This document shows, piece by piece, positions 1-48,040 of a DNA stretch of 48,040 nucleotides. Position 1 is the stretch's first letter, and every line of letters begins with the position of its first letter. The notes beneath the pieces are model-generated. The model saw only the letters and a list, made by a program, of their open reading frames with translations. It was not told the origin of the DNA and searched no databases. This stretch comes from Coleofasciculus sp. LEGE 07092. GTDB taxonomy: Bacteria; Cyanobacteriota; Cyanobacteriia; Cyanobacteriales; Coleofasciculaceae. The DNA lies in contig NZ_JADEWY010000041.1 in NCBI RefSeq assembly GCF_015207375.1, forward strand, positions 1 through 48,040, written 5' to 3'. A program made the translations under genes and the position numbers.

Positions 1-71
1 CTGCCCCCCCGCACCCCAGCACCCCAGCCTTTTGCTATACAATATGACGGTTGTATTCTGCGACATTGGCA

Positions 72-1367
72 TTGATCGAGCGCTATACCCTGCCCGAAAT
101 GGGCGAACTGTGGACAGACAGCTATAAATACAAAACCTGGCTTCAGGTTGAGATAGCTGTTTGCGAAGCCAAAGCGGAACTAGGTGAGATTCCGGCTGAG
201 GCGGTTGAGGAAATTAAGGCAAAGGCGAATTTTAATCCCCAACGGATTGAAGAGATTGAGGCGGAGGTTCGCCATGATGTCATCGCCTTTCTCACCAACG
301 TGAATGAATATGTGGGCGATGCGGGGCGTTATATTCATTTGGGTTTGACGAGTTCAGATGTGTTGGATACTGCCCTAGCCCTGCAACTCGTCGCCAGCTT
401 GAATATTATCCTGGAACACGTAGAGCGGTTATGTCAAGCCATCCGCTATCAGGCTCAACAACACCGCTACACGGTGATGATCGGGCGTTCTCACGGAATT
501 CACGCCGAACCGATTAGCTTTGGGTTTAAGTTGGCGGGTTGGTTAGCAGAAGTATTGCGGCACCGCGATCGCTTAGTGCGCCTGCGCCAGCAAATTTCTG
601 TTGGCAAGATTTCCGGTGCTGTGGGAACTTATGCCAACATTAACCCCCGGATAGAAGCGATCGCCTGTTCCAAACTTGGACTTGACCCGGATACGGCTTC
701 AACTCAGATAATATCACGCGATCGCCATGCTGACTTTGTGCAGCAGTTAGCACTGTTGACGGCATCCATTGAACGCTTTGCTGTAGAAATTCGCAATTTG
801 CAAAGAACCGATGTCTTAGAAGTTGAGGAATACTTTTCTAAAGGACAAAAAGGTTCTTCGGCAATGCCGCACAAGCGTAACCCAATTCGTTCCGAACGAC
901 TAACAGGAATGGCGCGAATTGTCCGAGCTCATGGGGTTGCAGCACTAGAAAATGTCGCTCTTTGGCACGAACGAGATATTTCTCACAGTTCCGTCGAACG
1001 AGTGATTTTACCCGATGCTTGCATTTTGACGCATTTCATGCTTTCGGAAATTACCGACTTGGTAAAACACCTGTTGGTTTACCCCGAAAACATGAAACGA
1101 AACCTAAATCTTTACGGGGGTGTTATTTTTAGTCAGCGAGTCTTATTAACCCTTGTCGAAAAAGGCATGAATCGGGAAGACGCTTACAGCACCGTGCAGT
1201 CTTGCGCCCACGCTGCTTGGAATCAGCCTGAAGGCAACTTTCACAACCTGATTGCAAAGGATTCCCGCGTCACTAGTCGGCTAACGCCAGCAGAAATTGA
1301 GGCGTGTTTTGACCCACAATACCATTTCCAGCATCTAGAGGAGGTTTATCAACGTTTGGATATCTGA
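72..1367 (+). CDS. purB: Adenylosuccinate lyase
   Basis: Adenylosuccinate lyase of purine synthesis: it cleaves SAICAR to AICAR and adenylosuccinate to AMP, each with release of fumarate, in the cytoplasm. The product is 431 aa, normal for the family. The fumarase/aspartase superfamily signature GSSAMPHKRNP lies in the flexible active-site loop, and the LTSSDVLDTALALQL and RSHGIHAEPISFG blocks supply the other conserved catalytic regions. I choose the TTG at 72, which gives the usual N-terminus MIERYTLPEMG; an upstream in-frame TTG at 51 would add seven unconserved residues. No strong ribosome binding site is visible. It converges on the ParA-type gene, whose stop lies only 12 bp away. Confidence 0.95.
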   Translation: MIERYTLPEMGELWTDSYKYKTWLQVEIAVCEAKAELGEIPAEAVEEIKAKANFNPQRIEEIEAEVRHDVIAFLTNVNEYVGDAGRYIHLGLTSSDVLDTALALQLVASLNIILEHVERLCQAIRYQAQQHRYTVMIGRSHGIHAEPISFGFKLAGWLAEVLRHRDRLVRLRQQISVGKISGAVGTYANINPRIEAIACSKLGLDPDTASTQIISRDRHADFVQQLALLTASIERFAVEIRNLQRTDVLEVEEYFSKGQKGSSAMPHKRNPIRSERLTGMARIVRAHGVAALENVALWHERDISHSSVERVILPDACILTHFMLSEITDLVKHLLVYPENMKRNLNLYGGVIFSQRVLLTLVEKGMNREDAYSTVQSCAHAAWNQPEGNFHNLIAKDSRVTSRLTPAEIEACFDPQYHFQHLEEVYQRLDI

Positions 1368-1379
1368 GGTTGTGCCCCA

Positions 1380-2141
1380 TTAGCTAATAATATGTTGGGC
1401 AACCTTTTGGATTTCCTTGCTTAGGGGATGATTGGGATAGCGCAAGCAAAAGACATCACCGCTAGCTAACTGAATCATCTCCTCAGCTAAGGGCAGGATA
1501 CCCGCCACGGTAGCTTTATAGGTTCTCTCCATATCTTGTTTCAAGGCTTTAAAATCTAAAGACGGAAGTGCTTTATTCACCATAAGTAAAAGCTTTGGCA
1601 CCTGCAACTTCCGGGCAACTTCCACCGTGACTGCCGTACCCTGGAAATCTTGACGGTCTGGACGCAGGATAAGAAGCAGTGTATCAGAGATTGTAATCGA
1701 TAGGAGAGTTTCTTCGTTAAGACCGGGGTGAGTGTCAATGAACAAATAATCTAACTTCAAGGCTTCAATCAGTTCCTCAAAGCCATCAATCAGCATATTC
1801 ACATCGTACCCTTCCCGCAAAATGCGAGTAATCTCACCCATGCGGATACTCGACGGAATTAGGTGAATTTTGCTGTTGAGCTTGCGTTTTTCCCCCAGTA
1901 CCCAACTCACATCATAAGCCGCATCCTCGATCGCACACCGACCCCACAAATAATCGTTCAGGGAATTTTGAATTTTATCCTCATCGAAACCGAAAAGGAC
2001 GTGAATGCCTGGAGACTGGATATCGGTATCTACAATACCCACCCGATACCCCTCACGAGCAACCGTGGCAGCAAGATTTGCGGTTGAGTTCGACTTGCCA
2101 GTACCCCCACGGAATGAGTGGATCGAGACGATTTCTGACAT
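1380..2141 (-). CDS. MinD/ParA family ATPase
   Basis: P-loop ATPase of the MinD/ParA/Mrp (SIMIBI) class, 253 aa. A deviant Walker A, RGGTGKS, sits at residues 11-17, followed by switch I around VDTDIQSPG and Walker B at LDYLFIDTHPGLN. These proteins normally dimerise on ATP and position cell-surface, cytoskeletal or plasmid cargo, or regulate assembly of other machines. No ParB, MinE or MinC gene is next to it, and the sequence lacks an evident MinD-type membrane-targeting helix at the C-terminus, so it is probably neither the division-site MinD nor a partition ParA. Its cargo is unknown. It stands alone, with map behind it on the same strand after a 108 bp gap. Confidence 0.85.
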   Translation of the reverse strand: MSEIVSIHSFRGGTGKSNSTANLAATVAREGYRVGIVDTDIQSPGIHVLFGFDEDKIQNSLNDYLWGRCAIEDAAYDVSWVLGEKRKLNSKIHLIPSSIRMGEITRILREGYDVNMLIDGFEELIEALKLDYLFIDTHPGLNEETLLSITISDTLLLILRPDRQDFQGTAVTVEVARKLQVPKLLLMVNKALPSLDFKALKQDMERTYKATVAGILPLAEEMIQLASGDVFCLRYPNHPLSKEIQKVAQHIIS

Positions 2142-2249
2142 ATTTTACCTCTAGGATGTCGTTCTACTCGCTTCTTTTCGCCCCTCAGATGCCTAAGGGA
2201 TAGGAGTTCGGTTCTGATTCAGAATAAAGCGCGATCGTGCTTCCCAATT

Positions 2250-3077
2250 CTATACCTTCGTTCGATCTGTTAAAATCTCATAGCCATCTGCTGTCACCAA
2301 GACTGTATGCTCAAACTGAGCCGATAATGCATTATCTACGGTAACTGCCGTCCAACGGTCAGATAGAATGCGTGTAACTTTAGAACCCGCATTGACAATC
2401 GGTTCAATCGCCAGCGTCATCCCAGCACGAAGCTTAACATTCGGCATTTCGCGGGTGCGGAAGTTAAACACTGAGGGTTCTTCATGCAAGTTCCGCCCCA
2501 CACCATGACCGGTGAAATCTTCCACTACACTATAGCCATTTGCTTTAACATGATCTTCGATCGCACCGGCAATATCAAGTAAGTAGTTTCCTTCCTTCAC
2601 CTGTTCGATACCCTTGTAGAGAGTTTCTTCTGCAACGCGAATTAACTTAGCGGCTGCGGGTTTAACGTCACCAACGGCGATAGTAATGCAGGAGTCGCCG
2701 TGGAAGCCTTCATAGCAAGCCCCGGTATCTACTTTCAGAACATCACCGACGCGAATCACCTTCTTGCGATTGGGAATACCGTGAACCACTTCGTTATTGA
2801 TACTAGAGCAGATGGATGCCGGAAAGCCGTGATACCCTTTGAAACTGGGTATTGCTCCCATTTCGCGGATGCGTTTTTCGGCGTGAGCATCCAAGTCAGC
2901 CGTTGTCATTCCCGGCTCAACCATTTCGGAAATTTCTTTCAGTACTTTGGCGACAATCTGGGCTGCCTGCCGCATAATTTCAATTTCGCGCTCGGATTTG
3001 ATTTCAACACCCCGACGTTTTTTGTTCTGACGGGAAGCTTGAGTCTGTTTGGGAAGCAAGTTGCTCAGAATATTCAT
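2250..3077 (-). CDS. map: Type I methionine aminopeptidase
   Basis: Removes the initiator methionine from nascent proteins. It is a pita-bread-fold metallopeptidase of 275 aa. Metal ligands can be followed in the usual order: the aspartates in [15 protein letters not shown], the histidine in [14 protein letters not shown], and glutamates in AIEPIV and in the C-terminal FEHTV. About 30 residues of basic, polar sequence precede the catalytic domain (which begins near [16 protein letters not shown]), a modest N-terminal extension. Cyanobacteria usually carry several map paralogues, so this need not be the only copy. The upstream 340 bp hold no protein gene but do hold a convincing plus-strand terminator. 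Confidence 0.95.
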
Positions 3078-3199
3078 AGATGGCTGTTAAATGGGTACTG
3101 ACAATGGCGCTACGAAGTCGCTGATTTGAGTCCTTAAGGTCTTACTCCAATGTAAAATATCTTTTATATTTTAATGAACTCCGGCTTTCAACTGCGTTA

Positions 3200-3330
3200 A
3201 TAGTAAAACATCACCCGATCGGGTGAATCAATCAGGTGAAGTCTCTTTACCGAATGAAACCTTATGATTAGTGTACAAACCACTGATTGAGTCTGTACCC
3301 CACTCCTTGACTCTCGTGGGGTATTTTTTT
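3200..3330 (+). ncRNA. Candidate small RNA ending in an intrinsic terminator
   Basis: No plus-strand gene precedes the terminator at 3298-3330, since both neighbours are on the minus strand, so a plus-strand transcript must start within the roughly 220 bp behind it. Two hairpins stand in tandem: GTACA/TGTAC (3273-3277 with 3294-3298) and CCCCAC/GTGGGG (3298-3303 with 3316-3321). Their loops contain GAGTC and GACTC, which are complementary and could form a kissing contact. A 14 bp palindrome, CACCCGATCGGGTG, lies just upstream near 3212. The 5' end is a guess. I cannot match it to a named cyanobacterial RNA such as Yfr1 or PsrR1. Confidence 0.35.
3298..3330 (+). terminator. Rho-independent terminator
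   Basis: A stem of CCCCAC (3298-3303) and GTGGGG (3316-3321) with a 12-nt loop is followed by TATTTTTTT. It reads on the plus strand, opposite to map and the cupredoxin gene, and is the basis for proposing a small RNA here. Confidence 0.7.
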
Positions 3331-3420
3331 GGGCGCTCACATCTTGAACCATTAGCAAGATAGCCAGGACGCCCATTTGTCTCCTGCCCCTTCAGACAAT
3401 CGGAAAACGTCTAGCTTAAA

Positions 3421-3906
3421 CTACTGCGCTGCGATCGCAATTTCCCCCCTCATTCCAGCTTCTGAATGTCCTCGAATGGAACAATGAAGTTCGTAAGTTC
3501 CCGGTTTCATTGGTACAAATACCCATTCCGCCTCACCTCCGGGCTTCAGTTCCACTTCATGGATTGCGCCTTTGACTTCAAGTTTGCCGGATTCAACTTT
3601 CTGAGTCCAACTGGCATCAGCAAAGTCTTTAGAGGTGAAGTAGTGCTTTTGAGGACTGGGATTATTTAAAAGCAGTTTATAGCGTTTGCCAGCTACAAAC
3701 TCCAATTTATCGGGAAAAAACTTGAGTTCATCAGTGCTATTGCCCAAGCTGACAGTAACCTCAGTAATGGGTTGAGCAGTAGCGGCGATGGCAGATGGAG
3801 TGATTCTCCCCAACCCAAAAATTATGCCTAGCACGAGCGTCAACCCTAGGTAAATCCATCGACGCTGACTCTTTTGTTTATCCATAGAGAAATTAAACCG
3901 TATCAT
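3421..3906 (-). CDS. Cupredoxin (plastocyanin-like) exported protein
   Basis: Type I copper protein of 161 aa. The N-terminus has a basic stretch and a hydrophobic segment (about residues 18-42) ending in AIAATA, a likely signal peptide for the thylakoid lumen or periplasm. The copper site can be read as the histidine in SPQKHYFTSKDF and the C-terminal CSIRGHSEAGM, which gives Cys, His and Met ligands. Spacing and length differ from true plastocyanin petE, so I call it a plastocyanin/azurin-family protein with an electron-transfer or copper-binding role, partner unknown. The ATG at 3885 (MDKQKSQ) is an equally good start. It is monocistronic. Confidence 0.8.
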   Translation of the reverse strand: MIRFNFSMDKQKSQRRWIYLGLTLVLGIIFGLGRITPSAIAATAQPITEVTVSLGNSTDELKFFPDKLEFVAGKRYKLLLNNPSPQKHYFTSKDFADASWTQKVESGKLEVKGAIHEVELKPGGEAEWVFVPMKPGTYELHCSIRGHSEAGMRGEIAIAAQ

Positions 3907-3934
3907 TGAACATCTTTATCCCTACTCCCGTTCG

Positions 3935-4020
3935 GACTTCGGCGTGAGCGCGGCAACTGAGCCTGTCGAAGTTCAGTCGAACGCTGACGCTCACGGCAAA
4001 AGCCTACTCCCTATTCCCTA
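3935..4020. repeat. Dispersed inverted-repeat sequence between genes
   Basis: This gap contains GTTCGG followed by CGGCGTGAGCG and, further on, the opposing GCTGACGCTCACGGC, then CTACTCCC-type runs. A related block (CGCCGTGAGCG, CGAACGGGAGTGG) lies at about 47928-47960 at the end of rsmD, so it is a dispersed family. It overlaps the last codons of the VOC gene, whose C-terminal residues (GQGVGNRE) appear to be repeat-derived. Confidence 0.5.
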
Positions 4021-4468
4021 CTCCTTGTCCCATTCCCAAAACTCGAATAAATTCCAAGGGTAATCCATCTGTATCAGCAATGAACGTGACTTCGTAAACG
4101 CGATCGCCAATAATTTGTTGAGTCGGTTCTAAGAGAACTTTCAAGGGCTGAAACTGCTCAGGGTTCTGACTTGCTGCTTCGGTAAAACGGTTTTGGAGAG
4201 ACGTTAACCAACTTAGCAAATCAGTCGCTACCTCTGTAATGTCAAAGGAGAGGTGGTAATAGCCGACGTAATGCTCATCTCCAAAGGCATCGGGGGCGGG
4301 TTTAGGTTCAGGAATTTGGATCAATTCGATCCGTCCACCAATTCCCTCCATCCAGCAAGCGAGGGTGATTCCGGCGGTAAAGCGTTCAGAGATCGTAAAT
4401 CCCAATTCTTCGTAGAATGCGATCGCGCGATGGATATTTGCCGTGCGAATCGAAGCGTGATGGAACAT
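4004..4468 (-). CDS. VOC family (glyoxalase-fold) protein
   Basis: Small vicinal-oxygen-chelate protein of 154 aa. It begins MFHHASIRTANIHRAIAFYEEL, the typical first beta-alpha-beta module with a metal-binding histidine, and has a second module around HYVGYYHLSFDITEVATDL, with a conserved glutamate near the end (LPLEFIRV). Members include glyoxalase I, dioxygenases and fosfomycin or bleomycin resistance proteins; the substrate cannot be told from sequence. Its start is 8 bp from the stop of the TIGR02652-type gene, so the two are probably co-transcribed. The last residues run into a dispersed repeat. Confidence 0.8.
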   Translation of the reverse strand: MFHHASIRTANIHRAIAFYEELGFTISERFTAGITLACWMEGIGGRIELIQIPEPKPAPDAFGDEHYVGYYHLSFDITEVATDLLSWLTSLQNRFTEAASQNPEQFQPLKVLLEPTQQIIGDRVYEVTFIADTDGLPLEFIRVLGMGQGVGNRE

Positions 4469-4476
4469 CTTGCCGT

Positions 4477-4986
4477 CTACTCAAACAATCGGAAGTAAGG
4501 ATAGCGCACGGGGATACCGGGTTCTTTTTCCAAATCAAAATTAATCACGTCCCAGCACGGTTCTTGTGCTGGATCGGGGCTGAACTCAACCGGCAAGCCG
4601 TAGAGTCGGGGTTTCGCTGTCTCAGACTGCCCCCGCCAAGGTGTGCTGCGCTCCAAGTAGGCACTCACTAATTCTCGATAGCGGCTGGCAATGATTACCC
4701 TTGTCGCTCGATAGCCTTGGGTGTAGAGGCGATCGAGGGCTTCGTGAATCTCGAAGCGGATGCCATCAGGATGGGTGTGTTGACGATACCACTCCTCATT
4801 CCACCGACGCCAGTGACGCCCGGACTGTAAGTGAATCAGTTCTTCTGTTTTCGGATCTGCTTCAAAAGCACCATGCCGGGGACACAAATAAGTATCTGTC
4901 AATGTCAATGCCGGAATTAACTGACGGCAGTGAGGACATTGAATCTCAGAACCAAATATGGGGTACTGCAAGCTAGGGTTGATCAT
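4477..4986 (-). CDS. TIGR02652 family protein (cyanobacterial, unknown function)
   Basis: A 169-aa protein of a conserved cyanobacterial family I recognise as TIGR02652; function unknown. Two cysteine pairs are visible near the N-terminus, CPHC (in IQCPHCRQLIP) and a second cysteine in TYLCPRHGAFEADP, which suggests a small zinc ribbon or rubredoxin-like knuckle. The rest is rich in Arg and Trp (SGRHWRRWNEEWYRQHTHPDG) and ends in a conserved PYFRLFE. I place the start at the ATG at 4986; a TTG one codon earlier is also in frame. It leads a likely two-gene transcript with the VOC gene. Confidence 0.75.
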   Translation of the reverse strand: MINPSLQYPIFGSEIQCPHCRQLIPALTLTDTYLCPRHGAFEADPKTEELIHLQSGRHWRRWNEEWYRQHTHPDGIRFEIHEALDRLYTQGYRATRVIIASRYRELVSAYLERSTPWRGQSETAKPRLYGLPVEFSPDPAQEPCWDVINFDLEKEPGIPVRYPYFRLFE

Positions 4987-5232
4987 CAAATGCTACAGGG
5001 CGTCTTTCGGTGGGTGTGCTAGTACCTTTGGTTTCATTATAGGATACCGTCAGAGACACTCCTCGTGAAAGAGGATTGAGATAACAAATTTGGCAATAGC
5101 GCCTAGATATGATAACACTAGCCGGGGGCACGAAACTATTAGAGTGCGGGGCGCGATTGAGTTGAATCTGGATTTATTTTTTAGTTTCTTGCCGGAGCTT
5201 TGTGGTGAGAGTCTGGGAGTTTAAAAACAATC

Positions 5233-5772
5233 ATGAATCATTTTAATCCGTCTTATTGGTCTCCCCCTGACCTTTCTCAAACTGCCTTTATCGCCCCTAA
5301 TGCGGTGGTGATAGGTGAGGTGCAGTTAGCTACTGGAGTCAGTATCTGGTATGGTGCTGTCGTGCGGGGAGATGTAGAGCGTATCGAAATTGGCGATCGC
5401 ACCAATATCCAAGATGGTGCCATTTTACACGGCGACCCAGGCAAGCCTACGATTTTAGAAGACCACGTTACCGTTGGACATCGGGCGGTGATTCATTCAG
5501 CTCATATCGAACGGGGTTGTCTGATTGGGATTGGTGCCGTGGTACTCGATGGTGTGCGTGTGGGATATGGCAGTATGGTTGGTGCTGGTGCTTTAGTCAC
5601 AAAAGACGTTCCCCCCCTATCCCTAGTTGTCGGCGTTCCAGCTAGACGAGTCCGCGATATGTCAGAAACCGAGGCGGCTGAGTTAATCGAACACGCACGC
5701 CGCTATGAACAGCTTGCTCTCGTACACGCAGGCAAAGGAACCAACTTGGGGTTTACTCAACCCTCAGCGTAA
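5233..5772 (+). CDS. Gamma carbonic anhydrase family protein
   Basis: Left-handed beta-helix protein of 179 aa built from hexapeptide repeats ([LIV]-G-x4), e.g. VVIGEVQLATGVSIWYGAVVRGD and LIGIGAVVLDGVRVGYGSMVGAGALVTKD. The histidines in VTVGHRAVIHSAH correspond to the zinc ligands of gamma carbonic anhydrases, and the RGD of VVRGD and Q of NIQDGAI are also conserved. It lacks the RuBisCO-small-subunit-like repeats of CcmM, so it is a stand-alone YrdA/PaaY/CcmM-N type protein. Whether it hydrates CO2 is not certain from sequence. The ATG at 5233 is the only sensible start. psbY follows on the same strand after 115 bp. Confidence 0.9.
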   Translation: MNHFNPSYWSPPDLSQTAFIAPNAVVIGEVQLATGVSIWYGAVVRGDVERIEIGDRTNIQDGAILHGDPGKPTILEDHVTVGHRAVIHSAHIERGCLIGIGAVVLDGVRVGYGSMVGAGALVTKDVPPLSLVVGVPARRVRDMSETEAAELIEHARRYEQLALVHAGKGTNLGFTQPSA

Positions 5773-5887
5773 GTGTTGAGAAAAAAAGGTTCCTCTGTAT
5801 TGACCTATGGGGGTAAAATCTGATTAAAACGATAAATAATGAGAAAAGTTCAAAAAACTTCAAGAAGTAAGTGAGGGAGCTAAGACT

Positions 5888-6004
5888 ATGGATTGGCGGT
5901 TAGTTGTCGTTTTGTTACCTATCATCCTGGCAGCAAGCTGGGCTTTATTCAATATCGGTGCTGCTGCTTTGAGACAAGTTCAGGCATTTCTGAATCGTTC
6001 CTAA
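5888..6004 (+). CDS. psbY: Photosystem II protein PsbY
   Basis: A 38-residue single-span membrane protein starting [19 protein letters not shown] and ending in a basic cytoplasmic tail ([11 protein letters not shown]). This matches PsbY (Ycf32), a peripheral low-molecular-weight subunit of photosystem II next to cytochrome b559. The signature is the MDWR start, one hydrophobic helix, and the [10 protein letters not shown] segment just after it. A GAGGGAG ribosome binding site lies about 10 nt upstream of the ATG. A short hairpin (AAGTT/AACTT) lies near 5848 in the leader. Confidence 0.92.
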
Positions 6005-6086
6005 GCAGTACTGAGCTTAGAGGGTAGGTAAGGGAGGTGATGGGACAAGGCTCGGCAATAGTTCCCTTGTCTCCGCTTCCCTCTAT

Positions 6087-7490
6087 CTAACCTCCACTGT
6101 GCCTTGTGCCTTCACCGCAGGCAAGTTTACCATTGCTATAAGTTGGCTCTGTCGGTTTGACTAGTCCAGGAAACTCCGCTACGCACAGGATACTTAGTGT
6201 CGTCATAGAATTGGATGTATCGTTGATCCCAACCTCCATCGAGGGAACGGCAAAAATACCTCCAACATAGCTTTTAAGTTTTTCTTTCCGGGATAACGCA
6301 TAGTGAAAGACAGCTCCGTCGGTCACACGCATTATATAGTTGTATCTCTCTGATGGTAGACTGCCATATTCCCCCTCAACGGCACGCTTCACCTCTCCAA
6401 AGTCATCGTTAAAGGTATTATCTTCAATAAAATAGGCAGCTTGGTAGCGGTTCATCTCACCAACAGCTCCTCTGTCTCTTTCTTTGTCCAGAAATGATGT
6501 TGCCATCAAGACTAAGGGAGGAGCGACAACGAACACTATCAATGCCAAGCATCCACAGCCGTATCCACGGTTAGTTTGAGGTGAATAGCTATTGCCTGAG
6601 ATTGAGTGGCGATTTGGGCGAGGCAGGAGAGGAGCTTGCAGCGCCGAGAGTGCTTGACGTGCCGTGCTGAATCGTTTTTCGGGAGCGGGTTGGATGAGTT
6701 GTTCAATCCATTTGGCAAAATCGGGATTAATACTAACCCTATCCTTAAACTGGATTCGCATCCGACGCTGGGGCAAATTAGCCGGAGAAATACCCGTTAA
6801 TAAGTGAATCAGAGTTGCCCCTAAAGCATAAAGATCGGAAGCTGCGACAGCTTTTCCCCATAGCTGTTCTGGCGGTGCATAACCACTAGTTCCCACCACG
6901 GTAAACGTAACGCCTTCTGCCTTGGCTCTGTCTTGAACGGCACCAAAATCAACGAGATAAATTTGGTTATTTTTTGCCAAAATCAAGTTACTAGGTTTGA
7001 TGTCACGGTGAAGAATGGGTGGACTCAGCTCATGCAGGTAACTCAAAATTTTGAGAATGTCTTCGGCAAAATAGCGTACTTGCTGTTCTGTAAAAGGTTT
7101 GCCTTGCTCTAAAAGCTGTTTGAGAGAGTCACCGGGGATGTATTCCTGCACTAGGCAAAACCAAGGTAAGCCTGTCAGGGCGGCTTTACCAATATCCTGA
7201 CAACCTAGGGAAGATGTCTGCAAACCCGCCCCTACATCGTCTACCGAGAAATAATCGAGATACTCAGGAATCTTGGGATGATTAATATTTTTGAGAACTT
7301 GGGCTTCCCGTTCAAACAGCTTCAAGTCATCCCACTGCATTTGGGGATTAAACGCTAGCAGTTTGACGATGACAGTTTTAGGAGGAGAGGATTCGATGTC
7401 AGTTGCAAGCCAGGTTTGACGACCCGCATTTTGCCCTAGCTGTCGAATCAGTTGATAGCGTTCTTTTAAAGTATCTTTGGCTTTTAGCAT
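6087..7490 (-). CDS. Serine/threonine protein kinase with membrane anchor
   Basis: Hanks-type kinase of 467 aa. Kinase motifs are in order: a glycine-loop region at LGQNAGRQTW, the lysine in VIVKLLAF, HRDIKPSNLIL (catalytic loop), DFGAV (Mg binding) and GTSGYAPPEQLWG (activation/P+1). After the kinase domain (about 1-295) comes a single hydrophobic span (CGCLALIVFVVAPPLVLMATSF, about 311-332) and a probably exported C-terminal domain of about 130 residues resembling cyanobacterial type IV pilin-like sensor tails. Residues 86-105 (VGAGL...) are encoded by a palindromic repeat and are missing from the neighbouring paralogue. It is 26 bp downstream of the second kinase gene and so probably co-transcribed with it. 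Confidence 0.9.
   Translation of the reverse strand: MLKAKDTLKERYQLIRQLGQNAGRQTWLATDIESSPPKTVIVKLLAFNPQMQWDDLKLFEREAQVLKNINHPKIPEYLDYFSVDDVGAGLQTSSLGCQDIGKAALTGLPWFCLVQEYIPGDSLKQLLEQGKPFTEQQVRYFAEDILKILSYLHELSPPILHRDIKPSNLILAKNNQIYLVDFGAVQDRAKAEGVTFTVVGTSGYAPPEQLWGKAVAASDLYALGATLIHLLTGISPANLPQRRMRIQFKDRVSINPDFAKWIEQLIQPAPEKRFSTARQALSALQAPLLPRPNRHSISGNSYSPQTNRGYGCGCLALIVFVVAPPLVLMATSFLDKERDRGAVGEMNRYQAAYFIEDNTFNDDFGEVKRAVEGEYGSLPSERYNYIMRVTDGAVFHYALSRKEKLKSYVGGIFAVPSMEVGINDTSNSMTTLSILCVAEFPGLVKPTEPTYSNGKLACGEGTRHSGG
7178..7235 (-). repeat. Palindromic repeat inserted in frame in kinase gene
   Basis: GTAGGGGCGGGTTT on the minus strand (7222-7235) opposes GGGCGGCTTT on the plus strand (7178-7187): arms of 10 bp with one mismatch. 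The outer sequence matches the element in chlH (18614-18673), and both are translated in the same frame (GTA GGG GCG GGT = VGAG). Confidence 0.7.
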
Positions 7491-7516
7491 GATGAATTAA
7501 TTTAGTTCTAGGTTTT

Positions 7517-9007
7517 TTATACGTCTGCCAACCACTCGTTAATTTCTTGAACGAGCCACTGACGTTCAGCTTGAGTTAATCCTTTAGTCAAACAATAGGT
7601 CTTAGCTTCCGTTTTTAAAAAAACCTTTTTAAGTGAAGGATTATCCCAGACCTCTTTAATCTCTGAAACTTGACCTTGGTAGTGGGAATTGATTCTCCCA
7701 AACTGTCTAAATTCAATAGAAAACTTATTTCTATCAAACTCAAGACAACAGTTGCTAAATACGGAGGCAGAGAAATGACTCTGCTCTATATCATCTGCCA
7801 TTTTCACGAAATTCTCGCGTCCCCATATCCAAAACATGATTAAGCTTGCCATAGCCATACTAAAAAGAAATACCACAGCCAGAAAATCTTCAAAAAAGGA
7901 AAAAAGTAAGCCTACAGAAAAATCTTTAAAAGAGGAAAAGAGTAAGCCTACAGATGCTACAAATACTACTACTAAGGCTGGAATTAATAAACTTAGCACT
8001 AGCATTACAATTGCCAAGCTGAAAAAGGGAAGTAATTTTCCTGCCACTATGATGATACTTAGAAGAACGGATCTCCCCCGAAGAACGGATCTCCGCCGTC
8101 CAGGAATCTTAATACTTAACTGATGGGGAGATTTTTTAAGCTTTATTTGGCTATTAAACGGGGGTTTAACCGTTTCCAATGGATAGCTGATATGGCGACC
8201 CGTTTCAAGTGCTTCTAATGCTTGTGCAACTGTACTCAATCGCAGGTCAAGATCGGGTTCGGTGAGGGCTTCAATCCAGTTGAGGAATGTGGGATTAATA
8301 CTGACGCGATCGCGAAATTGAATCCGTAGGTTATTCTGGGGTAACTCAGCCGGAGAAATGCCTGTTAATAAGTGAATTAAGGTAGCACCCAAGGCGTATA
8401 GATCAGACGCCGGAACCGCTTGTCCCCAAAACTGTTCGAGGGGTGCGTATCCAGTCGTGCCCACTACAGTAAACGTGACACCTTCAACCGCCGCACTATC
8501 TTGAACTGCACCAAAATCCACCAGATAAACCCGCTTGTCTTTTCCCAAAATAAGATTGCTGGGTTTGATATCCCGATGGAGGACGGGTGGATTTAATCCA
8601 TGCAAATACGAGAGAATCTTCAATACTTGAGTGGCAATAGAACGCACCTGTACTTCGGTAAACCGCTTGCCAGAGTCTATTAGCTGTTGCAGGGAGTAAC
8701 CTGGGATGTAATCCTGCACTAAGCCAAACCAGCACAACCCTGCACCTGTCTGTTTGTCTAGGGAAAAGTAATCACGATAGCGGGGAATACGGGGATGGTT
8801 GAGTTGTTTGAGGATAGAAGCTTCCCGTTCAAATAGCTTAAATTCTTCCCATTGCATCTGAGGACTAAACGCCAGCAGCTTCAGGGTTACGGGTTCGGCG
8901 GGTGAAGTTTGGATATCCTTTGCCAGCCAAGTTTGACGCCCCGCATTATTTCCCAACTGGCGTTGCAGTCGGTAACGTTCCTGTAAGACTTGTGCAGTTT
9001 GTAGCAT
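7517..9007 (-). CDS. Serine/threonine protein kinase, multi-span membrane paralogue
   Basis: Hanks-type kinase of 496 aa, a tandem paralogue of the downstream kinase. Motifs: LGNNAGRQTWLAKDI, VTLKLLAF (lysine), HRDIKPSNLIL, DFGAVQD, GTTGYAPLEQFWG. The kinase domain ends near residue 270; a basic linker (IKIPGRRRSVLRGRS) leads into about 100 hydrophobic residues with probably three or four membrane spans, then a soluble C-terminal domain of about 100 aa of unknown function. The hydrophobic part contains a 12-residue tandem duplication (VGLLFSSFKDFS then VGLLFSFFEDFL). The two kinases differ entirely after the catalytic domain, so they probably sense different inputs. Confidence 0.9.
   Translation of the reverse strand: MLQTAQVLQERYRLQRQLGNNAGRQTWLAKDIQTSPAEPVTLKLLAFSPQMQWEEFKLFEREASILKQLNHPRIPRYRDYFSLDKQTGAGLCWFGLVQDYIPGYSLQQLIDSGKRFTEVQVRSIATQVLKILSYLHGLNPPVLHRDIKPSNLILGKDKRVYLVDFGAVQDSAAVEGVTFTVVGTTGYAPLEQFWGQAVPASDLYALGATLIHLLTGISPAELPQNNLRIQFRDRVSINPTFLNWIEALTEPDLDLRLSTVAQALEALETGRHISYPLETVKPPFNSQIKLKKSPHQLSIKIPGRRRSVLRGRSVLLSIIIVAGKLLPFFSLAIVMLVLSLLIPALVVVFVASVGLLFSSFKDFSVGLLFSFFEDFLAVVFLFSMAMASLIMFWIWGRENFVKMADDIEQSHFSASVFSNCCLEFDRNKFSIEFRQFGRINSHYQGQVSEIKEVWDNPSLKKVFLKTEAKTYCLTKGLTQAERQWLVQEINEWLADV
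7883..7953. repeat. 36-bp tandem duplication within kinase gene
   Basis: Two copies (7883-7917 and 7919-7953, period 36 bp) share AAAATCTT, AGGAAAA and AGTAAGCCTACAG with a few substitutions. The period is a multiple of three, and it duplicates 12 residues in the membrane region of the kinase. Confidence 0.75.
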
Positions 9008-9289
9008 TATTTACCTCAGACCGACACTCAGCGCTGTCTGCATACCTCTATGATGCTATAGTTCCAACGTCTTGGGTGTTATGCAGAGTTGAGTTAGCGA
9101 TCGCACATCGCAACTGCGCCCTCTGCCTTGGGGTGAGAGCTTTCTGGGTATCTACTCCAAAAAAGTCTGCACGCACAGGTTTTTTTATGAAAGCAAAAAA
9201 GAAGATAAAACAACTCTTTCCCCTTTCGCCCAATAACAGGTCGTTATAGAGTTTAGAGTAAGGAGCAGAAGGTTATAGCTGAGGTTAGG

Positions 9290-9796
9290 ATGGACCGAAT
9301 ACAGGCAGAACTTGAGGCAATTCGCTCTCAAATTGAGGCATTGCGCCGCGAACGGGATGCATTAATGGCGAAGGAGATACTGCCACAGAATGATTCACCA
9401 GAAGCAATCTCTGAAGCTTACCGCCGCCAAGCTAGGGAAGCGCCACAGGTATCGGCAGAAGTCGAGGGAATTGATAATGCGATCGCCGCACTACAGGCGC
9501 AGTTAGAGCAAAAACAGCTAGAGTTACAGCCGCGAGTGGAACGCAAGCAACCCCTGACACCGGAAGAGCAAATTGAGGCAACAGTCCAAGAGGCTTATGA
9601 GCGCGCCAATCGGATCAACGAACTGGCAGCGGAATTGGTGGAGGAACTGAGGGAATTAAAAGCGATCGCCCATGATTTGAGTCCGAGTTACTGGCAGTTG
9701 CATCACAAGCCCTTTGTAACGGGGTTTAAGGCGGCTTCGGTTCCTTACTTGCGATCGGATCATGGGGTTTTAATGATTTCTAAGATAGTGATTTGA
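9290..9796 (+). CDS. Coiled-coil protein of unknown function
   Basis: A 168-aa charged protein I do not recognise. Residues about 1-30 (MDRIQAELEAIRSQIEALRR) and 60-85 show strong heptad patterns of a coiled coil; a third helical stretch (about 100-130) ends at ELRELKAIAHDLSP. The C-terminal 40 residues (YWQLHHKPFVTGFKAASVPYLRSD) are different and may be a small folded tail or partner-binding segment. There is no signal peptide or membrane span. The ATG at 9290 has weak AGGA upstream. It stands alone between the divergent kinase pair and the monooxygenase gene. Confidence 0.6.
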   Translation: MDRIQAELEAIRSQIEALRRERDALMAKEILPQNDSPEAISEAYRRQAREAPQVSAEVEGIDNAIAALQAQLEQKQLELQPRVERKQPLTPEEQIEATVQEAYERANRINELAAELVEELRELKAIAHDLSPSYWQLHHKPFVTGFKAASVPYLRSDHGVLMISKIVI

Positions 9797-9952
9797 GGGC
9801 TTGTTCTCTACTGGAACCGCATAATCTTAAGTTCTTTAGGTGCTAGGTCGTGCCGAACAAATGCCGCCCTACCTAACATTATTTTACCAAATATTTCGAT
9901 ATTTAGAGAGAGTAACGTTAGATTAAGTATCGAAAACTTCCTGGAGAGAGTG

Positions 9953-11197
9953 ATGCCAACAACCCCTAATGCCATCAAATCATCTGTGTCGAAAGCGATC
10001 GTTGTTGGAGGTGGAATAGGTGGTTTGACCTTTGCCCGTGCCTGCCTTGATGTAGGAATTGAGGTGGAGTTATACGAGAAACGCCACCTAGATTCTATGT
10101 TGTCGGGACCCGGAGGAATTTTCATACAAAGAAATGCGATGCGCGTCTACAAACTCCTCTGGGACGGAAAAATCTACAATCGTTTCTACGAACAGGGAGG
10201 CAAGATTCTCAAAGGTGGATTTTTCAGCAAAGACGGGACTCCCCTTTACATCAACACGCCTGGGTTTGTTGGAGAAGACGACTTAGGTGTGTGCCTTCTG
10301 CGACCTGAACTGCAGCAGATTCTCTACGAATCCTTACCTGCAGGAACTGTACGGACGGGTATTGCCTTCGAGCATTTTGAAGATACGGGGGATGGCGTGC
10401 GAGTCTTTTTCAATGATGGCAGCATTGCAGAAGGTGATATTTTAGTGGGAGCTGATGGACTCTACTCAAAAGTGCGTGCTCGTCTCAACGATCGGGAGCA
10501 GTTAGAGCAACCAATCTACAGTGGAATGTGTTGCTGGCGGGGATATTTCAACCGTTCAAATCTACCCCTTGATGATCGCTATAGCTGGGGGGAATTTTGG
10601 GGTCAGGGAAACCGCTTTGGGTACTTTGATGTGGGGGGAGGTCGGTTTGGTTTTTACGCCTTTAAGAATACTGAATCTGGGGGGAATGACGACGCGGTAG
10701 GAGGTTCTTTAAAGGTAATGCGATCGCTCTTTTCAGACTATGCTGACCCAGTACCCGCTATCATCGAATCTCTCGATCAATATAATATCTACCGAGATGA
10801 TATCCTTGATCGCCAACCCCTTAGTCGAGAGTGGGGACGAGGGCAGGTTACGCTAATCGGAGATGCTGCACACCCCGTCCAACCCAATCTAGGACAGGGC
10901 GGCTGTATGGCGGTGGAAGATGCTTTTGAGTTAGTTAAGGGACTGTTGACTAACGAAACAAATTATGACCAAGTGCCAACGCTACTGCGTCAATTCGAGA
11001 ACAGTCGCAGCAATCGAGTTACTCGTGTCTTCAATATCTCCCGTCAGGTTGGCAATCTCGGACAAGCTGACACTGCCTTCGGCTGCTTCCTGCGCAATTG
11101 GATCTACAAACTTACTCCAACCTGGTTAGCTGACTGGCAGTTTAGATGGTTGTTTGATTACCAACCCGAATGGAATTCTTACTTGTCACGAGACTAA
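9953..11197 (+). CDS. FAD-dependent aromatic/carotenoid-type monooxygenase
   Basis: Class A flavoprotein monooxygenase of 414 aa. The FAD-binding Rossmann motif is VVGGGIGGLTFARACLDVG near the N-terminus, the DG motif is GDILVGADGLYSKVR, and the second FAD motif is VTLIGDAAHPVQPNLGQGG. The family includes salicylate and 3-hydroxybenzoate hydroxylases, UbiH-like enzymes and zeaxanthin epoxidase; the substrate cannot be assigned here. There is no signal peptide, no FHA domain and no obvious membrane helix. I use the ATG at 9953 with GGAGAG upstream; a GTG lies one codon earlier. It ends just before the repeat-rich island. Confidence 0.85.
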   Translation: MPTTPNAIKSSVSKAIVVGGGIGGLTFARACLDVGIEVELYEKRHLDSMLSGPGGIFIQRNAMRVYKLLWDGKIYNRFYEQGGKILKGGFFSKDGTPLYINTPGFVGEDDLGVCLLRPELQQILYESLPAGTVRTGIAFEHFEDTGDGVRVFFNDGSIAEGDILVGADGLYSKVRARLNDREQLEQPIYSGMCCWRGYFNRSNLPLDDRYSWGEFWGQGNRFGYFDVGGGRFGFYAFKNTESGGNDDAVGGSLKVMRSLFSDYADPVPAIIESLDQYNIYRDDILDRQPLSREWGRGQVTLIGDAAHPVQPNLGQGGCMAVEDAFELVKGLLTNETNYDQVPTLLRQFENSRSNRVTRVFNISRQVGNLGQADTAFGCFLRNWIYKLTPTWLADWQFRWLFDYQPEWNSYLSRD

Positions 11198-11249
11198 GTT
11201 GCATAAAAATTCCAAGTCTTATCCCTCTTCTGTCACTTCCCGAAATTCA

Positions 11250-11387
11250 CTAATTTAAGCGAGGAATGCGATCGCACGTTGGGAAAGATAGACGTGATCG
11301 CATCTATCCACACTGAAGCGCGATCGCACTTTAGGAAAGATAGACCCGATCGCATCCACTGAAACGGCAAGCGCGATCGCTCTGGTG
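11250..11387. repeat. HIP1-anchored repeat block 1
   Basis: About two and a half units of a roughly 50-60 bp repeat: GCGATCGCAC, then TTGGGAAAGATAGAC, then GATCGCATC-CAC, then a short AAGC-type spacer and the next GCGATCGC (11268, 11320, 11372 region). The opening TAATTTAAGCGAGGAATGCG recurs at about 15199. Related units are found throughout 11.2-15.9 kb. Confidence 0.75.
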
Positions 11388-11430
11388 TATATAGTGGACT
11401 TAGAGCAAAAGAATTATTCAGATAGAGTCC

Positions 11431-11661
11431 ATGTCCACCTATAACGAAGTACTCAGTCAAGTTCAAAGCCTTACCTCTGATGAGCAACTGCGCCTGTTGG
11501 AAGAATTAGCAGCGCTGGTTCGTCAGAAGGTAACATCGGAGCATCAACGTCACCTTCTCCAATTACAAGGGGTAAGTAAAGACAAATGGTGGGGATTTTT
11601 GCCTAAGCGCGTGGATGCTTTAGAGTTTCAGAAGTCACTCAGGCAAGAATGGGGTGAATAA
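11431..11661 (+). CDS. VapB/DUF2281-like antitoxin (copy 1)
   Basis: A 76-aa protein starting MSTYNEVLSQVQSLTSDEQLRLLEELAALVRQK, clearly paralogous to the protein at 11791-12012. The N-terminal half is an amphipathic helix pair typical of this small cyanobacterial antitoxin family; the C-terminal half (LLQLQGVSKDKWW...) is expected to bind the toxin. The cognate PIN-domain toxin directly behind it, overlapping by 8 nt in another frame, is truncated, so this antitoxin has lost its own partner. The upstream sequence (GTATATAGTGGACTTAGAGC) is repeated before copy 2, which suggests a duplicated promoter. Family name is moderately sure; function is inferred from context. Confidence 0.7.
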   Translation: MSTYNEVLSQVQSLTSDEQLRLLEELAALVRQKVTSEHQRHLLQLQGVSKDKWWGFLPKRVDALEFQKSLRQEWGE

Positions 11662-11764
11662 TAGTTATCTACTGGATACAAACATCCTGATTTATTACTT
11701 TAACGATGACCCAACCGTGCAGCCTATTTTTGAGGAAATTCTAGCTTCTGTATATTGGACTTAG
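11654..11764 (+). pseudogene. Truncated PIN-domain toxin (VapC-like)
   Basis: A GTG start gives MNNSYLLDTNILIYYFNDDP, the beta-strand and first catalytic aspartate (LDTN) that open a PIN-domain RNase. The reading frame stops after 36 residues, against about 130 in an intact toxin. The break lies exactly where the repeated promoter-like sequence of copy 2 begins (GTATATTGGACTTAGGGC), so unequal recombination between the two modules probably removed the rest of the gene. Confidence 0.75.
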
Positions 11765-11790
11765 GGCAAGAGCATTACAAGAGAAAGTGT

Positions 11791-12012
11791 ATGTCTACTT
11801 ATCATGAAGTACGTCGTCTAGCTGAAAACCTTACTCCTGATGAGCAAATGCGGCTGATAGAAGAATTGTTCAGCTTAATTCGTCAACAACTTACGCTGAC
11901 ACCTAAGCCCAAACGTAGCATCCTGGAGTTGCGAGGGTTAGGTAAAGAAATCTGGAATGGCATTGATGCTCAAGAATATGTCAATCAGGAACGAGACTCA
12001 TGGAATGGATAG
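11791..12012 (+). CDS. VapB/DUF2281-like antitoxin (copy 2)
   Basis: A 73-aa antitoxin-like protein, MSTYHEVRRLAENLTPDEQMRLIEELF..., homologous to copy 1. Its C-terminal tail ILELRGLGKEIWNGIDAQEYVNQERDSW is the classic toxin-wrapping tail found upstream of PIN-domain toxins in cyanobacteria. The ATG at 11791 matches the start of copy 1; in-frame sequence further upstream is the duplicated promoter region. It overlaps the toxin gene by 13 nt, so the two are translationally coupled. As in other VapBC modules it probably represses its own promoter together with the toxin. Confidence 0.8.
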   Translation: MSTYHEVRRLAENLTPDEQMRLIEELFSLIRQQLTLTPKPKRSILELRGLGKEIWNGIDAQEYVNQERDSWNG

Positions 12013-12443
12013 CCCAGTTACAGGGGCAAGTAGTCGGTTTGGATAGTGCGCCGCTGATTTACTTTATAGAAGAAAATCCGGCTTACTTGGAGATGACTGA
12101 CGCTTTCTTTGAGGCGATGGTGCACGGGGAGTTAAGGGTTGTAACCTCGGTGATAACTTTGTTAGAAGTGCTAGTTTATCCTCTGCGACAAGGGAACAGT
12201 ATACTAGCTCAACAATATCGTGACATCCTATCGGATGAAGAAGGTTTGACAACCATCGAAGTTTCTCCAGCTATTGCTGAAATCGCTGCACAGCTCCGGG
12301 CAACTTACAATTTGAGAACGCCTGATGCAATTCAAATGGCTACAGCAATTCGCCAAGGTGCTTCGTTTTTTTTGACTAATGATTCACGTTTACCTTCTTT
12401 ACCTGGGTTGGAAGTGTTGGTGTTAGAGGAACTGAGGGCTTGA
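12000..12443 (+). CDS. PIN-domain toxin (VapC-like ribonuclease)
   Basis: A 147-aa PIN-domain protein, the expected toxin partner of the overlapping antitoxin. Acidic active-site residues are visible: Asp15 in VVGLDSAPLIYF, a glutamate in ITLLEVLV, an aspartate in RTPDAIQMATA, and the last in FFLTNDSRLPSL. VapC toxins cleave tRNA or rRNA and block growth when the antitoxin is lost. Length and all four acidic positions look intact, so this copy is probably active, unlike the truncated one upstream. It is followed by 400 bp of repeats. Confidence 0.88.
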   Translation: MEWIAQLQGQVVGLDSAPLIYFIEENPAYLEMTDAFFEAMVHGELRVVTSVITLLEVLVYPLRQGNSILAQQYRDILSDEEGLTTIEVSPAIAEIAAQLRATYNLRTPDAIQMATAIRQGASFFLTNDSRLPSLPGLEVLVLEELRA

Positions 12444-12449
12444 TTTTAG

Positions 12450-12820
12450 GCAGGTGTGATCACATTTTGGGAAAGATAGACGCGATAGCGTGAAGCGAAG
12501 CTATAGCGAGGAACGAGCGTCAGCGCTGCTGCGTTGGCGTAGCCTCTCCGCAAGGAGAAGCCCAGATCGCATCCACCGATATTGCAAACGCGATCGCACT
12601 TTGAAGAAGATAGGCGCGTGAAGCGAAGCTATTGCGTTAGCGAATCGCATACACCGACACAGGAACGCGATCGCACGTTGGGTAAAGATAGACGCGATAG
12701 CGTGAAGCGAAGCTATAGCGAGGAACGAGCGTCAGCGCTGCTGCGTTCGCCCTTGGCGTCTCCCCTTGGGAGAAGCGCAGATCGCATCCACTCAAACGGC
12801 AAGCGCGATCGCGCTAAAAT
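12450..12820. repeat. HIP1-anchored repeats with nested palindromic elements
   Basis: This 400-bp gene-free stretch consists of repeat units (GATCACATTTTGGGAAAGATAGACGC-like starts at about 12456, 12590 and 12668), with a second element nested inside the HIP1 position of each. Two long copies, 12475-12575 and 12687-12790, share GATAGCGTGAAGCGAAGC, ATAGCGAGGAACGAGCG and TCAGCGCTGCTGCGTT; a shorter variant lies at about 12617-12645. The nested element contains several small hairpins (e.g. ATAGC/GCTAT, CTCTCC/GGAGA). Confidence 0.75.
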
Positions 12821-12851
12821 AGCAGCAGGTTAATCCGAAGCTGATTTTAGT

Positions 12852-13109
12852 ATGCCAATTACATTGCCACCGGAACTGGAACAGTTTATCAAAAATCAGC
12901 TTGCTAGCGGCAAGTATGCCTCCATTGATGAAGTCTTTTTAGCAGGTATTAAGCTGCTACAAGAACGAGAAAATCTTTATCAAGGACGGTTTGAAGAATT
13001 ACGTCGTGAGGTTATGGTGGGGGTTGAAGAGGCTGAACGAGGCGAATTGTTGGATGCAGAAACCGTCATAATTGGACTGCAAGAAAAATTGCAACAGCGT
13101 CGCGCTTAG
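12852..13109 (+). CDS. parD: ParD-family antitoxin
   Basis: An 85-aa antitoxin of the ParD/CopG type. The N-terminal ITLPPELEQFIKNQLASGKYASIDEVFLAGIKLLQERE is the ribbon-helix-helix DNA-binding domain, and the C-terminal acidic helix (VGVEEAERGELLDAETVIIGLQEKL) binds the toxin. The parE gene begins 8 bp downstream, giving the normal antitoxin-first operon that the ParD-ParE complex represses. It begins directly after the repeat block, so its promoter probably lies in repeat-derived sequence (for example near TTGATTTTAG-type AT-rich bases at 12838-12850). Confidence 0.9.
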   Translation: MPITLPPELEQFIKNQLASGKYASIDEVFLAGIKLLQERENLYQGRFEELRREVMVGVEEAERGELLDAETVIIGLQEKLQQRRA

Positions 13110-13117
13110 GCTAATTG

Positions 13118-13426
13118 ATGAGCAATTTTTGCCGAATTACACCGACAGCAAGCCGAGATATAGAGAGTATTATGGACTATCTCGCTGAGAGAGGAAGTAT
13201 TGAAACGGCAGAGCGTTTTCTTGAGAAGATCGACACGAAGTTCAAAATGCTAGCTCAGTTCCCTCGAATAGGACGCAAACGAGATGAACTCTATCCTGGC
13301 TTGCGGAGTGTATCGTTAGAAGATTACCTGATTTTTTATCGTCTGGTTTCAAACGGAATCGAGGTGATGCGGGTGGTGGGCGGTTATCGCGATCTCGAAG
13401 CGCTATTTGTGGAAGATGAAGACTGA
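13118..13426 (+). CDS. parE: ParE-family toxin
   Basis: A 102-aa RelE/ParE-superfamily toxin: SNFCRITPTASRDIESIMDYLAERGSIETAERFLEKID, followed by FPRIGRKRDELYPGLRSVSLEDYLIFYRLVSNGIEVMRVVGGYRD. ParE members poison DNA gyrase, whereas RelE relatives cleave mRNA on the ribosome; pairing with a ParD antitoxin favours the first. The ATG at 13118 is preferred over a TTG one codon earlier. Codons at the end run directly into another HIP1 repeat block (13427 onward). Confidence 0.9.
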   Translation: MSNFCRITPTASRDIESIMDYLAERGSIETAERFLEKIDTKFKMLAQFPRIGRKRDELYPGLRSVSLEDYLIFYRLVSNGIEVMRVVGGYRDLEALFVEDED

Positions 13427-13550
13427 GCGATCGCACTTTGGGAAACAGAGACGCGATCGCATCCGTCGACACTCCGAAGCCGAGTTCACTTTGGGGAAGA
13501 TAGGCGCGATCGCATCCACTGAGGCACAAAGGCGATCGCACTCCCGCACT
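13427..13550. repeat. HIP1-anchored repeat block 3
   Basis: Two further units of the island repeat: GCGATCGCACTTTGGGAAAC at 13429, ending CGCATCCGTCGACACTCC, then a decayed start (GTTCACTTTGGGGAAGATAGGC, about 13484) leading to CGATCGCATCCACTGAGGC and another GCGATCGCAC. Confidence 0.7.
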
Positions 13551-13565
13551 TTTCTCCAAACAAAC

Positions 13566-13600
13566 GTAGGTTGGGTTGAGCATTAGCGAAACCCAACACC
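13566..13600 (+). repeat. REP palindrome, downstream side of the RAYT gene
   Basis: GTAGGTTGGGTTGAGC (13566-13581) faces AACCCAAC (13590-13597) to form a short hairpin. A near-identical copy in the same orientation flanks the other side of the transposase gene at 14187-14218. Confidence 0.75.
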
Positions 13601-13628
13601 AAGTCAATCTACTAACCCTACTATCAAT

Positions 13629-14171
13629 TCATTCATTCCCAATCCCTTCAACAAAGGGAATCTCCTCGCCTTCACCCCAGCAGCGATCGTATAAACTATC
13701 TCGGATATAACGATGAAAACTGGAAAATTCCCAATCTCTGGGAGTTCGCACCAAGCCATGTTTCACTGGGTTGTAGTGAATGTACTCCACATGCTGGGTG
13801 AAATCTGTCTCATCCCGAATGAGGTGTTCCCAAAATCGCTGCTGCCAAACAGCCTGTTCCTTTTTTCGTTGCCTGGATGCAGACGGTTGTTGTTTGTATT
13901 TGGGATGACAGCGACGGCTAAATTCGCTTTTAATCAATCGCCAACGGGTGGAAAAGTCACAGTCACCTTCGGGTAATGTCCAAATGCAATGCAAATGGTC
14001 TGGTAGCAACACGAAGGCGTCGATTGTAAATGGATGGTTGGCTTTGACAGAGCGAAAAATCTCTCGAAGTAAGGGAACATTATCGGGTTCACACAAAATC
14101 TTGCGCCGTTTGTGAGTTACTAGGGTGAAAAAGTAGGTGCCCCCTTCTATTTTTGCCCGACGATATTGCAT
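13629..14171 (-). CDS. REP-associated tyrosine transposase (RAYT)
   Basis: A 180-aa Y1-type HUH endonuclease of the RAYT/TnpA-REP (IS200-like) family. MQYRRAKIEGGTYFFTLVTHKRR opens the domain; the metal-binding HUH motif is His59-Leu-His61 in LLPDHLHCIW; the catalytic tyrosine is probably in VEYIHYNPVKHGL. RAYTs nick single-stranded REP hairpins and are thought to spread them as domesticated, non-self-mobile transposases. The gene is bracketed by REP palindromes at 13566-13600 and 14187-14218, and more copies lie at 14351 and 14438, which is the expected arrangement. The open reading frame appears intact. Confidence 0.92.
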   Translation of the reverse strand: MQYRRAKIEGGTYFFTLVTHKRRKILCEPDNVPLLREIFRSVKANHPFTIDAFVLLPDHLHCIWTLPEGDCDFSTRWRLIKSEFSRRCHPKYKQQPSASRQRKKEQAVWQQRFWEHLIRDETDFTQHVEYIHYNPVKHGLVRTPRDWEFSSFHRYIRDSLYDRCWGEGEEIPFVEGIGNE

Positions 14172-14186
14172 GGCGTTGTTAACCTC

Positions 14187-14218
14187 GTAGGTTGGGTTGA
14201 GCGATAGTGAAACCCAAC
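14187..14218 (+). repeat. REP palindrome, upstream side of the RAYT gene
   Basis: GTAGGTTGGGTTGAGC with AACCCAAC 10-12 nt further on; differs from the 13566 copy at only a few loop positions. Confidence 0.75.
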
Positions 14219-14350
14219 TCCAACCAGCTTATCCAGCCATTAAGTTTCTCCAACACCGTAAAATTCCGGATTTGTTGGGTTACTCGACGCTGCGGCAACC
14301 CCTACGAGGAACAGGAACGCTGCGGGAACGTGCCTCTCGAGTTAGCAACT

Positions 14351-14466
14351 GTAGGTTGGGTAGAGCGTAAGCGTTGCCCAACGCCGTTCAAGCTATGAAA
14401 TCATCCACTGATAAAAAACCCAAATGCTTTGGAAATGTTGGGTTTCGTGCCTCAACCCAACCTACA
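14351..14466. repeat. Two diverged REP copies in opposite orientation
   Basis: 14351-14382 reads GTAGGTTGGGTAGAGCG ... TTGCCCAAC. 14438-14466 reads GTTGGGTTTCGTG ... CAACCCAACCTAC and is the inverted orientation. Together they form a REP doublet of the BIME type about 170 bp from the RAYT-proximal copy. Confidence 0.65.
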
Positions 14467-14467
14467 A

Positions 14468-14588
14468 GATGGCGATCGCACCTTGGGAAAGATAGACGCG
14501 ATCGCATAGACGATACTGCAAAGGCGATCGCATACATGATACTCCAAAGGCGATCGCACATTAGAGAAGATAGACGCGATCGCACTGT
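14468..14588. repeat. HIP1-anchored repeat block 4
   Basis: Five HIP1 cores in about 120 bp (near 14471, 14499, 14524, 14551, 14576), separated by CACCTTGGGAAAGATAGAC, ATAGACGATACTGCAAAG, ATACATGATACTCCAAAG and CACATTAGAGAAGATAGAC. The regular 25-27 bp spacing shows that the island repeat is built of two alternating half-units. Confidence 0.75.
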
Positions 14589-14594
14589 GGGGTG

Positions 14595-15167
14595 TTACCA
14601 AATTGGTTCAAGATTTAGAACAAATCCAGGTAGAACATCTTCCCCTGATAAACTAGCAGGAGACTCAAGCACCTCAACTTCTTGACCTTGCCGATAAATT
14701 TCCACTTGTCGAGTTCTCCGATTAATTAACCAACCCAGACGAATACCATTCTCTAAATATTCCTTCATTTTTGCCTGAGTTTCTGTAAAGCTATCACTTG
14801 GAGAAAGTAACTCAACTACAAAATCAGGGCAAAGAGGAGCAAATTTCGTTTGTTGTTCGGGAGTCAGAGCATTCCAGCGTTCCAATTTTACCCAAGAAGC
14901 ATCAGGAGAACGATCTGCACCATTCGGTAGTTTAAAACCTCCAGAGGAATCAAAAACTTTACCCAGTTGAGTTTGCTCATTCCAAATCCAGATTTGAGCA
15001 GTTAGTCCAGCATTACGGTTACTGGTTTCTCCCCCCGTAGGTGGCATAATAATTAATTCTCCCGTAGCTGTGCGTTCAAATCTCAGCGTTTCGTTATCCT
15101 GACAGAGTTGATAAAATTGCTCGTCTGTAAGTGTTAGGGATTGGAGATTGATGGTTAGGGTGGTCAT
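14595..15167 (-). CDS. Uma2 family endonuclease-like protein
   Basis: A 190-aa Uma2 (DUF820) protein, a PD-(D/E)XK nuclease-fold family greatly expanded in cyanobacteria. Typical blocks: LTDEQFYQLCQDNETLRFERTATGELIIMPPTGGETS, the acidic SPDASWV, and FVVELLSPSDSFTETQAKMKEYLENGIRLGWLINR, where the Glu and Lys form the catalytic core. Function in vivo is unclear; proposals include transposon- or restriction-related nuclease activity. The ATG at 15167 gives the family-typical MTTLTINLQSLTL start; a TTG at 15185 would add six residues. It lies between HIP1 repeat blocks. Confidence 0.85.
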   Translation of the reverse strand: MTTLTINLQSLTLTDEQFYQLCQDNETLRFERTATGELIIMPPTGGETSNRNAGLTAQIWIWNEQTQLGKVFDSSGGFKLPNGADRSPDASWVKLERWNALTPEQQTKFAPLCPDFVVELLSPSDSFTETQAKMKEYLENGIRLGWLINRRTRQVEIYRQGQEVEVLESPASLSGEDVLPGFVLNLEPIW

Positions 15168-15198
15168 TTCAAGCTTTAACCCCAAGTGGATACATTAC

Positions 15199-15252
15199 TA
15201 ATTTAAGCGAGGAATGCGATCGCATTCACTGACACGCCAAAGGCGATCGCAC
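15199..15252. repeat. HIP1-anchored repeat block 5
   Basis: TAATTTAAGCGAGGAATGCG precedes GATCGCATTCACTGACACGC and another GCGATCGCAC. The leading 20 bases repeat those at 11250-11269, 4 kb away, so the island is bounded by direct copies of the same sequence. Confidence 0.7.
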
Positions 15253-15267
15253 TTCAGACTTCATCAG

Positions 15268-15480
15268 CTAGGCGAACATCAAGCGACCTTTAGGCTCAGG
15301 AATCGGACGCCCTAACTCCTCGGCAGTCTCAATCCACTCCTGCATAATAACTTCTACATTTTGCAGTGCTTCTTGATAAGTTTCGCCATCAGCAGCACAA
15401 CCAGGTAACTCTGGTACTTCAGCAATAAATGCTTTGTCTTCTTCGCTCCAGTAGAGAATAATTTCATAGCGAATCATCAT
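15268..15480 (-). CDS. hicB: HicB-family antitoxin
   Basis: A 70-aa protein, MIRYEIILYWSEEDKAFIAEVPELPGCAADGETYQEALQNVEVIMQEWIETAEELGRPIPEP, which is the complete short HicB fold (a degraded RNase-H-like domain) without an additional DNA-binding domain. It neutralises HicA. Two ATG codons are adjacent (15480 and 15477); either may be used. It overlaps the end of hicA by up to 17 nt, so translation is coupled. The order toxin then antitoxin is normal for hicAB. Confidence 0.88.
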   Translation of the reverse strand: MMIRYEIILYWSEEDKAFIAEVPELPGCAADGETYQEALQNVEVIMQEWIETAEELGRPIPEPKGRLMFA

Positions 15481-15730
15481 CTTGACCTCCTAGCTGGTAC
15501 TTGAGAATCACGGCACGGACTTGCTTAACTTGATAGGCTTTAGCTTGTGAGCCTTTGGGTTGCAAATTCACAATTTCTTCTATGCTTTCCTTGGTGAAGA
15601 TATGGTGACTGCCGCGAATCCGTTCTTCAAATCCGAGTTTGCGTAAAAGTTGGCACATCTGGGCAAACGGGATGTTTGAGTCAGAAGTGCCACTTAGGAT
15701 TTTAGCCAGCAGTTTGTCTTGTTGACTCAC
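15464..15730 (-). CDS. hicA: HicA-family toxin (mRNA interferase)
   Basis: An 88-aa double-stranded-RNA-binding-fold toxin. The key GSHHIF motif contains the catalytic histidine, and LLRKLGFEERIRGSHHIFTK with LQPKGSQAKAYQVKQVRAVI are the family core. HicA cleaves mRNA on the ribosome when HicB is depleted. The N-terminal 20 residues (MSQQDKLLAKILSGTSDSNI) are the usual short lead-in of the cyanobacterial group. A weak AT-rich region upstream (15735-15770) probably contains the promoter. Confidence 0.88.
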   Translation of the reverse strand: MSQQDKLLAKILSGTSDSNIPFAQMCQLLRKLGFEERIRGSHHIFTKESIEEIVNLQPKGSQAKAYQVKQVRAVILKYQLGGQDDDSL

Positions 15731-15775
15731 GTTCTGCTCTTTGTGTGGTGTTCTTTATAGTCACATTTTTCCTCA

Positions 15776-15845
15776 ACGCGATCACACCTTGGGAAAAATA
15801 GACGCGATCGCATCCAATGACACTGCAAGCGTGATCACATCCATT
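15776..15845. repeat. HIP1-anchored repeat block 6 (island right end)
   Basis: CGCGATCACACCTTGGGAAAAATAGAC, split here as CGCGATCACACC and TTGGGAAAAATAGAC, leads into GCGATCGCATCCAATGACACT and a decayed GCGTGATCAC. It is the last recognisable unit of the series that began at 11250. Confidence 0.7.
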
Positions 15846-15911
15846 GGCATAGAAAGGCAATCGCCATGTGTATATGTTAGACTCAGCTTTAATAATTTTA
15901 GGATAAAGTAA

Positions 15912-16586
15912 ATGTTTATTCTTGATGAAACACGCCCATTGATAAACCCAATGAGAGCTAACAGCGCGAACATATACTGGAACAACTTATATACATCTGC
16001 ATGTACCCTAGGAAGTCCTTTCCCTGGAGTCACCTGTACTACTACATATGACCCGAACCTTGACGCCCTAATCTACGGGGAAGGGAATCTATTAGCGAGT
16101 ATTTTTGAAGTAAATCCAGCCATATTAATAATTGATGACTGGCAAAGTCCTAATGCCTTTGCCTATTGGGGAATGACTGCTTCTGGATTCTATGGAACAA
16201 TCTACTTGGGTATCAGACTCCTGCGCGATGAACTTTTTAGTATGGATAAGGGGTTTTTAGCTGTTGTAGGAATCATGGCGCATGAGTTCGCTCATATTCT
16301 CCAGTGGAGAAATCAATCGCGGCTTGTCGGAAAGTACAGAGAATTGCACGCTGACTTTCTGGCAGGATACTACTTCGGATTCAAAAACTGCATCCCCCAT
16401 CGAGAGCTTTGTGCTTTTGCAAGAAGCCTATTTGAAAAGGGTGATTACAACTTTTGGAACCCCGATCATCATGGTACGCCTCAAGAGCGAGTTGATGCGA
16501 TGATGATGGGCTACAGTAGTGGAAAGCTTGAAGTACCAATTAATCAAGCCTACATGAAAGGCGATGAGATGGTTTGTGGTTTTTAG
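15912..16586 (+). CDS. Zincin-type metallopeptidase of unknown role
   Basis: A 224-aa protein with a clear zinc-protease signature: His124-Glu125-x-x-His128 in IMAHEFAHILQWR and a downstream Glu144 in RELHADFLAGYYFG, so the HEXXH...E(x3)D arrangement of gluzincin-like or M48-like peptidases. The C-terminal HHGTPQERVDAMMMGY block is also typical of this cyanobacterial family. No signal peptide or membrane span is obvious, so the enzyme is probably cytoplasmic. The ATG at 15912 follows TAAGTAA with little Shine-Dalgarno. An upstream GTGTATATGTTAGACTCAG resembles the promoter-like repeats before the vapBC copies. Substrate unknown. Confidence 0.75.
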   Translation: MFILDETRPLINPMRANSANIYWNNLYTSACTLGSPFPGVTCTTTYDPNLDALIYGEGNLLASIFEVNPAILIIDDWQSPNAFAYWGMTASGFYGTIYLGIRLLRDELFSMDKGFLAVVGIMAHEFAHILQWRNQSRLVGKYRELHADFLAGYYFGFKNCIPHRELCAFARSLFEKGDYNFWNPDHHGTPQERVDAMMMGYSSGKLEVPINQAYMKGDEMVCGF

Positions 16587-16653
16587 AGGTACTAAATAGA
16601 GTTATTGAAAGCCTTAGATTCCTCTAACCAGCCTTGCCAAATTAGTTAAAGAT

Positions 16654-16734
16654 TAGACCTCTTGCATAAATGCTAAAACAACGGCTGAAAGTATTGGTTT
16701 TGCGTAGCAAAATTCGACTTTTGCAAGAGGTCTA
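16654..16734. mobile_element. MITE-like element with terminal inverted repeats
   Basis: An 81-bp element begins TAGACCTCTTGCA and ends TGCAAGAGGTCTA: 13 of 13 outer bases are inverted. It has no coding capacity. Such TAGACCTCTTGCA ends are familiar as insertion-sequence termini in cyanobacteria, so it is probably a non-autonomous derivative (MITE) mobilised by an IS elsewhere. Confidence 0.7.
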
Positions 16735-16750
16735 TTGGTCATCTAAATGA

Positions 16751-16777
16751 TAGAGACGTTCCGGCGGAACGTCTCTA
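16751..16777. terminator. Palindrome downstream of chlH, possible bidirectional terminator
   Basis: TAGAGACGTTCC and GGAACGTCTCTA form perfect 12-bp arms around a 3-nt loop. It sits between the convergent metallopeptidase and chlH genes. This hairpin is also a common dispersed repeat in cyanobacteria, so a repeat identity is equally likely. Confidence 0.6.
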
Positions 16778-16807
16778 CAACATCTCTAAAGGGGTTTCAG
16801 TTACCGA

Positions 16808-19800
16808 CTATTCTATCCCCTCAATCCGGTCTTCAACCTCCTGATACAACTCGCGCAACATCTGTAAATTACTCTCACTCGTCTCCCAATAACCCCGTCC
16901 ATTCACTTCCAGCAACGTCGAAACCACCTTGCGGAAGGAATGAGGATTTAGGTTCATCAACCGCTTCCGCATTTCTTCATCCTGGATAAACGTGGCATTC
17001 GTATCCTCGTAAATCCAGTTATCGACAGCACCTGCTGTTGCAGACCAACCCATGGTATTCACTAACCGCTTCGAGAGTTCCCGGACTCCCTCATAGCCGT
17101 GACTCAGCATTCCCTCGTACCACTTGGGATTGAGTAGCTTCGTCCGCGCATCTAGGCGCACGGTTTCTGAAAGCGTGCGGACTTGGGCATTTGCCGTAGT
17201 GGTATCGGCAATGTAAGATGCTGGCATCTTGCCATCTTCTCGCAGAGTCGCAACTATCTTCGTGGGGTCAGAGTCGAAGTAGTGGGATACATCGGTGAGA
17301 CTAATCTCCGAGGAATCCAGATTTTGGAAGGTAACATCGGCAGTTTTCAGCGCCGTCTCAAAAATCTGGCGATTCTGTTCCATCGTGCCTGGGCTATCCG
17401 AGGTGAAAGCAAAGGACTTCCGCGCCAAGTACATATCCTGTAACTCAGATTCGCTTTCCCAAGTGCTGTTTTCTACTGCCAAATTGACATTAGAGGAGTA
17501 GGAACCGGACGCATTGGAGAAGACACGAGTGGCAGCTTGCCGCAAATTAATCCCCATTTCCGCCGCCTGTTGCATGGCGTGTTTGCGGACAAAGTTCATT
17601 TCAGCAGGTTCCTCTGCCTCTGCTGCCATTTTCACGGCTTGGTCGAGGAGGTTCATCTGGTTGATGAACAAGTCGCGGAAGACGCCGGAACAGTTGATTA
17701 CCACGTCAATCCGAGGACGCCCTAACTCTTCTAAGGGAAGCAGTTCCAACTTATTCACCCGTCCCAAGGCATCGGGTACTGGCTTAACCCCAACCATCCA
17801 CATAATTTGCGCCAGGGATTCCCCGTAGGTTTTGATATTATCGGTTCCCCAGAGAACACAGGCAATGGTTTCGGGGTATTTCCCACCATTATCGACTTTT
17901 TGGCGTTCCAACAGTCGGTCTACCACAATTTTTGCCGATTTTACCGCTGCTGTGGTGGGAATCGATTGGGGGTCGAGGGCGTGGATGTTCTTCCCTGTGG
18001 GCAATACATCCGGGTTGCGGATCGGATCGCCGCCGGGACCGGGGATGACGTATTCCCCTTCCAACGCTTGCAGCATCGCACCCAGTTCGTTATCGGCGAC
18101 AATTTGCTGGAGGCAGAATTCCAGGTACTCGAACAGGGGTTTAAGTGCTTGGGCGTCAACTTTGGTGTAATCTAACTGGTGCAACGCTTCAATCCAAGGC
18201 TCTTTTTTACCCATATTCAGGAAATTGAGCTTGGAAACCTTGGAAACTCGCCCTTCAGCATCGGTTTGGGCTTTCACTAAAGCACCGACGGCATCACGGG
18301 TTGCTAGGGTAATATCTTGCAGCAACTGCACGTCTGCTAAGACACCTTTATCGTTGTTGGTGTAAATTTCATCAATATCCCGCCCGATGCTATTGGCGAT
18401 AATCCGAGGTAAACTCAGTATTTCCTCTTCAGGGCGGTCAAGGGCAGCAATATTGACTAAAGTTGCGATCGCTTCTTCTGCTGTCGGCGGTTTCCCAATA
18501 ACGTGCAACCCACAGGGTAAAAGCCTCGATTCAATCTCCATCAGCTTTTTATACACCAAGCCGACTAGGGTATCCCGTTCCTCAGAGGTCATGTCCTTGG
18601 CATCTAGGAAAGAGGGCGGGTTTACTTCATTGGCTTGTTTACCCGCAGGATTATTGGTTAAACCCGCCCCTACAAGTGCGGGGATATCTTTATCTAGATT
18701 CACCATCCGGCACTTATCCATGATCGTATTCACAATCGGGATACCGCGACCCGTTTCTTTTAGGGTTTGGTAAGACCCAATCAACTCACTCAATTCCTTT
18801 AACCCCTTATACAACCCAGCATTTTCTGCGGGTGGGGTGAGGTAGGAAATTGTCTCGGCATAGCTGCGGCGCTTGGCAATGGTTGCCTCACTGGGATTAT
18901 TTGCCGCGTAATAGTAAAGATTGGGAATTGAACCAATTAAGTTATCCGGGTAGCAGTCCCCTGACATTCCCATCTGCTTACCGGGCATGAATTCCAGAGA
19001 CCCGTGGGTGCCGAAGTGCAGCACAGCATCCGCTTGCCAAAGATGTTCTAAGTAAGTGTAATATGCCGCAAACCCATGATGAGGACTCGCAGACCGGGAA
19101 AATAACAACCGCATTGGGTCGCCTTCATACCCAAAGGTAGGCTGCACCCCAATAAACACATTTCCGAATTGCTTACCATAAATGAGTAAGTTTTGTCCAT
19201 CACTATTCAGATGTCCTGGCGGTGGACCCCAATTTTCTTCTAAACGGGTGGAGTAGGGGGTAAACCGTTCGTATTCCATCACCGACATCCGGTAGGCAAT
19301 ATTTAATTCCGGAGTGGCATACTGCGCCTGGGCGTCGTGGATGACTTCTTGCATCAGCGCCTCAGCAGACTCTGGCAAGTTGGGGACATCATAACCGTTA
19401 TGCTTCAGGGCTTCCAGTACCTTATAAATAGACCCGAAGACATCTAGATAGGCAGCGCTACCGACATTTCCTTTATCCGGTGGGAAGCTGAAGACGGTAA
19501 TGGCAACTTTTTTCTCTAGTTTCGGCTTGCGGCGCAGGTTCGCCCATTTCAGCGCCCGATGCGTAATGGCTTCAATCCGATCCTGAAGTGCGATCGCTTT
19601 CCCGGTCGTGCCATCCCGTCCTGATAAAATAATCGGTTCAATGGCACCATCCAATTCGGGAATCGCAATCTGCAACGCCACCTGAATCGGGTGCAGTCCC
19701 AAATCACTGCCTTCCCACTCCTCAGTGGTTTGGAACACCAAGGGCAGGGCTACCATATAGGGGCGATTCAGGCGCTTCAGGGAGTCTATCGCTTTGGGAT

Positions 19801-20857
19801 GGTCTTGCCGTGCGGGTCCTCCTACCAGAGCAAATCCTGTCAGAGATACTACCGTATCCACGAGGGTAATTTTCCCTTTTTCCCCCTTAGCCGCAGGGAT
19901 ATCGTAGAAAAAGGCATCTACGGGTTTGGAGAAATCCAGCCCCCCAGCAAATACCGGGATTGCCCGTGCGCCCATGGCTTCGAGTTCTTGTACCATTGCC
20001 ACGTAATGGGCATCATCCCCGGTAACTAGGTGAGTGCGCTGCAACACTAAACCCACGCAGGGGGCAAAGGGGTCTTTCAAATCTTCAGAAATATCCTGAC
20101 GGCTATTGTACCAGTTGAGATACTCCTTAACATCCTCAAACATTTTCGGTGCTAGAGGGTGCCAGATGCCCATATCTGGGTAAACCACCGGATCTTTGAA
20201 TTTCAGGTGTCTACCCTTGAGGACATACTTATCCGCCAGCATCAGCAGGAAGTTCTCCAAGTTATCGGAGGAACCCCCTAGCCAATACTGAAAACTTAGC
20301 ATAAAGTTGCGGGCATCCTGGGCTTTATCCAAGGGCATATACTTCAGGACTTTAGGCAGCGTCTGCAACAGTTTCAGCATCCCATCTTGGAAGGATGACC
20401 CAGACTTCTCTTTACGCTTCTTCATGAACTGGGCGATCGCACTCTTAGACTGTCCCAGTTGCGCCATGGAGAAGCTACCCAGCTTATTGAGGCGCATCAC
20501 CTGGGGCATGGAGGGGAAGACAACCGCTGCATCTAAGCGATCGCGATGGGGTTGGACTGCGGCTACAACTTTATCTGCTAGGTCTTCAATGAAGATCAGA
20601 GAAGCGATAAAGATATTCGCTTCGGCAATATCCCGCTTAAATGCTTCGTAGTTCTCGGTATCGCGGAGTTCTTCAATTAAGTAGCCACTCATTTCAATCG
20701 CTAAATCCGGCTGATTCTGATTAATCGAACGAACAGCGGCGGATAAAGCACTCTGGTACTGTGGCTCTAGCACGACATAGACCACCTTAAGCAAATGACG
20801 ATTATTCAGGTCATCGGGGGTAATGCGGCGAATGGTGGACTTGACGTGAGTGAACAT
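16808..20857 (-). CDS. chlH: Magnesium chelatase subunit H
   Basis: Catalytic, porphyrin-binding subunit of magnesium chelatase, which with ChlI and ChlD inserts Mg2+ into protoporphyrin IX at the first step committed to chlorophyll. The 1349-aa protein starts [16 protein letters not shown] and contains the long CobN/Mg-chelatase core (e.g. [34 protein letters not shown] near the end). It is about 20 residues longer than is usual for ChlH, and this is explained by residues about 729-749, [20 protein letters not shown], encoded by an inverted-repeat element. No other chelatase gene is nearby. A 314-bp AT-rich upstream region holds the promoter. Confidence 0.97.
18612..18673 (-). repeat. Palindromic repeat inserted in frame in chlH
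   Basis: GGGCGGGTTTA (18614-18624) and TAAACCCGCCC (18659-18669) are perfect 11-bp inverted arms about 34 bp apart, with CTAC extending the right end. The element matches the one at 7178-7235 in outer sequence and in reading frame, and falls between conserved NLDKD and MTSEERD segments. Confidence 0.75.
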
Positions 20858-21171
20858 GCGGTAAGGCTCCTTCTGATGCTTGTTCTCTTCTCATCGGTAG
20901 GGTTCCAGGGAAGGTTCGGTTGGCTCTATCCTGGAACAATTCGTTACTTTTAGGGCAACTTAAGTGGTTTTACCAGAAAATGCTGACCTACGGAGCGTTT
21001 CAGCTCTTATTTGACACAATTTGATAGGAAATGACCTAATTTTGTTTACATTTTTTTACATTTATTGATGTTTTCGCTCTCAATATTATTTACAAAAATT
21101 TGTATTTAGTCTAGGGCTTGCCAAATAAGCCTTTTGGCTGTCATGCTTTACAGACCTGTTAAAATCCTAAA
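20858..21171 (-). promoter_or_regulatory. chlH upstream region
   Basis: No gene is seen. The sequence is AT-rich with TTTACATTTTTTTACATTT (21044-21063 region, a tandem AATGTAAA on the chlH strand) and an inverted TACAAA-AA-TTTGTA at 21091-21104. These are candidate promoter or operator elements for chlH, which is normally light- and growth-regulated. I could not fix a -10/-35 pair. Confidence 0.35.
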
Positions 21172-22563
21172 TCAACGGTAGCTAGATTTCAAAATAACAA
21201 ATGCGATCGCTACCGGAATCAAACCCGCCACAATACCCCCCAAAAACGCTGAGGTGAGGAAGAAAGGGACATCAGTAGCAGGGGGAAACTGCTCAATTAA
21301 AACAGCAGCAGCCATTAAACTAATTACCAGTCCACTCGTCGCCACTGCTACCGTCCGATTCAAGACGCGATCGCTCCGAGTTTGTTCGATTTCGGTAATT
21401 CCGCCAATCGTGCGAATTAAATTTTCCAATAACCTCAAACCAGGACGGAGGTTTGCGCAATCTATCTCGACTTGTTGCAGATATTTTTCATCAGCTAATT
21501 CGCTGAAGTTGCCGAGGGGTTTCAAATAGCCATTCGCTTCTCGCTCGATTTTGTACCACCATTTTTTATAATTTTCTATATTCACTCGAATAGTATGAGA
21601 GTGAAACTCCAAATCATTTAAATTTACCGCATACTCTGATAAAATAGACAGAGACTTTGTTAAGATAATCTGCCAAGTTTCCAAATTTAACCTTGGGGAC
21701 TGAATTAGGTTCGTTAACTCCCGAACTTTGACAGTTAACTCTCTAATCTCAAGAAACTGATTTTTGAGATTGGTAGTCAGCCGACGACTCTGCCAATATG
21801 CCCACACAACCTTATGGCGATAACTAAACAAGCGCGTTAAATCTAAATAAACATCGTCAACCTTTTCTCGGATTTCAGCGACTTTCTTACCCGCCGGAAA
21901 CAAGCAAATGAGAATATGGTAATTTTCGGAACTAAATAGCTCCCAGTCTTGATTCCAATTTTCCGGCGAGTGCCAATACTCAAATATTCTGGCTCCTAAC
22001 AACCTTCCCTGTTCCTTAAAGGTAGGTTTCCAGTTAGAATTTGGGGTAAGGTGTTGGTAGCATTCTTTGGCTAGCTGTCTAGGGTCTTGATTCGTATCTG
22101 CTATCTGAACAGAAACTACCCAGGTTTGCCCAATAGTTCCCTGCCCTTCTAGGGCAATTTCTGATCGCTCCAGAGTTTGATTGATTTTGGAAACAATGAG
22201 TTGCTTTAGAGTTCGCAAATTATCCAGTGTTTTAGTTTCCTCATTTCGTTGCTGAGTACTGACATCTTTATACTCACCCGAACAATTCAGTTGAAGGGCA
22301 TAGATATCCCCCAATTGCAGGGCACAATAGTAGCCATCGATAGGGGGTTCAAAAGACTTGTTAGCCAGTTGGACGTAATCGGCTTCTGAACTTTCTAGTG
22401 CCTCCAATTCGGCTAATTGCTTTTCGTCCAAATCACGGTCAATTTTTTGCCAAAATCCCTGGCGGTTGCGCTGAATTTCGCCGGGATATTCACCTAAACC
22501 GTCACGTAGGTCGTAGAGAAACAAATCAAGGGTAGGATAAATTAGGGGGGTAGATTTATTCAT
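21172..22563 (-). CDS. Membrane-anchored protein of unknown function
   Basis: A 463-aa protein I do not recognise. The N-terminal part (TPLIYPTLDLFLYDLRDGLGEYPGEIQRN...) is soluble and rich in aromatic and charged residues; a helical middle section (NQFLEIRELTVKVRELTNLIQ, then LRPGLRLLENLIRTIGGITEIEQTRSDRVLNRTVAVATSG) leads to two C-terminal hydrophobic spans (VISLMAAAVLIEQFP and FFLTSAFLGGIVAGLIPVAIAFVIL). The architecture, a cytoplasmic sensor or effector domain followed by paired helices, resembles putative membrane-associated defence or signalling proteins, but there is no recognisable catalytic motif. I start at ATG 22563; a TTG at 22578 is in frame. Confidence 0.65.
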   Translation of the reverse strand: MNKSTPLIYPTLDLFLYDLRDGLGEYPGEIQRNRQGFWQKIDRDLDEKQLAELEALESSEADYVQLANKSFEPPIDGYYCALQLGDIYALQLNCSGEYKDVSTQQRNEETKTLDNLRTLKQLIVSKINQTLERSEIALEGQGTIGQTWVVSVQIADTNQDPRQLAKECYQHLTPNSNWKPTFKEQGRLLGARIFEYWHSPENWNQDWELFSSENYHILICLFPAGKKVAEIREKVDDVYLDLTRLFSYRHKVVWAYWQSRRLTTNLKNQFLEIRELTVKVRELTNLIQSPRLNLETWQIILTKSLSILSEYAVNLNDLEFHSHTIRVNIENYKKWWYKIEREANGYLKPLGNFSELADEKYLQQVEIDCANLRPGLRLLENLIRTIGGITEIEQTRSDRVLNRTVAVATSGLVISLMAAAVLIEQFPPATDVPFFLTSAFLGGIVAGLIPVAIAFVILKSSYR

Positions 22564-22667
22564 TATAGGTAAAAGCAAGGACTCAATCCCGCCCCCGATG
22601 GGGCGCTCATGAAGGAGGCTAGGGGGGTAGATAATTCTGGTTGACTGACAAAACTTGTGAGCAGATA

Positions 22668-22715
22668 CCCAAAAAGCCCTCGCCCTCTCGGAGAGGGGTT
22701 GGGGGTAAGATCGCT
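22668..22715. repeat. Dispersed CCCTCTC/GAGAGGG repeat
   Basis: GCCCTCGCCCTCTCGGAG followed by AGGGGTTGGGGGTAAG contains the palindrome CCTCTC-GGAGAGG. It belongs to the same C-rich/G-rich family as the segment inside the ATP-grasp gene at 43430-43477. It lies at the 3' side of the dioxygenase gene. Confidence 0.6.
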
Positions 22716-22729
22716 AAACTTTTGTCTTT

Positions 22730-23398
22730 TCAGTCTGCCCACCTACGCAGCAAATTAGCATAACTTTTCGAGATTAAATCAAATTCTACTGTCTTCCCTT
22801 CTTTGGCAAAAATAGACCGACGCGCCGTATCTAAATCGAACAAAATTTCTCGCGCATTCGGATCACGCACCAAACTCTGCACCCAACCCACAGCCGCTAA
22901 CCTTACACCGTCTGTCACAGATTCGACTTGATGTAAACTTGAAGAGGGGTAAACGATCGCTGAACCCGCCTCAAGTTTGTAAGTGCGATCGCCATCACTG
23001 CATTCAATGACTAACTCGCCCCCTTCATAAGTGGCAGGATAACTAAGAAATAAGGTAAAGGACACATCCGATCGCCAAAATTCGCGATCGCCCATGAAAG
23101 CATTATCAACGTGCCTACCGTAAGACATCCCTATTTCGTAGCGGTTAAATAGCAGAGAATGAATTATTTTAGGCTGAACGGCACTTTGAAATAAAGGATT
23201 GCGTTTGAAAGCCGCTTTCACAAGTTCTCGCAAATCCTTAGCACAGGTTGAACTGCCCTGAAGCTGCTTATTGTTTTTACTAAACTTGGCGTGCCAGCCT
23301 GCTGTCGTTTTGCCGTCTACAAAATCAGCCCTATCCAAACTGTCAGCAATACAGTTGAGTTCCTCTGGTGTCAGAACATTGTCAATCGCAAAAATCAT
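22730..23398 (-). CDS. Fe(II)/2-oxoglutarate dioxygenase, PiuC/PKHD-type
   Basis: A 222-aa non-heme iron dioxygenase resembling the PKHD-type hydroxylase PiuC/YbiX. The iron site is the HxD in SYGRHVDNAFMGD and a distal histidine in YPSSSLHQVESVTDGVRLAAVGWVQS, with the arginine (in GVRL) expected to bind 2-oxoglutarate. In other bacteria piuC genes are iron-responsive and linked to TonB siderophore receptors; no receptor is present here. The N-terminal MIFAIDNVLTPEELNCIADSL fits the family and the length is standard. Its substrate is unknown. Confidence 0.88.
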   Translation of the reverse strand: MIFAIDNVLTPEELNCIADSLDRADFVDGKTTAGWHAKFSKNNKQLQGSSTCAKDLRELVKAAFKRNPLFQSAVQPKIIHSLLFNRYEIGMSYGRHVDNAFMGDREFWRSDVSFTLFLSYPATYEGGELVIECSDGDRTYKLEAGSAIVYPSSSLHQVESVTDGVRLAAVGWVQSLVRDPNAREILFDLDTARRSIFAKEGKTVEFDLISKSYANLLRRWAD

Positions 23399-23578
23399 GG
23401 CAGAACGTTGAGTAAGGGCTTTTAATCCTAAAGGTTATTGACCAAATTTATAATTCATGGAGAAAACTATAATTTACCCCTATTGTTTATTTTTATGCAA
23501 ATCTTTCTCAATTACCGTATAGTTAAAGACGGTCTAATTCAATCCTAAGGGTTTAAATTTCGATTGAGGAGTGTCAAA

Positions 23579-23824
23579 ATGCATTCAAAAACCATTCAAT
23601 TATTTTTGGCGTTAACTTTGGCAGCCACTGTGGGAGCCTGTAACGGAGCCACTGAAGGTGACGAAGGCGGTGAAGTGGAAGAAACTCTCCCCCAAACCGA
23701 GCAGCCTCAAGATAGTCAAGTTGAGCAAGCTGAAGAAGCTGAAGAAGCTGAAGAAGGCGAGGAAGTTGAAGGTGATGAAGCTGAGGAAGGCGGTGAAGGC
23801 GGTGAAGGCGGCGAAGGCGGTTAA
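23579..23824 (+). CDS. Acidic, low-complexity putative lipoprotein
   Basis: An 81-aa protein starting at the ATG at 23579, which has GAGGAG seven bases upstream. The N-terminus is a signal peptide (KTIQLFLALTLAATVGAC) with a lipobox-like TVGAC, so it is probably lipidated and exported. The mature part is almost wholly Glu, Gly, Ala and Gln: an EEA/EEG repeat of about 25 residues, then GGEGGEGGEGG at the C-terminus. Strong negative charge suggests cation binding or a disordered cell-surface linker; no family is recognised. The DNA repeat (GAAGCT and GGCGGTGAA units) makes length variation between strains likely. A hairpin follows 32 bp downstream. Confidence 0.65.
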   Translation: MHSKTIQLFLALTLAATVGACNGATEGDEGGEVEETLPQTEQPQDSQVEQAEEAEEAEEGEEVEGDEAEEGGEGGEGGEGG

Positions 23825-23855
23825 TTGCCCAGTCGAGTTACTTTAGTTAACTCGG

Positions 23856-23894
23856 GTAGGGGCAAACTATCGTTAAAAGATAGTTTGCCCCTAC
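23856..23894. terminator. Perfect hairpin after the lipoprotein gene
   Basis: GTAGGGGCAAACTATC (23856-23871) pairs with GATAGTTTGCCCCTAC (23879-23894), a 16-bp perfect stem and 7-nt loop. It lies between convergent genes and could terminate both, although it lacks a long T run. The GTAGGGGC end resembles the outer end of the in-frame elements at 7235 and 18673. Confidence 0.65.
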
Positions 23895-23928
23895 AAATAA
23901 AAAGATGAATGATGAATTATTGCCAGCT

Positions 23929-24516
23929 TCAGGCTTGAAGGCGATCAAAATAGCACCGACGGCGTAATGCCTGCCGTAGCAAAACTTGATACTCCTGTTC
24001 CCCAATCGTGCAGGCACCGAAGCGAGCTAAGTGGGGATTCATGAGTTGAGCATCAAATAAGACAAAGCCGCGCGATCGCAACCGCTCTACTAATCTTACC
24101 ATTGCCACCTTTGACCCTTCAGGAATCCGGTAGAACATGGATTCCCCAATAAACGCTCCGCCTATAACAATGCCTAAAATTCCGCCTGCGAGTTCATTAC
24201 CCTGCCACGTTTCAAAACTATACGCCCAACCCGCTTCGTAAAGCGCCCAGTAAATTTCTTGAAGTTCTGGAGAAATCCAAGTCGTTTCGCGGTTAGCACA
24301 ACCGGCAACCACAGCTTTGAAGTCCCGGTTGATAGCCGTGCTAAAGCGTTCCTGATTTAAAATGCGACGTAGGGATTTAGGATAGCGAAACCGATTGTCT
24401 AGAGGAACTATCGTTCGCTGAGGGCTAGAATACCATCCTAAATAGTCGGTTTCATCTGCCATCAAGAAGTAGCCTTGGGCATACCCTTGAATCAGCATCG
24501 AAATGTCAATTTCCAT
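23929..24516 (-). CDS. aat: Leucyl/phenylalanyl-tRNA--protein transferase
   Basis: Transfers Leu or Phe from tRNA to N-terminal Arg or Lys of proteins, marking them for ClpS-ClpAP degradation (N-end rule). The 195-aa product shows the family motifs [52 protein letters not shown] and FIGESMFYR, then the [13 protein letters not shown] block. The ATG at 24516 ([15 protein letters not shown]) fits homologues better than the upstream ATG at 24540. It is monocistronic and downstream of sds on the same strand, with a 100-bp gap. Confidence 0.93.
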
Positions 24517-24617
24517 AGAGCTCGCACCGGAGTCCCTCATATATATTATGGGACAGCTAGACTCTAATCAGGCACTCCACCTGTGAATCCAAATCGTAGA
24601 TTCTCCTTCTCAAACCT

Positions 24618-25589
24618 CTAATACAGACGACTCAGGACATAATCAGCCAAATCGACCAAGGCTTTAGAAGACTCTGAGGGCTTGAGTGGGGTCAGGTTTT
24701 CTACAGCAATCCGAGCGTGGTAAGCGGCTAGTTCCCGCGATCGCTCAATACCCTTACTCTTCTCAACCAGTTCCAAGGCTTGATTGATATCATCGGGTTG
24801 GGCAAACTCCCGCTCAATCAGCACTTCCAGATAGGGTTTCTCTTCTAAGGCATAGAGTACTGGGGCAGTCAGATTGCCACTAATTAAATCTGACCCGGCT
24901 GGCTTACCCAAAACTTCTGTCGAAGCGGTGAAGTCTAATATATCATCGACGATCTGGAATGCCAACCCGAGGTGACATCCGTAGGTATACAAATTTTCTG
25001 CCACCTCTACTGAGACGCTACTCAACAAACCGGCTGCCTTGGAACTGTTGGCAATTAGGGATGCTGTTTTGTTGTAGGTCTTCTCCAGATAGGTTTCAAT
25101 AGTGCTGCTAGTATCAAATCGATTCAGCCCTTGCTGAATTTCCCCTTCTGCCATATCCTTTATGACCTGTGACAGTAGCTTTACCACCTCTAAGTTATTA
25201 AGATTAGCAAGATACCAAGCCGACTGACCGAATAGAAAATCTCCAGCGAGTACGGCTATGCGATTGTTGAACAAGCTATTGACAGTGGGGACGTTTCGAC
25301 GTACTTCTGATTCGTCAACAACGTCGTCATGCACCAGAGAAGCCGTGTGAATCATCTCTGTAATTTCAGCCAAACGTCTGTGACGTGGAGTGATATCCCT
25401 ATCCAACATGGTTGCCCGCGAAATCAAAAGGACGACGGCTGGTCTGACCCGCTTGCCGCCAGCACCGAACAAATGTTCTGCTGCTGCATACAGGATAGGG
25501 TGACGGGCACCCACCAAGTTTTTTAGATTTTCGGTCAGCAGATAAAGATCTGCTTCCACAGGCTCAAAAAGGGATGTTACTGAGGTCAT
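24618..25589 (-). CDS. sds: Solanesyl diphosphate synthase (all-trans polyprenyl synthase)
   Basis: Trans-prenyltransferase of 323 aa that builds the C45 side chain of plastoquinone (and, in this clade, probably phylloquinone precursors use another enzyme). The first aspartate-rich motif is DDVVD at residues 88-92 and the second is DDILD in LAFQIVDDILDFTAS; GGKRVRPA is the IPP-binding region. Small residues five and four before the first motif (SLVHDD) agree with long-chain products. The gene order murI - small ORF - sds, with the amidase gene further on, is one I recognise from other cyanobacteria. Assigned as sds rather than crtE because of the overall sequence style. Confidence 0.92.
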   Translation of the reverse strand: MTSVTSLFEPVEADLYLLTENLKNLVGARHPILYAAAEHLFGAGGKRVRPAVVLLISRATMLDRDITPRHRRLAEITEMIHTASLVHDDVVDESEVRRNVPTVNSLFNNRIAVLAGDFLFGQSAWYLANLNNLEVVKLLSQVIKDMAEGEIQQGLNRFDTSSTIETYLEKTYNKTASLIANSSKAAGLLSSVSVEVAENLYTYGCHLGLAFQIVDDILDFTASTEVLGKPAGSDLISGNLTAPVLYALEEKPYLEVLIEREFAQPDDINQALELVEKSKGIERSRELAAYHARIAVENLTPLKPSESSKALVDLADYVLSRLY

Positions 25590-26080
25590 GGATCGGGCGA
25601 CTCAGGCGTTAGGTTACGAAAGTTTACATATCTGTCCTTAATTTTAAGCGAAGCGTCCCCAGTAGGGGAATGGTGTTTGACTAACATTAGAGCTGGCAAG
25701 AGGAAAAAAATTGTATCGACTTATTAACTCTCTGAGAAAATTGGTGTAAATCCCCCGGCTTCTTGTGTTAAGCTAACTATTAAGGGTTTCAAAAAATTAA
25801 TAGATTAATTGATTCTGAGATGGTAGGGAAAGCGTAGACTGACCGAGAGGTTGATGCGCATTTGGGTAGGCAGTGATAGCCTATCGACTTGTTTTCATGG
25901 CTTGGCTATTTGGCTAAGTCGTACTGTTTGTCATACATAATCGATTGCTTTCTGCTCCAAAGAGTGTCTGGCAAGACCTAATAAAAATTAGGTTAGTGCT
26001 GGCATGACTGTAAAAGTCATGAAGAAGCTAATTCACCAGCAGCTTCCACTGACAACAGCAACCTCAACCAGCGAGCGGGC
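25590..26080. other. Gene-poor 490-bp interval upstream of sds
   Basis: No confident gene. It contains AAAAATTAATAGATTAATTGATT (here 25795-25815 area, AT-rich, a likely promoter zone for either side), a CCTAATAAAAATTAGG hairpin (25978-25993) and a 26-codon ORF at 26004-26084 (MTVKVMKKLIHQQ...) preceding the TTG start of the next gene. The rest shows nothing recognisable. Confidence 0.4.
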
Positions 26081-26371
26081 TTGAGAGGACTGTTGCCAGA
26101 ACGGGTATTGGAATTTCTTTTTCCCCTTTTGTCCATCCATATGATTTACACTGATATGCCTGTGATTATTCCTGCTCTAGCCAGTATTTATTTGTTAACG
26201 ATTTACCTTCTGTTGATACTAGCGCAAAGGACGATCAAGAGTTCGCTATACCTGGCTGACTCTTTCACCGATGCTTATGCTCCTTACGTGTCAACAGAGT
26301 CTACCTCTTCTGAGGATGATGTGGAACCTTCTCAAGCTCAAGCTGTTCGAGAAGCAAGTAGCCTGCGTTAG
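26081..26371 (+). CDS. Small membrane protein, hypothetical
   Basis: A 96-aa ORF from TTG 26081, or 76 aa from ATG 26141 (MIYTDMPVIIPALASIYLLT...). It has one clear hydrophobic span (PVIIPALASIYLLTIYLLLILAQ) and an acidic Ser/Glu-rich C-terminal tail (STESTSSEDDVEPSQAQAVREAS). I do not recognise the family. The TTG start overlaps the stop of a 26-codon ORF, which hints at translational coupling, but the start is uncertain. Position between sds and murI is shared with small ORFs in other cyanobacteria as far as I recall. Confidence 0.4.
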   Translation: MRGLLPERVLEFLFPLLSIHMIYTDMPVIIPALASIYLLTIYLLLILAQRTIKSSLYLADSFTDAYAPYVSTESTSSEDDVEPSQAQAVREASSLR

Positions 26372-26447
26372 CTAAGGTATGTAAATTGGAAATCGGGAGG
26401 ATGGGTTGGACTCGACCAACTCCTCCATCCCAATTTCAATGAAACGG

Positions 26448-27314
26448 TTAATCAACAGGTTCTAGGGGCATCGTCGGACAGTGGGATGGTGTTGGCAATT
26501 GTGTTTTTTCCGTGACGGGTGTACAACCAAGCCATTGGACTGAGAGTTGAGCAAACTGCTGGGGACAACCGCTAACACAGAAGCGAGTCGGCAGGGCAGG
26601 ATAAGTATTCCTCAATCCCAATAAATCAAGTTCTTGAGCCGCAGCCGCAACTACATAGTTAGCTGGGTCTATCAGTTTAACCTGTGGCGGTAACAGTTGT
26701 CGCAATAGGGGTTCTAAATGAGGGTAATGGGTACAACCATAGACTAAGGTATCGATGCGTTGCTGTAGCAACGGCATCAGATATTGGGCTGCAATTTCTG
26801 CCATGTAGGGATCGTGCAAACGATTTTGCTCAATTAAAGGAACAAACTCCGGACAGCCAACCTGCCAGACTTGTACCGTCGGTTCAACTTCTAATAAAGC
26901 ACGTCGATAGGCATTGCTGGCAGCCGTTGCCGGCGTAGCAATTACCCCAATCCGTCGCCCTTGTTGTACCGCAGCCCGAGCTCCCGGTAAAATCAATCCC
27001 AGAATTGGCAGATTAAACTCGCCTCGCAGGGTTTCCAGTGCCAGAGCGTCACTGGTATTGCAAGCCATTACTACCATTTTGATATCCTGTTGCACCATCC
27101 AGCTTAGAATTTCAAAGCCGAACTGTAGGATTTCATTGGCAGACCTAGTCCCGTAGGGAAGCCGCGCCGTGTCAGCAAAGTAGAGAATTGATTCGTTAGG
27201 GAGTTGTCGGTAGAGTTCTCTTAAAACTGTGAGTCCTCCAACACCGCTATCGAAAACACCAATGCGACGTCGTTGCGGCTCTTCCCTGAAGGTCAAGAAT
27301 TGGTCTTTGGTCAT
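26448..27314 (-). CDS. murI: Glutamate racemase
   Basis: Makes D-glutamate for peptidoglycan. The 288-aa protein carries both catalytic cysteine motifs, MACNTSDALALETL and VYGCTHYPHLEPLL, plus the N-terminal IGVFDSGVGGLTVLREL with the substrate aspartate. About 10 basic residues precede this core. The gene is next to an amidase of cell-wall turnover on the same strand, a sensible cell-wall pairing. The last 25 residues (TPVTEKTQLPTPSHCPTMP...) form an unconserved tail. Confidence 0.95.
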   Translation of the reverse strand: MTKDQFLTFREEPQRRRIGVFDSGVGGLTVLRELYRQLPNESILYFADTARLPYGTRSANEILQFGFEILSWMVQQDIKMVVMACNTSDALALETLRGEFNLPILGLILPGARAAVQQGRRIGVIATPATAASNAYRRALLEVEPTVQVWQVGCPEFVPLIEQNRLHDPYMAEIAAQYLMPLLQQRIDTLVYGCTHYPHLEPLLRQLLPPQVKLIDPANYVVAAAAQELDLLGLRNTYPALPTRFCVSGCPQQFAQLSVQWLGCTPVTEKTQLPTPSHCPTMPLEPVD

Positions 27315-27390
27315 TGGTTATTGGTTATGGGTCATTGGTCAAATGACAAAATACCAGGATTTCGGGTAAAAACACCCATTTTTCTCCCAT

Positions 27391-29217
27391 TTAAAAAGAT
27401 TGCTGAATGTACTGAAGAATGCCACGAGCGATCGCTTGGGCGATTTGACTGCGGTAAGCGGGGTTGGATAGTTTTGCCGAATCCTCCCGACCGGTCAGAA
27501 AACCCACTTCTACCAAAATAGCTGGCATTGACGATTTTCTGAGTACATAAAACCGAGCTTGCCGTACACCTCGGTTGTCCACATCAACACTCTGTAAGAT
27601 ACTATTATGAACGGTTTGGGCAAGACCCTGTCCACTCGAGTAATAATAGGTTTCCAATCCATTCACATCCGGTCGGCTCAGGCTGATAGCATTGGCATGA
27701 ATGCTGACAAACAAATCAGCTCTCGCCTGTTCAGCCATATCAACTCGTCCTTGCAGGGTGACAAAGTAATCTGAAGAACGAGTCAATACTGCCTGAATAC
27801 CCTGTTGCTCTAGAATCGCGGCAACTTCTTGGGAAATCGGCAAAATCACATTTTTCTCTTGCACTCCCCCAATCCCAATCGCTCCCGGATCTTTCCCCCC
27901 ATGTCCTGGATCGACAATAACCACAACCCGACCTCTAGGAACAACAGGTGGCGGAGTAGGCGGTGTTGGAACTTCGGCTGGCGGCGGCACAGGAATCGAG
28001 CCAGTGGGAGGTACACTAGCTCTGCTCTGTTGCAATTCCAGGGCTAAAAGCTGGTCGTTAAGCTGATTGAGTTGTCCAATCTGGGTGCCAGGGCTTGGTT
28101 TTACCAGAATCGCTACCGTGCGCGAATCTTGCTGCCGGAGCAGTATTTGTGATAGCGGACTGCTAGCACTAAGCTGGGGACCTCTGATTCGTTCAGCGAG
28201 TTGGGCATCAGGAATGGTAATCCGGTAAGCATTTGCACTCCTATCCCAAGTGCTAGTTGCTCTGACCCGCCGATCTGCCTGAATCAACAGTTGAGTCTGG
28301 TTGTTTGCCAGTTCAACCGATTGAATGGTTGCCAATTGACTGACATTCGACACAGGGATTACTTCAACAGTTCCCCCAGATCCACCCCCTAGTTCAGACG
28401 CTGTGGTTCCCCGAGGCAAAACCACGATACCCCCCACACTGCTGAACAATGCCTGCCAATCGGGGCTGTCTCGGTTGACGTTCAACGTCATTCGGACAAC
28501 TGAGGGGGAATTGTTGAGTTGTTGGAACTGGATTTGGCTGACGCCATAACGATTGACTGCCAACTCTTGCCCAAACAGATCCCTTGAAAGGGTAGTACCT
28601 TCCAAGTCAATCTCAATACTACGGCGATCGCGACTCCGCTTAACCTTTATATCTTTCGGTTCCCCACCACTGGAGCGGATAAAAAAACCATCGCGAGTCA
28701 CCTGAAAACTATTCAGTTCTACCCCCGCAACTGTCCCCGAACTGGGTGGCTTTGGTTGAGACGAAGAATTGTTGGGTGGGTTAGTAACTTGGGGGGGTGG
28801 ACTGGGAGATACGGCAGTCCGTTGCGGAGTTGGTAAATCCACAGTCCACTGAGTTGGCGAAGCTCCCTTAAACTTCACCTGCTGGGGGTCTAGGGTATAG
28901 CCTGGAGCTAATTCAATCACGATTCGAGTCGTCTGGTTGTCAAATTGACCCACTCGAACTTCTCGAATAGCACCACCCACTTGCTGATTAGCAGTCGGGC
29001 GTCCCAAAAGAATTCCCGGCAGATCGATCACCACCCGCGTTGGATTGGCAATCAGTTGTGCTCTGGGTTGAACCCCCTCATCTGTCGTGAATACTAATTG
29101 GTTCTGAGAGCTATCAAAGCGCCAAAATAGCAGTTGACGCGCTTGGGCAACAGATGAAAATAGAAAAATACTCAAAAAGCTGGAGAGTAGGAGTAGCCAG
29201 CGAAATCTCACAATCAT
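27391..29217 (-). CDS. amiC: N-acetylmuramoyl-L-alanine amidase with AMIN domains
   Basis: Exported cell-wall amidase of 608 aa. It has a signal peptide (VRFRWLLLLSSFLSIFLFSSVAQA), two AMIN domains (about 30-130 and 165-400, which bind peptidoglycan or septal sites), a Pro-rich linker (PVPPPAEVPTPPTPPPVVP) and a C-terminal Amidase_3 domain. Zinc ligands are the histidine in VDPGHGGKDPGA, the glutamate in QEKNVIL and the histidine in SIHANA, with the catalytic glutamate in ILVEVGFLTG. In filamentous cyanobacteria such amidases make nanopores in septal peptidoglycan and help in cell separation. It lies just upstream of murI. Confidence 0.92.
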   Translation of the reverse strand: MIVRFRWLLLLSSFLSIFLFSSVAQARQLLFWRFDSSQNQLVFTTDEGVQPRAQLIANPTRVVIDLPGILLGRPTANQQVGGAIREVRVGQFDNQTTRIVIELAPGYTLDPQQVKFKGASPTQWTVDLPTPQRTAVSPSPPPQVTNPPNNSSSQPKPPSSGTVAGVELNSFQVTRDGFFIRSSGGEPKDIKVKRSRDRRSIEIDLEGTTLSRDLFGQELAVNRYGVSQIQFQQLNNSPSVVRMTLNVNRDSPDWQALFSSVGGIVVLPRGTTASELGGGSGGTVEVIPVSNVSQLATIQSVELANNQTQLLIQADRRVRATSTWDRSANAYRITIPDAQLAERIRGPQLSASSPLSQILLRQQDSRTVAILVKPSPGTQIGQLNQLNDQLLALELQQSRASVPPTGSIPVPPPAEVPTPPTPPPVVPRGRVVVIVDPGHGGKDPGAIGIGGVQEKNVILPISQEVAAILEQQGIQAVLTRSSDYFVTLQGRVDMAEQARADLFVSIHANAISLSRPDVNGLETYYYSSGQGLAQTVHNSILQSVDVDNRGVRQARFYVLRKSSMPAILVEVGFLTGREDSAKLSNPAYRSQIAQAIARGILQYIQQSF

Positions 29218-29533
29218 TGCTCCTGTTCAAAGCTCGTTGCTGCGTTTAGAAAGCAGTTGGGTCATGAGGCAATACTCAACAATAGAAATTCCGTTTCTGA
29301 CCTTTTGTTAGCAATCCCTAAAACCAACTGCTTTCTCGTTCCCACTAGGACAGAAAAAAAGCGTGCCACACCCCAAAATTTATGCCCTGAGGGTTTGTCG
29401 TCTTTTAGACACTCAAACTCAGGGGACGTAACCTAGGGAATTTAAGTTTCAGGAAAAATAGTATACACGGCTTTTCGCGAATCCAACATAGGGCTAAAAT
29501 ACCAGTCCACCTGAAGTGTGAAGTTAAAAAAAT
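29218..29533. other. Intergenic region with long inverted repeat upstream of amiC
   Basis: GAAAGCAGTTGG (29249-29260) is inverted as CCAACTGCTTTC (29324-29335), with GAAATTCCGTTTC as a small inner hairpin. A second hairpin, CCTGAGGGTTTG with CAAACTCAGG (about 29386-29421, two-base bulge), lies nearer the antiporter stop and might be its terminator. No ORF of note is seen. Confidence 0.45.
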
Positions 29534-31063
29534 TTATCCTTCATCCTTCACATTGTCTTGACGTGACTCCTGAGAGTCCTCCTGCTGTTCTACAGCAATT
29601 GCACCCCGGCTGGCAGCATCTAAGCTCGGCACAGGTTCAGACATAGGAGCAGCCTCTGGCTCCTGAAAGACAAGCCGCAGAAAAGGAGGCGCGACAAAGG
29701 TCGTTATGATAACCATCATAATAATTGCGGCTTCAGTCGCTGGCGATAATGCCCCACTCGCCGAACCAACACCCGCAAAAACAAGTCCCACTTCTCCTCG
29801 GGGAATCATGCCGACGCCGATTGCCAAACGGTTGATACCCGGTTGACCAAAGACCGTAAAACCCGTAATGACCTTACCGACAATTGCCACTGAAATCAGG
29901 AAAATTGCCAGGATTAATCCTTCCCGATTGCTGGGAACGGCTGGGTTAAGAACGCTTAAATCAGTTTTGGCTCCCACGACAACGAAGAAAATGGGTGTGA
30001 GCACATCTGCAACCGGTATAATCTGCTCTTCCAATTCTCGACGTTTATCGGTTTCTGCCAGAACTAATCCAGCAGCAAAGGCTCCTAAAATTGCTTCTAG
30101 TTGAATTGCAGCGGCGACATAAGACAAAATCGCGGCAAAAATCAGGGCAGTTACCAAAACCTGACCGCGAGTCTTCATTTCATTCACCAATGCCACAAAG
30201 TAGGGTCCTAGGAAGCGACCGATTAAAATGGCTCCAACCAGAAAGACTCCGGCACTGATGATCAGGTAAATGACATTGGTGATTACAATTTCACCGGTTT
30301 TTGCGAGACTAGCAACCACTGCCAGAACAATGATTCCCAGGACGTCATCCAAAACCGCCGCACCGATAATAATCTGACCTTCTTTAGAACTCAGGCGACC
30401 GATTTCTGCTAAAACCTTGGCAGTAATCCCGATACTGGTGGCAGTGAGAGCCGCACCCGCAAAAATCGCCGGCACAGCGGGAACGTCAAATAGGTACACT
30501 AGACCAGCCGTACCAGCCGCAAAGGGAGCAACAACCCCCACAACGGCTACCACCGCCGCTTGAGGACCAACCCGGATAAGCTCTTGAAGGTCGGACTCTA
30601 GTCCAATTTCAAATAAGAGGATGACGACGCCCAGTTCTGCTAAAACTGAAATGACCTCGCTCTGGGCTAGAAATACTGAATTGGCTCCCTCTGGACTCAG
30701 ACCGGCAGTACGCTCCAGAAAGCTGACGATCATGGAGTTAGTGATTTGTGCCCCGCCTTCTGGAAAAACCAACAGGTGTAGGGCTGAGACTCCTACGACT
30801 ACACCACCCACCAGTTCGCCCAAAACAGGCGGTAAGTTAATTCGAGAACAAATTTCACCCCCCAATTTGCTAGCGAAGTAAATCACGACTAAACTCAGCA
30901 ATACCCCAGCTAGAACCATAGACGTACTTTCAGCTTCGCTGGAGGTTGCCTCGCTAGCCGCTGCTAAGAGGGGTTGGTGAGTGAACCAAGATGGGAGTGA
31001 TTGGGTGGGAGCCAGGAAACTCACCCAGGCAGTTGCATCAACCATTCGTTGAAAAAAGATCAT
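29534..31063 (-). CDS. Cation:proton antiporter (CPA2/KefB-like)
   Basis: Inner-membrane cation/H+ antiporter of 509 aa with about 12 hydrophobic spans. Characteristic blocks: INLPPVLGELVGGVVVG, VILLFEIGLESDLQEL, TATSIGITAKVLAEIG, IIIGAAVLDDVLGIIVLAVVAS (paired aspartates of the ion site), and IPRGEVGLVFAGVG. It has no TrkA-N or universal-stress domain, so it is a stand-alone NhaS/KefB-type carrier, Na+ or K+ unresolved. The extreme C-terminus is a 50-residue acidic, charged cytoplasmic tail. An alternative start is the ATG at 31045 (MVDATAW). Confidence 0.88.
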   Translation of the reverse strand: MIFFQRMVDATAWVSFLAPTQSLPSWFTHQPLLAAASEATSSEAESTSMVLAGVLLSLVVIYFASKLGGEICSRINLPPVLGELVGGVVVGVSALHLLVFPEGGAQITNSMIVSFLERTAGLSPEGANSVFLAQSEVISVLAELGVVILLFEIGLESDLQELIRVGPQAAVVAVVGVVAPFAAGTAGLVYLFDVPAVPAIFAGAALTATSIGITAKVLAEIGRLSSKEGQIIIGAAVLDDVLGIIVLAVVASLAKTGEIVITNVIYLIISAGVFLVGAILIGRFLGPYFVALVNEMKTRGQVLVTALIFAAILSYVAAAIQLEAILGAFAAGLVLAETDKRRELEEQIIPVADVLTPIFFVVVGAKTDLSVLNPAVPSNREGLILAIFLISVAIVGKVITGFTVFGQPGINRLAIGVGMIPRGEVGLVFAGVGSASGALSPATEAAIIMMVIITTFVAPPFLRLVFQEPEAAPMSEPVPSLDAASRGAIAVEQQEDSQESRQDNVKDEG

Positions 31064-31202
31064 TCTTTCTACTCTACAAGCTTCTTAACAAAATCAGCCT
31101 TTCTTTCGTTTCTAGGACAGGCATCTTGCCTGTTAATGGCAGGCGAGACTTTTTTCGCTTTAACCCGTTTGCCCTAATCGGCAATTTTAGACATATAACA
31201 GC

Positions 31203-31610
31203 TCATTCACCAGCCAATTGCAGCAGACGCTGCCAATACTCACTAGATACGGGAACGACGGATAGTCGAGGCAGGCCGAGCAGGTCAAAGCCAGTAAAGC
31301 TATCCTCTTGCTTGAGCTGTGCCAGGGTGACGGGTTTGGGAAGTGATCGCACGGCTCGAATTTCTACCACCACCTGCTTCAAGTCTGTTAGTGAGGGGTC
31401 GGGGTAGGCAGAGGTAAGGACTTCGGCAACACCCATGATTTGCCGTTCTTTGCCGGTGTGGTAAATCAATACTCCGTCACCAAGTCGCATGGTTCTCAGA
31501 TATTTGAGAGCCAGGGGATTTTTGACACCATTCCAAACCGTGCGTTTATCTCGCTCTAAGTCTGCCCACGAATAGTCCTGGGGTTCAGTTTTGAGGAGCC
31601 AGTAAGCCAT
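31203..31610 (-). CDS. EVE domain-containing protein
   Basis: A 135-aa single EVE (PUA-like) domain: MAYWLLKTEPQDYSWADLERDKRTVWNGVKNPLALKYLRTMRLGDGVLIYHTG... with the aromatic cage expected to read modified bases in DNA or RNA. Known EVE proteins bind modified cytosine in restriction systems or act in RNA modification pathways; a stand-alone form like this (similar to human THYN1) is widespread and of uncertain role. It is monocistronic. Confidence 0.92.
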   Translation of the reverse strand: MAYWLLKTEPQDYSWADLERDKRTVWNGVKNPLALKYLRTMRLGDGVLIYHTGKERQIMGVAEVLTSAYPDPSLTDLKQVVVEIRAVRSLPKPVTLAQLKQEDSFTGFDLLGLPRLSVVPVSSEYWQRLLQLAGE

Positions 31611-31791
31611 AAGTTGCTCAAAAAAATTTGCTCCGCCTTATCCTACTTTGATGGTGTAGTGCTTAGTTCAGCTTTGTTGCAAAAATAGTAACCGTTAAAA
31701 CCTTCGATACCCTATCGTGTCAGAGTAATGAGGTAATGGCAGCCTTACTCTACAATAATCCTGCCATTTCTTTAGTTAGGATAATTTATCA

Positions 31792-32532
31792 ATGACTCAA
31801 ACACTTCTATCTCATTCCCGCTCTCGAGGAGGGCTGTGGTTACCGATTATGTTTTTGGTTGGGGTTTTGGTGGCTGTGGCGTTAGCTAACCCCGTACTGG
31901 CTCAAGAGCGACGCCTGCGTACCTTAACGGTTACGGGTCAGGGGGTTGAACGGATTCCCACAACGACGGCTCAGGTGCAATTGGGGGTCGAGGTTCAGGG
32001 AAAAACAGCGGCAGGTGTTCAGCAAGAAGTGGCACGTCGTTCAGCTGCTGTTGTTGAGTTGCTGCGATCGCAGAATGTGGAACAATTACAAACGAGGGGC
32101 ATCCAGCTCAACCCAGTTTACAACTACGAAGACAATGTGCAACGCCTGGTTGGTTACTCTGGCAGCAACATTGTTAGTTTTCGAGTTCCCACCGAGCAGG
32201 CGGGTACTCTATTGGATGATGCGGTTGAGGCGGGTGCTAGCCGAATTGATGGCATTAGCTTTACAGCACCCGATAATGCGATCGCAGCAGCTCAAAAAGA
32301 AGCTCTACAGGAAGCTACCCAGGATGCTCAACAGCAAGCTGATGCTGTTTTGAGTGTTCTAAACCTGACCCGCCAAGATGTGGTTAGCATTCAAGTCAAC
32401 GGCGCTACCCCACCCCCACCTACGCCTTTATTGTTGGACAGATCTGCTTCTAACGCAGAATTTGCTAAAACGCCGGTCATTGGTGGGGAGCAGGAGGTGC
32501 AGGCGTCGGTGACGCTGGAAATTAGTTACTAA
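31792..32532 (+). CDS. SIMPL (DUF541) domain periplasmic protein
   Basis: A 246-aa exported protein with a signal peptide (WLPIMFLVGVLVAVALANPVLAQ) and a SIMPL/DUF541 domain: RTLTVTGQGVERIPTTTAQVQLGVEVQGKTAAGVQQEVARRSAAVVELLRS... The fold assembles into large oligomers; relatives affect oxidative stress tolerance or membrane protein handling, but molecular function is unclear. It ends 6 bp before the convergent ssb stop, so the two transcripts overlap. The C-terminus EQEVQASVTLEISY is typical. Confidence 0.88.
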   Translation: MTQTLLSHSRSRGGLWLPIMFLVGVLVAVALANPVLAQERRLRTLTVTGQGVERIPTTTAQVQLGVEVQGKTAAGVQQEVARRSAAVVELLRSQNVEQLQTRGIQLNPVYNYEDNVQRLVGYSGSNIVSFRVPTEQAGTLLDDAVEAGASRIDGISFTAPDNAIAAAQKEALQEATQDAQQQADAVLSVLNLTRQDVVSIQVNGATPPPPTPLLLDRSASNAEFAKTPVIGGEQEVQASVTLEISY

Positions 32533-32538
32533 TGTGGC

Positions 32539-32904
32539 TTAGAACTCTGTGTTATCGTAACTATCAACAGCATTTGAATCGTTGTCCTGTTTAGAACCGA
32601 GTAACTCGAGGCGATCGACTTTAATGACTGGTGTTGAACGCTCTACCCCAGTGGTGCGATCGCTCCATCGATCAATTTTCAGGGAGCCTTGGACGCCGAT
32701 TAATTTCCCTTTGCGCACGTAGTTGGCAGCTATTTCTGCAGTCTTACCCCATAATTCTAGATTGAACCAGTCAGGCTTATCATTGTTACGGCTACGGCGA
32801 TCAACTGCCAGCGCCAGCTTACACAACACGCTGCCTGACTCGAAATATTTTACATCTGGGTCTGCGCCCACCCGACCGACTAGATTGACAACATTAAGGC
32901 TCAT
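32539..32904 (-). CDS. ssb: Single-stranded DNA-binding protein
   Basis: A 121-aa OB-fold protein: MSLNVVNLVGRVGADPDVKYFESGSVLCKLALAVDRR..., with DWFNLELWGKTAEIAANYVRKGKLIGVQGSLKIDRW. It coats single-stranded DNA in replication and repair. I start at ATG 32904, which gives the family-typical N-terminus; upstream in-frame codons extend 35 unrelated residues through a likely LexA operator. The C-terminus (SNAVDSYDNTEF) lacks the DDIPF-type acidic tip but is acidic. Cyanobacteria often have more than one Ssb. A LexA-type box immediately upstream suggests SOS control. Confidence 0.93.
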   Translation of the reverse strand: MSLNVVNLVGRVGADPDVKYFESGSVLCKLALAVDRRSRNNDKPDWFNLELWGKTAEIAANYVRKGKLIGVQGSLKIDRWSDRTTGVERSTPVIKVDRLELLGSKQDNDSNAVDSYDNTEF

Positions 32905-32910
32905 GACTTT

Positions 32911-32924
32911 AGTACATATGTACT
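32911..32924. promoter_or_regulatory. LexA-type operator before ssb
   Basis: AGTACATATGTACT is a perfect palindrome and fits the reported cyanobacterial LexA consensus RGTACNNNDGTWCB at every position. It ends 6 bp before the ssb start codon on the minus strand, so a bound repressor would block transcription or initiation. Confidence 0.7.
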
Positions 32925-33213
32925 GAATTAATAATGGATCTACTTTAGCTAATATATGGGAGTTAAAACAATCAAAGCGCCAAGTCTCCAAGACTATAAA
33001 CTCAAGCACCCAGACCCTAAAGTCAACTTTCTCCGGATTGGGAATAGGGTAGGTCGAATGATAGTTTCAGCTTACTGTTCAAGACTTTTGACTATGAATT
33101 GCTCAAATTCACTAGACTCAGCCATAAAAACATAATAGAATCCACCTCGGTTACAGTTCAGTTACATTTTGGTTATACATAGTAACAATTCGACTTTGGG
33201 GGCGTAGAAACGA

Positions 33214-34257
33214 GTGGGTCTGTTCAGTCGCTTTTCCCTATCACGGGACATGGGTATCGATCTAGGTACTGCTAATACTCTAGTATATGTGTCCGGCAAA
33301 GGCATTGTCTTGCAAGAGCCTTCCGTCGTTGCCATGGATCAAGACGAAAAAGTTCCACTAGCCGTGGGCGAGGATGCCAAAAAAATGTTGGGCAGAACAC
33401 CAGGAAATGTGGTTGCCCTTCGTCCTCTCCGCGATGGTGTGATTGCGGACTTCGATACTGCCGAGTTAATGCTCAAGCATTTTATCCGGCGAGTACACGA
33501 AGGACGAACGTTAGTTCAACCTCGGATTGTCATTGGCATTCCTAGTGGTGTTACTGGGGTCGAACGACGAGCGGTAATGGAAGCCGCATCTCAAGCAGGT
33601 GCCAGAGATGTTTATTTAATCGATGAGCCAGTAGCCGCCGCCATTGGTGCGGGGCTACCGGTGGCAGAGCCGACAGGCAACATGATCATTGACATTGGCG
33701 GCGGTACGACAGAAGTAGCAGTACTGAGTTTGCAAGGTACAGTTCTCAGCGAATCCGTGCGCGTCGCTGGTGATGAACTGAGTGAGTCGATCACTCATTA
33801 CATGAAAAAAGTCCACAACCTCGTAATCGGGGAACGAACTGCTGAAGAAATCAAAATTCATATTGGTTCAGCTTACCCTACTCATGACGATAACGATGCC
33901 ACGATGGAAGTTCGGGGATTGCACCTGCTTTCTGGTTTACCGCGAACGGTTGCGATCAAAGGACCTGAAATTCGCGAAAGTATGTCAGAACCTCTTTCGG
34001 TAATTGTCGATGCTGTTAAGCGGACTCTAGAGCGGACACCGCCGGAATTAGCAGCGGATATTATTGACAGGGGAATCATGTTAGCAGGCGGCGGTGCTTT
34101 ATTGAAGGGGTTAGATACCCTCATCAGCCATGAAACTGGCATCGTGACTCACGTGGCAGCTGATCCTTTAAGCTGCGTAGTCTTGGGAACTGGTCGAGTT
34201 CTGGAGAATTTCAAGCAGTTAGAACGGGTGTTCAGTGGACGTTCTCGCCACCTCTAA
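33214..34257 (+). CDS. mreB: Rod-shape determining actin homologue MreB
   Basis: Bacterial actin of 347 aa that forms membrane-bound filaments guiding lateral cell-wall synthesis. [25 protein letters not shown] contains the phosphate-1 loop; [15 protein letters not shown] and [14 protein letters not shown] are the phosphate-2 and adenosine motifs. The start is a GTG at 33214, which gives the amphipathic N-terminal MGLFSRFSL membrane anchor typical of cyanobacterial MreB; the internal ATG at 33250 would lose it. It heads mreBCD, divergent from ssb. Confidence 0.96.
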
Positions 34258-34305
34258 GGGTCAGGTATACCTAATCAGCCTTGAGGAGTTTTGGGAGCAA
34301 ACCCC

Positions 34306-34365
34306 ATGAGTCGTCTACCCGCACTATTGGAACTCAAGCGTCTGCTAGAAGCTGGCAGTTTATAG
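34306..34365 (+). CDS. Possible 19-residue peptide between mreB and mreC
   Basis: MSRLPALLELKRLLEAGSL begins at an ATG preceded by GAGGAG at 34283-34288 and GGGAG at 34293-34297, and ends 7 bp before mreC. Predicted helical, rich in Leu. It may be a real short gene, a coupling peptide that helps mreC translation, or chance. Confidence 0.3.
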   Translation: MSRLPALLELKRLLEAGSL

Positions 34366-34372
34366 ACAAGTT

Positions 34373-35122
34373 ATGTACATCATGCGCCGCTGGTGGGACA
34401 AACATGGAGTAGCCGTTGTGCTAGGGGGACTGACTCTGAGTGCTGCCTGGTTGCTTCGCCAAACTCAGGGAGCAGCCCTCTTCGAGGCTTACCAGTTATT
34501 GAGCCGTCCTTTTCAGGTAAACCCGACCCAAGAGGAACGTCTTACTAATGCTAAAGTGCTGGAATTGCAACAGCGATTGGTTGAACTAGAGAGCCAAAAC
34601 CAGAAGTTGCAAGAGTTTTTAGATTATTCTAAAACTCAGAAGCAACAAGGAGTATTTGCTCCGATTGTGGGGCGCAGCGCCGACCATTGGTGGCAGCAAG
34701 TCACTCTGGGACGAGGACGCCGAGATGGTATTGAGGTTGACTCGGTAGTGATGGCACCTGGTGGTTTGGTGGGTCGGGTCGTGAGTGTGACATCGAATAC
34801 TAGTCGAGTATTGCTCATTAGCGATGCCACCAGCCGGGTCGGTGCTGTAGTTAGCCGTAGCCGCAGTATGGGTTTTCTGCGCGGACAAGGGTCTAACCGC
34901 GCTGTTATTCAGTTTTTTAATAAGGTGCCGGATGTTCGACGGGGTGATGTGATATCGACCTCATCGGTTAGCAAACTCTTCCCATCTGCTTTGCCTTTGG
35001 GACGAGTAGAGTCTGTCAATCTTGATAAAAGTCCGGCTCCAGAGGCAGTTATTGAACTGACCGCACCCTTTAATGCTCTAGAGTGGGTCATGGTTTATCC
35101 CCAGTCAACGGCTGCCAATTAA
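34373..35122 (+). CDS. mreC: Rod-shape determining protein MreC
   Basis: A 249-aa bitopic membrane protein of the rod complex. MYIMRRWWDKHGVAVVLGGLTLSAAWLL is the short cytoplasmic part and transmembrane helix; a coiled-coil (ERLTNAKVLELQQRLVELESQNQKLQEFLDYS, about 57-88) follows, then the beta-rich domain APIVGRSADHWWQQVTLGRGRRDGIEVDSVVMAPGGLVGRVVSV. It connects MreB to the periplasmic wall synthases. The ATG at 34373 agrees with the typical MxxxRRWW N-terminus. Confidence 0.93.
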   Translation: MYIMRRWWDKHGVAVVLGGLTLSAAWLLRQTQGAALFEAYQLLSRPFQVNPTQEERLTNAKVLELQQRLVELESQNQKLQEFLDYSKTQKQQGVFAPIVGRSADHWWQQVTLGRGRRDGIEVDSVVMAPGGLVGRVVSVTSNTSRVLLISDATSRVGAVVSRSRSMGFLRGQGSNRAVIQFFNKVPDVRRGDVISTSSVSKLFPSALPLGRVESVNLDKSPAPEAVIELTAPFNALEWVMVYPQSTAAN

Positions 35123-35159
35123 CAACCGTAACCTTTGCCCTTCAGTTTAAGTAAGGGAC

Positions 35160-35768
35160 TTGCGCTTAAATTTAGAATTTCAGGTTTGTAGCGGACAGTG
35201 GAGGCGTAAGCTCTTGAAGAACCTTGCCAACCTTTCTCAGTTTTCACCTTGGGCTCGCCAACTTATTAATTGGATAGTAACCGTTACTTCGGTTATCCTT
35301 TGCTTGGTAATTTTGCCATCCCGGTTGCCGGGAATGGAATTATTGGGAATTTCTCCAAACTGGTTGTTAATTTGGGTTGTGGCTTGGAGTCTGAAACGCA
35401 CAGCTCTTCAGGGAGCTTTAGCAGGCTTGGCGTTAGGGCTGATTCAAGATGGTATGACCTCTCATGATCCTACCCATGTCGTGAGCCTTGCTTTAGTCGG
35501 AGTCTTGACGGCTCGGCTACAGAAGCAACGATATATTCAGGAAGATTTTATTTCGGTCGCTTTAATTGTTTTTGGTATGGCAGTTGTTGGGGAGACTATA
35601 ATTGCTATTCAGTATAGTTTGATGGGCGATCGAAATTTAACACAAATTTGGGCTGACCACCAGCGGATTGCGCTTTCATCAGCAATTCTCAGTAGTCTGT
35701 GGGCACCTGTTGTCTACTACCCTCTCAATCGCTGGTGGGAGCGGATCAATTTAATTGAGCAATCGTAA
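35160..35768 (+). CDS. mreD: Rod-shape determining protein MreD
   Basis: Integral membrane partner of MreC, 202 aa from a TTG start at 35160. About five hydrophobic spans are visible (e.g. LINWIVTVTSVILCLVILPS, WLLIWVVAWSL, ALAGLALGLIQDGMTS, FISVALIVFGMAVVGETIIAI, and the last near ALSSAILSSLWAPVVYYPL). The DG in LGLIQDGM is typical. The N-terminal 30 residues are polar and may be longer than needed. It ends the mreBCD operon; a hairpin at 35856-35874 follows. Confidence 0.88.
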   Translation: MRLNLEFQVCSGQWRRKLLKNLANLSQFSPWARQLINWIVTVTSVILCLVILPSRLPGMELLGISPNWLLIWVVAWSLKRTALQGALAGLALGLIQDGMTSHDPTHVVSLALVGVLTARLQKQRYIQEDFISVALIVFGMAVVGETIIAIQYSLMGDRNLTQIWADHQRIALSSAILSSLWAPVVYYPLNRWWERINLIEQS

Positions 35769-35855
35769 GATTATTAGTTATTTGTCATTAATTATTATGA
35801 GCCGTAACTAAATACCATCGCCTAAATCAAGAGTCTATGCTACTTTGTGCTAAAT

Positions 35856-35874
35856 GAGCGCAGGATATGCGCTC
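35856..35874. terminator. Hairpin between convergent mreD and ureB
   Basis: GAGCGCA and TGCGCTC with a 5-nt loop form a perfect 7-bp stem. It sits between the stops of two convergent genes and has only short AT tracts on either side, so it is a weak candidate bidirectional terminator. Confidence 0.5.
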
Positions 35875-35884
35875 GCATTACACT

Positions 35885-36190
35885 TCAGAGTGACCCATTA
35901 ATTTTGCCATTAAATCCATAAATTTCCCGCCGACCGACAAACGGCACTAACTCAACATCCCGTTCATCCCCTGGCTCAAAGCGAACCGCTGTTCCAGCAG
36001 GGATATTCAACCGCATTCCCTGGGTTTGCTCTCGCGCAAATTCCAGTGCCTCGTTCACTTCATAAAAGTGAAAATGAGAACCGACTTGAATAGGGCGATC
36101 GCCTGTATTCGCTACCTGTAATCTCATTGTAGGACGCCCTGCATTCAGTTCAATTTCCCCATCCTTGGCAATCAGTTCTCCTGGAATCAC
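35885..36190 (-). CDS. ureB: Urease beta subunit
   Basis: A 101-aa non-catalytic subunit of urease: [74 protein letters not shown]..., full length. UreA, UreB and UreC form the nickel enzyme that releases ammonia and CO2 from urea. The catalytic gene ureC, usually the next gene, is absent: the next gene downstream is the convergent mreD. UreA lies 850 bp upstream beyond an opposite-strand ORF. Confidence 0.95.
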
Positions 36191-36660
36191 ACTCTACTCC
36201 TCAAAGCTCTTCACGATACTGTGTTTTGGGTAGGGCAACAGTCCCTACGCCCAAACCTTAAATTTTACTTGACCCCGAAAAATTCAGAAGTTAATAGGAG
36301 TTACAAGATTTATAACCATACAATAATTTCCTGCGCTAGGACAATCATTTAATCTTTATTTAATCTATCGAGGCGATCGCAAGTAATTTTTTCTCTTAAA
36401 TTGCAATCGCAAAATTTCAAGGGATAATCGTAAATAATCTTTACTTAACGAATTAAACTTACTCTCAGTCCCCAGAGGGGTGAAAATTCAGCCATTCTGC
36501 GGAAGCGGTAATCCACAATTTTCGTTAGAACTAAGAGTGGAGCCGCATTCCCAACAAAAACAAGGTGTGATAAAGTATTGACACTTTCAAACAAAATGTA
36601 ATACTTCAATCTCTAAGACAACATTTTCAAACAAATTGTAATATTCGGAAACAAAAAACC
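36191..36660. promoter_or_regulatory. Intergenic region with 40-bp direct repeats
   Basis: Two 23-bp direct repeats with exact 40-bp period: 36585-36607 and 36625-36647 share TTTCAAACAAA-TGTAATA followed by CTTC or TTCG; a third partial (TCGGAAACAAA) ends at the ATG at 36661. TTGACA (36578) and TAATAC (36599) are 15 nt apart, a shorter spacing than usual. The 36200-36550 part is AT-rich, with nothing else recognisable. Confidence 0.55.
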
Positions 36661-36981
36661 ATGCTTTCAACTCCTTCAATTACTGCCACTACTGCCGATT
36701 GGCTATCCAGTGATAGAGTGCCAAGTAGCCAATGTCAGGGATATCCGAAAACCCAAACTCATAGGATATCGAACGAGACACACGACCATGTATTTGTGCC
36801 TAAAGCGGGAGGAATGCAAGCTTACCTGACGGGGCAAGGTCAAGGGATTAAAGAAGGTGATGCTCTGATCGTGCAAAATGGCGATAACTCTGATCGCTAT
36901 CGAGTTAGTAAAATTAGCTACTATTCTAATCCCCCCAATATGTGGGTAGCTTTACTGAGGAAATCTGCATTCGGTGTTTGA
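36661..36981 (+). CDS. Hypothetical protein inserted between ureA and ureB
   Basis: A 106-aa protein I do not recognise. Residues 1-40 are Ser/Thr-rich and probably disordered; the remainder, HVFVPKAGGMQAYLTGQGQG then IKEGDALIVQNGDNSDRYRVSKISYYSNPPNMWVALLRKS, looks like a small beta-barrel (an OB- or SH3-like pattern of alternating hydrophobics). It is on the strand opposite to the urease genes, with its own repeat-containing upstream region, so it is an independent unit inside the urease locus. Confidence 0.6.
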   Translation: MLSTPSITATTADWLSSDRVPSSQCQGYPKTQTHRISNETHDHVFVPKAGGMQAYLTGQGQGIKEGDALIVQNGDNSDRYRVSKISYYSNPPNMWVALLRKSAFGV

Positions 36982-37041
36982 TGAAGGTAGGGAAAAGGTT
37001 TTTATAGATATAGTGTTTCCCCTTTCCCCTTCCTTTTCCCT

Positions 37042-37344
37042 TTAACGAATAGGATTGTGTACGGTTACTAGCTTGGTGCCATCAGGAAACGTCGCTTCTA
37101 CCTGTACTTCTTGCACCATTTCCGGGATACCTTCCATCACATCATCCCGTGTCAGAATAGTTGTGCCATAACTCATTAACTCGGCTAAAGTACGCCCCTC
37201 TCTGGCACCTTCTAAAATAGCAGCAGAGATATAAGCCACAGCTTCTGGATAGTTGAGTTTGATGTGTCGTTCTTTGCGTCGTTCTGCTAACAGGGCAGCG
37301 GTGAAAATAAGCAATTTGTCCTTTTCCTGCGGTGATAGTTGCAT
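37042..37344 (-). CDS. ureA: Urease gamma subunit
   Basis: A 100-aa urease small subunit: [60 protein letters not shown]..., complete. It lies 50 bp downstream of ureD on the same strand, so ureD-ureA is probably one transcript. In other bacteria, ureB and ureC follow directly; here ureB is 850 bp away and ureC is not in the window. Confidence 0.96.
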
Positions 37345-37394
37345 ATCGGATGTTGGTTGTTAGGTAATCGATAAATCCGATAATACGTTAATCG

Positions 37395-38261
37395 CTACAT
37401 GAGCCAAACTCTGGGCTTTGTGGCAGTACATCCAAAATAGGCGAAGCGCAGTAACTGCCAAACCCCTACAAACCAGTTTCGTACCTCAGCCGTTGACGAA
37501 CCCCGATAGCGACAGACTAATCCTTCCTCTTGGGTTTGGGTGACGTCTGCTTCCCCCTGCCGTTCTGTTGCCGTCCAAATCGTTCTGGCTTTCTCAACGA
37601 TCGCAGAGGATACAGGTTGTCCAATCCAGATGAGGCTTGCGACAATCGGTTGTCCCGCCAAGCCATGGGGACTGTTGAGGATTTCTTCTCCTCCCGGCAA
37701 CCACTGACGATCAATCCATAAGGGGTATCCTTGCTGCCAGACTTGAGTATGCGAGCGCCAATTCCCCTGCAAAAACCTTTCGTTCCGGGCAGTACGACCA
37801 AAGCGAGTTATTTCCCATCCCAACCAACTCGCCCCCGGTGCTAATTCTACCCGCAAATCCTGCTGGTAAACTGCACCATTAAATACAATTGTTTCTTGAG
37901 GCAACCATTCCAAGCAAGCCCCGGCATCAACTTGAATGTGAATCGTTTGTTTGGCAGGTTGTCCGTTGCTGCGATACAGCTTACTCGCCGCAGCCGTGGT
38001 AATTAAGGCGCGTGCATTGGTTTGGAGGTGGATCGTTTGAGAAAGGCGATCGCCTCCCACCATTCCCCCAGCCGTATGCAATACTACAGTGTGACAAACT
38101 CCCTGCCCTTCTGGGTAAAAAGGGCGCTGTACCTTCAATGGCGATCGCACGCTGTTGCGAACCAGTTGGGTAACGCCCTGATGGTGGCGATAGACTAGCT
38201 CTAAACTGCCGTGCCATCCCGTCTCATCGGGGGTTAGACGTGCAGGTTGGGGATTAAGCAA
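37395..38261 (-). CDS. ureD: Urease accessory protein UreD
   Basis: A 288-aa chaperone needed to load nickel and carbonated lysine into urease, acting with UreF, UreG and UreE (not present here). Motifs: GVTQLVRNSVRSPLKVQRPFYPEGQGVCHTVVLHTAGGMVGGDRLSQTIHL and ALITTAAASKLYRSNGQPAKQTIHI. Length normal. It leads the ureDA(B) group. Confidence 0.95.
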   Translation of the reverse strand: MLNPQPARLTPDETGWHGSLELVYRHHQGVTQLVRNSVRSPLKVQRPFYPEGQGVCHTVVLHTAGGMVGGDRLSQTIHLQTNARALITTAAASKLYRSNGQPAKQTIHIQVDAGACLEWLPQETIVFNGAVYQQDLRVELAPGASWLGWEITRFGRTARNERFLQGNWRSHTQVWQQGYPLWIDRQWLPGGEEILNSPHGLAGQPIVASLIWIGQPVSSAIVEKARTIWTATERQGEADVTQTQEEGLVCRYRGSSTAEVRNWFVGVWQLLRFAYFGCTATKPRVWLM

Positions 38262-38497
38262 TGGTTATCCGATAATAAAGGAGCAAGGGTGAGTTGCATT
38301 GTACTGGATATCGGCATTTTTCAGAAATGGTACGCGATCGCACTCTCACAGATGCTGAATTCAGGTAGTGAACTCAGCCTACTGGTGTGGCAAGATTAAA
38401 TTTTTGCATTAGATAATTAGATTAAAATCCAATGAATTCGGTTTTTTGCTGATTTCTTATTGCATCATGTTAGCCTTGCCACGTCACTACCCAACAT

Positions 38498-39466
38498 TTA
38501 GCGCTTCCGTGATGATGTCAGTGGTTGCCAAGCTGGAGTATAATCAGTCCCTGGATTGTCAGTGAGTCGGGTCTGGTTAGAGCCATCGGCATTCATCAGG
38601 TAGATTTCAAGGTTGTAGTCTTGATCGGTGCTATCGCGGGACGAGACGAAAGCAATCTGCTTTCCGTCGGCAGACCAAGTTGGGGCATCATCATCTCCTG
38701 GATAGTTGGTAAGTCGGGTGAGTTGTTTACCATTAGGAGCGATCGCATAAATTTCTCGGTTTCCATCCCGCTGGGACATAAAAGCGATCCTTTTCCCATC
38801 CGGCGACCAAGCTGGATCGCCATCTGATTCCATATTTTGAGTCAAATTCTTGAGCTTTGAACCATCGGCGTTCATCACGTAAACTTCAAAGTTGCCATCG
38901 CGAGTCGAGGTGAAAGCAATCTGCTTTCCATTCGGCGACCAATCTGGGTCACTATCGTCTCCGGGATGGTTGGTAAGTCGGGTTTGATTGGAACCATCGG
39001 CATTCATCACGTAGATTTCTGAGTTGTTATCCGATTCACTGTCATTGCGCCCAGAGACAAAAGCAATCTTGCGTCCGTCGGGGGACCAAGTTGGCTTAAC
39101 ATCGTAATCTGGATCGTTAGTAAGTCGAGTGACATTAGAGCCATCGGCATTCATCACATAGATATCTGTATTGCCCTCGCGGTTAGAAGAGAAAGCAATT
39201 TGACGACCATCGGGGGACCAAGCCGGCTCATAATCGGAGACTGAATTGTTAGTTAATCTCGTGAGATTGGAACCGTCAGGGTTCATTCGGTAAATTTCAC
39301 CATTTCTGTCGTCGCGGAAAGAGACGAAGGCGATTTGGGAGGTAGTGAAAGTTTGAGCGCTTACTCTGTTGTCATTTCCCCAGGTCGTTGAGATGGGGGT
39401 TAGCATCAACAAACTGATAAAAATAGCGGGTTTAGACGCAAAAACCGGAATTTTTTTGATCATCAC
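38498..39466 (-). CDS. Exported TolB-like PD40 beta-propeller protein
   Basis: A 322-aa protein with a signal sequence ([24 protein letters not shown]) and six PD40/WD40-like repeats of the TolB type, each carrying WSPDG(R/K)(Q/K)IAF followed by NADGSN-TRLT. The repeats form a six-bladed propeller in the periplasm, usually a protein- or carbohydrate-binding platform. It lacks the TolB N-terminal domain and no Tol-Pal genes are near. About 160 bp separates it from the end of the radical SAM operon; it is probably a separate unit. Confidence 0.85.
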
Positions 39467-39624
39467 CTAATACTGTTTTGAGAAGTCTGCTTCTTTCTCT
39501 CCACTCCTGTCTTACTTCATTCCGGAATGAGTCGAGTTAAGAATTAAACAGCCCACCCTACTGCTATTCCTCCCTAGGAGAGTTTCCTACTCTCGATTTG
39601 ACATCTACCAAATTGCAGAACCGT

Positions 39625-40476
39625 TCAAACCGTTTCCGGAATCCGCTCTAAAATACCAGAACCAAAGACTTTATCTAGTTCCAAGTAGTCTAGATGAACG
39701 TAGCCGATGTGACAGTGGCAGGTTTCATTAGTACAAAGTCGTTTAAAGAGTGTCGCTTCAAACTTAGGATCGTAAATATTGCCAATTGGCTCTTTAATAA
39801 AGTGACATCGGCGTACTGTACCATCCCCATCCACCGAAATCACAGACTCTCCAGCGCGACAGGTTTTGCCATAACTGGGATAGTAATGGGTGTTGAGGTG
39901 ATATAACGGATCGATAGAGTCAAAAAATTGCCGATCCGCCTCGGATAACTGGGAGAGTGCCCGCTTCACAGCATTGATCCATAGATAAATGTGTGACGGT
40001 AATTGACGACGCAGAGATGCGATCGCATTCTTAAACTTAGGAAACCCCACAACTCCCGCACTAAACCGCACCCTCCGCCGATCTAACTCCCAACATTGGG
40101 CGAGAAACTGTTCTAGGGATACCCATTCGGGGTGAAATGTTGCCCACAACGCTAATCGTTCTTTGTTGCAGTCGTCCACCCAATCTAATTTACAGGAAAG
40201 ATTAGTTTGAATCGCTGCTTTATTAACGTTGGGTAGGTGTGTCAGTTTGGCTAAGGCTTGCTGATACCAGGGATGAATTAACGCTTCTCCCCACGGGGTA
40301 AATAGGATGGAAAACTGGTGTTGGGTGTTTTGGGCAATCCAATCGGTAAACCGTTCTAAGGATTGGCGATCGCTAGCTAATTCTACGGCTGATTGCGATC
40401 GCTTGGCGAAGGGGCAGTATTCGCAACCGTAGTTACAGCTTATTAAGGAACCGCGATAGAGGATGGTTAGGTTCAT
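39625..40476 (-). CDS. Radical SAM protein, STM4011 family
   Basis: A 283-aa radical SAM enzyme. The iron-sulfur cluster motif is CNYGCEYC (Cys14, Cys18, Cys21). A C-terminal cysteine-rich region (CRAGESVISVDGDGTVRRCHFIKEPIGN and LCTNETCHCHIGYVHLDYLELD) could bind an auxiliary cluster, as in SPASM-type enzymes. I recognise the family from its neighbourhood as STM4011, named after Salmonella and without known function. It is the last gene of a seven-gene minus-strand operon, 9 bp from the preceding one. Confidence 0.82.
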   Translation of the reverse strand: MNLTILYRGSLISCNYGCEYCPFAKRSQSAVELASDRQSLERFTDWIAQNTQHQFSILFTPWGEALIHPWYQQALAKLTHLPNVNKAAIQTNLSCKLDWVDDCNKERLALWATFHPEWVSLEQFLAQCWELDRRRVRFSAGVVGFPKFKNAIASLRRQLPSHIYLWINAVKRALSQLSEADRQFFDSIDPLYHLNTHYYPSYGKTCRAGESVISVDGDGTVRRCHFIKEPIGNIYDPKFEATLFKRLCTNETCHCHIGYVHLDYLELDKVFGSGILERIPETV

Positions 40477-40485
40477 TGGTTGGGT

Positions 40486-41814
40486 TTATTTTAAGTTGTA
40501 GGCTTGCATGAGTTGCCGAACCTTATCTGAGAATAACCAAGAACCAATGGTGTCAGAACGCTCAATACCCGCCTGAGTTAAAACCAGGGTATGATTATTT
40601 AAGCTGGCGAGATTTAATTGAATAAGTTCAGAGAGTTCGGGAAAGTCGATAAAGGCATCCGTACCGAAGCGATCGCAGTAATTCACCTGATTTAACCCTT
40701 CATCGGACAGTAAGGATAGTAAAATATAGCGGCGGCGACGATCTTCAGCATCTAACTGAAAGCCATAATTGGCAGAATCGAAGGCTTCATCGGGTGTATT
40801 GATAAACGCTTCTAAAATATGGCGGACTTCCTGATCACTGACGGCATAGTGACAGGAATAATGCAGCGAATCCGTATAAGACCTAGCACCGCACCCTAAA
40901 CCTACCATACCATCCGCTTGGCAGCAGTAAACAGGACGGCTAGCTTCTGGTGCATGATTAGCACGGAACATCCGCATTGAAACTTGAGTATACCCTTCAG
41001 ATAGAAGGAGCGATCGCCCTTCTCGGTAGCAGGCAATACGACTATCATCCCATTCGCGATCGCTTTTTCCTAAACCCGTCAAGGGGCGCACATACAAAGG
41101 ATACAGGTAAATTTCTTCCGGTTGAAACCGCAACGCAGCGCGAATTGATTGCAGCCAACTGTCTACGGTTTGCCCTGGTAGCCCATACATTAGGTCAATA
41201 TTAATAGTAGGAAATCCTGCCTCTCGCATTAAAGTAAGGGCAGTGTCTACTTGAGAGGCGCTTTGGCGGCGGTGGATGGCGAGAACTTCAGCATCGATGA
41301 AGCTTTGGACACCAATACTGGCACGATCAACGCCGCGATCGCGCAATAATGTTAGTTTGTTAATATCAACGGTTTCTGGGGACATTTCCACGGAAATTGG
41401 AATATCTTGTAATTTTGCCTCCATCGTTTCTTCTGCAATATCTAAAATTGCTTCTAATCCGTGTAAGGGGAGTTGAGTTGGCGTACCACCTCCGATAGCA
41501 AATCTGGCAAAGGTTGCGTCTCCCAATGCTGATTTCACACGATTCGCTTGTCTACGAACGGTGTTGATATATTGGGTGACAAAATCACTATCGGTTTTCA
41601 CAGTAGTGAAGAGGTTACAGAACCCGCAGCGCATTTCACAGAAGGGAATATGGATATAGAGAAAGAGTGCTTTGCGGTTTTCTTCCGACCAGAGTTTTTC
41701 TAGGGAAATAGGCGGATTAATGGAACGGTAGGCGGTTTTGTGGGGGTAGGAGTAGACGTAAGCTTGATAGGAAGACTTTTGTAGCATCTCCTGAAGGGAG
41801 GGGCGATGAGTCAT
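40486..41814 (-). CDS. HemN-like radical SAM protein, STM4012 family
   Basis: A 442-aa radical SAM protein of the HemN/HemW class with CxxxCxxC at Cys59, Cys63 and Cys66 (IHIPFCEMRCGFCNLFT), then GGGTPTQLPLHGLEAIL and the SVEMSPETVD block typical of this class. It is called STM4012 family and is usually mis-annotated as coproporphyrinogen III oxidase; its context (radical SAM, hydrolase, ATP-grasp, LRR genes) argues against heme synthesis. 56 bp separates it from the hydrolase gene. Its C-terminal half (residues about 340-442) contains a winged-helix-like HemN_C region. Confidence 0.85.
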   Translation of the reverse strand: MTHRPSLQEMLQKSSYQAYVYSYPHKTAYRSINPPISLEKLWSEENRKALFLYIHIPFCEMRCGFCNLFTTVKTDSDFVTQYINTVRRQANRVKSALGDATFARFAIGGGTPTQLPLHGLEAILDIAEETMEAKLQDIPISVEMSPETVDINKLTLLRDRGVDRASIGVQSFIDAEVLAIHRRQSASQVDTALTLMREAGFPTINIDLMYGLPGQTVDSWLQSIRAALRFQPEEIYLYPLYVRPLTGLGKSDREWDDSRIACYREGRSLLLSEGYTQVSMRMFRANHAPEASRPVYCCQADGMVGLGCGARSYTDSLHYSCHYAVSDQEVRHILEAFINTPDEAFDSANYGFQLDAEDRRRRYILLSLLSDEGLNQVNYCDRFGTDAFIDFPELSELIQLNLASLNNHTLVLTQAGIERSDTIGSWLFSDKVRQLMQAYNLK

Positions 41815-41870
41815 TTTGAATGATGAATGATGAAAGTTTGTAGGTGGGGTTGAATGAAGTTAAATCCCGC

Positions 41871-42707
41871 CTATAGTTTGACGGAATTCTGGGTAGTCAT
41901 TGGAATTTGAGATAAACTCTTGAAAATGAATTCTGTATAAGGAACTGTCCAAACTACTGAATGGCTGAGGCGATGCCCCGTGTAACCCTCCTCCCCGTAA
42001 GTCGTACCGTGATCGGAACAGAAAATACAAAATGTCGGAACTCGCAAAACTTCCCAAAGTCTAGGCAATTGTCGATCCACATACTCTAAAGCAGCCCCAT
42101 GGGATTCTAGTGTGTCTTCTGTAGCACCTGGTACATAAAAGCAGTTGGGTTGATGCAGTGCGGAGATATTGATAAATAAGAATAAGCGCTGTTCTTTAGG
42201 AGTTTTTGCTATAATTTTTCGAGCGAGAGTTATTTGATATTCTGTGGATTGGGGGTTAGTAACACCGAGTTCTGGACTCCAGTAACTCTCGGCAAACATT
42301 CCCGGTAAAACATTACTAAGAGGGTTGGATTTATTAAAGAATCCGACGCCACCGATACAGACAGTATGATAGCCTTTAGTGGCAAGTCCAGCAGCGATAT
42401 TGGAGTCTTCTAAAATACAGGTGTTAGTTGTAGTGGTGCTGCTTCCCTGGAATTCTACTGCAAATAATCGAGAGTGCAATCCTGGAGTAATAGGGGTTGG
42501 TAGAAATCCGGCAAAAAAAGCGTGGTGTGCAGCATAAGTGAAGTTACCCGGAGAGTGGCGTTCTTCCCATCCTTCTGGGGGTAAAACTGCTTTGAGATTT
42601 GGTGTGTGTCCTTGGGCGAGTAAGTCTCTGGCAACGTCGTAGCGTAATGTATCTAGAGTGACGAATAAAATGTCATGACTGCCCACGATTTGGTTCATAT
42701 CAATCAT
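41871..42707 (-). CDS. Alkaline-phosphatase-superfamily hydrolase, STM4013/SEN3800 family
   Basis: A 278-aa sulfatase/phosphatase-fold hydrolase. N-terminal DILFVTLDTLRYDVARDLL supplies a metal aspartate; NFTYAAHHAFFAGFLP contains the likely Thr/Ser nucleophile; FCIFCSDHGTTYGEEGYTGHRLSHSVV supplies the distal Asp-His pair and another His. The family is named STM4013/SEN3800. No signal peptide, so it acts in the cytoplasm, unlike many arylsulfatases. It overlaps the ATP-grasp gene by 4 bp (ATGA), indicating tight translational coupling. Confidence 0.82.
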   Translation of the reverse strand: MIDMNQIVGSHDILFVTLDTLRYDVARDLLAQGHTPNLKAVLPPEGWEERHSPGNFTYAAHHAFFAGFLPTPITPGLHSRLFAVEFQGSSTTTTNTCILEDSNIAAGLATKGYHTVCIGGVGFFNKSNPLSNVLPGMFAESYWSPELGVTNPQSTEYQITLARKIIAKTPKEQRLFLFINISALHQPNCFYVPGATEDTLESHGAALEYVDRQLPRLWEVLRVPTFCIFCSDHGTTYGEEGYTGHRLSHSVVWTVPYTEFIFKSLSQIPMTTQNSVKL

Positions 42708-43969
42708 GGCTGCTTTGCCCCAGCATTAAATATACAGTTTTCTCTTTCTTCTGCCTTCTTGAGTATGGCTTTCACTTCACTGGTATAAGTATCAAGTCCG
42801 TTCCAAGTCGTACCCGGTAACAAATCTCCAAAGGCATTAATTTCTAAAATAGCGTGTCGCCGGAAATCAGGGTAGACTAACAGGTCAATACCGGAGTATA
42901 AGCTATTGGGAAATACAGCAGCCACAGTTTCGCAGGTTCGCTTCATAACTTCCCAGTCCTCTAGTTTAACCTGGGTGAGGAGTAGATCTAAACCCGCGCG
43001 ATCGCTTCCTAAATGCAGGTTAGTCATGGGACTTTTACCCAACCGCACAACAACGTGCTGCGCTTCACCATCAATCACCACCACACGCAAATCAAAGGGC
43101 TGATTTTGCAGTCTGGCTTTGGGTAGCCATGCTTCGACTTGAACGCCTTCTTTACAGAGGATATTGATAATATCAGTAATTTCTTCTCGTCGGGTGTAAT
43201 TCCGAATTCGGCGGGAATTGTAGAGAAGGTTTTCACCATTTTCCTGCACTCGTTCCACAGTAGTGATTGCCGATTCATATCGGGGGTTAGCTTGGTATGC
43301 CACAACACCGGATGCAGAGGAACCGTGGGACAGTTTGACGAAGACGCGGGAACAGTTTTGAGATTGCATGGCTTGGCGCAATTCGTCATAACTGCGGATA
43401 ACACCTAATGAACGGGGTACGGGTATTTTGCCCTCACCCCCCCTACCCCCCTCTCCCAAAGAGGGCGAAGGGGGAGAAAATGCGGGTTTCTCTTCTTCCA
43501 CTCGCAGATAAGGGGTTGCATACTTTTCAAACAATTTGTGACATAGGGGTTTATCGAACATTTGGGCAATTTCTACCGGATGGTTCATGGTAGAACACCT
43601 TAACTGATTCCCCCATTGGTGCAGTAGGTGACGCCATCCCAGATACAATTGCCGGGGGTAAAGAATTCGCCCTTTATCAAATTCCAACCTCATGGCATCG
43701 ACAGCACTAATGCGTTGATGGTTGCCTGCATCCAGTACATCTGCACCCGCAGCAATCAGCGCTTTTTCTACCTCAAAATTCTTCTCAGGGGAATCAAAGC
43801 GGATGATAGTATTGGGTTTGTTAAATTGTTCTAGAGTATCCCTACCAGCAATCAAGTCCGAGTAAGAAACTACTGTGGCTGGTTCTAACCCACAACGTTC
43901 TAGGGCTTGCTGAAAGAAACCAACCCGCCGATTTTCTGAATTCCCTACAATAATAAAGTTTATGGGCAT
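42704..43969 (-). CDS. ATP-grasp-like protein, STM4014 family
   Basis: A 421-aa protein of the STM4014 family. The C-terminal half resembles ATP-grasp ligases: FVKLSHGSSASGVVAYQ is the phosphate-binding loop, VEAWLPKARLQNQPFDLRVVVIDGEAQHVVVRLG the core, and LLVYPDFRRHAILEINAFGDLLPG the metal-binding Glu/Asn end. Such enzymes join a carboxylate to an amine via acyl phosphate, so it may attach an amino acid or modify a peptide. Residues 165-180 (SPPSPSLGEGGRGGEG) come from a dispersed DNA repeat inserted in frame. It is third from the promoter-distal end of the operon after the LRR genes. Confidence 0.8.
   Translation of the reverse strand: MPINFIIVGNSENRRVGFFQQALERCGLEPATVVSYSDLIAGRDTLEQFNKPNTIIRFDSPEKNFEVEKALIAAGADVLDAGNHQRISAVDAMRLEFDKGRILYPRQLYLGWRHLLHQWGNQLRCSTMNHPVEIAQMFDKPLCHKLFEKYATPYLRVEEEKPAFSPPSPSLGEGGRGGEGKIPVPRSLGVIRSYDELRQAMQSQNCSRVFVKLSHGSSASGVVAYQANPRYESAITTVERVQENGENLLYNSRRIRNYTRREEITDIINILCKEGVQVEAWLPKARLQNQPFDLRVVVIDGEAQHVVVRLGKSPMTNLHLGSDRAGLDLLLTQVKLEDWEVMKRTCETVAAVFPNSLYSGIDLLVYPDFRRHAILEINAFGDLLPGTTWNGLDTYTSEVKAILKKAEERENCIFNAGAKQP
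43430..43477 (-). repeat. Dispersed repeat read in frame within the ATP-grasp gene
   Basis: On the plus strand it reads CCCTCACCCCCCCTACCCCC then CTCTCCCAAAGAGGGCGAAG with GGGGGA at the end, a C-rich/G-rich imperfect palindrome related to 22668-22715. It encodes a Pro/Ser/Gly linker in a loop between the two halves of the protein. Confidence 0.7.
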
Positions 43970-43993
43970 TTTCTGACACCCTGATTGTATTCT

Positions 43994-45235
43994 CTACTCA
44001 AATAGTGCAAAATAGCGCTCTATGCCCACAGGATAAGTCTCATATCTGCTCCTACTTGAATAGATTTCATACTCTTCATCTTGTGACTGTGCCATCACTT
44101 GACAATTCAGATGAGACAACCGCTCAATCATAGTTGGAGATAAAAGATTCATCGTAAGATTGAGGGTGTGAAGATGATTAATAGCCGGACAATTTAGCAA
44201 GGCTTCAGCACCAACGTCTGTTAAATTTCCTTTTGAAAGATTTAGAATTTTTAGCTTACGAATAAAAGGCGATCGCGCCACAGCTAAGGCTATATAATCC
44301 GAGTAGTCACTGCTGCACAAACCCAAGTATTTTAACTCAGGAAAAGCAACACCACCAATAATCGGCATTACATCATCAATAAAAGAATCTCCGCATCCAT
44401 AAAAACTACGTTCACTACCCAGCCATAACTCCAAATACTCTAGTCTGGGTAGCTTCAGCGTACAAATCTGAGCAAGGGTATCCTTAGAGAGTCCTCCAGT
44501 CTCAATAATCAGTGTTTTTAAATAGTTGTGCTGTAGCGGACTGAATTCCATATCATCTTTACCACGAAGTTGCAGCACTTCTAAGTTGGGATAGGCGGCT
44601 AAGAGGTAGCTATAGTCTTCACTAAGTTCAATCCGGGATGCTTTGTAACCGCCTAACTCGTCTACCATGTCCACATCCCCAATAAATATGGCTTTGAGAC
44701 GGGTTAGCTTGGCGCTGGCGTCAGAGAGAATTTCGGCAAAATCATCTTTATGACCTGACCGATAATAATGATATTCACAAACTAAGGCTTCAAAATTGCT
44801 GATTTGGGGATCTTCGAGGAGCTTATCAATGTTACCTGCACTTACGCCGTAGGCAGTTCCCATAGGATCGGCAATGCCAATTTCTGGGTCAAACTCTTCA
44901 AGTTTCCAGTTTTCTAAGGTGGTAAAAAATAGCCAGGGGTCGTAGTCGAATAAGGCTTGCTTGGCTTGAGGATTTGGCGAGTTTTTTAAGAGTAGACTGG
45001 CAGAATGCTGCACTTGTTCTGATTCATCCTTTAAAGCCCCAATGACTAAATCTAAGCCAGTATCACCATAATGGAGTGCCTCAGAAAGAGCAGCAATTCG
45101 CGCTTCTACAACCGCACTCGCCAATCGACTCTTTACTCCTTCGATACCTCCCAAAACAACACCCTCTACAGGAGGTGGAGATTGACCCCCAAGCACGGCA
45201 TCATCTTTTCTGGGTTGATTAGGATTGTTGGTCAT
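43994..45235 (-). CDS. LRR protein, STM4015 family, with N-terminal HEAT-like domain (copy A)
   Basis: A 413-aa leucine-rich-repeat protein related to the two upstream genes. The LRR part (from about FFTTLENWKLEEFDPEIGIADPMGTAYG) includes YPNLEVLQLRGKDD, LKTLIIETGGLSKDTLAQICTLKLPRLEYLELWLG, FPELKYLGLCSSDYSDYIALAVARSP and ILNLSKGNLTDVGAEALLNC. Copy A alone has an extra N-terminal ~95 residues, VLGGIEGVKSRLASAVVEARIAALSEALHYGDTGLDLVIGALKDESEQVQHSASLLL, an ARM/HEAT-like module common at the front of cyanobacterial proteins. The ATG at 45235 is used (GTG at 45238 also fits). The C-terminal 25 residues also differ from the others. Confidence 0.82.
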   Translation of the reverse strand: MTNNPNQPRKDDAVLGGQSPPPVEGVVLGGIEGVKSRLASAVVEARIAALSEALHYGDTGLDLVIGALKDESEQVQHSASLLLKNSPNPQAKQALFDYDPWLFFTTLENWKLEEFDPEIGIADPMGTAYGVSAGNIDKLLEDPQISNFEALVCEYHYYRSGHKDDFAEILSDASAKLTRLKAIFIGDVDMVDELGGYKASRIELSEDYSYLLAAYPNLEVLQLRGKDDMEFSPLQHNYLKTLIIETGGLSKDTLAQICTLKLPRLEYLELWLGSERSFYGCGDSFIDDVMPIIGGVAFPELKYLGLCSSDYSDYIALAVARSPFIRKLKILNLSKGNLTDVGAEALLNCPAINHLHTLNLTMNLLSPTMIERLSHLNCQVMAQSQDEEYEIYSSRSRYETYPVGIERYFALFE

Positions 45236-45263
45236 CACGTATTTACCTTTGCGCTAGTTGTTG

Positions 45264-46124
45264 CTATTCAGCAACCGAGCAATAGCGAGCGTATCCGTCA
45301 TCATCTTCTTCGTCTTGGTTGTCGGCAATCACTTGGATATTCAGCCTCTTTAGCTGTGCGATCGCTTCTTCATCTAAAAAATTCTCCGAAACATTAAGCA
45401 CGTCGAGTTGATTAATACCATCGCAGGATATTAACGCTTCAACTCCTTTCTCTCCCATCGTTCCCATCGACAAGTCTAGAATTTTAATTTGGGAAAGAAT
45501 AGGCGAGTTCACCACAGCTTCAGCAATATCGTCTGTGTATACCGCATTCCGCAGTCCTAAGTAGATCAAATTTGGGAATAACTCGCCAGACAGAATCGGC
45601 ATCAAATCGTCAACTGAAGAATCTCCCCCATACTTGTCCCTACCCAGCCACAATTCCAGATGCTCCAACGCTGGCAGCTCGAGAGCACAAATTTCAGTAA
45701 TAGTTTCAGGGTAGAGTCCTCCACTTTCAACAATAAGCGCCTCTAAATGCTCATGAGACAAAGGACTAAAAGACAGACATTCATCTCCCAGACCTTGAGT
45801 GCCACGAACTTGCAGCACCTCCAGATTAGGATATGCTTCTAGAACAGGACTGATATTGCTCTGCTGAATCCAAGAAATCTCGCATTCCCCATAGTGAATA
45901 TCCCCAATAAAGACCGCCTTGAGATTCGTTAGTTGGTCTTTAGCATTGATTAGAGCATTAACGAGAATACGAGAGTTAAAGTCACTCTCCGTAAATCCGC
46001 TCCATATTCCGAACACCAACGCTTCAACCTTGCTAACCTGCGGATCTTGTAGTAGCTGGGCAATCTGACCTGTAATATCATCCTCTGCGCCATGTTCGCA
46101 TCTGAGGGCGTAGGCGGTGCCCAC
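45264..46124 (-). CDS. LRR protein, STM4015 family (copy B, canonical start lost)
   Basis: A 286-aa stretch from an internal GTG, highly similar to copy C: YPNLEVLQVRGTQGLG, EHLEALIVESGGLYPETITEICALELPALEHLELWLGRDKYGGDSSVDDLMPIL and ILDLSMGTMGEKGVEALISC. Homology continues upstream in frame for about 25 residues (HVTTFANRNVEEFNPQIGITDPV), but that extension contains no ATG, GTG or TTG back to a TAG at about 46234. So either translation is from this GTG, making an N-truncated protein, or initiation is non-canonical, or the copy is degenerate. Flanked on both sides by the same 23-nt spacer CAACAACTAGCGCAAAGGTA-AAT. Confidence 0.7.
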   Translation of the reverse strand: MGTAYALRCEHGAEDDITGQIAQLLQDPQVSKVEALVFGIWSGFTESDFNSRILVNALINAKDQLTNLKAVFIGDIHYGECEISWIQQSNISPVLEAYPNLEVLQVRGTQGLGDECLSFSPLSHEHLEALIVESGGLYPETITEICALELPALEHLELWLGRDKYGGDSSVDDLMPILSGELFPNLIYLGLRNAVYTDDIAEAVVNSPILSQIKILDLSMGTMGEKGVEALISCDGINQLDVLNVSENFLDEEAIAQLKRLNIQVIADNQDEEDDDGYARYCSVAE

Positions 46125-46251
46125 TGGATCGGTGATGCCGATTTGAGGATTGAACTCCTCAACGTTGCGGTTAGCAAATGTGGTGACGTGTTGAGAGGAA
46201 TACCCTAAATACTTCCCGAATCGCTCAAATTTACCTTTGCGCTAGTTGTTG

Positions 46252-47187
46252 CTATTCAGAAACTGAGCAGTAGCGACTGTATCCGTAATCTTCTTCGTCT
46301 TCTTCTTCCTTCTGGTTGTCAGCAATTACTTGAATATTCAGCCTCTTTTGCCGTGCGATTGCTTCTTCCTCTAAAAAATTCTCTGAAACATCAAGCACGT
46401 CGAGTTGATTAATCGTATCGCAGGATATCAATGCTTCAACCCCTTTCTCCCCCATCGTTCCCATCGACAGGTCTAAGGTTTTAATCTGGGAAAGAATAGG
46501 CGAATTTACCACAGCTTCAGCAATATCATCGGTGTAGGTAGCATTCCGCAATCCCAAGTACGTTAATTTTGGGTAGAAATTCCTGTGAAGAATCGGCATC
46601 AAATCATCAACGGAAGAGTCTCCCCCATAGTTTTCATCACCCAGCCACAATTCCAGATGCTCCAACGCTGGCAACTCAAGCGCTACAATTTGAGCAATTT
46701 GTGTCCCACTAAGTCCCCCCGATTCCACAATCAGCGTTTTTAACCTATTGTGCTGTATCGGAGTGAATCCTAGACCCGTCGCACCACGAACCCGCAGCAC
46801 CTCCAGATTGGGATATGCCTCTAAAAGAGGAGTAATATTGCACTGCTCAATCCAGGAAATCTCATATTCGTCCGAAAGAATATCGCCGATGAAAATAGCT
46901 TTAAGACCTTTAAGCTGTTCTTTGGCTGCAACGAGGGCATTAATCACTTTGCTGGAGTCATTACCGCCATCGAGCAAACTTTCCCACGCACCGATAACTA
47001 AGGCTTCTAGCTTACTCGCTTGGGAATCTTGCAGCAACTTTTGCAGCTTATCTGCAATTTTTTCATGACTGTCATAGTCACATCTGAGAGCGATCGCCCT
47101 ACCAACTGAATCGGTAATGCCTTTGTCAGAGTCAAATTCCTCAACATTCCGATTGGCAAATGTGGTGACATGGTTATGTGGATACAT
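46252..47187 (-). CDS. LRR protein, STM4015 family (copy C, first gene of operon)
   Basis: A 311-aa LRR protein, first gene of the operon. It begins MYPHNHVTTFANRNVEEFDSDKGITDSVGRAIALRCDYDS, and has the same repeat series as copy B (YPNLEVLRVRGATGLG; LKTLIVESGGLSGTQIAQIVALELPALEHLELWLGDENYGGDSSVDD; LTYLGLRNATYTDDIAEAVVNSPILSQIKTLDLSMG). C and B end in the same RYCSV-E tail and are a recent tandem duplication. LRR surfaces bind partners; here they may present a substrate to the radical SAM and ATP-grasp enzymes. The upstream region contains a LexA-like box. Confidence 0.85.
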   Translation of the reverse strand: MYPHNHVTTFANRNVEEFDSDKGITDSVGRAIALRCDYDSHEKIADKLQKLLQDSQASKLEALVIGAWESLLDGGNDSSKVINALVAAKEQLKGLKAIFIGDILSDEYEISWIEQCNITPLLEAYPNLEVLRVRGATGLGFTPIQHNRLKTLIVESGGLSGTQIAQIVALELPALEHLELWLGDENYGGDSSVDDLMPILHRNFYPKLTYLGLRNATYTDDIAEAVVNSPILSQIKTLDLSMGTMGEKGVEALISCDTINQLDVLDVSENFLEEEAIARQKRLNIQVIADNQKEEEDEEDYGYSRYCSVSE

Positions 47188-47293
47188 AATGACCTTACCA
47201 ATTTCAGATTATTGTTTTGGGAGATACCGTTTTCTGGTGGGGTGGGCATCCTGTCTGCCCTATTGACGCATTTTTAAGTTGAACCCATTTGAT

Positions 47294-47307
47294 AGTACTT
47301 TTGTACT
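47294..47307. promoter_or_regulatory. LexA-type operator between the LRR operon and rsmD
   Basis: AGTACTTTTGTACT fits the reported cyanobacterial LexA consensus RGTACNNNDGTWCB at all positions; the wider inverted repeat GATAGTAC/GTACTATC gives 8-bp arms with a TTTT loop. It lies 106 bp before the LRR operon start and 79 bp before rsmD; either or both could be controlled. Confidence 0.6.
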
Positions 47308-47386
47308 ATCTGCAAGATATCCTCTGCCGTCGTTCGAGGAATTCTGCGCTACCTTACAGATGTTATGTTAATAGAAACACTTATCA

Positions 47387-47947
47387 ATGCGAATTTACGG
47401 CAACCGTCAGCTCAAAACTTTACCCGGACTAACAACCCGCCCAACACCAGCACGGGTGAGGGAGGCGGTATTCAATATCTGGCAAGGTGCGATCGCGGGT
47501 TGTCGTTGGCTGGATTTGTGTGCGGGTTCGGGTTCGATGGGTGCCGAGGCACTTTGTCGAGGTGCATCCTTGGTAGTAGGGATTGACAAATGGGGCAAAG
47601 TCTGCTCAATTATTCAGGAAAACTGGGAGAAAGTTGCCCAGCCGGAACAAGAATTTAAAGTACTCCGGGGCGATGTGGTGGGGCGATTGAAAACCCTTGC
47701 AGGTCAACAGTTTGACCGTATTTACTTCGACCCTCCCTATGCCAGCAACTTATACCAACCGGTATTAGAAGCGATCGCTAAGTATCAGTTACTCGCCGAT
47801 TCGGGAGAACTAGCCGTAGAATACAGCCCCAACCACTGGACACCTCAACCCATGTCCGGGCTAGATATCTGTCGCCAAAAAGTTTACGGTAACACAGCTT
47901 TGGCATTTTACAGGGGAGTGGGGAGTGGGCTTCGCCGTGAGCGTTAG
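47387..47947 (+). CDS. rsmD: 16S rRNA (guanine966-N2)-methyltransferase
   Basis: A 186-aa SAM-dependent methyltransferase of 16S rRNA. MRIYGNRQLKTLPGLTTRPTPARVREAVFNIW is the N-terminal signature, LDLCAGSGSMGAEALCRGA is the SAM-binding motif I, and FDPPYAS is the catalytic NPPY-like motif for exocyclic amine methylation. It is divergent from the LRR operon across a 200-bp region. The last ten residues (GVGSGLRRER) come from the dispersed repeat that overlaps the 3' end. Confidence 0.94.
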   Translation: MRIYGNRQLKTLPGLTTRPTPARVREAVFNIWQGAIAGCRWLDLCAGSGSMGAEALCRGASLVVGIDKWGKVCSIIQENWEKVAQPEQEFKVLRGDVVGRLKTLAGQQFDRIYFDPPYASNLYQPVLEAIAKYQLLADSGELAVEYSPNHWTPQPMSGLDICRQKVYGNTALAFYRGVGSGLRRER

Positions 47948-48012
47948 CCGAACGGGAGTGGGGGAGATGGAGGAGATGGGGAAGATGAGGGAGATGAGGG
48001 AGATGGAAAACA
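47925..48012 (+). repeat. Dispersed repeat and GGAGATG microsatellite
   Basis: The 3' end of rsmD merges with CGCCGTGAGCGTTAGCCGAA and CGGGAGTGGG (related to 3935-4020), followed by GGAGATGGAGGAGATGGGG and two or more GATGAGGGA units. Low-complexity, non-coding. Confidence 0.65.
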
Positions 48013-48040
48013 AGTTAATTTATCCCCTGCACCCCTGCAC

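Follow-up and report, generated by a model that had tools for sequence, protein, structure and literature searches.

Conserved C-terminal glutamate tails mark STM4015-family LRR proteins as putative carriers in the STM4011–STM4015 radical SAM operon

RimK is an ATP-grasp ligase that acts at a protein C-terminus, building poly-glutamate tails on S6, and we know of no radical SAM partners for it. In the LysW system, a ligase joins an amine to the γ-carboxyl of the final Glu (PMC10433800, PMC9303977). LysW/ArgW with LysX/ArgX, and likewise Vzb22 of vazabitide A biosynthesis, are carriers that end in an acidic stretch closed by Glu and that are partnered by an ATP-grasp ligase. The LysW-type carrier is small, at about 54 aa, and binds Zn; its C-terminal motif is EDWGE (PMC10433800). 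Pearlins and 3-thia-amino acids are made by C-terminal chemistry on a ribosomally made carrier, a radical SAM enzyme included (PMC9303977). In the STM4011–STM4015 system, too, a protein with an acidic C-terminal region and Glu as its last residue has an ATP-grasp partner, STM4014, which is similar to RimK in sequence and fold. On the model favoured below the system would work like LysW–LysX, yet it is no member: STM4015, with about 290 aa, belongs to the LRR proteins, its tail reads R-Y-x-A-V-[SGA]-E instead of EDWGE, radical SAM and AP-fold enzymes stand in place of the lysine/arginine tailoring set, and a release enzyme is absent from the five families. It also differs from the pearlin case, where the ligase is an aminoacyl-tRNA-dependent PEARL, whereas STM4014 is an ATP-grasp protein and the carrier would be a folded LRR protein; no Pfam match to a PEARL (small LanB-like) ligase was found among the seven operon proteins. 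A literature search found no functional paper on STM4011–STM4015, and none describing the STM4015 tail or its pairing with STM4014.

In the window, the 48,040-nucleotide stretch of Coleofasciculus sp. LEGE 07092 DNA that was analysed, seven ORFs form one head-to-tail block on the minus strand at 39625–47187, comprising STM4011, STM4012, STM4013, STM4014 and three STM4015-type LRR genes (NCBIfam scores below, family cut-offs in brackets):

46252..47187, minus strand: STM4015-family LRR protein 1, putative carrier/substrate; 311 aa; NF038076 309.9 bits (275); tail SRYCSVSE
46255..46275, minus strand: last seven codons of LRR protein 1 (RYCSVSE), proposed modification or attachment site
45264..46241, minus strand: STM4015-family LRR protein 2; 286 aa from GTG 46124; NF038076 295.0 bits (275); tail ARYCSVAE
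45267..45287, minus strand: last seven codons of LRR protein 2 (RYCSVAE)
43994..45238, minus strand: STM4015-like LRR protein 3; 414 aa; NF038076 214.0 bits (275); diverged tail ERYFALFE
43997..44017, minus strand: last seven codons of LRR protein 3 (RYFALFE)
42704..43969, minus strand: STM4014 ATP-grasp ligase, predicted ArgX/LysX/RimK-like fold; 421 aa; NF038074 412.9 bits (175)
41871..42707, minus strand: STM4013 alkaline-phosphatase-superfamily enzyme, phosphodiesterase/NPP-like, Thr at nucleophile position; NF038075 420.1 bits (250)
40486..41814, minus strand: STM4012 HemN-like radical SAM enzyme without the fourth HemN Cys; NF006067 615.5 bits (380)
39625..40476, minus strand: STM4011 radical SAM enzyme, twitch/SPASM-like 5-Cys C-terminal region; NF038073 415.7 bits (200)

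These ORFs and scores bear out the seven-gene STM4011–STM4015-type operon proposed in the first-pass annotation. LRR proteins 1 and 2 are members of NCBIfam STM4015, and LRR protein 3 falls under its cut-off with the final Glu still present; the five family names derive from Salmonella genes and carry no function. The gaps given by the ORF coordinates (9, 56, −4 [overlap], 24, 25 and 127 bp) reproduce the packing of 9–127 bp with one 4-bp overlap reported earlier. The frame of LRR gene 2 is open upstream to 46241, and this stretch, in which no in-frame ATG, GTG or TTG occurs, encodes an N-terminus homologous to that of LRR protein 1 (HVTTFANRNVEEF...); the GTG start at 46124 and the 127-bp gap are therefore probably artefacts. 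The N-terminal extension of LRR protein 3 gave a weak HEAT-like match alone (HEAT_2, E=0.051, under cut-off). A promoter and terminator scan was of no use, with fewer sites than in shuffled sequence. PADLOC, used to search for defence systems, returned weak or partial matches only, and a viperin (pVip) model matched at E=2.9e-4 across 66 residues, in the radical SAM core only.

The seven-gene block is far beyond chance, since the same gene order is seen again in many bacterial groups. All five families are present in 62 of 80 loci, and among 117 related genomes STM4011, STM4012, STM4013 and STM4014 were found in an identical set of 50, so that operon comparison and co-occurrence both agree with the initial statement that these families are conserved together; as all 50 come from a single order, they are not independent. 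Almost every one of them has just one copy each of STM4011–STM4014, and STM4015 copies number one to five per locus in 69 of the 80 loci. In every one of the 50, about 150 bp at most separate STM4014 from an STM4015 match, among the matches listed and with coordinates compared by eye, and 4013-4012-4011 lie up to about 23 kb off or on another contig. Eight genomes had no STM4015 in the fetched locus, and in seven of them no more than about 1 kb separates STM4014 from STM4015 (two of these pairs, in G194 and G195, also count among the 50); G204 has them on separate contigs. At one locus (L080) no STM4014 was detected alongside STM4011, STM4012, STM4013 and a tailed STM4015, and STM4013 is present in three genomes without a found STM4014 or STM4015, where genome completeness may matter. 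An apparent STM4012–STM4011 fusion (L057) was rejected, since STM4011 is there partly encoded in a different frame and the case looks like a frameshift.

The C-terminus of STM4015 proteins is a conserved tail (consensus about R-Y-x-A-V-[S/G/A]-E), separated from the LRR body by an acidic linker and with Glu as its very last residue. This Glu is found in 125 of 128 STM4015 ORFs and in all three window copies. A regular expression for the tail matched 113 of the 128, compared with 2 of 14,924 other ORFs of the same loci (stop-to-stop, at least 50 aa, spurious frames included); a looser expression matched 116 of the 128, whereas shuffling of the last 30 residues left 0.29 matches on average and 4 at most. 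An HMM built without these 30 residues gave scores of 150 bits or more for 203 distinct closed ORFs, of which 196 end in Glu and 186 carry the looser tail; at 80–150 bits the tail was present in only 3 of 13 ORFs, and below 80 bits, mostly cut fragments, in 5 of 6. Tail counts cover stop-closed ORFs only, and in the HMM count ORFs identical in their last 120 residues were taken as one. Across 90 representatives (60% identity), E is kept in 80, R in 74, Y in 70 and V in 61, the linker positions being weakly conserved; in an alignment of 47 STM4015 sequences picked for diversity, 11 columns are invariant, the C-terminal Glu among them. Among ORFs over 150 bits (127 for STM4015), no dominant last residue was seen for STM4011, STM4013 or STM4014, and that of STM4012 is R or K in 60 of 78. 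The tail is also retained together with the enzymes. Among the 52 members of the 117 genomes with an STM4015 match at E<=1e-30, a tailed copy is kept in 50/50 four-enzyme genomes and in 0/2 enzyme-free genomes; the check covered matches of about 96 bits or more, with 10 genomes holding weaker matches only left out. As the STM4015-like matches in the two enzyme-free genomes are partial (one is a 162-aa ORF), their lack of a tail could be due to gene decay; enzyme-bearing genomes also hold tail-less STM4015-like paralogues. The family has a solved structure, PDB 2RA8 (Bacteroides fragilis Q64V53, E=3.5e-102), deposited as an uncharacterized protein, for which no paper was found. The predicted STM4015 model has a mean pLDDT of 93.9, with the last 21 residues at about 70–80; these values are higher than the low ones of a fully flexible arm.

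The conserved tail lends new support to the earlier proposal that LRR proteins are substrates, and indicates where a modification may fall. The other half of that proposal, a short unannotated peptide as substrate, has become less likely, and with it a separate short RiPP precursor. The window gaps are too small for such a gene; over the loci as a whole the gaps are mostly small, with median upper bounds of −4 bp (4015→4014, 4013→4012, 4012→4011) and 14 bp (4014→4013), although some upper bounds exceed 150 bp (15/61, 8/70, 2/66 and 1/67 at those junctions, and 19/46 for 4015→4015).

STM4014 is an NCBIfam family of its own, distinct from LysX/ArgX. Its predicted model (mean pLDDT 91.3) has as best fold match ArgX of the ArgX–LysW complex (3vpb, Z 23.4), with RimK and LysX/ArgX entries at Z 22.3–22.5, ties with ArgX by the rule of the tool. 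Slightly lower stand glutathione synthetase (Z 21.8), N5-CAIR synthase (20.9) and the D-Ala-D-Ala ligases (about 19–20), and absence of a family from this list was not counted as evidence. In a Foldseek search the graspetide ligase PsnB ties with ArgX, and the RimK entry 5zct carries the title poly-alpha-L-glutamate peptides synthetase; a sequence search of the PDB placed RimK and LysX among the best, biotin carboxylase ranking between them. The ATP-grasp fold is widespread and these relatives are near-equal; the fold alone therefore leaves the substrate of STM4014 unfixed. Covariation between tail and STM4014 over 68 loci was uninformative: tail distances correlate alike with all five proteins (rho 0.30–0.35), and the STM4014-specific term is nil (beta −0.033). 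Yet because the tail is nearly exclusive to STM4015 and is co-retained with the enzymes, and because the adjacent STM4014 has a fold like that of C-terminal-Glu ligases, the STM4015 tail is likely the substrate, a point that the first-pass annotation had missed.

We therefore favour, with moderate confidence, a model in which STM4014 charges the C-terminal Glu of a carrier protein, STM4015, and the two radical SAM enzymes then modify the carrier's tail or cargo. In the order that we propose, STM4014 with ATP would activate a carboxylate of the C-terminal Glu and couple an amine-bearing unit onto it; STM4011 and STM4012 would perform C–H chemistry on the tethered unit or on the tail; and STM4013 may remove or transfer a phosphoryl group from cargo or precursor, a single enzyme set serving several LRR carriers. 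More tentatively, the operon might be a protein-tethered factory for a cofactor or metabolite, the LRR C-terminal Glu being charged by the ArgX/RimK-like ligase and then remodelled by radical SAM and phosphodiesterase-like enzymes, and its product, on equally tentative grounds, might be a retained prosthetic group or a released molecule; no product-releasing peptidase occurs among the five families.

The enzymes that accompany the putative carrier invite other readings. HemN has the motif CxxxCxxCxC, with a fourth Cys. The CxxxCxxC motifs noted at the outset are present in both radical SAM proteins and conserved among relatives: STM4011 shows both Cys patterns in 77/77, and STM4012 reads CxxxCxxCNL in 79/79, with Leu replacing the fourth Cys of HemN. 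A role in the synthesis or salvage of heme or some other tetrapyrrole, in which STM4012 would be the coproporphyrinogen oxidase that it is commonly mis-annotated as, we regard as very improbable. STM4012 is similar to HemN (1olt, E=3.8e-51) and HemW (157.6 bits), and the host genome has no protein above the HemN cut-off; however, all HemN-type NCBIfam scores listed for STM4012 are below cut-off (147.6 bits against 324.95 for HemN TIGR00538), the genome carries a further HemN/HemW-like gene outside the operon (G000:C11), which at 150.9 bits is likewise under the cut-off, the neighbours show no visible heme link, and the operon is patchily distributed (6/296 genomes). The caution that this gene is easily mis-annotated thus appears justified, as neither motif nor score makes STM4012 a coproporphyrinogen oxidase. 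Still less credible, to the point of being negligible, is a maturation of the anaerobic-sulfatase type, in which STM4011 would turn an active-site residue of STM4013 into formylglycine. A radical SAM protein is indeed paired with an AP/sulfatase-fold enzyme, and STM4011 has a weak similarity to sulfatase_rSAM (E=0.065), but the nucleophile position of STM4013 holds Thr, not Cys or Ser, in 84/86 (the other two did not match the search pattern), and this maturation was rejected for that reason; the best PDB matches are nucleotide pyrophosphatases (NPP), with sulfatases close behind. Nucleotide pyrophosphatases use a Thr nucleophile, and this residue points to phosphoester chemistry in STM4013 rather than peptide cleavage; STM4013 might still act hydrolytically on a ligated product, as the first-pass annotation had suggested.

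Two further alternatives concern the tail itself. It might be modified in a RiPP-like manner, free of cargo, the radical SAM enzymes rearranging it (for example by linking Tyr −6 to Glu −1, or by C-terminal decarboxylation as in PQQ and mycofactocin maturation), STM4014 making an intramolecular graspetide-type bond, and the LRR protein keeping a built-in cofactor. The twitch/SPASM-like region of STM4011, akin to SkfB (6efn), the closeness of STM4012 to the methyltransferase NocN (9p2u) as well as to HemN, the tie of PsnB with ArgX and the conservation of both tail Tyr and Glu are in line with this, NocN acting on a peptide-derived substrate. Nonetheless, we consider it rather unlikely: Tyr is lost in 20 of 90 representatives (Phe in 7, other residues in 13) while Glu is kept in 80, the last seven positions offer no fixed Lys, Thr or Ser as graspetide acceptor, and STM4013 would have no obvious role. 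Somewhat less likely again, the tail could be a docking or recognition tag, itself unmodified, that recruits STM4015 as an LRR adaptor or regulator to enzymes making a small molecule. LRR domains are usually interaction modules, the tail is short and follows an acidic linker, and STM4013 can occur without 4014 and 4015, which suggests at least one step on a free small molecule. However, the final residue, which a docking peptide would seldom require, is the most fixed (125/128), and the near-constant neighbour of STM4015 has the fold of a C-terminal-Glu ligase.

The STM4011–STM4015 families span many bacterial groups, Salmonella included, with no published function found, and the conserved tail reduces the question to whether the seven C-terminal residues of STM4015 change in mass. 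If STM4015 is indeed a carrier charged at its C-terminal Glu, radical SAM reactions on a folded LRR protein would join the carrier-protein chemistry seen in lysine, arginine and some natural products, and the annotation of a family readily mistaken for heme-synthesis genes would be corrected.

On the minus strand of the window, seven head-to-tail ORFs were read at 39625-47187, to which NCBIfam gives the names STM4011, STM4012, STM4013, STM4014 and STM4015 (families named after Salmonella genes); two STM4015 copies lie above the family cut-off, and a third scores 214 against a cut-off of 275. Pfam recovers radical SAM, HemN_C and sulfatase domains, a sub-threshold YheCD-type ATP-grasp and weak LRRs. 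The intergenic gaps measure 9, 56, -4, 24, 25 and 127 bp, the last probably an artefact, judging from the sequence, because the middle LRR reading frame stays open to 46241 and the stretch 46124-46241 encodes a homologous N-terminus; no in-frame ATG, GTG or TTG occurs in that stretch. The two closest LRR copies arose by tandem duplication (83% identity over 300 nt), and thus their C-terminal tails are not independent. Inside the STM4014 gene a G/C-rich palindromic stretch (43430-43507) looks like an in-frame insertion, and it overlaps the sole internal segment of the STM4014 model with pLDDT below 50. Elsewhere in the window, several kb (11264-15841) are rich in dispersed repeats with units around GCGATCGC and AAAGATAGACGCGATCGCAT, the former HIP1-like. 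The genes are named in tables of PMC2784778 and PMC3844500; a functional study of them was not found in the open-access papers searched, among which most subscription journals are missing.

The order 4015(n)-4014-4013-4012-4011 recurs in annotated plasmid records from Paenibacillus, Deinococcus, Streptomyces, Salmonella and Methylobacterium. A Bacteroides record has annotated STM4015, STM4014 and STM4011 and a short STM4013 match only, and STM4012 was not found in it. That record (L017:1-14165) also shows a WGR domain at the N-terminus of the STM4015 protein and a 521-aa annotated STM4011 CDS, whose C-terminal extension looks, by eye, like a HAD phosphatase; a HAD hydrolase gene comes after STM4011 in a Salmonella record. 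An STM4013 alignment run against GTDB genome contigs yielded at least 571 confirmed stretches, the best 80 of which were kept as loci; by organism name these belong to Cyanobacteria, Myxococcota, Planctomycetes, Chloroflexi, Actinomycetes, Proteobacteria, Desulfobacterales, Blastocatellia, Capsulimonas, Verrucomicrobia, Bacteroidota and others. All five genes are present in 62 of these best 80, with 50 of the 62 in canonical one-strand order, and the remaining 18 lack at least one gene, some of them lying at contig ends. STM4013 exceeds its cut-off in 4 of 194 genomes of the window's phylum and STM4015 reaches E<=1e-15 in 6 of 296 genomes of the phylum of an actinomycete (G204); the system is therefore patchily distributed. 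Near the operon, 40 of 88 loci (L012-L099) carry a DUF6745 protein (PF20530), most of these ending in YxPxx[EQ]T, and 39 of the same 40 a protein of ~100 aa ending in REYxPxxxRxVxD; the two are probably an accessory pair of the operon.

Loci with DUF6745 and, in 39 of 40, the small protein
L013:10012-11309, DUF6745 and small protein
L014:2168-3632, DUF6745 and small protein
L019:3504-4829, DUF6745 and small protein
37 further loci, DUF6745

STM4015 proteins share a conserved C-terminus. A final Glu, seen in all of the first 11 examples aligned, is found in 125 of 128 closed STM4015 ORFs from the 88 loci and the window (the other three end in G, Y and D), and an alignment of 47 sequences has it among its 11 invariant columns. 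The terminal motif [YFW]x[ASPTCMVE][VLIM]xE occurs in 113/128 STM4015 ORFs versus 2/14,924 other ORFs (every frame of at least 50 aa), and a looser version in 116/128, where shuffling the last 30 residues leaves 0.29 matches on average and 4 at most. To avoid circularity, an HMM was built without these 30 residues: at 150 bits or more it recovered 203 distinct closed ORFs, 196 with the final Glu and 186 with the looser motif, which is also present in 3/13 ORFs at 80-150 bits and in 5/6 below 80 bits, mostly cut fragments. From 22 to 40 residues (median 30) extend beyond the end of this profile. Among 90 representatives at 60% identity, the tail reads, counting back from the last residue, R74 at -7, Y70 (F7) at -6, A46/S17 at -4, V61 at -3, S26/G21/A18 at -2 and E80 at -1; at linker positions -12 to -8 the information content is about 0.8-1.2 bits, and acidic residues make up 36% of the stretch from -20 to -8. 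Last-residue counts gave no dominant residue in STM4011, STM4013 or STM4014; the final residue of STM4012 is R or K in 60/78. The STM4015 fold itself is solved (2RA8, E=3.5e-102), and a window copy was modelled as an LRR protein with a mean pLDDT of 93.9, its last 21 residues falling in blocks of 70-80.

Tail and enzymes are retained together. In 117 genomes from the order of a Myxococcus (G194), STM4014, STM4011, STM4013 and STM4012 all occur in the same 50, which are related to each other and do not represent 50 independent events; STM4015 at E<=1e-30 occurs in these 50 and in two more (G229 and G315), with weaker matches only in a further 10. Every one of the 50 has at least one tailed STM4015 copy, even where other paralogues are without a tail. 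G229 and G315 have none of the four enzymes, and their STM4015 copies terminate in TLQNLA and HVLHVG; these are just two genomes, and gene decay could also explain the missing tail, since both matches are partial. No covariation between tail and STM4014 was seen.

In all 50 genomes STM4014 and STM4015 matches are no more than about 150 bp apart (coordinates compared by eye), and 4013-4012-4011 make up a block of their own, at a distance of up to about 23 kb or on another contig; the system thus falls into two modules, one of carrier and ligase, the other of tailoring enzymes. In 8 of 11 genomes with no STM4015 detected at the locus itself, both STM4014 and STM4015 are present; they lie within about 1 kb of each other in 7 (G194 and G195, which belong to the 50 as well, are two of these), and G204 has them on separate contigs. 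At one locus (L080) a tailed STM4015 and 4013-4012-4011 are present, and STM4014 was not detected there. STM4013 stands alone at L042, L046 and L068, and a search of the corresponding genomes (G198, G199 and G201, the other three of the 11), whose completeness is not stated, found neither STM4014 nor STM4015. Solo STM4013 may catalyze an independent reaction, and its occurrence, in genomes of unstated completeness, suggests that a free small molecule can serve as its substrate. An STM4013-family gene also sits in a different cluster, on a Streptomyces albidoflavus plasmid (L015:4881-8330), where its neighbours encode a radical SAM protein, a thymidylate-kinase-like protein and a NUDIX hydrolase.

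For the STM4014 model (mean pLDDT 91.3), VIA-align ranks ArgX from the ArgX-LysW complex first (Z 23.4, rmsd 2.6, 268 aligned), followed by RimK and LysX entries that count as ties with it (Z 22.3-22.5), glutathione synthetase (21.8), N5-CAIR synthase (20.9) and D-Ala ligases (about 19-20). Foldseek ranks PsnB and ArgX equal, and a profile search returns RimK (E 9.8e-5), a biotin carboxylase (7.6e-4) and LysX (1.3e-3). Seven residues invariant in 39 sequences (K212, E279, D293, R295, D362, E376 and N378) are inferred to sit in the ATP-grasp site. As for the remaining enzymes, STM4012 matches HemN (1olt) and the methyltransferase NocN (9p2u) and has NL after the third Cys in 79/79; STM4011 has CxxxCxxCPF plus a five-Cys C-terminal pattern in 77/77, its nearest structure being SkfB (C-terminal region, E=3.9e-4); and STM4013, whose best matches are nucleotide pyrophosphatase/phosphodiesterases, followed closely by sulfatases, has Thr at the nucleophile position in 84/86.

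LysX and ArgX attach an amine to the carrier protein LysW, at the gamma-carboxyl of its C-terminal Glu; the LysW tail is acidic and terminates in EDWGE, and replacing Glu by Ala in ArgW renders the strain auxotrophic for arginine (PMC10433800); the carrier strategy is also used in natural-product pathways (PMC9303977). STM4015 and STM4014 likewise combine an acidic linker, a fixed final Glu and an adjoining ATP-grasp ligase whose predicted fold is nearest to ArgX, in a tie with RimK, yet STM4015 lacks EDWGE and is not a small Zn-binding protein, which on both counts rules it out as a LysW family member. Because the anatomy nevertheless resembles LysW-LysX, we propose that STM4014 charges the final Glu of STM4015, with STM4011, STM4012 and STM4013 acting on the tethered unit, the tail or a precursor. 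Both the cargo and the sequence of steps are inferred; the carrier step is the better-supported half of the proposal.
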